Source of the DNA: Physcia stellaris
Lineage: Eukaryota > Ascomycota > Lecanoromycetes > Caliciales > Physciaceae
DNA: 64,000 nt
Assembly (NCBI GenBank): GCA_018902385.1
Contig: JABSSW010000052.1
Coordinates: forward strand, 248,001 to 312,000
Direction of reading: 5' to 3'
The notes below the pieces were generated by a model. It did not search any database, had not been told where the DNA came from, and saw only the letters and a program-made list of their open reading frames with translations. The position numbers were made by a program, and so were the translations under genes. This document shows positions 1 through 64,000 of the stretch, one piece after another; positions within the stretch are counted from its first letter, which is position 1, and the number at the start of each line of letters is the position of its first letter.

Positions 1-384
1 TACAGAACACAAATCAACGGCATTCTGCGCTTCAACAGATGGAAGATCCCCATTTTGGAACTCTGGAGCGGTTTCTTGCCAGAATTGGACGTGGGATGAA
101 CTTGATATTCGATCCTTTGGTCACGGAGTTTTGCAAATCTTCACGAGGGTAGCCTGATTGAACAATTACCCGACTGCGGACGAGGACGGAGAATACATTA
201 CGGTGCAGACTTGTGCTTGCTTTACGAAATGGCCTCATCATCAGACTGAGGGAGGAAAATCTGCACTCTTCTCGGAGCGAGGTGGGGAGAATTAGCAATG
301 TTTGGGCTGAGCGGGATGGATATAGCATGCCAAACGAGGGAGCGCGGAATGGGCTGGTAGTAAGTGATGCTAATTTTATGACAT

Positions 385-540
385 ATACCGACAGATCAGC
401 GATTACCCGACTTGGGACGAAATCAAGAAGTGATGTCATCTTCATATCGTCTTCATATGCTCTGTGCCAAATACGAATACGCGTTTTGTCATAATGAATG
501 CATCAGTGGCGATAGAGATTTTTGATGAGCATTTCCTTCC
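385..540 (+). repeat. short hairpin repeat, dispersed copy
   Basis: The core, about 401-485, begins GATTACCCGACTTGGGA and ends near GTGCCAAATACGAATACGCG. These are imperfect inverted termini around an inner TCTTCATATCGTCTTCATATG segment. The same layout recurs near 1196, 28678, 34464, 44894 and six times at 58040-59285. No coding capacity. It resembles a MITE-like or hairpin element; the family name is unknown. Confidence 0.7.
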
Positions 541-1149
541 TTCTTTACAAGCCGAGGAATGAGTTGATGGCCTATATACTTTTCATTGCGAAGGGCAAAT
601 AAACAAGCTTTTCGAAGCCTGCGTGATTAACAGCAGGCTTAGATGCTACTGTCTGCTGGCTATGGACATGTCACTGCATAGATACTACCTACCCAAGTGC
701 CGTCCGCAAGACCGAAACACTACCTACTTAATTGTTTATCAAACCGAGCTATTCGAAGTGTGTGTATACATACCGTGTCCCAAACCGACACAATCTCCGA
801 AACCTCCGCCTTCTACTCAATTCCACTCCTAATCCTCAGACCTAACAAAGTCAACCCCTCCCCAACCTAAAAAGATCCTCAGAGAGAAGCTTCACTAATA
901 ACCATAAGGCCACCCACACCCACTACCCCCCTGCCCAATCTCCGAAGCAGTATCAGACTCCCCCTCCCGGCCCTCCATCAAACCCTTATCAACAAAGCAC
1001 ACAAAGCATCCCTAAAGGTCCCGCACTCCACCCATCGCGGCCGTGCGTCATATCCTACCTATACGGCAACTTTCCCCCTCCCGCACCGCGCCCCCAGTGT
1101 GAAGTGTCCCCAACCGACCGAACCTCCCAATCACGGTCCGCGTCGACGA

Positions 1150-1310
1150 TATCCCATGCATCGCCACCAACACATTCACATCCAATATGAGAATACGCGT
1201 ACCCGTGTTTGGTACAAAGCATATGAAGATGACATGAAGACGACATTATTTTCTTATGTCGTCCCGAGTCGGGTAATCGTGGATCTCTCGGTATATCCAG
1301 ATGATTAGCA
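1150..1310 (-). repeat. short hairpin repeat, dispersed copy (reverse)
   Basis: Reverse-oriented copy. ACGCGTACCCGTGTTTGGTAC (in two parts) is on the left, CCCGAGTCGGGTAATCG on the right, and CATATGAAGATGACATGAAG lies inside. The flanks TATCCCATGCATC and GGATCTCTCGG also match the other copies, so the repeat is about 160-200 bp and not just the hairpin core. Confidence 0.7.
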
Positions 1311-1823
1311 CCGCTTGCTACCAGATTATGGGATATTGGTGACTAATGCATCAGAGACAAGATGGCAGCGCAGCAGACTAGACCAGAGCATGGGCATATC
1401 GCCGTACCTCCTTGTCTGCCTATCTATATTTCCTCTCCTATCTCTACCCCCAATAATACCCCCACCAAAACCCACCCCAGCCCCTCACCCCCTCACCCCA
1501 CCCCTCCCCTTAAACCCATATAAAAACGCAAGTGCAAGAACAACACAGTCCCATCCATTTCCTACCACAAGCAGCAAGCAGGAGGTAACGTACGGCGACT
1601 TGAAGAAAAACTTCTAGGAGAGGTGATAGGATAGGATAGGGAAGTGTAAGATTGTACCACTGCACCAAAAGTGAGGCCCCACAAGTAGTGAGTAGCGTAT
1701 GGTGGTATATGAGGGTAATTCTGGTCTGACAGGAAGGTTGAGAGATGGGCATGATTGGTTGAGAGGGTTGAGGGATGGAAGGGACACAGTGGAGAACCTT
1801 TTTGTAGAGAGGGTGAGTGAATT

Positions 1824-1976
1824 TGTTACAGATATGTAGAGTGCAACGTGTTTATATTCATGATAATACTATCTATCGTACATGTGATGAATGTGAATTA
1901 TTGTACAGAATTTGCACGCTAATCTATAATAAAATAACGTTTTGACATTGTTTTTGATGATGAATTTATTTCAATA
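1824..1976 (-). repeat. copia-type LTR (element 3' LTR), partly mutated
   Basis: Same 153-bp length as the partner at 14270-14422. The outer part (from 1824) keeps normal dinucleotides, while the inner part beyond about 1900 has lost C before pyrimidines. The mutated tract therefore begins inside the LTR. Confidence 0.85.
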
Positions 1977-4956
1977 TTTTTTCTCGAATTTGCAAAAATA
2001 TAAAATCATGATGTTTAATTCATTTCGAACATGTCGATAAATCGTTGATATTTGAACGAAAATAAAAATTTGATGAAATCGTCGATTGACATGATGTCGA
2101 TTGTTATGTATTTGAATTCAATGCGATTTTTTTTAATTTCGTTTTTTACATAATAATATACGATATCGACGTGTTTGATGCGATCATGATATATTAAATT
2201 TTCATTGAATGTTTTGACGTTTTGATTGTCAATATTTATCAATATTTTGACGTAATTGTTCGATTGATTTTGAATTCGTAAATCAACGAATAATTGTTTG
2301 AATCAAATAATTTTTTTGACGACGAATGATATGATTATATATTCGACGACGCAAATAAACGTGATCACGATAAATTGAAATTTTGACATTCAATTTATCG
2401 AATCGTCGTTTAATAAAAACAAATATGTTTCGATGAATTTTTTGAAAATTTTGTCACGAATTCAATTTGCATCGCAATATATTTCGATGTTTAATTTTTT
2501 GTTGAAATTATCGTCGTAAATTATGCAAAAATCGATCGTGAAATTGAAATAAATTATAACACGTTTGATTGTTTTGATATGATTAAAATTGAAATTTTGA
2601 ACAAATCGATTGATTATGAAAATCGCATTCGTTACATTTGATTTAATTTTTATCATTGCAAACATGATTGAATTCATCATTGTTTGATATTGTTTGATAT
2701 TTTGATCGATAATTTGATTAACGTTGAAAATTGTATCAAATGATTTTTTCATGAATATTCGAATTGATTTCGCATTTTGTAAATCGAATTTTTTAACGAC
2801 GCGTTGAATATATGTTTTTTAATTAAAACGAATTATGTGCATTTCGCGATTTTTGAAAATGATTATATCAAAATAAAAATTTATTGATTCAAAATCAATC
2901 ATGTCGAAAACGTTATTGAATTTTGTTTTTGTTTTGTTAATCATGATTTTATTGAAAATAATGATTTTGATATCATCGATTCATGTAATAATGATAAAAT
3001 TTTTGAAATCAACATTCGTGACGAATATGTTCTGATTCGCGTCGAAAAAATTGAAAATTAATTTTTGTAAAAAAAATTCGAACAGACGTTTATATCAAAA
3101 TTTGAATGATTGTTTCAAATCATACAATGTTTTGTTCAATTTGCAAATAATTTTGTCATTGTCACATTCAATCGAATATTTAACGTAAATATTTGAATCA
3201 ATGAATTCGTATAAAAACGCAATTTTCACGTTCATTTGTTCAATTTTCAAATTCAAAAAAACGACAACGACGAATAGAACTCGAAAAATCATTGATTTGA
3301 CGACGAAAACAAAAATTTGATCAAAATCAATGTCGTATTGTTGTAAAAAATTTTTGACGTATCATTTAATTTTGTATCGTATTACAACGTCATCGATATT
3401 GCGTTTGAATTTGTAAATTCATTTATCGTTCAACGATTTTTTTCATCGAACGTGAAATTTATTAAATTTCAAATGTGATTTTTCGATAAAAAGTCGAATT
3501 TTTTTTTCATTGTTTTTAATCATTATGAAAAATGAAAATTTCGTGCGACGTCGTTGTAATTATTTAATTTTTTTTCGTCGATCGTCAACATTGCTATGAA
3601 TTTTTCGAACGAAAAAACGTCGATGTTTTCGACGTAATCGATCAACAATGAAACGAAATTGATTGTATCAAATTCAACGTTTGCAATTGAAATTGATTGA
3701 AAATCAACAATGTTGTCGAACAAAACAATTAAATTATTTGAATTTGAATTTCAATTTGCGAACAATTCACGCATTGTTAAATGAAACATCGTGAAATTGA
3801 CAAAAATTATAACATTGTAAACGATAAAATTTATAAAAAAATTTATTCGAATTGTTTTTCTGTTTGAGCGCATTGTAACGTATTTTTGTGAAATTTTTTG
3901 AAAATTTTTTTGTTGTTGTGACGTCATTGATTTTTGTATAATGATATTTGAAAATTTGATTTTGATATGTGATCGAATTTCAATATTTTGAAAAATTTGA
4001 AATTGAATTTTTTGTTTTTTTGCAATGAATTCAATGTGAATAACAAAAAAATTCATTATTGTTGAATCAACAATTGATTCGATAAAATTTTCATCGAATT
4101 CGATATCAATTTTTGATGTTGATTTGTAATTATAAATATCGAAATTTTTGACGCGTTCGATTTTCTGACTAATCGATATGTAAATTCGATAAATGATGTC
4201 ATCGTCATATTCGATGAAATTTTTTTTTTCGACGTTTCATTTAAAATGATTTTTGATTTTTTTGTTGATGACGACGTAAACGATTGATTCGAATAAATAC
4301 ATGTTCGTCAATTTCGAAAACTGTTCGTAAATATTTTCGAACGATGATTGATTTTTCAAATACGAAATTGAACGTCGATTTTTGATATACGTTATTGCAT
4401 GTGTGATGTTTGATCACAAAAAATTCGATATGTTTTTCGTCAATAACGTTGTTTTGATCATAATGATGAAAATGCGTTAATATGTTTCGATTACATCATT
4501 GACGTTCTGAACATTTGTTGAAACTAAATTGAATTCAATGTTTTGATTGTTAAAATAATTGATTGATTGCGTGTTGCGAAATTCGTTGTCATAATTTGTA
4601 CGTACGATTTTGACGTCAACATCGAATTGACGTTTGATTCAATTGATGTATTTGATAAAATATTGTAATCATTCGTGTTTGTTTTTAACGATGTATATTT
4701 TCGTTCAACGTGATTTGTCATCGATGATATTAATATAATAACGTTCATTTTCAAAATTTTCGATCGTTATTGATATTAAATCAATGTGAATAATATGAAA
4801 CGCTTTTTCGACATGATGAATATTTTTTTTATTCGATTTTTTTTTTGTTTTGATTAGTTTGCAAACATCGCAATGATTATTTTTGCAATCGTTTTGATAA
4901 AAATGATTCAATTTTTTTAAATATTGACGTAATAAAAAAAAATTCATGTAATTCAA

Positions 4957-5348
4957 TGTAATACGTTCGCGCTACCGGACAGCTAGCTCATGCGCTAGTC
5001 CTGGGTACGCGCCTGCGTAGCGCAAGTGCTTGGCATTAGTAATGGATGTAACCCAGATGTAACTTAGCTATAAGCGCACGTCTAATAGGGACGTCATGGA
5101 TTGATGTCATAACCATGACGTTAACCAAAGCGTCATAGCTATTACGTCAGGTACGGGTATAGATAGACTGCCCACCTCCTTCCTCGTTGAGTTTCAACGA
5201 TTAGTCTTACACCTACAGTACCCATACGGTGCTGGTAGTTAGTAATTGAAGTCTATTAAGTCTCACGTCTTTCAATAGCCCGGTGCGCTACCGTAGAGCT
5301 AGTACACTATTGGAACCTGCTCTACGCCAGCGCGCCTAAGTCCTTACA
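4957..5348 (+). repeat. gypsy 5' LTR
   Basis: 392 bp, TG...CA ends, preceded by TTCAA. Identical by eye to 11916-12307. Several TGACGT-like and ACGTCA motifs lie inside. The stretch just downstream (GTTCTAATCG) is where the primer-binding site should be; I could not assign a tRNA. Confidence 0.95.
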
Positions 5349-8300
5349 GTTCTAATCGTTCCACCTTTCGAAGGGAAAGGCCCGAGACCTATTAGCATTA
5401 TGGCTGAACCCAATATCGACATCCCAGGTCCCAGAGTAGAGGACCTTGGTGATGCTACAGATACTTCAGATAGTACAACCTCTTCGAGCTGGAGCGGCGT
5501 GAGCCACTCCCAGCCAGACGATCCTCCTATTGACAATGCGACGACGCAGCGCACCCTGGAGCAAATGACAGCTGCTTTCCGGGAACTTAACGATGAAGTC
5601 GCCCAACTGCGGACCCAGACTCGAGCAAATCAAGGTGCAGCGCAACCCGCTATCGCACCGCAAGCGCAACCAGTACCAGTTGTACCTATCGCCCACTCTA
5701 AGGAACGAAAACCCAAGGAACAGCCTTCTTACAAGGGCGAGAGTGAGGGTGAACATATCCGCTGGTTCCGCGAGGCCGAACTCGAATTTCTGGCGTGCCC
5801 TAGTTATTTTATGGATGACCGATCGAAAATCCTTTGGTGCATGTCATCGTTGCGAGGGGATCCTCAATCCCAGTGGTTCAATCGCACCGATAACGGTAAA
5901 GACTTGGAGGATATTTCCTATGATTATTACAAGTCTTTTCTTTTGAATTTGGTAGCAGATCCAGTGAACCGCCGGCTCGCCGCCTACGAAAATTGGGAGC
6001 GAGCTCGTCAACGCGCGGATCAAAAGGTGTCTAGCTTCAAGAGTGAGCTCGAGGAGTATGAGGCTCATTTGCCGCCTTTTGATGAGGTTCATTCGGTCAA
6101 CTTTTTCTTTTGTAAGCTATTGCCATCGTTGAAGGAGAAGTTGTTAGGTACCGGAGAGGTACCGACGAATAGAGAGGACTTGTTTGCGAAGGCCGTCATG
6201 TTGGAGAAAACCCTCGAGCGCGAGCGGCGAACAGGCTCGCGTGCTCAGAATAATCAAAACACCTCCAAGCAGAAGGGAGGCAAAGGCAAGAATAAGGGGC
6301 AATTCCAACAGCAGGGCCAGCAGCAAGGCCAATCGCAGGGTCGTTCCAATCAAAACACCTCTCACGACTCTGGGCGCAACACGCATGCGGGGAGCAAGCG
6401 GAAGCGCAATGAAGACGACCAAGGTACAGGACCAACGTGTTATCGATGCCATCGCAAAGGCCATTATGCTTCTGATTGCAAGGCTGATGTGGATGGCTCG
6501 GATAATCAACATACCACCGCTGCCGTTGATGCCACACCCGAGTCAAAAAGGTCAAGCTCCGCGGACGCCTCGCAAGCGGAGCAAAAAAAGACCAATAGAG
6601 GCTCGAAATCCTATTGTGGTTCAAGGCTGGGCCAGACTCCTGGATGATGAGCGACTTGTTCGCGCGCTCGTGGATCCTGGAGCCAAAATCAATCTTATCA
6701 ATCAAGCTTTTGTCACTCAATGGGAAATGCAACCGATAGGCGGAGCAACCTTACCGCTACCGGGCTTCCTGGATGGACAAGGTCGCTATTGCCATGGGGC
6801 GCATGAACTCACCTACAACATAGTAGACTCGTGGGGTCAGCATCGCCAATGCAAGACTTTGTTCTATGCAGTTGACTATACTGGACCGGATCTTATTTTG
6901 GGTATGCCTATGCTGGCTGCTGAAAATATACTAGTGGATCCGGCGGAGAGCAGTTGGCGCTTCAAAATCAAGTCCAAGAAGCTCCAGATTGATACGCCTA
7001 GGCAATTTGCTAAGGGCTTAGAGGGCCACGGGCAGGTATTCGCGTTGATATGTGCAGGAGTCGAGGAGCAGTCGGGGAAGCAGAAGTTTAAGGTTACGGA
7101 GGTGCCGGAGCAGTTAAAGGATCTAGAGAGCCAATTTGACGACACGAAGGCAGGTATCCTACCCGAGCTAGGTAGGAGTGACCATGCTATTGATCTGAAG
7201 GAGGGCGGGGAGCCGCCGTTCATGCCGCTGTATAATTTATCACAGAATGAACTAGCGGAGCTCCGGCGCTACATCGAAGATGCCTTGGCCAAGGGATGGA
7301 TTAAGCATTCAGTCTCCCGCTGGCGCGCCGATACTTTTTGTACCAAAAAGGGATGGAGGTCTTCGTCTTTGTGTGGATTATCGAGGTCTAAATGCGGTGA
7401 CAATCAAGAATCGTCATCCATTACCTCTAATCACGGAGACTCTGGACCGCCTTAGTGGTGCTAAGAAGTTCACCAAGATCGACCTGAAGGATGCCTATCA
7501 TCGGATTCGCATCAAGCAGGGCGACGAGTGGAAGACGGCGTTCCGCACGCGGTACGGGCATTTCGAGTATCAGGTCATGCCTTTTGGATTAGCCAATGCC
7601 CCAGCAACCTTCCAAGCTTATATCAATAAGGCTTTGCGGGGGCTTGTCGACGTCATCTGTGTGGTCTACTTGGACGATATCTTGATATATAGCAGCGATC
7701 CAGCGCAGCACTGGCGGCATGTGCGCCTTGTGCTTCAGCGACTGAAGCAGTATGAGCTGTATGTCAATTTAAAGAAGTGCGAATTTGCCACCGATCAGGT
7801 TGAGTTCCTAGGCTTCATTGTGTCCACTGAGGGTGTACAAATGGATCCAGAAAGGATTCGAACCATTGAGGAATGGCCGCGACCTAAGAGCTACCGCGAG
7901 CTACAGGTATTCTTAGGATTCGTTAATTATTATCGTCGCTTTATCCATGGCTACTCAAAGCTAGCTGCACCACTTACTGGCCTATTGAAAGGCAGTAAGC
8001 AAGGCAAAAAATCTGGACCTTTTGTTTGGGAGGAAAGTCGGAGCTGGCGTTCCGCCAGCTGCGCGATACCTTTACATCGGCCTCCATCCTCCATCATTAT
8101 GATCCTGCCAAGAAGATCAAGGTGGAGACCGATGCCTCGGGTTTCGGAGTTTCAGGTATCCTTAGTCAACCTGATGAGCAAGGTCATTGGCGTCCGGTCG
8201 CGTTCTGGTCGCGGAAGATGATACCGGCGGAAATGAACTACGAAACCCATGACCAGGAACTACTAGCTATAGTTATGGTCTTTCAGCAATGGCGACACTA

Positions 8301-10526
8301 TCTCGAAGGCGCTGCGCACGCGGTGGAGGTGTGGTCTGACCACAATAATCTAAGAGGGTTTATGAAGCAAAAGGAGCTTAACTCAAGGCAGGCCAGATGG
8401 GCCCTTAAGTTAGCTGCCTATGACTTCGAAATCTTCCATCGTGCAGGCAAAACCAACCCGGCAGATGGGCCATCGAGACGCCCGGATTACGAAGGGACAT
8501 CGCCATTTAACACCAAGCTTCTGCCCACGTTGCAGAATAAGCTTGCGCTATCGTCAAGGGAGCGGACCGATCCTGGAGATCAGGGCTCTGCTTCGGACAT
8601 CGCAGCAGGTATTCAGCTATCCAAGGACAGTGCGCGCACGGAGAACAAGCGCGAGGTGCTAGAAGGTCTAGGCCCACTGTTCCAGTTAGCTGGTGTACAG
8701 GTTGTCATCCCTAGGAAAGAGGTGCGAGATCTACCTGAGGAACCCTACGAAGAGCCGCAGAGGTCAATGAAGTCCTTGATTAAGGAGCTTCAGGCTACCG
8801 ACAAAACGGTTAAGGAATTTGTTGAGAAAAGCAAAGAGCCACCTCGCCGCCGGCGCAACAAATCCTATTGGGAAATGGATTCCGAAGGTCTTCTTAGGTT
8901 CAAAGGCCGCCTCTATGTACCTGGAGATGCAGCAGTAAGGGAGGAGCTCATAAGCAAGAATCACGATGATCCTTTGGCAGGGCATTTTGGTGTTGATAAA
9001 ACTGTGGACTTGATCCAACGAAAGTTTTATTGGCCCGCCTGCGCGGAGCAGGTTCGTTCATATGTCAAGACTTGTGACATATGCCAACGTACCAAAGTTC
9101 ATCGGCATAAGCCTTATGGGGAGCTCAAATCCTTACCTGTTTCGAATATCCCTTGGAAAGAGATCACCATGGACTTTATCACCGGCTTGCCTTCCAGCAA
9201 GCGCCGCGGTGTCGTCTATGACTCGATCTTAGTGGTAGTGGATCGTTGTACCAAGATGGCCAGATACATTCCGGTTACGACCAAAATCGATGCCGCTGCA
9301 CTAGCGGAAGTCTTCTATGAGGAGATTGTTCTTCGATTTGGCGCCCCGAATGGTATAGTGAGTGACAGGGGTTCTGTCTTCACGAGTGCATTTTGGTCTT
9401 CGGTGTGCTATCACGCCCGCATTAAGCGACGGTTAAGCACTGCGTTTCATCCTCAAACGGATGGCTTAACCGAGCGCCAAAACCAGGTTCTTGAGACGTA
9501 CTTGCGTACATTCGCCGACGCGGAGCAAGCGGGATGGGCAAATATGCTTCCAATGGCTGAATTTGCTTATAATAACGCTACGCACTCCTCTGCAGGTGCT
9601 TCGCCTTTCTATCTTATGTATGGTTACCATCCAGAAATCCATTATGTGGTCGAGGACGACCCCAATGGGGAGAGGGTACCCACTGCAAAAGAAAGAGTCA
9701 AGCACTTGAATGAAATAAGAGAGGCGTTGGTAGAGCGTTTAGAGTCCGCTGCCGCAGAGCAGGCGAAATACTACAATCAAAACCACGAACCAAAGGAGTT
9801 CAATGTGGGTGATTTAGTAATGCTCAATACCAAGAACCTTAAGCAGCGACGTCCTAGCAAGAAGATGTCGCACAAGTTCGTTGGACCCTTTCGTGTGGAG
9901 GATAAAGTCGGTGCGCAGGCGTACCGCCTTACTTTACCCAATACCTACCGCATCCATAATACTTTTCATGTCTCGCTACTGGAAGATTATCATCATAGAG
10001 CAGGCGATAAGCACGCGGAGCAGCTTATGCAGGCCCCAGAACTCATTGATGATGAAGAACAGTGGGAGATTGAAGAGATCCTAGATAAGATGGGTGGCAG
10101 GAAGGGTATTTGGTACAAGGTCAAGTGGCTTGGTTGGGGTTCGGAGTATAACCAATGGTTACATGAAGATGAGTTCAAGAATGCCCCAGATCTGGTGGAG
10201 AAGTACAATGAGCGCGCGCCGCGCAAGCGCAAGCGACGCCATTGACCAATCCAAAGTAACTTACCTTGTTTCAGTGCCAGCAATGGCTTGACCCCTTCGT
10301 CCTATCGCCTAAAGCGATAAAGACGATGGGGCCGCCCAGCATCAACATATGGCCACGAACAAGGAAAGGTAAACAAACGCCAGACGCCAAACAAAGGAAA
10401 TCTATGGACAGGAAAGGGGCCGCCTACTCACCGCATACTTACTCCGAATCGGAGCCAGATTCGCCCGAGGTGGACGAGCCGGAGCTCGACGAGCTCGAAG
10501 AGCTCGAAGTGCCCGAAGAACTCGTC

Positions 10527-11300
10527 TCATCGGGATCCACTTCGTCGGCCGAAGCCGCAGAAGGAACCCCCGAGGTCTCTGACCCCTGGGTCATCATCCC
10601 CTGGATGAGGTCCTTGTATCCAGTTAATGCGAAAATGGGAGTAGAGGATGTTCCGCTTGCTTACCGCCAGCTGCGCATCCCTCTCCATCAGAAGACCCAT
10701 CAACTCCTCTCTCTCCTCCTCCAACTCCTCCACTCTCCCCGCCAACACCATCCTCTCCGCTCTCCCCTCCTCAGCCTCATCCTGCAGATCAGAGATCTGC
10801 CCTTCCGCCTCCGCCAATCGCTCGCCAAGCTGGTCCGCCAGAACCGTGGCACGATTGACCGCTGGCTGTGCGCGGCCTGCGGTAGCCGGGGTGTACCCAT
10901 GGCTGCGGCGCCACTGCTTCAAATCAGCAACCGCACTCTTCCTCCGCCTTTCGATGCGAGCGGAGATGGGTTGGCCGCGCCGCTGGGCTCTTGCGAACCC
11001 GCGCACGACCCTCTCCACCCGCCGTCGAAACCGTTCTGGGAACTGTGGACTGTTAGCGCTGTCGCACCGCGTGCGCAATCAGGTACATACCGGGTGACAG
11101 AGGTTTGAACCGTGATGCTGGGAGCGGCACCTCCCGCAAGCCCCCAAAGCACCGCGGACGCACGCATGACGGCCAAGGCACGTCATACATGCGAGGTCCT
11201 CGCAGACTATGGCAGGTTAGCTTGTTGTTGTTGTTTGCGCATGTGGCGCACGAGCTCCAGTGGTACTTACGCCGGTCTCCTTGAGGATCGGCCATAGCCT
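10527..11300 (-). CDS. antisense gene in the 3' region of the gypsy element (Cys-rich start, coiled coil)
   Basis: On the strand opposite gag-pol, between the chromodomain and the 3' LTR, lies an open region of about 180 codons. It starts arginine-rich and continues as a Leu/Glu coiled coil (for example VEELEEEREELMGLLMERDA). Upstream, around 11100-11290, is a short stretch dense in cysteines on the same strand, with splice-like signals between the parts. It could be an element-borne accessory antisense gene or captured host sequence. I do not recognise a family. An overlapping forward frame at 10266-11108 is acidic and then Leu/Ser/Pro-rich low complexity and looks less real. Confidence 0.45.
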
Positions 11301-11915
11301 GAAATAAATAGACTGTCGTATTGAAGGCTATATACATAAGCAACGTTGCGCAAGCGTTGGAGGGTACCTTACGCGAAAAGAGTTGTGGTAGAAGGGGTAT
11401 GAAGAGGGAAAGGAGAGTGCGAGCAGGAAGGTTGTTGATAAACAACATCGTGGAGCTACCGGCACGCTGCCTTCGCAACCGGCGAAACTCCATGTTTATC
11501 AACAAAGGGATCCGCGCCGACGCTCCGATGAAGCTGAACATGGATCCCGCCACCCAAATCTTGGTGTTGACACCTTGATCATCAACATTGGATCATTGCG
11601 ACTCCAGACTTGCATTGGGAGCATGCTCTACGATTGCGCAATGATATGGGAGACTCTTTTCCTTCAGGACAAAGGTCTGGAAGGTTTTTAACGAGCTCTT
11701 GAGCAAGCGGTACATGGGCGCATTGTGATATCGCACATGGTACCCCTTGGAAGCCCCTTTTCTTCCGTCTGCCTTCGGGGTTTTGGGAGTTTTTGGTACT
11801 GGCTTCAGTGGATTCTTTGGGACTTTACAGTCAAGGCATTTACATGTTGTTTCTACCTATTGCACTGGTACTGCTCCTATGCACTGGAGACCAGCGCACT
11901 AAGAGGGGAGGCAAC

Positions 11916-12307
11916 TGTAATACGTTCGCGCTACCGGACAGCTAGCTCATGCGCTAGTCCTGGGTACGCGCCTGCGTAGCGCAAGTGCTTGGCATTAGTA
12001 ATGGATGTAACCCAGATGTAACTTAGCTATAAGCGCACGTCTAATAGGGACGTCATGGATTGATGTCATAACCATGACGTTAACCAAAGCGTCATAGCTA
12101 TTACGTCAGGTACGGGTATAGATAGACTGCCCACCTCCTTCCTCGTTGAGTTTCAACGATTAGTCTTACACCTACAGTACCCATACGGTGCTGGTAGTTA
12201 GTAATTGAAGTCTATTAAGTCTCACGTCTTTCAATAGCCCGGTGCGCTACCGTAGAGCTAGTACACTATTGGAACCTGCTCTACGCCAGCGCGCCTAAGT
12301 CCTTACA
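11916..12307 (+). repeat. gypsy 3' LTR
   Basis: 392 bp, same sequence as the 5' LTR, followed by TTCAA. A purine-rich AAGAGGGGAGG precedes it and is the likely polypurine tract. Confidence 0.95.
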
Positions 12308-14269
12308 TTCAAATTTCGATGTTATACGATGAACGACAATGATAATGTTGTTGACAATGCAATCATTTAATGTGATTGCAATTTCAAAACGTATAATTCG
12401 TTGTTTTGCAAAAAAACATATTCGATTGATTTGTTTTGATATTTGAAAATGTGATTTTCAATGTTTCAATAAACGTTTTGTTTTTCGAATGTTGATATTG
12501 ACAGCAAATTTGTTGACGAGTTTGACATATAAAAAATTGACAAATCAATGAATTGATTATTTGCATTGTTGTAAAAAAAAACGAGCAATAATTTGATTAT
12601 TTCTTTTTTTTCAACAATAAAACGAATTTTGTTTGCAATTACAACATGTTCGATGTGAAACATGAAAAAATGTATAAAATTTCGATTTTTGCACACGTGA
12701 ATGTTGATGTTCGAATTTGTGTATCACAACATATCGTTGATTGAATGATTAATGAACAAAATTTGTTTTCAAAATTCAATCAACGACGTTGATTGTTATT
12801 GTGAATTTTGAATTTTTTTCAAAATTTTGTCGTATGAGTGATCAAACATGTTTTTGTCAATTCATTTTTTGAAAGCGTTTTTGAATGATTATAATAACAT
12901 TTTTCAAAATCATGTTTGATGAAATCGTTGTTTACGATTTCTGATGATGCAAAGAAAATCGACGTATTCAAATTTTGATGTATTGAAACGAATACGTTTA
13001 AATTTTTCGAAACGATCAACGATCATGCAATCAATTTGATTTTGTTATTGTATCGATGATGATTTTAACGAAATTCAAAAAAAAAAAAATTTCGATTTCG
13101 ATGAGATTTGTGTTTTCGAAAATTCATTCGTCACGTTGACGAATCACGAAATAATTGAAATGAATTAATTTGTGCATTTTGAATAACAAAATATTTTGAC
13201 AAAATACGTCGACAATGAATTTCGAATCAATCTTTTCGATGATCAATTGATTGTGTAATGATTCGACGATTTTGATGTAAAATTCGATATTCGTTAAAAT
13301 GACAAATCGATCAATGAAATCGAAAATGATATCGACGAAAAAAACGAAAATATTTTTTTGAAACGTTTTGTTATTTTTGTTCAATAAATCAATGATGTTG
13401 AATTCGTTATGACAATGATAAAAAAACAATAATCGACGTTCATCATTGAACAACAAAAAAAAAAAATTTATTCAAATTTCGTTCGTGTTTCTCGACGACG
13501 ATGATGAAATTCGTGAATTTGATTTTCGTTTTTGCATCGATTTAAATTTCAATCGATATTTTTATCGTGTAAAAATTCGACGATAAACACGATTTTATTG
13601 ATAAATTGATTGTTCATTCAACGTGATTGACTCGAAAATCGTTTTTGACGTCGATTTTTCAATTGAAATACTGTTTTGATTTTGAAATGAAAAACGACAA
13701 AATTGCGAATGATGTTTGACGTAATCATTGTGATATTTGAGTTTGAAAATTTGAATCGTATAAATGAAAAAAAAATAAAACGTATATGATTCGTGAAATC
13801 GTGTAAAACGTGTAAATTTCATGTCGTATTTGTTTTTTTTTTTCATTTCGTAACAAATGAATTTGAAACATCGATTCGAAACAATGACGAATTCATTGAA
13901 TCATCGAGTCGTGTATGTAAAATTTCGTGTTTTTTGAAAACGTTTTCATCGAAATCGAATGATCGATCGTGCGTTCGAATTTGACGTTCGTTTGAACGAT
14001 AAATGACGTTTTCATCGATCGACGTCGATATTGATTTTTTGAATTTTTGAAAAATTAAATGACGATCGTTAAAATAAACAATATGCATTTTATTAACGAC
14101 ATTAAATGACGATAAATTCGTTGTGAATTCAATTTGATGTTTTCGAATTTGATCGTCGTTTAATTCATCAAAGATTTTTCGATCGATGCATGAAATCAAC
14201 GTTTGAACGTTGTAAAATAATATGAATCGATTCGAATGATGTTTGACAAACACTGTCGAACTCATAATT

Positions 14270-14422
14270 TGTTACAGATATGTAAAGTGCAACGTGTTTA
14301 TATTCATGATAATATTATCTATCGTACATGTGATGAATGTGAATTATTGTACAGAGTTTGCACGCTAGTCTATAATAGAATAACGCCTTGGCATTGCCTT
14401 TGGTGGTGAGTTTACTCCAACA
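14270..14422 (-). repeat. copia-type LTR (element 5' LTR), mostly unmutated
   Basis: Partner of 1824-1976. I count 16 differences over 153 positions, all transitions. Only the inner edge of this copy is mutated; the outer half is normal DNA, so the affected tract ends near 14330. Confidence 0.85.
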
Positions 14423-14809
14423 GGATTTGGGGGAGGGGGTGGGAAGGGAAGGAAAGGGGAAGGGGAAGGGAGGGGGTGTAGATATCTGTACTAGGGTAGG
14501 GTACTTCAGTCCCCCCATTTTTGTGATAACAATTCTTTGTTGGACCGTGAAGGATCGGCGGTAAATCTATTCCTTTCCTTTTCGAGGATAGCTACGAAGA
14601 GACCGAAGTGGCGAGGGAACGACATGAGCGTGATAGGTAAGTAAAAGGTAAGTGCAAATCACACGGGAGGCATTAGAGGGTCAGGGAGTGGAAAACAATG
14701 CATTAAGAAGCTATAAAACTAGAAAACAAAAAGCCCATATATATCCAGAGCTCGGCGGTGGGGGTATGAGTCACGCCGCCGAAAAACAAGAAATACCGCT
14801 GAACCAGAG

Positions 14810-17169
14810 CTATATAGCATAATTCTCCGTATGCAAATAAACCTCCTCCCTCGCACCCTCCCCCCTCGCGACGGCCAACTGCATCCTCGCGACCTCGACC
14901 TGGACATCCCTCCTCATGCCGGGCGGCCCACACACAAACACACACGTGCGCCTCCCAAACTCCCTCTCAAAGCCGCGTAGCATGAACGGGATATCCGGAC
15001 GGCCGTACTCGGTCCTCCAGCCTTCCTTTTTCTGCGCCGTGGACACGGACGGCAGGAAGGCGAAGCGCATGAGGTTTTTCTGGAGCAGAGTCGGGGTGGA
15101 GGGGAAGCCGAAGTCGAAATTCTTGGCTCCGGTCTGATCCTGGGAGGGGTCATTGGCCTGATGATTCGAGGAGAGCGTCGAAGCTGAGGAAGGGATGGTG
15201 AGTTTGAAGGGGGTTTTACTCCGCAAGTGCGCTTTTTTGGGAGGTGGGGGTAGCTGTATGTTGGTTGCGGCAGCGCGGTGATCCCATCTTCGTTCTCGCG
15301 CCGGAGCTCTTTTTCTTTTTCGGCGTCGCCGCCGGCTTCGTCGCGGATCAGGGCGCTGTTGCGCTTCGAGGCGATGCCCTGGAACGCCTGGTTGATTTTC
15401 CCATGCACCATGTCCGAGACCGGACGGCTGGGACTCGGGGGCCATTGCTGCGGCCCTGTGATCGAACAACCCATGGGAAGGCGCTTCGCGGCCGTGATGT
15501 AGAATTGGCAATGAACGGTCTCGAGCGGGGCGAATTCGCGACAGATGCGGAGTTCTTCTTTGAACCACTCCATCGTTTCGGGCCGCTTGAGCGCCCACAC
15601 TACTTCTACCTTTTTAGTCACGGCTTTGCCGTCTCGCATCTTCTTGATCAGGTCTAAAAGCTGGCTGACGATGGCGGTGATGCCGCTTCCGCCTGCGAAC
15701 AGGACGACGGTGTCGAAGGATGCGAGATCGCGCTGCATGCCGCCGTAGGGCCCGTCGATGAATGCGCGATAAGTCTTGTACGGTCCTTTATCTCTGGCGG
15801 CATCGAGCACTTTGCGGGTGAATCCGCCAAAGGGCCGGAAGACGAGCGTCATGTCTCTATACTGTTCACTATACTCGGACGGAAAATCGTCGCTGCACAG
15901 CGAAGCGATGGTAAAGGGGTGGTTTTCGAAAATCGAAATGCCGGGCATGCGGAGGTAGACATATTGGCCCGGGCGCCAGCGGACTTGGGTCGGAATGGTG
16001 ACTTTGATGGCGTTTTCGGGCAGTATAGTCAGGGCTGCTTCTTCGCCGATGAGCCAGGAGGTGCGGCGTGGGTTTGTCCAGTTGAGATAAAAGAGTCGGG
16101 TGCAGTAAGAAAGGAACCAGATGCCGGCGGTGGCGGCGAGGTAATTCCAGGAGGTGAGATAATTATGGCAATGCCAGAAAAGCATGCCAAGATAGATTAT
16201 CGAGATGGGGACATGGAGGGCCACGAATAGCTCGTACATTTTTCTTCTGAAGATTGGGAGGGAATGGACGCAGAGGATGAGGAGGGGAATTAAGGCTGCG
16301 ATGCCGGTTCCGTAGATGTAGGTTTGTCCTTTGAAATAGTTCTTGAAAACAACAAGACCGCCTTGGTCCCAGATCGGAGTGACGTAAAAAGGTACTGTGT
16401 GAATTAGACTTAGGAAAAGACATATATAAGCACCCCATCTATGCAATACGTTCAACCGCTCATGACCGATTCCAGTCAGTAGCGTTATAAAATTAGCTTT
16501 CATACTGAGGGCCACGATCCAGGGCATCATCGCAACTGCGAGCATCCCGGCGCGAATGGCCAAAGGTGGAGATCCGAATGCAATGCTGGCGTAATAAAGA
16601 GGCTGAGGAATGAAACAGTATAATGTTACAAAAATGGCCGCTATCGAAACGATAAGTATAGTCGCTATAGACGGAAAGCTGAACTCTCGCTTCTTGTGCC
16701 TCAGGACTGGCAATGGCCGGTAGACAATCCATCGGACTATAGAGATCAGTTTGTCCAGTGGTGAAAACGATGAAAAGGCAGGCTCCGCTTCAGACTCCTG
16801 TGCGGGCAGTTCACCTAGCCTAGGAAAGAACTTCCGCGATGAATTATTTGTCGGGAGATTCGCCATTTCATAGTCTGTGTCTGGTGATGAAGTCTTTGAG
16901 GATTTTGTAGCCCCCTCTTTAAATTCCGCTCTTGTAATTTTGTCTGTCCACCAGTGGTAGCAATGTATCGAACATGTGAGGATGAGGAGGATGATTGAGA
17001 AGTAAACCCATCCCAGGGCGTATTTGCTAGACTTTGACCATGGATCTTCCTTTATTGCGTCTGCCAGTCCCGGCGGACTACTACTTGTTACAGGTATATT
17101 TATCCTTTCCAACAGTGTTCTCGTGGGCGTAGAGAGGAGGCTCTCGAGGTGCTTGTGTAGGGAGGGCAT
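14810..17169 (-). CDS. ferric/cupric reductase, FRE family (transmembrane flavocytochrome)
   Basis: FRE-type enzymes move electrons from cytosolic NADPH through FAD and two hemes to extracellular Fe3+ or Cu2+. From the start at 17169: a first membrane helix about residues 50-70; a ferric-reductase core of several helices with candidate heme ligands His243 (HRW), His257, His319 and His333; FAD-binding HPFT at 417-420; NADPH-binding GGSGIT at 493-498. The tail, read in another frame, carries the nucleotide-domain end (FVCGPPGM) and stops at 14810 with LHTENYAI. The two frames overlap in a low-complexity region. No GT-AG pair fits, and adding one A to the A6 run near 15233-15238 would align them, so a sequence error or single-base deletion is likely. 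Seven or so helices and about 750 residues fit the family. Neighbours give no operon-like clue. Confidence 0.9.
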
Positions 17170-18553
17170 GGTGGTGGGATAGATGTTCGGCCTGGCAACG
17201 AGGCCTCTACCAGCTCTTGATTGTTATCGCGCAACCATTGAAGCTTCCTCGCTCTTGCTTGATCCCACTCGTATCACCCTTGAGCTCGTCGCACTCCCTC
17301 GAAGACGATGCGGAGTGAACTCGCATGTAATGACCGATCAGTTCCCTCTGTGTCCTCCTATTTATCTCTACTATTAAGCTTGCGCTCTTCCAGCTCTTCC
17401 AGACGCCGTATGAATCCTTGGATCAGGTCGAGTCCTGCTCCTGCCGGCAGACCGAGGAATACCGTTTATGCCGATGTACAGATTCTGAGCAAGGATCCCA
17501 GCTCCTCAGTAGGTATTGACCGCAATCTTGAGTGTAGCGACGTCAGAAGGTCGGTCAAGGTCCACAGATATCCGGATCAGTCGACGATTTTGTGCAAAAG
17601 AAGGCAGAATTCTCCGCATCCTTCAACGGGTATATGTGCCCTTGCATTGAGAAGTGGAGGTGGCCCATCGTCCGCCATGGACATGGGCCAACCGCTGGTG
17701 GAGCAGGATGCATCACATCGCTATTGGCGCTTCAAGCAATGTGACGAGTAGCTAAAGGCAAAGTCTAGCTGGGGTGCTCGGATATAGTGGTGTAGGCGAT
17801 ACTCCTTCCAGATTGATGCGAGCATGACCTCGATTTCGCAGAGCGTGGCATGAGAGCTGTGGAAGCAAGTGCATCCACACAGCGGGTGCACTGCGCCAAG
17901 CATTGGATGCTCCCTTGCGATCCCCGTCCCAAGCTTGAAGCTTGCGTCGCCCATTGTCGAATCAGAGATGGCAGCAAGTGGAACCAAAGCGCGAGCCGTT
18001 CAAGGTGCAGATGTCCTGCATCTCGTAGATATTAATTGGCTGAGCCAGCAATTCGAGCTTTGCGGGCCGTGAGCAAAAGCTGGGAGCTTGCAGGACTAGA
18101 GAGTTTAGAAGAAATTGGCGGGCCAGTGAGAGAACTTGTGTAGCCGCCGTCAGTTGGTGCAACATTCCACATCTCGTGATTTCGGAACTAATCGACTTGC
18201 GCTATCTTATCGTATCCATCAGTCGATCTTCATGAGCATTGCGAGAGGAAATCTATGGTGACGACTGACCTGTTTTGGGCCTCTGATCGCCTGTTCAGAG
18301 TGAGACGCCCAGCTTAGGCGCATCACTTGAGTCGATTGACCACAAGGGTCATGAGAATCGTCATGATCACCAAGAATCCAAGTTCTCTTCAAGAGTTGTA
18401 GCCGCCGTTGAGATGGATCAACCAGGAAGCTCAGCGCTTGGAAGTAAAGACATGATCATCGCGAGCATCACTTTGTGCAGAGGCGAATTCATGTCGTTGA
18501 GTCATTGACTCATTGTTCCGTCTGCGTGCAGCGACTTTGCAGCATGCAATTAT
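17170..18553. other. intergenic region between convergent/divergent neighbours
   Basis: This holds the upstream region of the ferric reductase and the downstream region of the ASC-1-type gene. Several open frames exist on both strands, but none shows a recognisable family, splice-supported continuation or codon pattern. I did not find a clear GATA-type iron regulator site. Confidence 0.5.
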
Positions 18554-20150
18554 CTAGCCACACGCTGGTTCCTCGGCTCCTAATTGCCGATCTGAGGTAT
18601 CGCCACCGTAGAGACCTTCGTCTAGTATCCATGCCTCGTTATCATCATTATCATCCTGTACTCGTCGCCATCTGTTCTTTGCTCTATTCTCCTTGTTCTC
18701 TCCGTCCACGCCTGCCTCGTCACCATCGCCTATGACTTTGCCCTTACCCTTCCAGACTGGTCTGATCAGTCCACCCAGCAAGGGGTTCTTGCTGAAGACA
18801 CCCTCCCGTTGACGCTCTCCATCATTTTGTGCTACCTCGTCCACAGTGCCCACTTCGTCCGCATAGTCGTCCTCAGTTGCGTCTGCAGGCCTCTACTTGT
18901 CCCATCCTTTTCACTACCTTGCCATTTACCACATCAAGGCTTACAACCTGCCTTCTCTTCTCGTAGTCGGGCTTCGCGTTCCACTCTTGCTCCCTTAGCA
19001 CTTTTTGCTGTCTCTTCAACTGCGCCGCTCGCTCGACCGGGCTACTCCACATGCTCTGCCCGGCTGTTGGCGTCTCGAAATCTGCAGCTTCGTCGATGAT
19101 GTGTGTACGGCGTGCATTTTCGCTCTGGAAATTGAGCAGTTTATCCCGATGCTGACGAGCTCGTGCTAGCGTGGCATCGGCTGCGTCTGTAGATGGAGCT
19201 GCGAATGGTCGAGGGTGGGAAGCCACCTCGGCGCGACGATGTGAAGCGTTATTGAAATCCATCTTCTCCTTGCCCCGCTCTTCTTTCAATGACCGGATCA
19301 TGGAGTTGATGTCTTCGGATGTGAGGAGTGCGTGGCCACAAAAGGTACATGGTCCGATCCCTTCTTTTACACAGACAATCTTGCCGCAGTTCAGGCAGTT
19401 CGGAGCGGCGGCGAGGAGAGGATGTCTTGTGGCTAAGCAATCACACCGACGAGATGCGGGATCGGCGGACAAGGAAGGATTGGTCTGAACTTCAAGAGCG
19501 CGGATAGCCGAGTCAAGGTCTTGTATGGTGCTTGACGCTCCATGCATAGAGGATCCGCCGGCAACATTAATACGTGTTTTGGTAGCTGGTGACGCAGTCC
19601 GAGAGGAATTTCTCGATTTCGATTGGGTCCGTACATTGGGTAAATCTGATATGAGCAAGCCTGATGCGGATGGTGGTAGCTTTGAAGAGGATGAGGGTAT
19701 TGAAGCTGGTACGGGTAATTGACGAGCATCTGGCTTCTCGGAGAGGGCTAGGGTATTAGTTAATGGTGTTTCCTTTTTTGCTTTGTGTCCACCAGACATG
19801 TAGTCGTCCTCTCCCCTCTTGCGGTAAGCTCCAACGATATTTCCATGATCTTCCACTTTGCGCGCGGGTAAGGCGTGAATGGGGGCTTTCTTCCTTTGCC
19901 CTTTCCGTGAGTTGTTTGGTTCAGGCGTAGATTTGGGAATGCTCGGATTCTCTCGGCGAGAATTGAATGAACTGATGAAGTCGAGAGCCTTTGGTGAATC
20001 TCCAAGGACTCCTTTCAGGTGTTCAGCGGCGGCATCTTTGTCCAGGGTATAGGTGTAATCGAGCACTTGCTGTAAAGACTCTTCATCGAGGGGGAGAAGC
20101 TGCGATATATGGGACATAGCCCATGTTGAGGGCGCCATATTTCCGAGCAC
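18554..20150 (-). CDS. activating signal cointegrator 1 (TRIP4/Rqt4-type) C2HC5 zinc-finger protein
   Basis: The eukaryotic family includes human TRIP4/ASC-1 and yeast Rqt4, a subunit of the RQC-trigger complex that splits collided ribosomes. The zinc finger is visible at residues 236-271: Cys236, Cys238, His243, Cys252, Cys255, Cys260, Cys268 and Cys271. The N-terminus (SHISQLLPLDEESLQQVLDY) is conserved-looking and the middle is Ser/Pro-rich and disordered. The C-terminal part (DYEKRRQVVSLDVV, then NPLLGGLIRPVWKGKGK and WRRVQDDNDDNEAWILDEG) is typical but lies in two frames that meet near 18885. The gap is too short for an intron, so a small indel or sequence error is likely. Met5 is an alternative start. 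Confidence 0.88.
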
Positions 20151-20502
20151 TGATCAAGGTAATCTCACTGTGGTAGATGCATCTCGCTTTAGATTACATA
20201 CTCAGACCCCTGACTAGCGCGATCAACGAGATCATCCGTCAGACGCTAACGGAATCACGTCCCGGAAATGCTTCAGACCCCTCGGACGTCACTGCCGAGT
20301 GTGCGGGAAGCTCCGTTTTTGGTCCTGGCATTTGAATTCTCAATCTCGAAAGCATCATAAAAGTGGTAACTAGGGGGACGTAGTACCGGCATGATTGCCC
20401 CAAGAGCTATGAGTTGTAGACCATGGAATACGCTTTGTATGCTCCAGCTTTCTCGACTCCTATTGTCTGAAAACCCATCCCTTGCCTTCCCTGCTGTTCC
20501 TG

Positions 20503-23500
20503 CTAGTTCTCGAGGATGCCGATGCCTTCGATGAATGACTGTCGATTACCAGAGGCTGTTAGCTTCTCATTCTCCGTCTTTCTGGGTCTCCTCTTATGTT
20601 GGCTTCTCAATTTTAGAGTTGGGGGCGGGGAAGAGAGGGATCAAGGGGAGATTGGTGGGGAAGATGGAATGAAGGGGGACTTACGTCCACAAAGGCATAG
20701 AATCCTACGACTTCCTTGCTTGCACTGACTGTGACTGTTTTCCATCCTTCGGTGTCCGTACCAGTGTCATCTGGCTCCGTCGGAGGGGAGGAAGTGATGA
20801 TCTGTATCATTGATTAGCCGTTATGTTTGTCCTAAGATTGTCTCCCCCCAACTTCAGACGCAGCCGCTGGAGAAAGCGACCAACGGATAATAGAGAAGCA
20901 GTACCATACCTGAATGTCTTCGATCCCAAGATCTCCACTCGGGTAGTCCCCCTCCTTCCTCTCCTTGACTCTAAACCCCATAATCCTCTCGCCGTCGCCG
21001 ATTTCCGTGCTGAGTGCTGCTTCCATCCAGAGCGTTCGGAAACCTAGTAGTGTGCTTGATGGTATTTGGTCCTCTTGCTTAAAGTCTTGTGATAAGGGTG
21101 ATTCCTGTGGCGAGCGACCGACAAACTCCAAACCTACAACCACAGGCCCATGCCCAAGAAGGTGTCTATAGATCGTCACGCGCGTAATGGGGCGAGGAGA
21201 AAGACACCAGGCGCGGTAGGTGCCGTGAGTATAACCTGCTGGTGTGGAAAGGGTGAGGGAGGTGGGCGGAGGGGAGGATAGCCAGGGGGTGACTGCTTCT
21301 TCTTTATTTGACTTGTCTGGTGATGAAGGCGCTGAAGAGGGAGGGGCTTTTGATAAAGTAGCGACGTCTTTGGAGAGGGGGTTGGAGGTTGTGACTAGGA
21401 CGCCGAGGCGGTGGATGTGCGTCTGTGGATTGAGCCATGGAAGTTGTCAGTCTTTGCTAATGCGCTCACACGCACTGGACAGAACTAAGGCGCCGATAAA
21501 AGACAGATGTCGCTCGCCAGGTCACGGATACCCGTCTTTGGAACTCAGACCATGAACCGATATGAATGGTGTTATGGAATCGACGTATTGCCCAATTCGG
21601 GCTACCGTTTGTCCAATTTCATTTCGGTGAATAGCTGTGATCATGCGAGCAGTCATGTCGGGATGAGATCCGCACTCGGTTTCACCCAAGGCGGGTGGCT
21701 CAAGAGACAGAAATGGAAACGAGACAGGGGTTGACATACCGTGTTTGCTTCAGCATAAAGTCCCGCAAACGATGTCCGTGGCTCAAGAAAGATCCTTGTA
21801 CATTCCGTTTGGAAACAGTCCGGCCAGGCAGATCCGCCGCCATCGGCATACCACAAGCCACGCTGTCGATGTCTAAAGGGGCCAAAGGGGACTGTCGCTC
21901 CAGCGAAGGCAGTGATGCGGGCTTCTGGGTGGTTATTGATCCATTTGACTAGGCCAAACTAGGCGTTATTAGTCGCCTATACTTGAGGGATAGCTAGAGA
22001 GTTGGGGGTGCTTACTCTAATGCGGTTAACGCATACCGTCTCTCTTGGTAAAGACATACTCGGCAGCATCTGGACACGCTGCTCCGTCTCAACTGCAAAA
22101 ATTCGCTCTTGGTCGAGCTCGAAGGACCTTTCGGCCCCGATGAGGTTCCCAATCGAGCGTTGTTGGCCGTTTCTATAGCTGAATTGGATGCCTTGGAGGA
22201 AAGCGTTGTAATATACTTTGATCAAGGTGCTGTTCGTATCGCAATAGGTCATCTCATCGTCATTGGGTAGCTGAGAGGAAGTGAGGAAGTAGCGGCTCGC
22301 TTTGATACTCGGTATGGGTCGGAGCTGAATGTGAGACGTGGGAGGTTGAACCCATTCGATGGATGGATAAAGACTGCATAGAGGCCCAGTCTGAGCTATT
22401 TCCGTCTTGTGGCAATAGATGGGCTGGATACCGTTGTCCCCACTGTAGGCCGGTCCAAGATCGAATGACCATGCCAAACCTATCAATTCAAGCAATCCGC
22501 TAGATGCCACATGAGTTAATGTTTCATCCATGTCAGACTTTTTTATGATCCCTTCACTGCAGAAGCCTTTACTCAACCCCTTGACAGTGATGAATTGTAT
22601 AGATTTTATGGTCTTGTGAGTGTTTTCGGCTTGTCCAATCACAACTGCCTGGATCTTATCATCCTCCTCCAGATGGAAAGACTGCCCGAAATCCGAGCAG
22701 CGGCCCAAAAGATTACTCTTGCCGTGATAGAAATCGATTCTGAGCCCCGAAAGTATCGGAGAAGAGACTTCACCACGAAGATTCCGGGTGCGTACCACGC
22801 AAGCGGTTATTTGCTTAATTGGGAGTCTGAAATCGATCCAGTTAATGAAGCCGTGGGTGGGCTGCGAGCCGATAGCTTCCCCAAGAGAATAAGTTGACGG
22901 TAGGACGTCTCCGGTCCAGACATTCCAGTGATCATCAAACCTCCTGTTATCTTCCGGATCCGCAAGAGGTGTCGCAGGCGGGACAAGGTGATCTTGTTTT
23001 GAGGACAAAACACCAAAGCTCTGATACGCTCCAGTATGGTCATCCTCAACCTGAACCGTGCAACCTGGTATTAGTGTCGGCTAATTACTCGATCGTTGCA
23101 AAACTTACTATCAATTGTCCGAATATCCCAGCAATTGACGTGCCAGGAATGGCCAAGATTCTCTCAATCTCGATGTCTCCAGAAACATCTGCAGTCGCGA
23201 AGTATGCTCTGCGGCCTCGATTTGTGAGAAGCTACTAATCACTTAGTGGGAAACAACACGGATCATACTAATTTTTCCTCACCAAAAGTCCGGCATGCCC
23301 TCTCTTTTTTGATCGTACCACATCAAAGCCGATGAGTCTCTCTCCACCAGGGCCATCGATGAGAAAAGATATTTCCTTGCCACGAAAGGAAAAGGGCGGT
23401 GGTATGGCTTCTCGATCATCGAAATGGAACTGGAACCCCTGAACACCAACAGGGCTCAAGTCAAGGAAAGCTGAGACTCGCACCAAATGCTCAGCGGCTC

Positions 23501-23930
23501 TCGGCTGTTCAGCGAATACTGTGTATTGTAAGTAGGATAATGTTGTACCATATTCTTGATTGTACGTAACAGGGGTCGCGCGTAAGGTTAAGGGCGGTAT
23601 AGATGGGCGCCAAAGAGCGTTTTGATATGCTGGGAGAGGACTAAAGAGTTTAAGATAGAACATGCTGTCAGAGTTTCTTTACAGACTTACCTTGTGCTTC
23701 CAAACTCGGTTGAACGGCAGGCCTCCTCGCTCTCAAGAATACCGATACCGATAAGTCGACCGTGCTGGAATCGCAGATAAATCACACAATTGATGATGGC
23801 CCCCAATCCTCAGGGGTGGTCATGGCTTCAGTGTTCGTTGGCACAATGCCATCTATCCCGTTCCGCTAGGGCTATCCGAGCGGCCTGCCTTCGGTTCAGA
23901 AATCCATTTTCGAAGAGACGCACGCCCGTA
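20503..23930 (-). CDS. multi-exon protein with repeated beta-type modules (DUF7600-like), function unknown
   Basis: About eight exons read leftwards, with GTAAGT-type donors (for example near 23690, 23270, 23100, 22015 and 20910). Modules repeat the pattern of an aromatic/hydrophobic strand, a DGPGGERLIGFDV-like turn, then TNRGRRAYF; related parts are DDKIQAVVIG, VVRTRNLRG and GDGERIMGFRVKE. The C-terminus is GFYAFVD joined to a last exon ending EGIGILEN, with the stop at 20503-20505. The pattern recalls large fungal proteins with an F-box or jacalin-like modules; I assign the domain name from memory only. The N-terminus is unclear. An upstream exon with GRLIGIGILESEE lies near 23710-23800, but no good start is seen before the inverted-repeat element at 24148, so the gene may be truncated. 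Confidence 0.65.
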
Positions 23931-24147
23931 CATCTATGGAATGAAGCATAACAAAATGGTACAAACTACTCTTGGTCTGTTGAATTCCTTATTCGTTGAA
24001 AATTTATCAATATGAAGGGCTGTGCTCAAACAGACTGTAGCACATTATACGATGTCATGAAGAGACTGAATCAGTGATGCCTGACACGCAGTAATGATGA
24101 TGATGGCGCTGTGGGTTTATTTGGCTCGTGATGCCGAAGTCGGCTAA

Positions 24148-24575
24148 CATTTAGCGTGGAAAAGTTTCTTGCAATTTCTTGGCATCCTCCTCCCGGGACC
24201 CCCTCCCAAATTTGTATGGTAACAACCTGAGAGAAATTCTCGATTGATGTTTAAATAACGTTTTTCGAGCATATGTAATGAAAACATGACGTGAACATAA
24301 TGACGACGTCAAATTTAATGTTTTCATTGAAAAAATACAATGCTTTGAATTCTGATGACGTTATCGATTTTGCGATAAAGCATGTTTGCAACACTCAGAA
24401 TTGCATATACGAAAGTATTTCAAGCTGCAACTATATTAACGATTTGTATATTCTTGCAAGAACGACTGACTCATCAATTGACAAAATTCTCTCAGGTTAC
24501 TACCATACAAATTTGGGAGGGGGGTCCCGGGAGGAGGATGCCAAGAAATTGCAAGAAACTTTTCCACGCTAAATG
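24148..24575. mobile_element. 428-bp inverted-repeat element (MITE or foldback type)
   Basis: The left end begins CATTTAGCGTGGAAAAGTTT and the right end is its reverse complement. The inverted termini extend about 100 bp (24148-24250 and 24480-24575) with one indel and a few mismatches. The 230-bp core is AT-rich and noncoding. The target duplication is unclear. A GCTCGTG...CCGA-GTCGG-CAAC-like stretch occurs just left (24125) and again at 24759, possibly an older duplication. Confidence 0.8.
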
Positions 24576-25738
24576 ATTTCCATTCCAGTATTTTAGACAA
24601 GATTTTGACCCAGTCGTGACGCAATTGCGCTTTAGAACTCTCGAGTGTATTGGAGACATTGAACCGATTTTTTCGAATGGTGTGAACCCGAGTTCGGGAA
24701 AGCGTCGTTGAGGTTGGAAAGCTAAGGATGAAAAGTACATTTTTCCACGGAATCAATCCTGCTCGTGGTACCGAGGTCGGTCAACCGGATTTCTATCCTG
24801 GATCTTGGAGGGAAAATATATCTATTGTATGTTCTGGACATCGATGTCTATATTTAATTCACATCCAACGTAGGAACTAGATCGTTGTTGAGTTTCTTCG
24901 ATTTGAAAATTGAGCCCTGCCAGCGTGCATAACATGCGCAAGAAAAGAAAAGAGGTCTGGTATTCGTGAGGGTTTCGAGATTGAGAAACATGGAGTGAGC
25001 GGCATTCGAGCAAGGAAGTCAAGTATATGTCGTACGCCATGGATTTTAATGAGGCCCTGATGATCGGTCGCGCTACCATTACTGATGAAGAGATGGGGGT
25101 TACTGGGGATGGTGAAGCTATAAGATTAATGGATGGATCGGAGAAGCCTTGTGGCGCTGTGACGTATCAGTACAGCTAGGGAATGTTCGCGGTGGCGATT
25201 GCAGGTGTGGGTAGCGATATCTCTTGGGGTACGCTTGCGGGTTTAGACACATATGTTAAGTTGTAGAGTTTGGGTTAGGCAAGGTAAAGGCATTGAGTAA
25301 ATGCATTGCCGAGCATTCGATATCCTAGCGCCTGGAAGATTCGATTATTATCCAGGCTACACTTTACCAGCAAGGATAGAAGTTATCTGAGGTCGATTAT
25401 GAGAGATCTACCTATCGCAGTCTTCATATCATAATAGTGGTCAGTTTCAGCCCACGGCTCCTATCTTCGATGTAGTCACTCTACTTTTCTCTCTCTCCAT
25501 CTACCTCTCATCATTACACCCCAATCGAAACGCCAAGCGATCGTAAGCGTTTCGAAACCGAGGATTTTTATCTTCGCAATGGATTAGGAACCGGGTAGAA
25601 AGCTAAATCGGCGAGAGAGACGACTGCAGGGTTTAATATGTATATTCAGCTATATGTACATTGGTTCTAGACCCCATTCACTCATCTGCCCATTATCTCG
25701 TGCAATTCCGAATCTTGGTAGTTTGTGTGTTGGTCAAA
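24576..25738. other. intergenic, no gene recognised
   Basis: A minus-strand open frame at 24822-25079 has no recognisable family. The 25440-25740 stretch is pyrimidine-rich and probably the 3' untranslated side of the receptor gene. Confidence 0.5.
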
Positions 25739-27168
25739 CTATGTTGCTCGTCCAATAACCTTCAGATTAGGATGGTAGTTGTCCCATTCCGGCTGCTCCG
25801 AATCGGACCTTCTCGGGGTCGAAGCTGAGATCCTTCCCATCTGCCAGCTATCGTTTCTCAAAGATTCCTCATCTTCCACTTTGGCCGATTTCACCTCTGA
25901 GCCTATCTTCGTTGTGGAACCGGTGCTATCATGAACAGGTGTAGGACCCGAGATCTTGCGCGTGCTTGCATAAGAATTGGTTTTCCGCCAACTTTTGGGT
26001 AGTAGAGCGTTCAAAGTAGGCAGATTGGCGACGGCAAAGCCGAAGACGAGGTCGATGATGGTCCAGTGTTGGAATTTGGCATAATCATCTGGGTAGAATG
26101 GTATCAGCGTATATTCGAGCCCCATCGTGCATTCAGGACTTACAGAAAGTATCCCCTTTGTTGGCTTTGATGCGAGCAGCCCGCATAATGGCTCCAATCA
26201 TAGACAGCAACCCGATCGAGAAGAGGAATACCAGGCGTATGCGTTGTGATAGTGCCATCTGGAGACGCCATATGACAATCAAAGGGACCGGTAGGAGAAA
26301 CAGATCGAACATCACATGTAATATACTGATTGCCACGTTGGATTGGGTGCCGGTGAGAGCGCCGGTACATTTGGTCATGTAATCGCGCCGACCGAACTCG
26401 CTGAGTGAGAACCTGACCATTGGAGGATTACAGCTGGCAGTGTAGGTAAGAATCACACCTAGCGCGAACCCAGCAAGACAAGCGAGTATCACATAATGGT
26501 AGATCCGCCAAGCTCGAGAGGTTACGCCCGTCAATCGCAGGTTGAAGAAGCAGATCGAGACCTTGATCATGGTGACCGTGCAATAATAGAAGATTATGGT
26601 GGTTAGGAGGCCCTTCAGCGATTGTTCAGTCAGCAAGGAGTCCTCCGTCATGGTTGTATTGCAGGACAGCAATCCCACACGCAGCTTCACTTACTGAGAA
26701 GAAGGTCTCGTATTCCTGATAGGTCACATCATACTTATGCTTCCCGACACCAGCAATGCGCGTGGCTACCATCGGCCAAGCGCAGTAGCAGAGCCCCATC
26801 ACTGACGCGATTGTAATGGCTACATCGTCCAGTCCCCACTTGAGATCTTTTCGGCACAGTCGCAGCGCCAGTCGTGTACCTGTGAGCGCAATAATTATCA
26901 CAATTACGACGCACCACTGCGCTATGATTGAGTTGGTGTTAGTATCGTGGGGCGCGTTGGGTGGCACTGGCCCTGTCGGAATGAGAGGCGGATGTTTGGG
27001 ACCGCCAGGCCCAAGGTGATTCTGTATGAGCCGCCAAACACCCTCCACTATCTCGCGATCGTGTTGTGTCACAGCTGGAGTACCCAGCAGGGCGGACTCG
27101 GTCATCGTGGAATGTAGCGGCGAGAAAGGGATCGTATCTGCTTGTTGGGGGGAAATGCAGCTTGCCAA
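25739..27168 (-). CDS. rhodopsin-domain (PTH11-like) seven-helix membrane protein
   Basis: Fungal rhodopsin-domain proteins are seven-helix plasma-membrane proteins related to PTH11 receptors; ligands are mostly unknown. Three exons: 26695-27168, 26144-26612 and 25739-26088. Introns lie at 26613-26694 (GTAAGT donor, 82 nt) and 26089-26143 (GTAAGT donor, CCCAG acceptor, 55 nt). Family marks are helix 1 (WCVVIVIIIALTGTRLALR), KWGLDDVAI after it, KVSICFFNLRLTG, the Cys-rich loop TYTASCNPP, LHVMFDLFLLPVPLIVIWRL and DYAKFQHWTIIDLVFG. The N-terminus before helix 1 is about 80 residues. The cytosolic tail is Ser/Thr-rich and disordered. Met22 is an alternative start. Confidence 0.88.
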
Positions 27169-28134
27169 CTGAGACTCTTGACACCGGTGAGGCAGACGAG
27201 CAGGAGAGCGCAGGTTGTGAGGTGAGGTTAAGAGACACGGAGAATGTGAACATTATTTACGATCATCTGATATACTTGACCGCTGGATTATACCCTCACC
27301 AATCCTCGTAGTAGAGACTCACGGCTCGTAGTCCGTAGAACTAGGATCAGATCACCGACGCGGGCAAAAAGCTCATTCGTCACCAATGAATTCCCAAACG
27401 GAGATTTAAAAACTACTCGTTCGGACAATTCTCATCTCATGTCGCACATGCCGTCCGTGGGCCGTGGCGCAGGACACTGACAGGCTATTATCTGAGCAAC
27501 CAACGACACGGAAAAGGGTCTGAGACGATAGAAGCAACGCAACAGCTGTGATTCGTGCGCAAGTTCGAGCAATGAGGACTAATGACACACTGAATCCTTG
27601 GACCGACACTAAACTGGACGGCGTCATATCCGTACCAAATTAGTCTATAAAACTTAGGTTACCCAAGCAAGTTCAACCGTGCGTACTCTACTTCGCTCTC
27701 GATTTTCAATCGTAGTTCCCTCTCAATTCTCAAGTATGAGGTCCGGCGATCCTGGAGGAGCAGCTGATGTTCAACTTCTAGTCAGTTTCAGCACATCCCG
27801 CAACAGAACGTCGCGGTATGACGGGAAATATCTGATGATCACTCCCGTCAATGCCAACTTCTGGCCTGGCTTCGCCGAAATGAATATAGCTCTAATGTAG
27901 TGGCTTCAGCTTCTCCACCGTGCAGGCCGAAAGGTGCCCGCGTCGACGCTGAATAAGTCTTTACGCTTGTGTAGAGCATAGAAGCTTCACGTTAGGATAT
28001 CTCCTTTTGGAACGAAGATTGAGGAGGTTCCTTAGCCAGAGTCTGCCACCACTTGGTGGCACGGTAGCTTTGAGTGCCGGCCTTGTATTTGTCCCCGTAA
28101 CACGGCTGATGCGGAGGATTTTCTGGACGACCTG
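27169..28134. other. intergenic, no gene recognised
   Basis: Holds the upstream region of the receptor. A forward frame at 27679-27900 and a reverse frame at 27406-27627 have no family resemblance. Confidence 0.45.
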
Positions 28135-28471
28135 CTAAACGTACTTGAGGCGCTTGATTCTTTCAAAGGTCAGTTGGACATCTTCAATCTTTAGTTTCTC
28201 GCCGCGGAATTTTGAGTAGACAGCATAATGCCGAGCGAGATTGAAGAGCAAATTGGTCGGTGTTCTTCCACATTGTTTCTTCAGAGCTTTAGAAGTCTCA
28301 TGAAATTACCGCTCTTAGACCTTTCGATGCTAGGCAGATCCTAGCAGCGATGTAGTTCTCCTCATCACCATACCAAGATCCGACGTGGTCATGGCAGTTA
28401 TTACAACTCATCCAGCGCTGCTCTCTTGCTCCCCTGGCTTTTCCCCTCATCTTATCCAATTGTCTACTCAT
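28135..28471 (-). CDS. possible small gene with a zinc-ribbon-like start
   Basis: From an ATG at 28469-28471 the frame reads MSRQLDKMRGKARG, then SCNNCHDHVGSWYGDEENY, giving a C-x2-C-H-x-H pattern. A second coding-like stretch (NLLFNLARHYAVYSKFRGE, then IEDVQLTFERIK) ends at a stop at 28135-28137. A stop separates the two and the gap is too short for a normal intron, so this may be a decayed gene or two wrongly linked pieces. No function can be given. Confidence 0.3.
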
Positions 28472-28659
28472 GAGTACAGAAGAGCTAGCTCAGGTCGATG
28501 GCAGGATCGCCGAACTGAATACTGAACTCAAACCGAACATTCTGATATTTTCCTTTTTCTGCTTATGTCTGTCTACCTTAAGATCAACGAACACCGATCG
28601 AAAATGAGATGAATAACTGTTATTGCATGATCTGGTAATAGGTGGTGCTATTTTTCGCG

Positions 28660-28855
28660 ATACACCGACAGATCTACGCTTACCCGACTTGGGGCGAAAG
28701 CAGAGATGATGTTTTCTTCATGTCAGTTTCATATCATCTTTCATCCCTCTTCATATGCTTTGTGCCAGATACGGGTACGCGTTTTGTCACAATGGATAGG
28801 TCAGTAACGATGCATCAAGGGAAGATAGCCCTACACCAGACCATGGGATAGTATG
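28660..28855 (+). repeat. short hairpin repeat, dispersed copy
   Basis: Core 28675-28783. CGCTTACCCGACTTGGGGC lies on the left and TGTGCCAGATACGGGTACG on the right. A CTTCATGTC/TTTCATATC/CTTCATATG triplet replaces the usual doublet inside. The downstream part (GATGCATCAAGG, ACCATGGGATAG) matches the other copies. Confidence 0.75.
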
Positions 28856-29392
28856 TTCAAGTCATAGTTTCCATCATTTCGGCGTTGCATTGTATCGGAA
28901 ACGAGTGAGCTTTATCATCTAACCACAAGGACAAAGAGTTGGCATCTCGATAGCGATTATATGCTTAAATGCCATAAGCATTGCGGTGGTATGGAGTATT
29001 CTATGATAGCACCAGTGTTCGTACTCCATGGATGGCTGCATTGAATCGTGGGAATATTGATCATGCGGGGACACCGGGTGTGGTTTTAAGAACTGTGGGG
29101 TGAGTGTAGCAACCACTTTGCTAAAAATAGACTCCTATTTCGATCTACCCAAGCAGCCTTGCAGCCTTGCCCCTCTGCTGTCTTTCTCACTACACCAGTT
29201 ACTGACCTCTTTGTGGATCTGCAGGATCGTAGTCTGTTCGCTGTCCTCAGTATCGTTCTTCCATAAAGCTGCCATTGCCTGCATGATCCGTGGGAAGGTA
29301 GAATCCAAACTACTGAGTACACTCTCGATCAAGATCCATATCTCGAAGAGTATTAGTTGCCCGAACCTCACAAGCGGCTTCGCGCTTCCAAT

Positions 29393-32392
29393 ATGAGTTT
29401 GGGCTTCAGCGTTAGTGACTTTGTCACCGTCGGCGGACTGTGTTGGAAGCTTTATAAGAAGTGCAAAGATTCTCCTGGCAACTTCAAAAATCTGACCGGC
29501 GAGGTTGGGGCGCTCCATAATGTCATCAAAGAGACGGAAGAGCTGCTGTCCCAACAGAGCCTGACTGTGCAGCAGAAGGAAAAGTTGCGAGTAGCCACTG
29601 TGGGTTGCGGAGAGGTGCTTCAAGATCTCGACGACTTACTTGCTAGATATAGAAGTATGGGCACTAAGGCGCAAAAAGCTCTCGACAGGTGGGGTTTTGG
29701 AACGGAAGATATTGATGGCATAAGGACGAGGTTGATCTCAAATGTGACTCTCCTCGATGCATTCAACAATGCGTAAGTACATTTGCACATGTGATCGTCT
29801 GTTTCGTTATCCCATGGTCGGGTACGATGCAATTGGAATCGATATCCTCATTATGACAAGATGTGAACCCGTTATTGACACAAAACATATGATTGTGGCA
29901 TGAAAAAAGCATCTTTTCTTGAATTAGTCCTAAGTCAAGTAAGGATCGATCTATAAGTGAGGAAAAGGCAACACTTGTACCAGGTGATGGGATAAAAGAT
30001 TGGGATCATGAACCCATTTTAAACACTTGGCGAAAACACTATAATTACCTTGCAGGTTAGCAAGGCTTAGCATATGATTGCTGATGAATCTTCTTGTTAG
30101 CTCATCCAATGCTCGACTGGAAGAAAAACTCAATATCCTCATTACTGAGATTCGCTCTGGTAGGCGAGAGGGCTCCGTGATCTCAATCGAAACAGTGGAT
30201 TCAATAGCTCGGAACGATCAGATTGCCTGGGAAATGTTCCGCGAAGAACTAGAAGACGTTGGCGTGTCTCCATCTGTCATCGCAGAAAAGCGACAATTTT
30301 TGATAGTGTGGTTTCAAGAAGCTGTCGCTGCAGGTAAGCTGGAAGAAGATATTCCAGAGCATGAAGGCAACGAAGACAACGATGACCTTTTGGAGCAAAG
30401 TACTTCTGGGCAGAGCCGCAGAGCTAATCACGAACCTTATGCTTCCAATTCAACTGGAAAGCATGTCTCCAGGCCTAGACAGATCGATCTTTCAGTACCA
30501 CCCACCCAGCAAAGGTTCTCAATAGATAGAACTGTCAGCGATGGAATCGCTAACAATCTGGGAGGCTTGGCTATTGCTGAGTCGAAAAAGATTGTCAGAT
30601 GGAGCCTCTGCCACTACAGCTTCAGTCGTCCACCGAAGATATCAATTATCGCCCAAAACGAGACGGCATGACACCTTCCGGGGGTTCTCAGCAAGTGACT
30701 TCGGGGAAAGTGTCCGATCCTTACGTCCATTCGAATAGTAAGTGCGAAGTCCATCTCATTAGCCATATCCAATGCTAATGCAGTCACACAGCTACAGATT
30801 CTCAGCCAGACAAAAATTCTAGGCAGCAAAAGAACAAGAATTCACGTCTGCGTGTATCATACGTCCTAAGCCGGCTGCGGTCGTCAAAAGAAGATCTCTT
30901 CGAAGCTGTGAGATCCGGAGACCTGACCAGAGTGAAGAGAGCGCTCAAGCAGGGTAATGAAGTTCACGTAATAAAGGGGGATTTCAATGAGTCACCGTTA
31001 CACGTAGCGACAGTCGAAGGGATGACTGAAGTGGTAAGCCTGCTGCTGCAGCATGGACACGTCGTCAATTGTCCTGATTTGTATGGACTCACCCCTTTAC
31101 ATCAGGCGGCCTTGAATGGAAGAGTTCAGATCGCGAAGCTACTACTACAACATGAGGCAGAAATTGACTGTGTAGATCATCTAAGCAAGAGAGACCCATT
31201 ACATCTCGCTAGTCTCTGCAACGCTGACGGCGTGGCACGGCTTCTACTGGAACATGGGGCCAACGTTCAAGCGAAGGACTATGCTGGAAATTTCCCTCTA
31301 CATCTGGCGTCCGCCGATCGTTCTGACACTCTACATTCATATAAGAGAGCACGCTTTGCAACGGCGCGAGTACTGCTCGAGAAAGGAGCTGATATCGATG
31401 CAGTCAATATGCATGGGCATACGGCCCTGCATGAAGCTGTCTGTGAAGGCCCACAAGATACTGTAGAATTTTTATTGGAAAGAGTTAACATTCAGAAGAA
31501 ATTATACAATAAAGACCAAACACCATTGCACTGTGCTGCTAGAAGTGGCAGGCAAGACGTCGTTTCATTAATACTAGCAAAGGGGTTTGACGTGAATGCT
31601 AAAGAGAACGTGGACTATCTAACCCCGCTACATTATGCTGCTCGCGAAGGCCACGAGGAGATAACTAAGACATTACTTAATCAAGAAGCCCAAGTGAATG
31701 TAAAGGATCGGTATGAGCAAACGCCGTTATTTATGGCTGCTGAGAATGGCCACGAACAAACAATCAACACACTACTTCACAAAGGAGCTGAAGTAAATGT
31801 GAAAGATCGATATAAGTATACGCCATTACATGTGGCCGCTTTGAAAGGTCACGAAAAAATGGTTGAGATATTGCTTGCCAAAGGAGCTGAAGTAAATGCA
31901 AAAAACAACGAAGGGCAAACCTCATTACATAAGGCTGCTGAATTTGCTCGCGAAGAATCGATTAAAACACTGCTTGCCAAAGGAGCTGAAGTGAATGCAA
32001 AAACCAGATCAGGAGGCACCTCGTTACATAAGGCTGCTGAATATGGTCACGAAGGAACAGTTTTGATACTACTCGGCAAAGGAGCTGAAGTGAATGCAAA
32101 AGACGAGAATGGGCAAACCTCATTACATTTCGCTGCTGAGAGAGATCATCAAAAAACAGTTGAGATACTACTCGACAAAGGAGCTGAAGTGAATGCAAAA
32201 AACAACATTGAGCAAACCTCATTACATAATGCTGTAAAGGAAGATCACGAAGAAATAGTCATTATACTGCTTGCCAAAGGAGCTGACCCCGATGCTAAAG
32301 ACTTGGGGGGAAATACTGCTTCAGATCTAGCTAGGTCAAAGGGCCGCCATTCTATAGCAATGATATTGGACGCCGCACCCAGGTCTACCTAA
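29393..32392 (+). CDS. STAND-type N-terminal domain plus ankyrin-repeat protein
   Basis: Exon 1 (29393-29772) encodes the fungal N-terminal domain seen in STAND/NLR-like proteins: MSLGFSVSDFVTVGGLCWKL, GALHNVIKETEELL and DRWGFGTEDIDGIR. Exon 2 starts at 30101 (SSNARLEEKLNILITEIRSG). A 65-nt intron with a weak GTCAGC donor ending near 30600 would keep the frame; otherwise a frameshift is needed. The next intron runs 30738-30791. The last exon (30792-32392) carries about 14 ankyrin repeats. The last five or six are nearly copies of each other (TSLHKAAE and LLAKGAEVNA every 33 residues). No NACHT/NB-ARC domain is present, so it is not a complete NLR. Intron 1 is 328 nt, much longer than others here, and contains a hairpin-repeat copy. 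A role in self/non-self recognition or signalling is inference. Confidence 0.82.
29805..29965 (-). repeat. diverged hairpin-repeat copy inside intron 1 of the ankyrin gene
   Basis: TATCCCATGGTCGGGTACG, ACCCGTTATTGACACAAAAC, CATATGATTGTGGCATGAA and AGTCAAGTAAGGATC follow the same order and spacing as the copies near 1196 and 34464. More decayed than those, so an older insertion. Confidence 0.55.
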
Positions 32393-34640
32393 TATCTTTC
32401 GGGAGCTGCATGTGGTCTTGATAGTCTGAATCCTTCTGATGGTTGGAATCCACACGACTCACTGCCGAGAATAGTCATATTGATTTTCTTTTAGCGGGGA
32501 AGAAACTTATCGTCTAGGGAAGGTGAATTGTTAATAGGACCAAAAAATTTTCGACTCCAGTCAAAGCTTGAACGATGAAATAAGATCAAAGAGCCGCTAT
32601 CAAATCAATAGATCGATGGCATTGAGAATTAGTCCTCTACCAGTGCGTCTGTTTTTGTTTTGATTCTGGGATTTACTGTAAAATTTGGGACGTTTCGAGA
32701 AGCTGGCTGGCTACACGCCTAGTATGACGGTGTCTTGAAGGGAGGCCACGAGATTCTGTGTTTTTTGACCCACGATCAGTTGGAAGTACAAAACCAAGCT
32801 ACTACCTGTTGAAACCATAACCTAAATTCTACGAGAGGTAGACAAATATCTCCCTATCCTACTCCACGCAACCCATCGTTTCTTAAAGCTCGGCACTCCA
32901 TGGTACCCAAGAAGAGAGTATCCAAAACCAGAGCAAATCACCAACATCCAGCACCCTCATATACCAGCACGCAACCAGCACAAGCATCATGGACCTCAAT
33001 AGGAGCTTGACTCTATCCCGAAATCCTGCATCTTTAGCTGTACCCAAAAACACGAGAAAAGAGAGACTTATTACACGGCGCTCCACTAACATACTACGCA
33101 GACTGCTGACTCACTCGCCCGGTGCCGATATCAGAACCAAGAAATAGTATCCAACTCAAATACCATCACTCCCTAAAACCCAACCCACCCCACCACACCC
33201 CACCCCCTCCTCCCCCAAAAAATCCCTCTTCCACGAAGAAAGATAAACATCATACCCAACTCCTCCGCCGCAATATGCTTCTTTTTCTTTTCCGCCACTA
33301 CTGGGTTTACTCAATTAGTGCATCCTACCTCAATTACATCTACTCTCTAGCAATGCTTTATCCTGACTTCATGAAAAATATCTTCATTGGTGATGAGAGT
33401 GGGTGGAGGACTGTGCATGAGCATCTGTCTTGGCTGGAGATGGAGATGGAGATGGACCAATAGAGAACTGTTCATTTACAATAATCACGCGTTCGGCGAT
33501 GTAAAGGGTCAAGAAAGTAGCAAGAGTTGCATCACACTTCACCTATCCACTATTACTGCCAACCTACCCAATTTCTCAAACTTCTCCGTAAACTCTTTGA
33601 TTTACAAGTATGATAACTAACCACACCGCGCATTCTTCACCGGCTTCGTGCACGCTTCGACAACACAATTATTAGATGTAGCTCTCTAGCTTCATGACCA
33701 CATTCATCAGTAGCCAAAACCTATGCTATCTTGCAAGTTTTCGGCGATTGTGGGTTGTATTGCTGACAAGCTTCCGCGTAGGCAAGATACCTTTTTTATG
33801 TTGGATTGTTGCTTGGTATTCACCTGTCGTCTTAGAAAAGAAAAGAAGGGGAATAGCCCGGTTCCCGAAAACCGGGTACTGGGAAGGTGATTTATGGATG
33901 ATTGGTTCATCGCGTGGACTTTGGAGAAGGGCAGGAGAAGGTATGCACGAAGAGGCTTTTATGGGTTAGTGGTGAGACGATATCGAAAAGTGGACACCGT
34001 ATGAATGCAATTTGACCTCCCCCGAAATTTGTTCCCAGAAACAAAATTCGTCTCTATTACTTAGGGGATGACAGTTCCGTGAGTGCACCACGCTTGCTTC
34101 AATGCTTACATCAAAGGGAATGAGTTCTAGCAGAGCGAAATCTAATCTATCATATATAGATAGTATTTAAAGGGGGTCTTGGGAAAGGAGGTCAAGCTAG
34201 AGTAACGGAGGGAGATATAAGGTCAGGGAGGACGGTATGGTGATAGAGGATACTAGAACATGAAAGGTTAATGCGAGAGAGGTCTCTAAGATAAAAAGCG
34301 ACTCGGGCTAGGCGCCTACCTGCCACTTGGGACATTATACAGGGTTGTAGGAATATTGACATTACGATTCTCTGATAGCAACTCGCATCGTGATATCCCA
34401 TGGTTCGGCGTGGTACGATTGTGCTATTCATGCATCACCAGTGATAGGCTTATTATGGCAAGACGCGTACCCGATCCTGGCACGAAGCAGATGAAGGTGA
34501 CGTGGACAAGGCATCATCTGATGGTTCCGTCCCAGGTCGGGTAACAGTTGGTCTGTAACGGTGTTTCCATGAAAAAGTGCGCCATTTGCAACCAGCCTAT
34601 GGGATATGTATGAGATCGCTGCTAAGCTTTGGCGCTTTAA
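32393..34640. other. intergenic, no gene recognised
   Basis: Contains A/C-rich low-complexity DNA near 33160-33240, a small perfect hairpin near 33856 (CCCGGTT/AACCGGG) and one hairpin-repeat copy. Short open frames show no family. Confidence 0.5.
34378..34560 (-). repeat. short hairpin repeat, dispersed copy (reverse)
   Basis: Core 34462-34546. ACGCGTACCCGATCCTGGCAC lies on the left (written in two parts of the element), GTCCCAGGTCGGGTAAC on the right and AGATGAAGGTGACGTGGA inside. Upstream GATATCCCATGG and TGCATCACCAGTGA match other copies. Confidence 0.7.
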
Positions 34641-34649
34641 GGTGGATGT

Positions 34650-36019
34650 TCAAGCTTTCCTTCCCAATCCACGGCCCTTAGACGAGTTTTGCTGTACCTT
34701 CTCAACTTCCCATTCAGCCGTCATACCCACCGTTTCCAGACACATCCAGATCCGCTGCCTGTTCCTGATCCCAAATGGCAATGGCCATGGCAATAAGGCG
34801 GCTTCGGCGAGACGTTTGCTGAAGTTTATCGAGCCGTTATCCCGGCTGGTGGGTTTATCTAGCCAGTACGGCTCTGCTTCTTCCAGGATCTCGCGACGAC
34901 TGGCTGTAAGTTTCTGAAGCAAAGCTTTCCAATTCTTCGAGGAAGATTTCGGAAGGTCCAGGAGCTCCCAAAACCAGCAGCTGTGCATTTGAAGTGTTTG
35001 TGAGCGCCAGAAGTTGTTGCCCGTTAGCTTTAATAGCTCACGACTGGTGGAGCAGAAATTGAGCGCGTCGTATAAGGGCAGGCAGGTTACGATGTGGTCA
35101 AGAAGCTCCCGCGGAAGCTCCATCAGCTCCTTGCCGCTTGATGATGTATCATCCAAAGTCGACGAAGAAAAGGCATGGATACTGGACGGTGGGCGTGCAA
35201 GATATCTCGATATGAAAGCTTCGGCGAAGGGCTCACGCATCGGATCGGCGCACAAATACTCGAATCCGGGCTTGCAGTCCCACGGATCTGCCCAGAAGCG
35301 CCGGGCACCGAAGTATAAATGGGAATGCTCGACATTCTGGAAAGCGGCCCAATTGGAGGGCAGTCCTCCTGCTACGCCAGGGGTCCATCCTTTACTGCAC
35401 AATTCGATACTCTCCTCTTGACGATCGAAGCAAGCGTCGATGAATTCCTGCATTGTCTTTGGTGAGTGCACAGAAGCAAATTTGCTCTGATAGCGGATGA
35501 AGATCTCTAAGATCTTCATGCAGGCACTATGGATTACGAAGTAGTCTTTAAATCTTGTGTAAACTTCGGACGATCTGCCTTCGGCATTCTCACTAGCCCA
35601 GCCGGGAGCCAGATCAAACCAATCGTCGTTCTGCTGCCATTCACCCTCAGCAGAAACAAAGAAGTCCGGATCAGCTAAATCGTTCCTCTCAAGGAATGGA
35701 CTTGAAAATCATCAGCATGAGGTCTTGACAGATCGAATTCGTACGAGGCGTACCCATCCTTATTACTTTCTGCCAGAATCTGGAACTTTCCGACCCACTA
35801 AGTATGCGATGTCAGAGGACCGGGCGTAGCAGTCAAGTTGAAACCAATGGAACGGGACGGTAGACCTACGGCAGATTGAGCAGGGGACAGAAACCTGGAG
35901 TCGTAAAAACATTCCTCCGTATATTGTTCATCCTCGCTCAAATCGGAAAAATCGAGGAGTTCAACGTGATCAAAAGGGCCGCCGCAGATGGCGCAATAAG
36001 GTGGCTCGTACATGACCAT
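34650..36019 (-). CDS. F-box protein
   Basis: F-box proteins link substrates to SCF ubiquitin ligases. Three exons fit without any frame conflict: 35870-36019 (150 nt), 35754-35797 (44 nt) and 34650-35700, giving 414 residues. Introns are 72 nt (donor GTAGGT, acceptor ACTTAG) and 53 nt (GTACGC, TCAAG). The N-terminus has a fungal Cys pair in CAICGGPFDHVELLD. The middle has the family-like DDWFDLAPGWASENAEGR and VIHSACMKILEIF. The F-box is ELPRELLDHIVTCLPLYDAL, then NFWRSQ. The C-terminal half has the usual RIWMCLE stretch and no LRR or WD repeats. The substrate is unknown. Confidence 0.88.
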
Positions 36020-37673
36020 AGCTTGGAGGCACGATCGGCGATTGGGTCCCTAGTGATTAACCTGGATTTGACGGGTTCTTGAGAAGGAGAATATGCTATG
36101 GTCTAGAGATGGTATTCTAATGGATGATATGCATGAGCATCGACGTCAATTATGAAGCGTGGTCTCGAGAATTTGAAACGTGATGAATGGATGTTGCTTC
36201 ACCATGCTGCGCCCGTTTCTGTTCCTTCTTTTCCCCGGCTGCACTACCGCTGGCCTTGCATCACTCGGCACACCCATCAGGTGAATCATTCCTGTGTCTT
36301 GTGGCACTCGTGGAGATTCGCGTAAAGTTACATACCTCTAAGGAATCACGGTTGCCAAGACCCTAATGTACAAAGTAGCTCCAGGCACGTGACAAGCTGT
36401 ACTTGATGGCTCGATTCTCTGATAGAAACGGTAGTCTGCTCTCAATGCACGGTGTTAATACCCAGTGAAACCAACTTCCTTATCCCCGATCTGCGAACAT
36501 GAGGCCCAATGTCACTATCCAATCAACCCCTACTCATCCAATGCTATTCATTTTGCTTGGTTCAAGGATTCCTTCCATACTCCAGACTCCAGGCTCAATC
36601 TCTCCTCCCTTCCCGCTTCATACAACCCCTTTCACCTCCTTCCACCCTATCATCAGCTTCCATAATCCGATCGAGTCTTCGGCGTGCGATGAAAGGGGAG
36701 GACACTTGCCATTGAGGGAAGTGATTGGAAGGGTGGGCTGCTCGTGATGGAACTGATGGGGGAAATTTATGAGGGCAGTGGGGAAGAAACCGGTGTTTAG
36801 TAGACCTAGGAACGATTGCAGCGCAGTGGGAGGAAGGGTATCTGATTGAAAGATCATCAGATTGTCAGAAGGGGTGTGCAGAGGTTGGAATCTGTAGCCG
36901 GTGGGACGGGGAAGGAGAACCAATGCGTTGCTGATCAATTCCGGTGGTTGCAGCTCGCGAGTCATATCATTCGATCCGGTTCCATGAAAGCCTCCCTTTG
37001 TGCACGCCCGTCTAGTCGTTAATGCTGGTTGTTTCTGCGTATCGACTCGACTCCGGCAAGCATAGACAAGGGGGATTTGGCATCTCAGCACAGTAGTAGC
37101 AGCTCCAGCTGAGTCCTGAACTGGCCGGTGCCTAAACTTATCTCAAGATAGGGCGCTATATGGGAGGTCCGTTGGGCAAAGAATCTTACGTGCACATACG
37201 GCAGCCCGGCCTCCCCTTCCTCTTCCATCGTCGTACTCTGCAACTTCCTTCTGTCCTTGGCGAAATGTGTAGCCTACTTTCATGTCGATGGATTCGAGGG
37301 GCTCAGGTTTTCAGATCGTGCTGGATTTGGTTCCTTGGACATGGTCTCGGCTTCTGCACAAGTAGCCACGTAAGGTGGCACCATTCTACTGGGAGCGAGG
37401 CAATAGATTGAGGTAATGCATATAGGTAACGCATCGATTGGTTCTAAGCTACATGCTGAAGGCTAAGGTATTGACAGCGGGAAGCAACTGAGAGGTTGGG
37501 AGCGGCTGCTGGCTCTGGAACTAAGAAAGCGAGAGACTGAAGGCTGCATCCCAGTTCTATGTTCGCTCGCGACTTTTGACTGCCAGGCGGAGGCAAGATA
37601 CCGAGAGGCTCGGAAGAGGCTGCATCAGATTAGCAATAGAGGACTGAAGCTGGCTTTTGATCTTACCTTGGAA
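36020..37673. other. intergenic, no gene recognised
   Basis: Pyrimidine-rich stretches near 36560-36660. Overlapping short open frames on both strands have no family match that I can see. Confidence 0.5.
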
Positions 37674-38911
37674 CTAGTATCCACGCGAATCATGGTGACG
37701 TTTGGCGCGTTTCTTCTCACGAGGGCTGTACACATGATAACAATCCCGGCACCAAAAGGCACCGCATCTTGGGCATTCAACCATGTGGTCCACCCGTCTA
37801 TTATGCCGTCAGAAACTTTCAAAAGCTTGATATTATCACCACTTACCGATCCGTTGTGCACAGCTGGCATCCACGCCCATCCCTCTCCGATGGCTTTACG
37901 AATGTCCAAGAATGATAGCAACCCCCATAATCCCCAGCCGAGCGTCTTGTCAAGTCGTGTCTCATGATCCTATCCATGCTCCTAGTATGTCCATCTCGCG
38001 AGTCTTGATCACATATATCAGCCCGCAATAAGCTCGAGGAATCATCGGTTCACGTACCTGTGGCGCGCTCCATTCGCCGTTTGCTGTTTTCGCGGCGCTC
38101 TGCGGCATCTGAACACGTCAGCTGATACCCACTGCTTGTAATTATACTTACACGTATCTACATCTTCGTCTAGGCAAGTCGTTAGTCTAATGCTAGGTAT
38201 GGAGACTTATGACAGGATATACCATCGTCGCGGCGGCGTTTATGTCCCGAGACACTCGGAGCTTACAGCGCGATCAGCTAAAATCTACGACAAGGAACAA
38301 GATCTTCCTATTACGATAGTGTTCTTCTGAGGACATTGTTAGCCATAGCCATGATGGAGACTTGATGGCAGGACTTACTTTCATGTGCATGTGACGGAGA
38401 ATTGGACTTGGTGCGGACGGCCTGGTTCGCAACATCTACATCCTACGCGTCAGAGCCAATACGGATGGGTAATGCAGGAAGGTAATGCAGAAGGATAGGG
38501 CAGACAGGTAGGATGGAAAGGTAGTGCAGGAAGGTAATGCAAAAGGATAGGCCAGCAAGGTAATGCAGAAAGGTAGGGCAGACAAGTAGGGCAGAAAGGT
38601 AGTGCAGAAAGGTAGTGCAAAAGTGTTCATTAGCATGTAATCCACAGATTCCATACCGACATACCTTGGCGGCGAGATCCACGTTCTGTTCCGAGGGTGC
38701 TCGGAGGAGGGCGAGAGGCAGGTAGAGGGTTTCCGAGAGGACTCGGAGGAGGGCGAGAGGCAGGTAGAGGGTTTTCGAGAGGACTCGGGAGACCAGGAGT
38801 AGTGGCGGGTGGCTTGGCTACAGTCGGAGCAGAGCTTGAGGAAGGGGGAAGGTCGCGTGCCAATCTATCCAGGAAGTCATCCGCAGCTTTCTCGGGATGG
38901 ACTTTTTCCAT
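37674..38911 (-). CDS. small multi-exon Cys-rich zinc-binding-like protein
   Basis: The start at 38911 begins MEKVHPEKAADDFLDRLAR, followed by a Pro-rich tail with a 14-residue repeat (PLPASRPPPS). Exon 1 (38665-38911) ends at a GTATGT donor. Exon 2 is 38379-38435, then several tiny exons, then a charged exon (RRENSKRRMERAT). The C-terminus is exons about 37847-38003 and 37674-37797, which join in frame to give C-x2-C (CQLC), CPRCG, WC and CRDC, ending KRAKRHHDSRGY before the stop at 37674-37676. The pattern CYHSW, CQLC, CPRCG, CRDC suggests a treble-clef or RING-like zinc fold seen in small fungal proteins. Frames agree at each junction I checked; the exons at about 38040-38330 are the least certain. 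The intron after exon 1 holds a minisatellite. Confidence 0.6.
38466..38625. repeat. minisatellite, about 13-bp unit, inside an intron
   Basis: About twelve imperfect units of the type AAAGGTAGTGCAG, AAGGTAATGCAG and ACAGGTAGGGCAG. They fill the intron between the first two exons of the Cys-rich gene and make it about 230 nt instead of 50-70. Confidence 0.8.
38690..38795. repeat. coding tandem repeat (42-bp unit, two copies)
   Basis: GAGGAGGGCGAGAGGCAGGT recurs 42 bp apart and extends over the GGTTTCCGAGAGGACTCG stretch. It encodes the Pro-rich repeat of the Cys-rich gene. The 42-bp unit keeps the frame. Confidence 0.75.
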
Positions 38912-39767
38912 GGTCTGGACACGTCAGTTACAAAGGTAATGCAGCAAGGTAACGCAACTGAGTATTACCGGTGATGGTGAGTTGGAAGAGGTGTGTGGGT
39001 ATGTAGAAGACGTGTGCTGGTGAGTAGAAGAGGTGTCTTGGTGAGCCGAAGAGATGTGGTGGTGAGGAAAAGAAGAGGGATTGGTGAGTGGAAGAAGAGG
39101 TGTGTTGACAAGGGAAAGATGGAAAGAGGGAAAGAAATCGTGGGGCGGTGAAGATTTCAAATACTGGGAAATGAGGCAGGCACGTCACACTTAGGCGAGG
39201 AGCCGGAATTTGCCGAGCCGATTATCTGCCAAGGGTCCTGACCCACTGTTCCACTCAGATACCGAAGAGGGAATGACCAAACGATAGCCCCACTCCGGAG
39301 ACAGGTCGAGTTTGGAACATCTTTCATATCGGTCCACATGTTGTGATAGTATGACCAATTGTGTACATGTACTCAGCGATTAGATCCGCACTCGATTTTG
39401 CTGTGACAAGTCGCTTACCTGTAGGTGCAACCTCAATGCTTTTGGTTCCACTTTCTGCTGGCTGTAAGAATCGGGACTCGTGACCTGTAGGCAAGCATAA
39501 GTGTTATTCCAAATTCTGGATTGCCTTCTCAGATAACGCAGTTTCCTGAGAAGAAGGAGCGAAAAGTACGACGCAGGACTTGAGTAAACGCTGCTGTATT
39601 CTTACATCTAGCAAATAACTTAAAGCTCATGCTCGCTAGGTATCCGCTCAAAATGCACAGGAAAAGCTCATAGCAAGGTCAATGTGACAAAGTAGAGAGG
39701 AGAGAAACCAAGGAAGAGAGCCAGCCCCTTCCCTCATGTGCCCACCTAGCCGAAGAAGGTAAGCAGC
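38912..39767. other. intergenic; GA-rich tract and a motif shared with 56408-56435
   Basis: 38970-39130 is a GA/TG-rich simple-sequence tract. 39188-39215 starts CACTTAGGCGAGGAGCCGGA and matches the reverse complement of 56408-56435 at 26 of 28 positions. No gene seen. Confidence 0.5.
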
Positions 39768-41996
39768 TTAGAAAATCTGGTCCATGCCGCCATCAGGGGG
39801 AGTCAGTATGACCTTGCCCATCTCCGCCGCCACTGCAGCCACTTCTTCCCCTGCCATCGCACCCTGCTTCGCCTCCGATACCTTTTCATTCTCCTTTTGA
39901 TCCTTGCTAATCCCGTTCACATTTGCCGCTTTCTCATCGTTGAGGGCTGTAAGCTCCTTCTGGTACTCCTCATAGTCCGCAAGCTTCTTCTCAATGAAGC
40001 CCTCAATGTGCAGGTTCGAAGGAATCGTAGCCCACTCCTTGACACACTCTTCCTTGGAGAGGTCTGGTGCATGATGCCAAACGCGCAAGCGAAGCCAATA
40101 CATAAGGTCGGAGTCGTACGCGCGTAGGCATTCATTGAACCAGAATTGCCCATTACTGAGAGACTTGCGCATGAGACTTGAAAGCGGCTCGTCTTCTTGC
40201 TTGTTGACTTCCATGGGAGTGTGGGTCGGAGTAAAAGGCTTGTCGGCAAAGAAGGCGGCCATTTGCTCATCATGCGGAGTGTCACCTTCATCCATCATCG
40301 GGTGATACCAGTGGGCCGGTGAAGTCGTGGCGCCATTCTGCGGGCCATCAGGTTGTGACACTAGTGGAGAGCTGAGTTTATCCGACGCACGCTTGTGCTC
40401 TTCCTCTTCCATGACCTTGAGGAATAGGTCCAGCTTCTTTCGATAAGACTTCAGCATATCATCATCTCCCTCACCTTCGTCGTCAGGCTCCTTCCGATCC
40501 CACTCCTCGGGTGCTTTCAAGAGCAGCCAGCGTGGTGCGCTGTAGAATTGCTGGTATGGCGCAGCATAGGTCCATTCCCAGTCACAGATCGCTGTTATCT
40601 TGAGATTGTGGTCAACAAGGATGTTGCCTGGTCTAAAGTCGTCACAGACCAGTTTGAAGGGACCCTCATTGTGTTTGTAATCCAAGAATGTAGGAACAGA
40701 GTTACGGAAGAGGTGGCGGGCGACGTAGGACTCGCGACCGTCTTCGATGTATTCAGGATGAACACTGTTGCGCTGAGTGTGCATGGCGTGTATTTTTGTT
40801 GAGCCACACTGAGAAGGTAGTTGGCGGAAGAGTAGAAAGGACCCGATCGATCTAAAGAATTCGTCAGATAATTTAATTACAATACGTTGATGGGTATGTT
40901 AGAAACCTTCTTTGGAAACACCACTCACGCGCTCCAGCTCGTTGGTGAGATTGGTGTAAGGTGGAGCTGTGACATTCCACCCCAAGTCTGAGCCGCCATC
41001 CATCTCCAGAGAGCCAATCTTGTCAAAGTTGTGTTCCGACAGCTCCAGGTAGACATTAGCCAGTTGACGATAGACGATTTCAAGTGTAGCATCATCCACA
41101 CTGGGACTCAAGATATCATTGTCACCCTCACCAGCTTTGGCCTTGCGTGCTAACTCCTCGAAGAATTCATCCGCGGATCTCTCACGAAAGACTTCTTCCA
41201 CAGGAGTGCCTCTCAACACCTCATAGAGAGGCTTCCCTTCGACGAACTCCATGATGATGAAGGGGCCAACGCCTTCGAAGATATTTTCCTCGGCCGTACC
41301 CCAAGCGATGATCTTTGGTACTGGAATACTGGTTTTCTCGTACAAATATCGCATGACAGCTACCTCATGGCGGACCTTGGTTTCAGGGTGCATCACTGCG
41401 CCAGGGATAGGGAAGCGCATCATCCATTGTGCCTCCACGCCTTCTTCTTGGTCAAAAGCGACGCGGATACAGTAATTGAATGCACCGCCCGCAAGACCTT
41501 CTGGGTAGCAAGGCTGATCGTTGCAGTATTTGGAGGCAAGTTTCGTGATGTTCCCGCCGATCGATGCCATATGGTGTTGCCATGCCTTCTTAGTGGCCTC
41601 GTTGCGAGCATAAACAATATCGTCGAAATCCATGATGAAGAGGTTTGTGGGTGTCAACTTGCTGGATGAGTATCAGTCAAACATATGCTGAATGGAAGTA
41701 AGTGTAACATCACCTTTGTTAGAGTGTTCGTCAACCTCGCCAAGTGAGATAGCTTTTGCCTTTGCCGCAGCCTTTTGCTCTAGGGCAATCTCTGGAAGTG
41801 GTAGTTAGTGTTAGCCACTTGTTCAGGGGAAAGCCAAATACTTGCGTCTCTTGTTTTCCTCCCTCTTTAGCTTTGACGCGAGGGCGGTGTCAACTAGTTG
41901 AGTGATCACGGGTTGATCGCAAAGTGCGATGGTCATACGACGTCGTGTGTCCTTATCAAGGCCTCCGCTGCTACCTCGATCTGGAACAGAGCTCAT
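39768..41996 (-). CDS. aminoglycoside phosphotransferase (APH/choline kinase-like) family protein
   Basis: Protein-kinase-like fold. Fungal members are numerous and substrates usually unknown. The N-terminal lobe has GGAFNYCIRVAF (Gly-rich loop), WMMRFPIPG and FIIMEFVEGKPL. The catalytic region is FKLVCDDFRPGNILVD (D-x4-N) followed by ITAICDWEWTYAAP (the metal-binding D of ICDWE). A long charged C-terminus ends at 39768. An intron about 40855-40907 joins ELERVS to DRSGPFYSSANY. Just after it, QQK and MHTQRNSVHPEYI lie in different frames, and adding one A to the A5 run near 40796 would align them. An upstream exon starting at 41996 (MSSVPDRGSSGGLDKDTRRR) and another with EIALEQKAAAKAKA precede the kinase domain; their junctions are less certain. 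Confidence 0.82.
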
Positions 41997-42358
41997 TGCG
42001 CATTTCCACGGATTTAGTGTGCAATTGCTCGAAAGACTTCTTGAGAGCGGAATGAAAGCCCGTAGGTACTCAGATTACAAAGGGTAGACAAGACAACGAG
42101 GAGAAGTAGCTAGGATGATAGCGAGGAGCGAAGAAGAGTTTGTATTCGGATTTTGTAAGCGGTGAGCAATCGGCACTTGGAATCGACCTCGGAAGATCGG
42201 AAGATGGGAGATTGATAACTGAGGATCTGGCAATCACATAAAGTGGGGAATGAGGTCAACACATGAGGTAGATGAGATCTCACGATGTACCCACTGTGGA
42301 AATCCCATAGTCGGGTAGCCGCTATTTACGTCACACCAGATCGTTGTATGTAAAGGGC

Positions 42359-43094
42359 TCAGTCATATTTCCCATCCGTCTTCACAAGACCGGCTTTCTC
42401 ATTGTCCGCTTGAGGTTTCCTGCTCCACTCGGGAGCTTCATCCTTTCCAGCTTCTTCCTCTTCGTCCCCTTCCTCCTTTGTCTTGTGTACAGTCTGTGGG
42501 TCATGTTCTGCAGGTGAATAAATCGTGTACAGTATCTGTGACACAGGTCAGTCTCACAAATTTCCTTCATCTGCGGAGTGTACTGACGAGCGGAGTGGGG
42601 CCGGTATTGACGAATTGATGTTGGGTTCCAGCGGGTACAACCATCAGATCCCCAGCCTTGACATCCTGATCCTTTCCGGCAATTGTCGCCTTTCCAACGC
42701 CTGAGGTGAATGTAAGGGCTTGGTCGACAGTGTGAACCTGAACAGAGACCGAAGTCAACATTCCATCTTTCAGGTGTAGGGTGTCGCCTGTCGTCGTTCG
42801 TTATGGGGGAAAGCGAACCTCGTCTCCGATGTCTCCTCCTACCGGCACTGTCATCAATACCACCTGTGAGTACAGGCCGGTCCACAGAACTCTTCGGAAT
42901 TCAGCTGATTCCGAAGGCAGGGCGTTCGCCATGTTGGGAAAGTACTGCATCTCATGTTTGGGTGGTCCGGTGGGCATCTTGGAATCTTTGGCGTGGAAAT
43001 TTGCTGTTCGCGAGAAGAGGCGTCTGGTAGTGAGGATTCTTGTACTTGGAACTGCTTTGAGACGTAAGGTTCGTGTAATTGGGGAGGAAATCAT
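42359..43094 (-). CDS. cupin-domain protein (small beta-barrel), possibly mitochondrial
   Basis: Three exons in perfect phase: 42819-43094, 42588-42737 and 42359-42535, giving 200 residues. Introns are 81 nt (GTTCGC donor) and 52 nt (GTCAGT donor, CACAG acceptor). The first 30 residues are basic, Ser/Thr-rich and nearly free of acid, which fits a mitochondrial presequence. The cupin has VLMTVPVGGDIGDEVHTVDQ (a G-x5-H-x-x-x-Q form of motif 1) and AGDLMVVPAGTQHQFVNTG (motif 2), then PLILYTIYSPAEH. The tail is Glu/Lys-rich. Prokaryotic relatives are annotated as mannose-6-phosphate isomerase-like cupins; the reaction here is unknown. Confidence 0.88.
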
Positions 43095-44285
43095 CTGGTG
43101 GTCTAGGGAAAGGATTACAATTGCTACGGATGTTGGAGAGATGTAGTGACGTGCATGAAACCTGTGGCTTGCCTACCCCCACGCCTCAAATCCGCTTGCA
43201 TCCCACTAGAGAGTAGCTGCATACGCTCAGACCTTCAGACAGGACAGAATCGAGCGCCGAAAAATTATATGTACCAATTAGGCAATTACATTGATGTCGA
43301 CGAAGCTTTGAATTTCTCAACTGGGGCCATCCTTTGTTCATTTGCTTTGTTGCTGGGTCAAGATCAATGAAGACTGGACATTGACGCAGTTTCAAGGTAA
43401 TGCAACCCATTTCTATTTACCCCCGTGAAGGAGGCCGGGGATGCAAGTGCACTTGTTTCACTTTACCGATCTTGCTATAGCAAGTTATTCTAGGTTTCTC
43501 AAACATAGTTCTCTTTGCAACTCATGAAAGTCTTTGCAACCGACTGACTGGGCCTGAGCGCCGAAGCAGCTGATGCACGAGTACAGAAGATGCCCGAGAA
43601 AATTGGCACCGTACACACAAGTAATCAAGTTTTCTCATTAGCTTCTATTTTCATCTTTGTTTGGAGATCATATACTACCATTGTCCTTTTTTTTCAGCGT
43701 GGCTCTGGGCTGCTTTCTGGTTTCTGGGCGACCTTTGCACCGTCTAATCGGTTCTCCCTTCGACGATGTGGAAGTTGGTTCTTCCGACATAGTAGTGACT
43801 CCAGTTTTTGAGCTTGATTGTGCCGGGGTTGCTACTTCTGCTAGGAGACAACATTGCATATCCCCCCTTTTGATACCTTATTAGCAACAAGGCGAATGAG
43901 GCTCTAGGATTCACATCACTAAGGATGACTCTCAGAGCAGATATGTAGCAATATACCGAGTTCGAAGCCTCACATGCATAGCGTATTCATGGAGGCAGAA
44001 GAGAAGAGTATCAGGGCTGAGCTTTATTTCACCGCGCTTAAAAAACCTCCTATTGGGATAGCTGCTTAGGAGTGCAAGTGAGCGCCGAGAAGTTCTATGT
44101 ACCAGGCGTAATATCAAAGTTATCTGTCTTTGGAATCCAGACTTTACATCTTACCGACTTTACAGAGCACGAGTCCCAGATTCCACAGTCAACAGACAGT
44201 GGAATCAACAGGGTTGAGATTGTATTCAGGTGTGTCCTGAAGTTCATCACATACTTGATTCAAATTACGTCCATTCGTCTTATAT
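43095..44285. other. intergenic, no gene recognised
   Basis: Short open frames only. The upstream region of the cupin gene lies at its left end. Confidence 0.5.
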
Positions 44286-44720
44286 ATATCCCTTAGCCTA
44301 GTGGTTACGCTCCCTCCCTCAACAGTTGAAGCTCTGCTACAGTCGCGCGTTCGAATCCTCTGCTGACCGTTCGCTTAATAGGCTTTTTCCCCATCCTCGC
44401 CCTTCGCTTTTCCGAGCAATCTCGGCTTTCCGGTAAGATAAGCAGCCCCCATTCCGTCTCGGCTAATTCGCAAGGTTGGGAGACACCTTAGTTCTTCACC
44501 TTCCTTTAAGGCAGAGAGTGGGTTTACGAGTCCTTCCCTAAATGAAATCTTCCGAGTTTCTCGGGGTTAGAGGGGCGCCATTAAGTCCCCTCGATTGCGG
44601 ATCCGAGAGGATAAATACCTGATGGGGTTGGTGTGAGATGGGAACTTGTCAAGTAAGTTGATTGCGCGTGGCAGAGCTTTGACACATTTCTTTTTTCTTT
44701 TCTCTTTTTCCATTTCATGG
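44286..44720 (+). repeat. tRNA-derived SINE-like element, copy 1
   Basis: Contains a perfect pol III A box (TAGCCTAGTGG at 44292-44302) and B box (GTTCGAATC at 44347-44355) about 45 bp apart. The body is shared with 45800-46285: CTCGGCTAAT, GGTTGGGAGACACC and TTAGTTCTTCAC. It closes with GCAGAGCTTTGACACATTTC and a T-rich tail. Not a working tRNA, because no acceptor stem pairs with the sequence before the A box. Confidence 0.75.
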
Positions 44721-44839
44721 ACGCGTGCGTAATGCTCATGAGTGAAGATGGTGAAGGCAGAAGGAAGACAATCAATCCTCGAAGTCTGCGAAGTACAAAG
44801 AAGTGAGGAACGAGAGAAGGCCAAGTCTATTTCATGATT

Positions 44840-44970
44840 CGGTGTGATGCAACTATCGCTTTCATGCATTCCTACTATCTCGTTGTGACACCGAGAACTC
44901 GCTCTTGGCACAAAGCATATGAATATATCTTCTGATTTCCGTCCAAGTCGGATAAGCGTAGGTCTGTCAA
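44840..44970 (-). repeat. short hairpin repeat, dispersed copy (reverse)
   Basis: GGCACAAAGCATATGAATAT and CGTCCAAGTCGGATAAGCG frame the core (44894-44960). The preceding TTTCATGCATTCCTA fits the flank of other copies. Confidence 0.55.
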
Positions 44971-45799
44971 ATCATGAGATATCAAACTGCTTTCATACAG
45001 CTATCTACCTGTTCTTTTTGACTCTGCTGGCACCCGAGGACTCTTCTCGTCGTCATTTGGCCGCCCATCAAAGGTCCAATAAACTCCCAATATCTAGGCG
45101 ACAGCTACCGGCGATGAAGAGGAGGAGAAAATCAATTTCCGAAGCCTGCGAAGCAGAAAAGGCCGAGAAACAAAAGAAGCAGAAGAAGTCTGCCTTATGT
45201 CTTCTTCTGGCCCCATACGAATGACCACCATACTGCTACCGAAAGTTCGAGGATCTCATATCCGTGTCATTCGACTTCCAGTAGCATGCCTGCTTGCGGT
45301 GTTTCCTTTTACGTACGAGACACGAGGCATCTTTTTGATCGCATGTTACAATCGCTCTGCAGGCGAACAATAAGCCTTTTGAGTCGCACGCTTCGATGTC
45401 CTCGTGATGATAGATAGGCAGTCTAAGCTTTTCGATGGATGATGACATGATATCAGAATCTGAGACTTGCAGTTAGAACACCCAGGTACAGACGCATGGC
45501 GGTAAGGTTTAAGGTACGCAGTCATTTACAGGGTCATGCGGGTAAGCAAAGAGATTGGTGATCATCTTAAAGAAGTCGTCCATCAGAAAAGAACTTTGGA
45601 TGTCGAATTGAGAAGTTCACTATCCGATAGGCTGGTGTAAATCAAGCGGCTTGAATGGTGTACTTGAACGGTGTCGAAAAGAAAATAGCAGAGATTCATG
45701 ATTTGTTAAGTCCTTATGGTCACACTCAAGTCCGGTTTCAAAATCAAAGAAACATCAAGTTGCCTTACTATAATCAAACTAGCAACTTTCATCTCATAA

Positions 45800-46285
45800 T
45801 GTCTCTTAGCCCCATTGGTCCCCCCCTCCCTCAACAGTTAAAGCTCTGCTACAGTCGCGCGTTCAAATCCCCTGCTGACCGCTCGCTTAACAGGTCTTTT
45901 TCTCCATCTTCCGAGTACCCCGGCCAAAGCGATAAGATTACGGCACTCACGACGGTAAGTACCGGCAATCTCCGTCCCGTCCTCGGCTAACCCCTCCTAC
46001 AGGTTGGGAGACACCTCAGTTCTTCACTACTCGGACAGGGCTTGTTAGCCCTTCGCGCAGTATGCGAGGTATCGGTAATCTCCGTCCCGTCCTCGGCTAA
46101 CCCCTCTCACAGGTTGGGAGACACCTCAGTTCTCCGGCCTGGGCCTGTTGGCCCGGGCCCAGTCCGCGGTATGCGAGGTTGCATGGGTTACGTGTGATGG
46201 TGGTGCCAGGAGGATAATTTACGGGTGAGTGAATTTCAGTTGTAGCAGAGCTTCAGCACATTTCTTTTTTGCCCTTTTTTCATTG
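45800..46285 (+). repeat. tRNA-derived SINE-like element, copy 2, with an internal duplication
   Basis: A-box region at 45807 (TAGCCCCATTGG) and B box GTTCAAATC at 45861-45869. The body matches copy 1 but holds a 110-bp tandem duplication: AATCTCCGTCCCGTCCTCGG occurs at about 45967 and again at about 46077, each followed by AGGTTGGGAGACACCTCAGT. Ends GCAGAGCTTCAGCACATTTC plus a T-rich tail. Confidence 0.75.
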
Positions 46286-48502
46286 AATCTCCCTTGGAGT
46301 GCATGAACTTGCGTCATCAATCTCTCTCTCTCTTTTCATCGGCCTTGTGTTCAGTGACTCAGTTGACAGTCAGATACATTCGAAGTCTACAACGCATCTG
46401 CTGCAGATCGTTGATCTTTCATTACCTACCTGTATCATCTTTGCTAGATCATCAGTGTTGCATTACCGATATGAATCACCTTTGTCAATTCCAGAAGTAC
46501 CTAGAAGCACTCGCGGGTATCTCGGAACTTCGAATTATTGTTCGCCTCGCGGAAATAGGACCTCACTGGGTAAACCTCATCGAAGGGAGACAATGCACGC
46601 ACCGGAATATTGTATTTTCAACCTCCTAAATCATCTTCCCTGGTCGAACTGCACCTGGTGGTGTCCTTCTTGGCCCGCGATGCCGTAAGAGCGGACATCA
46701 CGCCATGAGCTTACTGTGGCAGGTCAGGACGAAGCAAGCGCACTCCCTCGCCACAAGCAGAAACAATCACTAAAACCCACCAAACACTCAACAAAGCATC
46801 CCCATCTCCCTTCCCCCCGTATCTATCTTATCCCCCTGTACAAACCCTCCTCGATCTCAGCAAACTACAGCTAGTTTTAGGTACAATGCCACCTACCCTC
46901 CCCCGATCGATTCCCCGGAAAGCGAGCGCAGATCGTACAGCTGCACCGTGCAGTCGTAATTATGAGCACGTCGCTCCTGGAAAGGCGGGTGGGATGGGTA
47001 TATTGTTTCTAGGAATGGTTTTGGTTGAGGGGGAGGAGATGGCAGGGCGAGAGCGGTTGCTGGCAGTGCTGCGACGCTGAGTAAGAGGTTTGGGAAGATC
47101 GTTGTGCGGGTTTGTTGGGGGAGATCGGCTTGGTAGGGTAATTGTGTGGGGACTGGATGCTGGGATTGAAGCTTGAGACAGGGGGTGAGTATGGATGTCT
47201 AAAGCTGATTAGGTGTAGATGACGGCAACAAAGGGAGAAGGAATGGAAAGGAGCAGATAGTTGGGTGTTTACAATACGCATTTTTAGGTTCTGCTAAACG
47301 AAGCATCTGTGTTAGTGAGTGAAGAGCGATTCTCTTATCAGTTTGCGTTTACAATACTGGGAGCGTTATACAGGAGTACATGTTGCGACCTTATATTCTG
47401 GGAAATGAGACATCTGCGTTGGTGAGTGAAACACCATATCCTCATCGTCTGTGTTTTACTGCATTATATTCCCCAATGAATACACGAGTTTTTCATTTCT
47501 GACCAGATGTGGTTAGGTGCAGACTCATTGCATTTAGAGAAGAAGCGTGTATACCACACAAAGAATGGATTCGCTCGGGAATTGGGTGAGGGGTGATATA
47601 CATCTGAGTCTGAGCGTAAGTTGGGCATCGAATCAACATGGGGACGTTGTAGGTCAACCTGGAAATGATTTCATTTTTTAAGGGTCTTTTCATGGTGACA
47701 GTCGTTTGCCCCCTAAAGCAGGCTGCCATGGATTTATTCGTATTGAGCGCCTCAGAGATTGTACACCACGTCAGATCATGGGATACAGTACTTACGTGGG
47801 ATTCCAATGCTTGATAGATACCTCATCTCAGACAAATTCGGGTCCCCAAACGATGTGAAGAAAGAGGAATCCGGGATGGGAAGAAAACTGGTGCATTAAA
47901 TTCACCCTTCATCTTGGGCTTTGAACGGTTTCAAGTATTTATACCAATGATTTGGCACTCTTGATAAACTTCAGGCATCTCCCAAGCAAGCATGCAGCCC
48001 ATGTATCGATCATTGTCTCTCTGCAATTGTAGCTAAGCATTGATTCTGTAGATGTGAATACTGGTCTGTGACACACAGCCGTCGACCGTTCTCTTTCATG
48101 CAAGACACCTATGATGTAGGTGCGGATAATTCAATGCCCAGTCGCACCTTCTGGATATACCTATCGCTGTCCGGGGTAAGCAGGTCGTAGTCTTTAATAT
48201 CCATTTGATAGCTAGAGTCTGTCGCTAGAGTTGTAGAAATAGTTCTAGAAAGCTCCGCGACCACAATATGCCTACAAACAGTCAGCAGACCGGAGACAAG
48301 AAAGCTATGTCTCTCTCCAGCCAAACAACGTACTTGAACAAATCAACATCCCCAATCAGCTCCACGATGCCTTGGCGTTAACAGCCATGTCTTGGTAGCG
48401 TCAGTTGAATTTAAGGGTTCCCGGTCGATAATCTAAGCACCACAGTCTCCGGCTTTGTCTGGCCCCACGGTCAAGTCCCACTAGAGAATTTTCCAAGTCA
48501 GC
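46286..48502. other. intergenic; possible small exon at 48109-48400
   Basis: A plus-strand frame at 46886-47080 has no family. On the minus strand, ELIGDVDLFK (near 48350) joins across a GTACGT...TGTAG intron to HIVVAELSRTISTTLATDSS and stops at 48109. It could be a small gene or a remnant. 47280-47470 holds a weak 125-bp direct duplication. Confidence 0.4.
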
Positions 48503-49384
48503 TTAATTTGTCCAAGCTACGAGCGTTTCCATGTTAGGGAAGGTAGAAAGGAAATGTTCACGTACACCTTGACTGGTGAAGTCTTCAACGCTCAACTTAT
48601 CGCTGACCAAAGCTCCAGACTCCACAACGACTGACACCTTCGACAGAAACCCTTGCGGAACTTTCCTTTCTCCTTGACTGTCATTGAGAGTGTAGATACG
48701 ACACCACGGCGGTACAACGAATGTGATCTTCTCTAGAGTTCTCTCCAGCATTAGCAGGTCAAAAGTCTTAGCGCGGCAATCGCAATAGTCCAGGATCATG
48801 TCACGGCGGCAGGGCGTCGCCATTCGAAGCTTTGGATGGTTTTTCACTGGAAGTCTTTTAAAGACGCCCGATACCGGATCCTCGACCATCGGCGCGAGGA
48901 CTTCCAGTCCTTTGATCCTCGCTCTTGCATTTGAGCCAATGGTGGATAAAAAGCGAAAGAGCAGGTGCCACTGTATATCGTCCGGGAAACACCAAGTATT
49001 GCCAGCCCAGAAGAAATCCACCGCTTCCCGGTAAACTTGTCGGCATGTACGGAGGAGTCCCACTGCCAGTTCTTCGCGAACATATAGGAGATCATGCTGC
49101 ACTCGGAACAAGTCCCACGGTACCTTCTCCATATCTTGCTCGCGTACTCGAAGCTCATCTAGCAGCTTGGGCGATGAGAAAGACTCGAAACCCTGAATAT
49201 GATAGGCCAAGCGTTCCATTCCTTCAACATCATGTATAATATGCTCTGAAGGACAAAGATTGATATGACCAGGCTTGATGAGCGCCGCTTGGTAAATTCG
49301 GTTCCTTAGTTCTGGGGGGAGGTTGAGAAATGAGGACTTTTGCGATGGAACCGCTGTTTCAGTGCTAGGTATACTAGACGCCAT
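48503..49384 (-). CDS. DUF7730-type (F-box-like) protein, 293 residues
   Basis: A single-exon gene typical of a large fungal family. It has an N-terminal FLNLPPELRNRIYQAALI helix pair, then LLRTCRQVYREAVDFFWAGN and WCFPDD, then a divergent C-terminus ending FPNMETLVAWTN. The first part resembles an F-box. These genes are often expanded and variable; molecular function is unknown. The start at 49384 is the first Met and gives a short Ser/Thr-rich leader, as is common. Confidence 0.82.
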   Translation of the reverse strand: MASSIPSTETAVPSQKSSFLNLPPELRNRIYQAALIKPGHINLCPSEHIIHDVEGMERLAYHIQGFESFSSPKLLDELRVREQDMEKVPWDLFRVQHDLLYVREELAVGLLRTCRQVYREAVDFFWAGNTWCFPDDIQWHLLFRFLSTIGSNARARIKGLEVLAPMVEDPVSGVFKRLPVKNHPKLRMATPCRRDMILDYCDCRAKTFDLLMLERTLEKITFVVPPWCRIYTLNDSQGERKVPQGFLSKVSVVVESGALVSDKLSVEDFTSQGVREHFLSTFPNMETLVAWTN

Positions 49385-49550
49385 TATTTCTTGATGCAGG
49401 ATACTGTAGCTTAGGGTGTAGTAGTGAAAGTAAGTATGACCGAGTCGAGGACCTGTCTGGAAATCTCAAAGTTCTCAACCCACTAGTCTGCGGATCTACC
49501 CGCCTTGGCGATATTAGTGGCTTGGCTGCTGCCTCGGCTTCTCACCTCAA

Positions 49551-50465
49551 TTGCACAATGGAAGTCGTGAACGATATCCACCACAGCCTTTACGTGCCTG
49601 CCAATTGTTTCTGATTCAAACAATTGATGCTTCCTGCTTGCCGAACAGAGCAATGAGCCCTCCAAATCCCGGCTCAACAACAGTCATTAGATCCGGCTCC
49701 GAGTCGGTCACAGGATCCTACCTTCTGCACGACCGCCTCAAAATTTCTACCATCTCCGGCTCGATATCTATCACCATCGCAGCAATTAGCGACGTCCATG
49801 GCCCCGCAGAGCTCCAAATTTCTTCCGTCTCGGGCTCCATCACGGTCAACATGGAGCATCTTCGATCCCACCCATCCGAACTCCCAGATCGACTCATCGA
49901 CACTGATATATATTCCACGTCTGGTACGATTGATGTGTCACTGATTCATAACCATCGTACCACGATCAAGACCACGAGTGCGCGTATCGACGCCCGATTG
50001 TACCCTGGTTTCGCGTCGCCGTTCCTGAGCTCGCAGATCCAGCTTGCGAATACGTCTGGAGCGACGAGAATGGAACTTCATCCCTTGCCGTTGGCGCCGA
50101 AGACACCTTTGAGAAGTCTGTCGACTTCGTTCAATGGGGTTTCCGGGAGTGTGGATCTTACTTATCCGCTTACCTGGGAAGGGGGGGTCGAGGTTCGTAC
50201 CGTCAGTGGGAGTCTGAAATGTAGTGACTGGCATAGACTGCATGTTTTGAGCACTGGACCAAGAACGTCGGCTACGGTCGGAAAGGGCGAGGGGGAGATT
50301 TGGGTCCGGGGGACGTCGAATGCTGTTCGATTGAGGGGTTCACATTATGGGAATCCACAGATTATCGAGAAGATGAAAGACAACGAGGTTCTAGCCAATA
50401 TGGAGGAGAGCCAGGGGAACAGTGCAGAAGCGCCTCCAAGCTATGAAGAGGTGATGAACATGTAA
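49551..50465 (+). CDS. adhesin-like (DUF4097-type) repeat protein
   Basis: The likely start is the Met at residue 35 (near 49653, MSPPNPGSTTVIRSG), since the upstream residues look random. The body repeats a strand-turn motif of the type ISTISGSISI, ISSVSGSITV, YSTSGTIDVS, GVSGSVDLTY and RTVSGSLKC about every 25-45 residues, which predicts a right-handed beta-helix like bacterial putative adhesins. No signal peptide or membrane helix is visible. The C-terminus ends APPSYEEVMNM and contains a PPSY motif able to bind WW domains of Rsp5/Nedd4 ligases. It is divergent to the DUF7730 gene. Function unknown. Confidence 0.75.
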   Translation: MHNGSRERYPPQPLRACQLFLIQTIDASCLPNRAMSPPNPGSTTVIRSGSESVTGSYLLHDRLKISTISGSISITIAAISDVHGPAELQISSVSGSITVNMEHLRSHPSELPDRLIDTDIYSTSGTIDVSLIHNHRTTIKTTSARIDARLYPGFASPFLSSQIQLANTSGATRMELHPLPLAPKTPLRSLSTSFNGVSGSVDLTYPLTWEGGVEVRTVSGSLKCSDWHRLHVLSTGPRTSATVGKGEGEIWVRGTSNAVRLRGSHYGNPQIIEKMKDNEVLANMEESQGNSAEAPPSYEEVMNM

Positions 50466-51301
50466 GACTGCAAGGTTGAGCAATGAATGAGATCCAGCGA
50501 GGCACAAGCAATATTCATTGCACCGTTACTATGTGGTAAATCCTAGGCATGGCCTATCTAGCAAGTATAACTCACTTATATCGGTCGTACATTTTCCCGC
50601 TGAGGCTGTCGCCTAACAGGTGGTCTGGATGAGTACGTCCAATTTAGCACCACTAAGTATGTATCAGTCTTCCTAAATTTACTTACTGAAAAGTCTGGTA
50701 GTTCATCGAAACTGGTTGGTGGAACCGATGCTGCTGATGATAGGCTAGTTGCAAGCATACAATGTTGGGAGCCCACCGACGAAGAGATGAAGAGATTGTC
50801 ACCAGATCCAGTCAACAAACTCGATATCATCAAGATGTTCTACGGGTCAGGGAGTTGCCCCTTTGTCAATGCGACTCTAGCAACGATGGGAGGACAGAGC
50901 TCACCAACGCCACCATTGTTGTTGTGCTGATTACTCGGCAAGGAGATTGACTTGACTTAGCAGCCAGACTTTGGAGGACTCTAAACTATATAACGAGAAC
51001 CTAAAGTAATGTACCTTGGGTTGAGGACTCTGTAGACTTGTCGTCATTTGCCATCATCATTCGCCAAAACAGGAAGGCGCAACCCTCTACTCTCTTTTAC
51101 TTATCCAGCTTCCCACTTCCCACTTTCCCACTTTTCCTCCTCCCTCTGCTTTCTCTCAACTTTCATCGCTCCAACCACCACACTTCTTCATCCCTACACG
51201 TTGCTATATTCGATGACTGTAGCCTTGATCCGACTACAAGGTATCCAATACATGAGGTATTCCGAGTAACTCGGTAATTTAGTTCGTGAGCCACATCCGC
51301 G
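50466..51301. other. intergenic, possible small gene at 50576-50833
   Basis: The minus-strand frame at 50576-50833 (SVPPTSFDELPDFS before a GTAAGT) may be an exon but has no family. 51050-51180 is pyrimidine-rich and lies upstream of the Spo11-like gene, as many fungal promoters do. Confidence 0.35.
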
Positions 51302-53037
51302 AGTAAGTTAGCGAGCTGCGGGTGCTTGGGTTTTCCACTTGAGAACACAGCTGACACGCAATAGTGGCCCACCCCAGCCTGGACCAAAGGATAAGTCTTG
51401 ACTGGAGAAACCTCCCAACTCGATCCCAGATCATGAGTGCCTTAATCGGAATCTTGATAAATATTGACTCCCAAGGTGTCCTGAAAGAGGTATCAGACAA
51501 GAAGACGGACAGAATCTACGACACCGTGGATTTACCAAACCCTTATGGTGGCTACCGCCGCGCGATCATTAGATGGAACAATCCAATCGAGAAGAAGGTG
51601 GAAACAAATACGGTAATGCAAAACTCTAATGCGCAGGTTGCAGTATCAACGCTGACTCTGTGCAGATGTACTTTGCCAAGATGGTCGTTGTCATACGTTA
51701 TGTTCTTGACCATGTCGACACACAATTCCCTTACACGCAAAGGCGGGCCCAGTACGCGTTAGGCATGCCCACTTCAACCCTCAAATCTTTGATCACAGAC
51801 CTGGCCTGTACAGTCAACATGCATCCAGCCAACCTAGGCTTAACGACTGAAGATGACGGTAGACTGTATTTCGGTAAGAAGATGTACGTGCGGGTATACA
51901 TAGCAGAAAATCTCTTCCAGTTGGCGGAGAAGCTAAAGCACGTCAATCGAGAGGACCACCGAGTATTCTCGGAACATGTAAGGAGGAACTGTACCCTCAA
52001 GGACTTGCATTCAGACGACACGATACCGTCGAGGGTGATGGATATTGATTTGCGGAAGACTGTACCGGTCGCAGTGATCATTGTCGAGCACAGGAACCTG
52101 GCCACATCATTTGATTGGTTCAAAGAGAACATCAAAGGCTGTCTCATTATCATGGTACGTACAATCTCCAAGGTGATGAAGTTCTCATGACTGACTTACG
52201 TTTACAAAGACCGCGGGCTATCCATCAGCATCAACCCGCGAATTCCTTCACCTTCTTGACAAGATAATGCCTTCTCATGTTCCTTTCTTGTACTACACCG
52301 ACCTCGACTTTCAAGGCTGTCATATTTTCACTACTCTCAAATATGGCTGCAAGGCGACCGTTTGGGCTTCAGAAATCCAAATATGCCCTCGAATGGTGTG
52401 GGCCGGACCGAGCGAGCGACAAATATTAGACTTCCATGAACGAGAATTCCCGAAGGAGGAGTACACCTGCAAAGAGAAGAGTACATGGGATCATCGGCTC
52501 AAGCAACTCAAAAAGAAGATGAAGCACACCGCGAATCGTGTCGATAAGACCCTTATGGCCGGCATGGAGCATAGCAACGTACTACGTGACGAACCCGAGC
52601 TTTCCTCGGAACTTGCGAGAATGATGGCTGGTGGCAGTGTAAGTAATCCGAAGAGTCGTAGCTGTCCATGGAGGCTGACTGTGAGCTGGCTCTAGAAATG
52701 CCACATAGCTTTGCTTTCGGATGGTATCCCTAACGGTACTGAATGGTTCATAATTCAAGACATTGATGCACGTTGCGGGGTGGTTGTGGGAGCTCGTCCC
52801 GTTGCACCGCAGACTCAAACTTTTCAGGCTACTCCCGTTGCAGCGCAGACCCAAATTGCTCAGGCTCCTCCCGTTGCAGCGCAGACCCAAGCTGCTCAAG
52901 AGTTCAGCGATCGAACAACACAGGTGTCGACCTCCCCCGACCGCTCAACTCCAAAAGCGTTGCAGTCTTTCATCAAGCGACTCCTCAATAGAGAGAGGGA
53001 CGGCACAGAGCTACGCGAACAGAACAACACTGAATGA
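51302..53037 (+). CDS. divergent Spo11 / topoisomerase VI subunit A-like protein
   Basis: Family members cleave DNA through a tyrosine in a winged-helix domain with a Toprim domain binding Mg2+. Exons 51365-51612, 51666-52154, 52210-52638 and 52696-53037 join in perfect phase (502 residues). The first 61-nt intron (51303-51363, GTAAGT, CTGAC, ATAG) splits the ATG: A at 51302, TG at 51365-51366. The winged-helix part has LPTRSQIMSALIGILINID and TQRRAQY, whose Tyr (about residue 113) aligns with the Spo11 catalytic Tyr of TKRDIFY. ITDLACTVNMHPANLGL follows. Toprim marks are VIIVEHRNLATSFDWF, GYPSASTREFL and YYTDLDFQG (D-x-D). The C-terminus has a tandem PVAAQTQ repeat and is disordered. It is far more divergent than meiotic Spo11, so a paralogue with another role is possible. 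Confidence 0.82.
52795..52895 (+). repeat. coding 36-bp tandem repeat in the Spo11-like C-terminus
   Basis: CCCGTTGCAGCGCAGACCCA occurs twice and a diverged first unit precedes them. The unit is 36 bp and encodes PVAAQTQ plus a short spacer. Confidence 0.8.
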
Positions 53038-53701
53038 ACCTGGCAGGCGCTTCCGAGTATCTCGGATCACAGTAAGAGCAGAATCGATCAAAGATGAAGA
53101 GCATGTCAGAGGTTGAGAAGGGCTTCAGGGTTAGACCGTGTACGGGGCCTTTGCTGTACCTAAACCTTGAGCTTACATAGCATGTACGAGCTTTGCGGTC
53201 GTCGAACGGATCATACTCTCTCCAGTTGCTCACATGTTCTCCACTCTTTCTGTCCTCAACACCTGGCTGTAGCTGACGAAATCGGACTGTCACACAGCAA
53301 AGTACTTGTACACGCGGAATCGAAGGACAACTAGGAAGCGCGATTCCCCTGCAGAAGCAGAATACTTTAATCTACTTACATCCTGAATGGGTGAGGCTAA
53401 GTGCGTTCTCCGAGTATGAATTTAGAGTAGGTTTGTTCCAACTGCGGGAATAAGACAGCAGCTGGGACTGCCGGTTACACAGAAATCTCCGTGGTATCAC
53501 ACTGCAATCACCTAAATCATTCCTTGAATAGTGCATGCGCTCACCATCACTCTCTCTGAGTCAATTTGCTCCGTGATCGGCACCCCTAGTCGTGACTGAC
53601 TTCCACAGCAGGATTCTGGACCTTTGATATATACATAATCTCTTGGATAGGTTGTATCGGTGTGAGTGCAAATCTTGCTTTATTAGCGAGCTTTCTAAGA
53701 T
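53038..53701. other. intergenic between Spo11-like gene and P450
   Basis: Nothing coding recognised; it holds the presumed P450 promoter. Confidence 0.5.
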
Positions 53702-54233
53702 ATGTCAATCATCGGTCTCTGTAGCTTTCTACTCGCTCATCCGTGGCTCACATTCTCCTTTCTTGCAATATCCTATCAGTGCACCAGAGCTATCCACCGC
53801 ATCAGGTTCCATCCACTAGCGAGATTCCCGGGTCCAAAACTAGCCGCAATCACGAGATGGTTGGTCACGCCTCGATAACTAGGAGCGCGGCTGAACAAAA
53901 CAGGTACGAAATATACTACGAGATCATCTTGGGGGGTATCTTTGCCGACAAACTAGACGTCCAGCACCAGCGATATGGTAGGTTAAACCGCATCTTCGAT
54001 GCTCTAAAAGTGAAATAACTGAAATATGGATATGTTCAGGCCCTATCGTCCGTATCAATTCTTTTGAAGTTCACATCGATGATCCCACCTATTACAGCAG
54101 TCTATATAATTTCGATTCCCACCTCGAGAAACGGGATTATCATGTTGTTCCTTTCGGGACAACCCATAATTCGTATCTCATATACTTGTGCTTGTTGACT
54201 CTCGGCAAGCGCGTAGTTTCGCCCCATCTCTGA
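53702..54233 (+). pseudogene. cytochrome P450, N-terminal part of a split gene
   Basis: The ATG at 53702 gives a membrane anchor ([20 protein letters not shown]), then [18 protein letters not shown]. Two normal introns (about 53860-53902 and 53983-54039) join W to YEIYYEIILGG and RYG to PIVRINSFEVHIDDP. The segment continues to YNFDSHLEKRDYHVVPFGTT and the SPH stretch near 54225, where P450 homology stops. The rest resumes 2.2 kb downstream at 56458. Confidence 0.85.
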
Positions 54234-54353
54234 GCACGCTACATTGGTGACCTAGATTAAATCTATGATCTTTTAAAATTGAATCACGAGAATAATGATG
54301 GGAATAAATCGTGCGATTTGTTATTGCATTTCCTAGCTTCAAATCTAGACTAG

Positions 54354-55951
54354 CTATGTTTCATCAAGACGACTTCGGCTTGCCGCTTGCATATGAAGCG
54401 GGAGAAGGGCCAACCCCAAATTACTCATCAGCTGCTTGCAGAGCGCCATGTCTTTTGCCTGGATGGTGACTCGTCCGGCGTGGATAGTGAGGAGGTTGCA
54501 ATCTTGGGAACTCAGCATTTTTGAAAGGTAATACACCGGGGTAATGCTTGTAAGCTTACTGGACATGAAAGCAACCATGGGTCTTCACAGTAGGGGTCTT
54601 CACAGTAGCTTTTTTTCGACCTCGCAGACCTCGCAGACCTCGCAAGCAGAAATTTTCGCACCTTAACGTGACTGCAAAATAAATTTGTCGAATCACATTC
54701 AACGCTAAATTCAGAGTTTTAACGAGCTCAACAAGCCTTACGAGTACTCGTAATGCTCGTTAGTTAATCGATCTCGCGAGACCGATTAGTGTTCGCAGAT
54801 TTCGCAATAACGCATTTCATCGCACAACAACAGTACACGCACACGATTTATTTTATTTTATGAATGTTGTTGTGTATGTTACTTCAAATCTATTTCGTAA
54901 TTAAAGTTTATTCACAATGCTACATGTATGTATCGTCATGTTATGAAATTTCAGAAGTTTTGATGTTCTTTGAATAAACTGTGGCATACCTTTAGCGTCT
55001 TCGCAGAAAATTGAACCGGAGTGAGAACGAAAAAAAGTTACTGTGAAGATCTCTAGTAACTTTTTTTCGTTTTTGTTTCGGATCAATTTTATGCGAAAAC
55101 GCTAAAATCATGCAACAGTTTATTCAAGGAATATCAAGATTTTCTATTATTATTTTCTGTCATACGAATAACATGATCATACATGATGATACGATGAATT
55201 GAATTTCTACATCGAAATGTACAGTATTATTCGTATGAAAAAGCTCTTTTATCGTGTGCGCGTAGTATTGTTGTGCGATGAAATGTGTTGTTGAACAACG
55301 CGAAATTACAGTAACGAGCTCTAATCGATCTCGCGAAACCGATTAGCTTACGAACATTACGAGTACTCGTAGAGCTTGTTGAGCTTGTTAAGATCCTGAA
55401 TTAAGCGTCGAATGTGATTCGATGAAATTAAACTGCAATCACGCTAAAATGCGAGAATTTCTGCTTGCGAGATCTGCGAGATCTACGAGGTCGAAAAAAA
55501 GCTACTGTGAAGATCCCTCATATATGCTTCAGTGGCTTCTTGCAGTGCTTCCAAGGCGGAAGCCGTGATTCGAAAGTTTGCCTCCGGATCTTCCCTCTTT
55601 GCGTCATAAACGAGTTCGCGCACCAATTTGCAGAAGGAAGCCGAGGGGATCAGTGTGTCGGTCGATCTCTGGTGCTGACAGATCTCACGGAGAGCGCGGG
55701 TCCCAGGCTTGAAGTGGTACGTCTTCTAATCAAGCGTCAGCTGTTGCTTCCAAATGCACTAGCCATATGTTGTACCTTGGCTCTGGTGCTTGTGGCGGCT
55801 GTTGTAGTGGCTGGGTTTCCGCCAGGTTTATGCTTGCCGCCTCCGAGGAAACCGCCTCGAATAGTCTTCTTGGGGGCTGCACTCACAGTTGTCAGTGCTG
55901 ATGACAGCAATTGCATTACCCATACGCATTACCTTGCTTAAGACGTGCCAT
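54354..55951 (-). pseudogene. histone H3/CENP-A-like gene, split by a foldback insertion
   Basis: The ATG at 55951 gives MARLKQ (canonical H3 starts MARTKQ). Exons 55933-55951, 55776-55876 and from 55725 down join in phase: a basic tail (KKTIRGGFLGGGKHKPGG), then FKPGTRALREICQHQRSTD (alpha-N), FCKLVREL, and FRITASALEALQEATEAYM (alpha-2). The element at 54579-55516 interrupts here. Beyond it, VAFMS (54560-54578) and, after a 57-nt intron, NCNLLTIHAGRVTIQAKDMA follow, matching H3 [20 protein letters not shown] one for one. Loop 1 (VYDAKREDPEANF) is three residues longer than in H3, as in CENP-A. It ends at 54354 with a non-H3 tail. As it stands the host frame runs into the element, so the protein lacks alpha-3 unless the element is spliced or excised. 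Confidence 0.78.
54579..55516. mobile_element. 0.94-kb foldback (giant palindrome) element
   Basis: The left arm begins GGGTCTTCACAGTA (present twice in tandem), then GCTTTTTTTCGACCTCGC. The right arm ends with its reverse complement, GCTACTGTGAAGATCCC. Homology between the arms runs almost to the centre near 55048 (AGTTACTGTGAAGATC/TCTAGTAACT), so each arm is about 465 bp, with the outer 270 bp best conserved. CAT flanks both sides and is a possible 3-bp target duplication, which would fit a PIF/Harbinger-like origin. No transposase is present. Confidence 0.85.
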
Positions 55952-56172
55952 TGCTTGAGGTTGACTGTATTACCGAGAGACTCGGAGGAGGGAATTGCGG
56001 CGTTGCAGAAATCACGAGAGATTTGTCTTTCAGGAATTCAATGAATAGAAAATGAGGGTCAAGATCGTGAGGCGGTGTGCTAGGTATAAGTAGTGGAGAG
56101 CGTTCAGCGTGAGTAATTGTCGTTCTGCTTTGGTAAGCGAGAAGGCGAGTTGAAGAGGGGAGTGGTGGAGGG

Positions 56173-56336
56173 GGGGAGTGGTTGCGGAGCGGAGTGGTTG
56201 CGAAGCGGAGTGGTTGCGAAGCGGAGTGGTTGCGAAGCGGAGTGGTTGCGAAGCGGAGTGGTTGCGAAGCGGAGTGGTTGCGAAGCGGAGTGGTTGCGAA
56301 GCGGAGTGGTTGCGAAGCGGAGTGGTTGCGGAGTTG
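56173..56336. repeat. 16-bp minisatellite, about ten copies
   Basis: The unit GCGGAGTGGTTGCGAA is repeated almost perfectly. It lies about 220 bp upstream of the H3-like start codon. Confidence 0.95.
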
Positions 56337-56407
56337 TGAAAGAGTCTTGGTGAAAACCGGAATTTAAATGAATCAGGGCTTACTAAGGGCCGGTAAATTC
56401 CGACGGG

Positions 56408-56435
56408 CGGCAATTTCCGGCTCCTCGCTTAAGTG
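56408..56435 (-). other. 28-bp motif shared with 39188-39215
   Basis: Read on the minus strand it starts CACTTAAGCGAGGAGCCGGA. Two mismatches to the other copy. A second, related CCGGTAAATTCCG lies just left of it. Both copies lie upstream of minus-strand genes, at the edge of repeat-rich DNA; meaning unknown. Confidence 0.5.
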
Positions 56436-56457
56436 CATAGCCGGTGAATAGCACTTT

Positions 56458-57733
56458 ATGTTCGAGACAGGCCTTCCAACCGGTCATACAACTCTGTAAT
56501 TCTCTCAACCAGGCGGAGTCTTTGCAGCAACCTGTCACATATGTACCGATGTATGACGGGTGACATTATAACCAGCTATACCATGGGCAAGTCCTACGAA
56601 CTACTTTCCCGACCTCAGGAAAGCGAAAGTTACCTCGATGCATTCGCTTTCACCTTTCGGCTGCTGTGGCTGCTGAGGGAGACACCATATCTCACACACC
56701 TGATAAGATGGATCGGCAAGACAGCAGGCAGATGGATGACTTCGAAATCCATCATCCCTACACTGCTGCGATGGCAATGGGTACATTACCGCCCTCAAAT
56801 ACCCTTCAACTTCAATAGCTAAACAATACAGACGATCGACACTTAGCTTCGAAACCTTAAGCGCATCGGCCTAGCTCCGTCGCCCCTAACCTCAATAATG
56901 CTCTCGTACATCTACAACTCCCTCCCTCCCGAAGAAAAAACAGCTCAGCATCTCCACGATACAACCAACATGCTCCTCGCCGCAGGCTTCGAAACCACGG
57001 GCTTCACGCTCACGACCGCAACGTACCACGTCCTCGCGCGTCTCCAGCATGAATTGCATACCCATATCCCTTCAATCTCTACAGCGTTATCATGGCCCAC
57101 CCTATCCAAGCCCCCTATCTCTCTGCGGTAATCAAGGAATCCCTACGCCTATCTCTGGGAGCAATCACGCGCTTACCGAGAGTCAATAAGCACAAGGATA
57201 TGAGATATGGAAGCTGGGTTATCCCGAAGGGGACGGCGGTGAGTATGTCTCATACTTGTATGCACTATAACGAGGATGTATTCCCGGACCCGAAAGCGTT
57301 TAGGCCGGAGCGGTGGTTGGGAGGCCAGGAGGAGTCGAAGCGGTTGGAGAGGTATTTGGTGCCGTTCTCTAGGGGTGGGAGGAGCTGTATGGGGATTCAG
57401 TAAGCCTCCTTCCCATCCCTTCCCTTTCCTTTCCCTGTTCCGTTTTGATTTCTTATACCTATTTCCCTTCCCCTCCCTTTGATATTGGCTCCAGAGGTGG
57501 CCACCCTCGATCTCCCTACCCCATGAGCTAATTCCCCCACCCCCAGCCTAGCCAACGCAGAGCTCTACCTAACCCTCGCAACCCTCTTCCGCACCTACGA
57601 CTTCCAGCTCTACGACACCACCCTAGCGGACGTGGCGCCCGCGCGGGACTTCTTCGTCCCGGTGCCTGAGCCGGGGGGGAATGGGTTGAGGGTTCTTGTT
57701 CGCCCACTCAGTGATCGCACTCCTATCCCATGA
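56458..57733 (+). pseudogene. cytochrome P450, C-terminal part of the split gene
   Basis: Resumes at SRQAFQPVIQLCNSLNQAES, then GDIITSYTMGKSYELL, the I-helix AAGFETTGFTLT, the K-helix KESLRLS (E-x-x-R), FRPERW, and heme-binding FSRGGRSCMG with its Cys ligand. An intron at about 57401-57547 joins CMGI to LANAELYLTLATLF. The stop is at 57731-57733. Besides the 2.2-kb insertion there are at least two small frame changes (near 56535 and 57105), so the gene is dead. The CYP family is not assigned. Confidence 0.82.
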
Positions 57734-58039
57734 CCTGGTACCCACGCGATTTGTCCTGGGAGTTCGAACTGCTGTGGTTTGGCGTATGCGATACTTGCTT
57801 GCTCCACGCATAGGATTGACCTCGCATCTTGGGTCGACAAAGATTGGGCATGGAAGAGCAACATTTCTGACATCACTGCATGGTGATTTGCGGATCATGC
57901 TTGCGGTTATAGTGATAGTGATTTTATGAAGTAATGAACAGATGTGCTATCTAATCGAGGAACGGTACACGTCTCTTTGCGATGAAGATAGTAGTGCATG
58001 ATCTGTACTTGGTAAGCGATGCGATTCCTCGGGATTCAT
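57734..58039. other. intergenic, nothing recognised
   Basis: Short stretch between the P450 remnant and the repeat array. No gene seen. Confidence 0.5.
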
Positions 58040-59285
58040 CAAGCGATCTACGGTCACCCGACTTCGATCAAAACCAAAATATGATCATATCTTCATGTCG
58101 GCTTCATATGCTTTGTGCCAAACCCGGGTAAGCGTATTGTCATATTGGGTGTTTCGGTGGGTGATGCATGAGATGCACACCAGACCACACCATAGGATAC
58201 TAGATCATGAGACGGGGAACATTGTATCTGTCGGAAACTATCGAGGGATTTACGATTATCCGACTTTGGGCGATGGCAGAAGATGATTGTTTTTTTCATC
58301 CCATTTCTCGTGTTGATTTCATGTCATCTTCATACCCCTTATCAAACACGGGTAAGCGTATTATCACATGAGATTGGATGATGCATGGGAGGCAGAACAA
58401 CATCACACATAGGATATCAACTAAATCATGAAACAGGAGACGTTGTATTTCTCGGGAAACACCAAGGAATCTAGATACGATACCCCGACTTCGATCAAAA
58501 CCAAAAATATAATTGTATCTTCAAGTCGACTTCATACCCCTTATTCCAGACCCGAATAAGCGTATCATCGTTTTGAATCATGCATGAAAAACAAAATCGC
58601 ACCATACCAGAGCGTGGGAGACTGGATCATGGGACGGGGAACATTGCATCTCTCGAGAAATATCGAGGGATCTAGGTACGGTTACCCGACTTCGGATCGA
58701 AGCTGAATATGATTGTCTCCTTCATTCGGCTTCATATGCCTGGTGCCGAACTCGGGTAAGGGGATTGTTATGTTGGGTCATGCATGAAAGACAGGATAGC
58801 ATCAAATCAAAGCATGGGATATTAGATCATAGAACGGAGAACTTTGTTTTTTCGAAAGATATCGAAGAATCTACGATGCTATGATTTGGGACGGAAGCTG
58901 AATATAATTCGTTTTCTTCATGTCCGCTTCATATGCTTCGTGCCGAACATGGGTAAGGGGACTGTCATGTTGAGTGTAGCGGTAGATGATGCATGAAAGG
59001 CACACCAGAGCATGGGATAGTGATTGTGTAGATTACCTAGTGATTGCTTACACTAGTGACATTCTTTCAACAGTCTTTGCTGCGATGGAGATAGTAAGTG
59101 GCGAGCGTGCACTATCTCATGATCTGGTAGTGGTAGTCCTATCTTAATACTATGATAGACACATCGACATGAAAACTCCCGATTACCCGACTTCGGGTGG
59201 GAGCTGAAGATGATTGTCTCCTTCATGCCGATTTCACATGCCTTGTTCCAAAGTCGGGTAAGCGGATTATCATATTAGGCCGATG
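58040..59285 (+). repeat. tandem array of the hairpin repeat, six units
   Basis: Units start near 58051, 58252, 58476, 58678, 58873 and 59179, giving a period of about 195-225 bp (the last step 306 bp). Each has a TACCCGACTTCGG-like start, a GATTGTCTCCTTCAT...CTTCATATGC centre and a CCAAACTCGGGTAAGCG-like end. Then come GATGCATGA, ACCAGAGCATGGGATA and ATCTCTCGAGAAAT. Units differ by 10-25% by eye. No open frame crosses it. Confidence 0.9.
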
Positions 59286-59626
59286 AAAGTGCCTTGGAGG
59301 CTTGGGAGTGAAGTGGAACGAAAGAAGGAAAAAAGAGAGGGGCGCGCAAGGCTTGGCAATATCAAATTCACCTATGATCGCGACACAGTTCCGGCATCAC
59401 GGCTCGGCTATTGAGGTACCTACCACCGCGGCTGATGGCATAAAGTGTATTGATGCTAAAGCCAGCGGTGCTCAGCTCAAGGCAGCTCGCAGTTGGATGC
59501 TAATTAATACCTATCCCTTCTACTTAACACAAACAGCCAGTCCCCCAATCCTCAAGCTAAAGCCTATTCCCCAAGCTATAGAGCATATAAATAAATTGCG
59601 TTGGCCCACGTCTTTCTCTGGAAAGA

Positions 59627-62110
59627 TTAATGCATCACGACCGCAACATGATCATCCATGTACTGATCGATGTTGCCCAGGAAGCAACTCGCAATAATAC
59701 TCACCCCGCCGAATGCGATACTTGCCAAATAAACCCAGCGATAGCTCTCTGCATAGGCCAACTGACCCGCCTTCACCACAGCCTCGTAGGCAAGCTCATT
59801 ACCCTGTATGCCTGGAAGTGTGTGGAGTTCCTCGAGCAAGGAAGCGCCGGTGAGCTGGATAGCCGAGGTGATGACGGGGATGGAGGTAATGTTTAGCTTG
59901 GTGGTCATGACGCCACCGATGTAATACTCAGCATTGGGAATGAATTTGTTGATGAAGATGTTGTAGTAGACCGTGTAGCCGATGGAGCCACCGATGACGC
60001 GGATAGCGAGTGTGAGGGCTGCTACTGTTGCTATGAGGTCCTAAAAGGCAGTTGGTATTAGCTTAACTCCATGCAGATGGATGGGAACTATCACAACCAG
60101 GCGCTGAGCGTCTACAAGTCTAGCGAAAGATATCAAGCTGTCAAGAACCAAGTTTGGAGTTTCAATATGAGAAAACCTTTTCGGAACACCTACATCTGGA
60201 CATATGATGGTGGTAATGATGGAAGCAGGAACAACAATGCCTCCAATACCCAGACCTGCTACGACCAGGAGGCCCCAAAGTGTATGTAGGTTGTCGGCTC
60301 GTGCACACGCAAGGGAGCCGATTCCTACCAAAGGAGTATCAGTAGGTGCTCAAAGCCCAGGCTTAACTGCTTACCAGCTGTCATCAAGATCGACGAGGCA
60401 ATCATCAGCTCCTTATTATGGCCCTTAAGGGTACTAAGAAGCCACAGTACGATGAAGGCGCCCGCAAGGATACTGAAGCCGATTGGTAACCCTCGGATAC
60501 CGACACCAATAGGATCCTGGCCGTAGACATTGAAGGCTTGAGTGGGCCAGAATAGGAGTACCGAGAAGAAGTTGGCTCCAGAGATAAAAGTTATGATAAG
60601 GGTTAAGATGAGGATACGGGGGTTTTGCTTCAGCCGGGCAGGGAACATGGGATGCTTAGCGAATTTCTACCCTCCTTGTTAGCTTTGACTAGAGCAGGCG
60701 ATCTTATTGACGTACCCATTCCCAGACAAAGAACGCCGCAATGAGAGCGACACCAATCAGTAAGGGCGCGAGGACGTGAGCAGAACGCCATGAGTACTAC
60801 GCAAAGATCAGCACAAGTGAAACCTCGAGACGGTCGTACAGTATCTTGTGCTCCGAGGCTGGCCGTCGCCCGGTAGCTCGCCTAGGACAAAACTGAGCAC
60901 CGGAACGGCAAGAACAGGTGATCGCCCGATTTGGGAACAAACTCGAATCAAAAGATCCGTTCGTATCACATACAGCCGTACTTTGTCCCAAATCGGGCGA
61001 CCATGGTTTGATCCTTGGCCGTTTCCTTCTGTTGCTCACTTTTGGCCGTACCGAGTGGACGTCTACGTACCTGGTATCCGCCCCATTGCAAGCCCGCCAT
61101 GAATAGCAGCATCCCAGCAATGCTTAAGAACCCACCAACAAAATCGATCTGCCTGAAAACCTCCATTCGCGACATCCCTCGTGAATTGACTCGGGGAGGC
61201 GGATGGTAGAAGATCAAAGTCATGATTAGTCCAAAGGCTGCCCAAGCACCGCAAAGTGCTCCACAGTATCTCCATCCATGCCGAGAAGCGATCAATTGTG
61301 CCCAGAGGACTGACGGACAAAAAGGTAGGATAGTGAAAACCAGGATAGCAACGTATTTGCCGCGCTTGCGAGTTGGTGCCAATTCGGAGGTAACAGCCAA
61401 GGCAGTCAACTCATTGATACCAGCTCCTATACCTGCAAGGGCCATGCCGCCTTCGAGGATGCATTAGTAATTATTCTTGCAGAAGGGGTCCCCCGTACCG
61501 ATGAAAGTATTCATATCATTCGCGGTAGAGGAGACGATCATTCCAAGAACGATGAATGCTGCACCAGTGATTGCTACCCAGCGGCGACCCATGAGATCAG
61601 ACAAGGACCCGACGAAAGGGCAGATGGCTGCAAGAGCTAGCAGGTTCGCTAAGACCTAAGGTAAATGAGCAAGACCTCCATCGACGGCTGAATAAAGTTG
61701 AGACATACAAACCAGATCCATCTGTCGGCGCCTCCAATGTCGCGGTAGATGTAGGGAGGAACGCCGCCTAGTCAAAGTCAGGTTTGTGCCCTCTGCCGGA
61801 ACATTGGGGCGGGTGATAGTCACCGAAGATGTAGACAGGAATCTGCGAGCCAGTCCAGAGGAAGGCCATAGCGATCAGCGACATGATCCTCTTGAAGGAC
61901 ATCTACTTGACGCATCAGCTGAAGTAACAGGTATGCAAGGATACCACGTACTGCAGGTTCGTGCTCGTGATCTTCATCATCTCCATAGGTACGAAGACCA
62001 TCTTTCTCGAAATAGGTTCTCAGTCCTGGGACATGCTCATTGCTATGTACGGCCGGAAGCTTGGTGCTGTACTTCTCCCCGGTGGGCGAAGCTTCGGAAC
62101 CGGACGACAT
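59627..62110 (-). CDS. MFS transporter, TRI12/siderophore-transporter type (DHA2-like, 14 helices)
   Basis: TRI12-family proteins export mycotoxins or move iron siderophores across the plasma membrane. The start at 62110 (MSSGSEASPTGEKYSTKLPA) leads into a hydrophilic N-terminus. Family marks are INELTALAVTSELAPTRKRG with KYVAILVFTI, FYHPPPRVNSRGMSR, RQIDFVGGFLSIAGMLLFM, GLQWGGYQ, FFSVLLFWPTQAFNVYG, GLPIGFSILAGAFI, WGLLVVAGLGIGGIVVPASI and the final DDHVAVVMH, with the stop at 59627. There are seven or so exons. The intron after WGGYQ (about 60797-61070, GTACGT...CGTAG) is about 275 nt, far longer than the others, and contains the inverted-repeat element at 60918-61004. Confidence 0.88.
60918..61004. 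repeat. inverted-repeat (hairpin) element in an intron of the transporter
   Basis: GATCGCCCGATTTGGGAACA on the left pairs with TGTCCCAAATCGGGCGACC on the right, with about 50 bp between. The termini resemble those of the dispersed hairpin repeat (ACCCGACTTGGGACGAA), so it may be a relative. It lies wholly between the splice sites. Confidence 0.75.
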
Positions 62111-63174
62111 GGTGATGACCCTGTAAAGGCTACGAGGAAGTGCACGGCGCGCAAAACGGTAATTGGGAAGACGTTTTGATGAGTTGCAGTTTTTGAGGAC
62201 GAAGCGGCACGAGTGAGAATGGCAAACTCAGCGTCCACTCGTCATGTACAAAACCAACGGCCGATTTGCTGGTGATCAAACGGTAGGCCGAGTTGGGCAA
62301 ACCGTGCGTCGTCTACAGCTTCAGACGTACAGAATGGACACAATCGCAGATAGAGGAAAACACTCCAAATTTATGAGAGCTGCCGTCGATTTAAACATTA
62401 TTTACACAGACCTCGGAACAATCGCAAGATGCAGGATAGCGTGCAAGCGCCGTGTCAAAGGTGCATTGCATCCAACACATCTCGTGCTGTCTCTTTTCAG
62501 ACCTGCTCCGAGCCAAGAAGGAGGTAGCCAATAGGTCATGCGAATTGCTGCCTTCCATTGGTCGCTCAGACATGCCCTTCTCGTGAACGGTGCGACATGG
62601 GGTCAATAAGGCAGGAAGCATGGATGAGAATCCTAATACAATGGTCGATGGTGTTGGGGGCAACTGCCGGGGGTGCGGGGTCCCGAGGTTGGGGCTCGAG
62701 GTTCCCTGCGGCGGAGCTAGACCTGATCGTGCTGCACTAACCGCGGTAAAGCCCCGCGATTAGGTAAGGTACATGTACTGTACCGTAAGGGGCAGACCTC
62801 TTTCTGCGGAGATGCAATTACCAGCCTTTTTCAATGCTGTCGTTGCTGAACCTATTCAAGTAGCAGACCTCGCAAAGACTGTCTCACTCTCTGGGTAAGA
62901 CTCACCAACACACGATCAGAGTCCTGTTTAAAGCTTTGCGCGTGTCTTGCGGCAATGCGCTTCGATAAGAGGACGGAACGGGACAACCCCTTCTCTGGCC
63001 GACTGGGGCTCACCGGGCCTCTCAACAATCTCTGGTACCCGTGAAAGACAGTCCTTTTCTATAGCTGGCAGTCCTTTCTCATTCGTATCAGAGACATACT
63101 GCCACCATCGTTACGACCACATCAGTCGCCTTTACACAACACCGACCGCTGCATCCAATGCACAACAACCCGAA
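62111..63174. other. intergenic, shared upstream region
   Basis: Upstream of both the transporter and the small protein gene. No further gene recognised. Confidence 0.5.
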
Positions 63175-63753
63175 ATGGGCCCACGATACTTCCCTTTAAC
63201 CGCGATCGTCCTTCTCGTGGCCTTGCTGCCTCTTGTCCGTCCAGACACGCAAATTCAGAGGCGCATCACCGCCCCCGCTTCTCGAGAAGTCAGTGTCGCA
63301 CTGATCGACGCTAGCCCGACTTCACTTGGTACACGGACACTCGCACCCCTCGCATTCCTGGTTGTACGGGTCGTCAACGGGTCCATGGTGGTGGTCGGAT
63401 GGTACAAACTTTTCAGAGCCCTCCACAAACTCTTTGGCAAGATCTTAGACAATCTGTTGAACAAATGGGCCAAGAGTCCGCCGTTAAATCAGGTCGTGAT
63501 TGAAGCTGGGCGCTTAAGGTTGGAATTTGGATGTGCGATGAGCGAACCCGTGCCGTGGGAGTATCTTGAGGATTTCGCGAGAAGCAAGCAGGATGCTGTT
63601 GACAGAGGCTTTGCCGAGGTGCGTTCGCAGGAGTGGATCTGGGTGAATGGGGATAAGAGTAGGCGTTGTTATGCTGGGATGAGAGTGGCGAGAGAGGGTG
63701 AAGATGTTATACCACCGAGTCAGGAGCAGATTGCACCTGGAAGGAAGGCGTGA
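63175..63753 (+). CDS. small secreted or membrane protein, function unknown
   Basis: The start at 63175 (MGPRYFPLTAIVLLVALLPL) gives a clean signal peptide followed by VRPDTQIQRR, where a dibasic site could be cut. A second hydrophobic segment (LAPLAFLVVRVVNGSMVVVGW) may anchor it. The C-terminal half has WEYLEDFARSKQDAVDRGF and WIWVNGDKSRRCYAGMRVAR. The frame continues upstream to 62947, but that part reads as non-family sequence. No family recognised. Confidence 0.6.
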   Translation: MGPRYFPLTAIVLLVALLPLVRPDTQIQRRITAPASREVSVALIDASPTSLGTRTLAPLAFLVVRVVNGSMVVVGWYKLFRALHKLFGKILDNLLNKWAKSPPLNQVVIEAGRLRLEFGCAMSEPVPWEYLEDFARSKQDAVDRGFAEVRSQEWIWVNGDKSRRCYAGMRVAREGEDVIPPSQEQIAPGRKA

Positions 63754-64000
63754 ATGAGTCACCATCGCTGGAGAGCTAAATGACACTTACACCGCCGTTC
63801 AAGCACCCACTCGTCCGGACAAAATGGGTGCCGATCAGGTTACCCGTCTCTGGAATTCAAGATATAAAGCGATATGAAGGAGGTTTATATCTTGACCTAT
63901 CTCTCAAGTCGGGCTGTCGGTTGTTCATTATCTGTCTGGTCGATGAATTGTGACAGTGTGAACAGTTATGCATTTAGCCATTGGATCCGCACCCAATTTG
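63754..64000. other. intergenic end of window
   Basis: A weak hairpin-repeat-like stretch (GTTACCCGTCTCTGG near 63840, CTCAAGTCGGGC near 63905) is all I see. Confidence 0.3.

Follow-up and report, generated by a model that had tools for sequence, protein, structure and literature searches.

Two AT-rich tracts in the window, a 64,000-nucleotide stretch of DNA from the lichen-forming fungus Physcia stellaris, contain cytosines that are almost always followed by A or G, which raises the question of what removed C before pyrimidines (CpY) and G after purines (RpG). Dinucleotide counts confirmed the bias in both tracts. Positions 1900-4956 have CC = 0, GG = 0, CT = 13 and AG = 6 versus CA = 143, TG = 260 and CG = 167, and positions 12308-14330 have CC = 0, GG = 0, CT = 9 and AG = 12 versus CA = 100, TG = 184 and CG = 121. 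The hand count of 2041-2460 in the initial annotation was exact: the 43 cytosines comprise 28 CpG, 15 CpA and no CpT or CpC, and ApG and GpG are absent. Mononucleotide shuffling of 1907-4956 gave a mean of 373 CpY+RpG and a minimum of 331 in 300 shuffles compared to the 19 observed, ruling out chance. Ordinary window DNA has about 250 CpY+RpG per kb; the kilobases from 2001, 3001 and 4001 have 0, 8 and 16, and the one from 13001 has 7. The densities of CpA+TpG and CpG per kb are about those of ordinary window DNA. A small control from the other AT-rich DNA of the 64 kb (four 200-bp windows below 38% GC, 800 bp) contains CC+GG 23, CT+AG 63 and CA+TG 115. CpC is lowish in these windows, but CpY is retained; depletion was not found in this unmutated DNA, and ordinary AT-rich composition was rejected as the cause.

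The features of the locus are as follows.

1824..4956, minus strand: Ty1/copia-type LTR retrotransposon relic, left part, CpY-mutated from about 1907 on
1824..1976, no strand: left copia LTR, mutated, with weaker depletion over the first ~85 bp
1907..4956, no strand: left CpY-depleted core, CC+GG 0, CpY+RpG 19 versus 373 expected
4952-4956 and 12308-12312: gypsy target site duplication TTCAA, read with the element ends from the flanks
4957..12307, plus strand: unmutated Ty3/gypsy-type LTR element with chromodomain, inside the copia relic
about 4957-5348 and 11916-12307: gypsy LTRs, terminal-repeat identity 99.5% across 400 bp
12308..14422, minus strand: the same copia relic, right part, CpY-mutated up to about 14330
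12313..14330, no strand: right CpY-depleted core, CC+GG 0
14270..14422, no strand: right copia LTR, last ~90 bp retain CpY/RpG sites gone from the left LTR

The two AT-rich tracts are the halves of one mutated copia element parted by a younger, unmutated gypsy element. The left part is 79.7% identical to a little-mutated copy in locus L043 over 3113 aligned bp, and the right part is 78.8% identical to it over 2129 bp and collinear with the left. The ORFs of the L043 copy match RVT_2 and SH3_retrovirus. The left and right copia LTRs, whose ends were set by eye at TG...CA termini, are 90% identical in a 155-bp alignment. The gypsy element (4957-12307) has RNase H, integrase and chromodomain matches and normal dinucleotides. 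The tract boundaries 4956 and 12308 given in the initial annotation are the ends of this insertion. An Rfam search of the window gave no match.

The usual RIP cut-offs given in the cited part of PMC4188875 are TpA/ApT >0.89 and (CpA+TpG)/(ApC+GpT) <1.03. The left and right tracts have TpA/ApT of 0.42 and 0.35 and (CpA+TpG)/(ApC+GpT) of 1.53 and 1.38. All four values lie on the non-RIP side, and the expectation that standard indices would underrate the process was borne out.

Transitions were scored by 3' neighbor in two unrelated LTR families of the 44 Mb assembly of this one genome. The copia alignments compared the reference L033 with 17 other copies, the near-full-length ones among the 40 listed matches (scoring covered 40 of the 73 first-look candidates), and the gypsy alignments used 7 of the 20 other gypsy matches with the window copy as the unmutated reference. 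One little-mutated copy was recognized in each family, and L033 is not pristine (CpC 228 versus CpT 339, short ORFs only). CpC and CpT changes dominated both families. Relative to L033, copia copies lost 96-100% of CpC (219-228 of 227-228 sites per copy) and 63-99.7% of CpT (212-335 of 330-339), compared to 1.4-25% of CpA (6-105 of 424-427) and 0-6% of CpG (0-20 of 334), with 0-7 transversions at C/G per copy. The gypsy copies lost 96-99% of CpC, 78-97% of CpT, 3-16% of CpA and 1-6% of CpG. In gypsy copy L062, 755 of 768 CpY sites were mutated with 7 non-C-to-T changes in ~3 kb, and the other six copies had 31-49 such changes each. The CpA rate was 0.014-0.061 of the CpT rate across the 24 copies. 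Mutation of CpY reached 70-100% on the C strand and 80-99.7% on the G strand per copy. The base 5' to the cytosine had little effect: pooled copia fractions were 0.977-0.994 for CpC and 0.852-0.901 for CpT for every preceding base, and gypsy CpY likewise showed no marked effect. The 5' base shifted CpA and CpG mutation about twofold. Unmutated CpT sites were common to copies more often than expected (993 versus 556), as were mutated CpA sites (1104 versus 489); thus, the copies are not independent, and hot spots or shared descent contribute to these patterns.

From these data we infer the mutation order CpC > CpT >> CpA > CpG. C-to-T change on both strands of multicopy DNA is the overwhelming change, as in RIP in the broad sense. 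CpA was the main mutated site in neither family, which departs from canonical Neurospora-type RIP, and the higher CpC and nearly spared CpA depart from CpT-signature RIP, in which CpT is mutated together with CpA. The alignments and a genome-wide count uphold the CpT/CpC-directed, two-strand process proposed in the initial annotation. The sparing of CpA that it described is not complete, with 1.4-25% lost across copies. The earlier mutation of CpC than CpT is a refinement of that proposal.

The signature extends across the genome. Cytosines within W10 flanks are followed by a purine 8705 times and by a pyrimidine 313 times (28 to 1), and the reversed controls are YC 3321 and RC 2340. Eleven non-copia loci provided 16 windows of 28-38% GC with CC 6.8 and CT 32.2 per 500 bp and 11 windows of at least 38% GC with CC 62.7 and CT 62.1. 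The deficit of CC far below CT with normal CA and CG in the 28-38% GC windows indicates that CpC goes first. The most AT-rich windows have CpA 53.1 and CpG 46.2 per 500 bp compared to 64.5 and 55.5 in ordinary DNA. These loci are not a random sample (L049-L057 were chosen where AT-rich patterns matched, with L054-L057 from a CpY list); the blindly picked loci were one mutated (L047) and one not (L048). A single peculiar element family as the cause was rejected, as the gypsy copies and non-copia loci agree. Ordinary CpA-type RIP combined with a compositional oddity of one family could draw on the low-level CpA mutation (up to 25% in copia copy L022) and the somewhat lower CpA and CpG of the most AT-rich windows, but the agreement across both element families and several other unrelated loci, together with the 28 to 1 ratio, leaves it next to no credibility.

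In most copies examined, mutation also stops at the repeat edge. For 19 of the 23 copies whose LTR end could be read, flanking CpY+RpG counts of 5-19 per 50 bp give way to 0-1 in the bin 250-300 bp inside, a correlative indication that the process is confined to duplicated sequence. Three of the 23 have AT-rich flanks that blur the edge.

The survey for RID and DIM-2 genes called for in the initial annotation found two RID-class genes (C5 and C6, the latter putative) and one DIM-2-type gene. C5 has a DNMT domain with the PPCQ motif and groups with fungal RID-type proteins, which places it in the RID/Masc1 class; its nearest solved structures by sequence are of DNMT1. The RID/Masc1 name relies partly on sequence motifs, in a tree composed of sequences other than characterized RID or Masc1. 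The DIM-2-type gene is presumably so called correctly, given a motif, a weak BAH match and its length. In C6, PPCQ is followed by the residues SFSPAQ. The tree contains 38 methyltransferase segments, from an input of 44 chosen proteins of 237 plus the C6 and C3 genes; 8 rows with an unmatched PPCQ anchor were dropped, six of them closest to C6. The DIM-2 branch is very long and deep nodes are weak, and only the C6 clade was used: it is separate and has 8 rows with 100/99 support, among which Physcia and Heterodermia are the sole named members. As a lead only, the bracketed position of CITT[S]GGG is Q in C5; of the 8 proteins with a CITT match, which include the Physcia protein, 6 carry S there and one is shorter. 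This pattern leaves most of the 237 proteins unmatched, and rows with Teloschistales names show ITCN or a similar sequence.

The probable explanation is RIP-type mutagenesis by a DNA methyltransferase with a 3'-pyrimidine preference, with one of the two RID-class genes as the likely agent. Mutually resembling transposon copies would be recognized, with homology as the presumed trigger, and both strands would undergo C-to-T conversion at cytosines preceding a pyrimidine. CpC would react first, CpT up to ~4-fold slower, CpA 16-70-fold slower than CpT and CpG slower yet. The reaction would run near to completion within the repeat and not enter the flank. A RID-class enzyme reading the 3' base may be the catalyst, and the sexual stage is the putative time of action. 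The more specific proposal that the divergent C6, a putative RID-class enzyme, is the CpC-first 3'-pyrimidine mutator, with a target choice nearly opposite to that of Neurospora and defense by mass missense rather than stops, is tentative.

Mutation by the DIM-2 pathway rather than RID, through a heterochromatin-linked methyltransferase preferring CpC/CpT, is unlikely. The genome has a DIM-2-type gene and the chromodomain of the inserted gypsy fits heterochromatin, but the DIM-2 route extends into neighboring DNA, whereas the 19 copies with sharp edges keep mutation inside the repeat. The cited part of a 2026 review gives Neurospora DIM-2 a CpT preference but does not report one for CpC (PMC13297926). 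Slow passive decay by spontaneous deamination of methylated C before pyrimidines would also yield C-to-T limited to silenced repeats. It is improbable: 98% of L062 CpY sites changed, while its non-C-to-T changes are about three orders lower per site, and still about two orders lower in the other six gypsy copies. Editing of transposon DNA by a cytidine deaminase, AID/APOBEC-like or other, would give C-to-T on both strands. A PF08210 search, the single family searched, was empty as in all 14 control genomes, a result that does not demonstrate absence. AID/APOBEC enzymes read the 5' base, but here the 5' base is nearly without influence on CpY in both families and the 3' base decides, as for DNA methyltransferases. 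This argues against the deaminase-like activity suggested in the initial annotation, which we regard as very improbable, and for the different methyltransferase route that it also suggested.

The process in Physcia resembles canonical RIP in its logic, not in its target. It shares both-strand C-to-T change, restriction to multicopy DNA, a RID-class gene and an AT-rich end product with Neurospora crassa RIP, but the Neurospora order CpA>CpT>CpG>CpC (PMC5496416, part cited) is nearly reversed. The cited part of the RIPCAL paper reports CpT changes exceeding CpA in Neurospora Tad1 (PMC2621366), which makes this contrast less sharp. Trichoderma reesei RIP in crosses also departs from the Neurospora preference, with CpA~CpG, then CpT and CpC last (PMC5496416, same part). 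CpT is among the main targets in Magnaporthe oryzae, Botrytis cinerea and Sclerotinia sclerotiorum, where the authors link the signature to RID-class enzymes (PMC4352252), and is dominant or co-dominant elsewhere (PMC7882544), including Anisogramma (PMC10998396). In the cited part of PMC4352252 and in PMC10998396 CpT is joined with CpA and CpC is unmentioned, whereas in Physcia CpC is fastest and CpA nearly spared. The lichen Cladonia rangiformis, also in Lecanoromycetes, has strong RIP with sharp boundaries and RID and DIM-2 homologs; the cited main text contains neither "CpA" nor "dinucleotide" and reports no target base (PMC12542154). Its RIP peak lies at ~16% GC (PMC12542154, same text) and some Physcia windows reach 12-20%, so GC alone cannot separate the two. 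Mutation in Microbotryum and other basidiomycetes is C-to-T in transposons as here but biased to CpG (PMC2621366, PMC4352252, parts cited), the most protected context in Physcia. A 2025 kingdom-wide survey describes CpA preference as common to RIP-like defenses; the part cited covers 130 strong cases, drawn from four classes that do not include Lecanoromycetes (PMC12543289). Surveys and detection indices for RIP take CpA as their basis. The reverse preference here shows that target choice can change in evolution and suggests that RIP may have gone unnoticed in other lineages. Physcia is also a source of natural RID-class variants for locating the amino acids responsible for 3'-base recognition.

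CpY targeting also alters the outcome for the element, producing widespread residue change but rarely stop codons. Two ORFs of the 7 mutated gypsy copies contain 5-12 and 7-8 stops, mainly derived from TGG, compared to 37 and 19 after simulated full CpA RIP of the same ORFs, and CpY mutation changes ~40% of their residues.

The AT-rich tracts at 1900-4956 and 12308-14330 are the two parts of one transposon, which is interrupted by a second.

1824-14422, minus strand: copia-type LTR retrotransposon containing both tracts, recognized by similarity to the L043 copy elsewhere in the genome
4957-12307: gypsy-type element with a chromodomain, nested in the copia element, with a TTCAA target site duplication and terminal repeats

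The copia LTRs are ~153 bp, and ORFs in the L043 copy match RVT_2 and SH3_retrovirus on the strand equivalent to the window minus strand. The gypsy terminal repeats are 99.5% identical over 400 bp. Its dinucleotide make-up is ordinary, so it either inserted once the copia element already carried its mutations or has escaped exposure since then. Its 20 other genomic matches among those listed are all 69-75% identical. The gypsy element is a young insertion in a heavily mutated copia relic.

The initial annotation stated that C in the AT-rich tracts nearly always precedes A or G, and recounting reproduced its figures exactly: 2041-2460 has 43 C, with 28 in CpG, 15 in CpA and none in CpT or CpC, and lacks ApG and GpG. 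Dinucleotide counts over both tracts gave no CpC or GpG, and CpT plus ApG totaled 19 in 1900-4956 and 21 in 12308-14330. CpA plus TpG and CpG per kb were about those of the window's ordinary DNA. C before a pyrimidine (CpY) plus its opposite-strand equivalent (RpG) occurred 19 times in 1907-4956 versus 373 expected from shuffling.

Repeat alignments were used to score the mutations directly. The copia matches listed numbered 40 (40 of 73 candidates scored), and 17 other near-full-length copies were aligned to L033, a little-mutated copy 80% identical to the copia tract. CpC had become TpC at 219-228 of 227-228 sites per copy, and changes were found at 212-335 of 330-339 CpT, 6-105 of 424-427 CpA and 0-20 of 334 CpG sites. 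C/G transversions numbered 0-7 per copy, T-to-C changes 4-18 of ~1010 and A-to-G changes 1-13 of ~642. The window gypsy element provided an independent and cleaner reference. Seven of its 20 other matches were aligned, and 96-99% of CpC, 78-97% of CpT, 3-16% of CpA and 1-6% of CpG sites were changed. One of these, L062, was changed at 755 of 768 CpY sites with 7 positions carrying a change other than C-to-T; the other six had 31-49 such positions. CpY was changed on both strands of each copia copy (C strand 70-100%, G strand 80-99.7%). The 5' base had almost no effect on the mutated fraction in the copia copies (CpC 0.977-0.994, CpT 0.852-0.901) and shifted the rarely changed CpA and CpG about twofold. 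CpA was changed more when a pyrimidine followed (CAT 0.152, CAC 0.125, CAA 0.056, CAG 0.054).

CpT and CpC had been proposed as a single target class, but their rates differ. Across 24 copies the CpC rate, computed on sites remaining CpC until mutated, was 1.0-4.1 times the CpT rate. This ratio is a lower bound in saturated copies and reaches 4.1 in L025, the copy with the fewest mutations. CpA and CpG were changed at 0.014-0.061 and 0-0.028 of the CpT rate in the same 24 copies. Composition windows from 11 loci outside the copia family, sorted into three GC classes, agree with CpC being mutated ahead of CpT, and CpA and CpG are slightly lower in the most AT-rich class.

Dinucleotides per 500 bp by GC class
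At least 38% GC (11 windows): CpC 62.7, CpT 62.1, CpA 64.5, CpG (both strands) 55.5
28-38% GC (16 windows): CpC 6.8, CpT 32.2, CpA 60.3, CpG (both strands) 62.9
Below 28% GC (53 windows): CpC 0.2, CpT 4.6, CpA 53.1, CpG (both strands) 46.2

At most element edges examined, the mutations stay within the repeat. The outer LTR end was located in 23 of 25 loci and CpY plus RpG were counted in 50-bp bins. At 19 of the 23 edges, counts were ordinary in the flank (5-19 per 50 bp) and dropped stepwise to 0-1 at 250-300 bp inside. Three edges (L010, L015, L020) have AT-rich flanks, and the L033 edge has no drop. One little-mutated copy was recognized in each family (copia, gypsy), with unaligned matches judged by identity alone, and the relatives share just 69-80% identity with it. 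Such a pattern would be expected of a homology-triggered process.

The proposal of CpY-directed mutagenesis of repeats was right, and flanked-C pattern counts extend it genome-wide. Across the 44 Mb assembly, a C with ten A/T bases on either side precedes a pyrimidine 313 times and a purine 8705 times. Reversed patterns testing the 5' base gave 3321 pyrimidines and 2340 purines. The first 100 CpY places listed of the 313 comprise 98 CpT and 2 CpC. By the similarity cut-off applied, the sampled AT-rich loci outside the copia family include several groups that do not match one another: L047 and L051 together; L049, L050, L053, L057 and L056, chained via partial matches; and L052, L054 and L055, each separate. 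The assembly examined has 147 contigs and 43.97 Mb. The genome paper on P. stellaris, a lichen-forming member of the Caliciales, gives 184 scaffolds, 46.57 Mb and 43.32% GC (PMC7513301), and by these figures the examined assembly may be missing a part. On C1, C34, C46, C69 and C72, TTAGGG repeats are found no more than 100 bases from the end of the contig, and they also occur on C77.

Canonical RIP was considered, and its CpA preference was not found here. Neurospora RIP prefers CpA, whereas P. stellaris repeats lose CpC and CpT and CpA is rarely changed. The Neurospora order is CpA>CpT>CpG>CpC, and Trichoderma reesei differs from it with CpC last (PMC5496416). CpT signatures accompany CpA in Magnaporthe, Botrytis and Sclerotinia and are linked to a RID motif (PMC4352252), and alignments from other fungi capable of RIP are also reported to show CpT as the main or joint main target (PMC7882544; PMC10998396), as are those of Neurospora Tad1 (PMC2621366). 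CpT alone is therefore not new. CpC-to-TpT double changes in Monilinia are said to accompany classical CpA mutation (PMC8959702), and a survey published in 2025 that covered 1,239 fungi describes CpA preference as common to RIP-like defences (PMC12543289). Strong RIP is described in another Lecanoromycete, Cladonia rangiformis, in a main text without dinucleotide analysis (PMC12542154). No treatment of RIP mutation in this species was found in the accessible text of the P. stellaris genome paper (PMC7513301), and no report of CpC-first or CpY-only RIP in the literature searched, which excludes most subscription papers. We file the CpY mutagenesis as a RIP variant in the broad sense.

A PF00145 profile search of the genome returned four matches representing three genes.

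C5 (L041, P0001): RID-class protein, 932 aa
C6:790057-794028 (L039): RID-like gene, shorter
C3: DIM-2-type protein, with a sub-threshold BAH match

These class assignments draw in part on characteristic motifs. The C5 protein is 99% identical to P. stellaris G7Y79_00005g016670. It reads CITTQGGG, and six of the seven other CITT-matched sequences read CITTSGG, a difference that could possibly alter target recognition. In the methyltransferase tree, the C6 gene belongs to an 8-member clade (100/99 support) whose named members are only Physcia and Heterodermia. Among 120 relatives listed, 29 are 60-94% identical (two partial) and the rest 27-51%. The C6 protein has SPPCQSFSPAQ versus SPPCQFFSDAH in 81 of 120 C5-type relatives listed. 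The C6 gene is a candidate for the unusual CpY target.

Full CpY mutation of two gypsy ORFs was simulated and introduced 5 and 7 stops and changed 172/415 and 125/313 residues. The stop counts rose to 37 and 19 when every CpA was mutated instead, and to 12 and 12 for every CpG. In the seven mutated copies found in the genome, these ORFs contain 5-12 and 7-8 stops, mostly from TGG; in the first ORF of L064, 7 of 12 arose from CAG, CAA or CGG.

Other features lie beside the copia element. A possible copia target site duplication, GAATT/GGATT at 1819-1823 and 14423-14427, was seen by eye, and an exact-match search found none; its single difference is a G-to-A change after G, which is of the CpC type and lies immediately beyond the element. 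An inverted repeat pair in unmutated DNA (354-500 and 1179-1324; 147 bp aligned at 79.6% identity) is possibly a small mobile element. A long minus-strand ORF at 14914-17169, 0.5 kb from the mutated copia element, may encode a protein resembling ferric reductases or NADPH oxidases.
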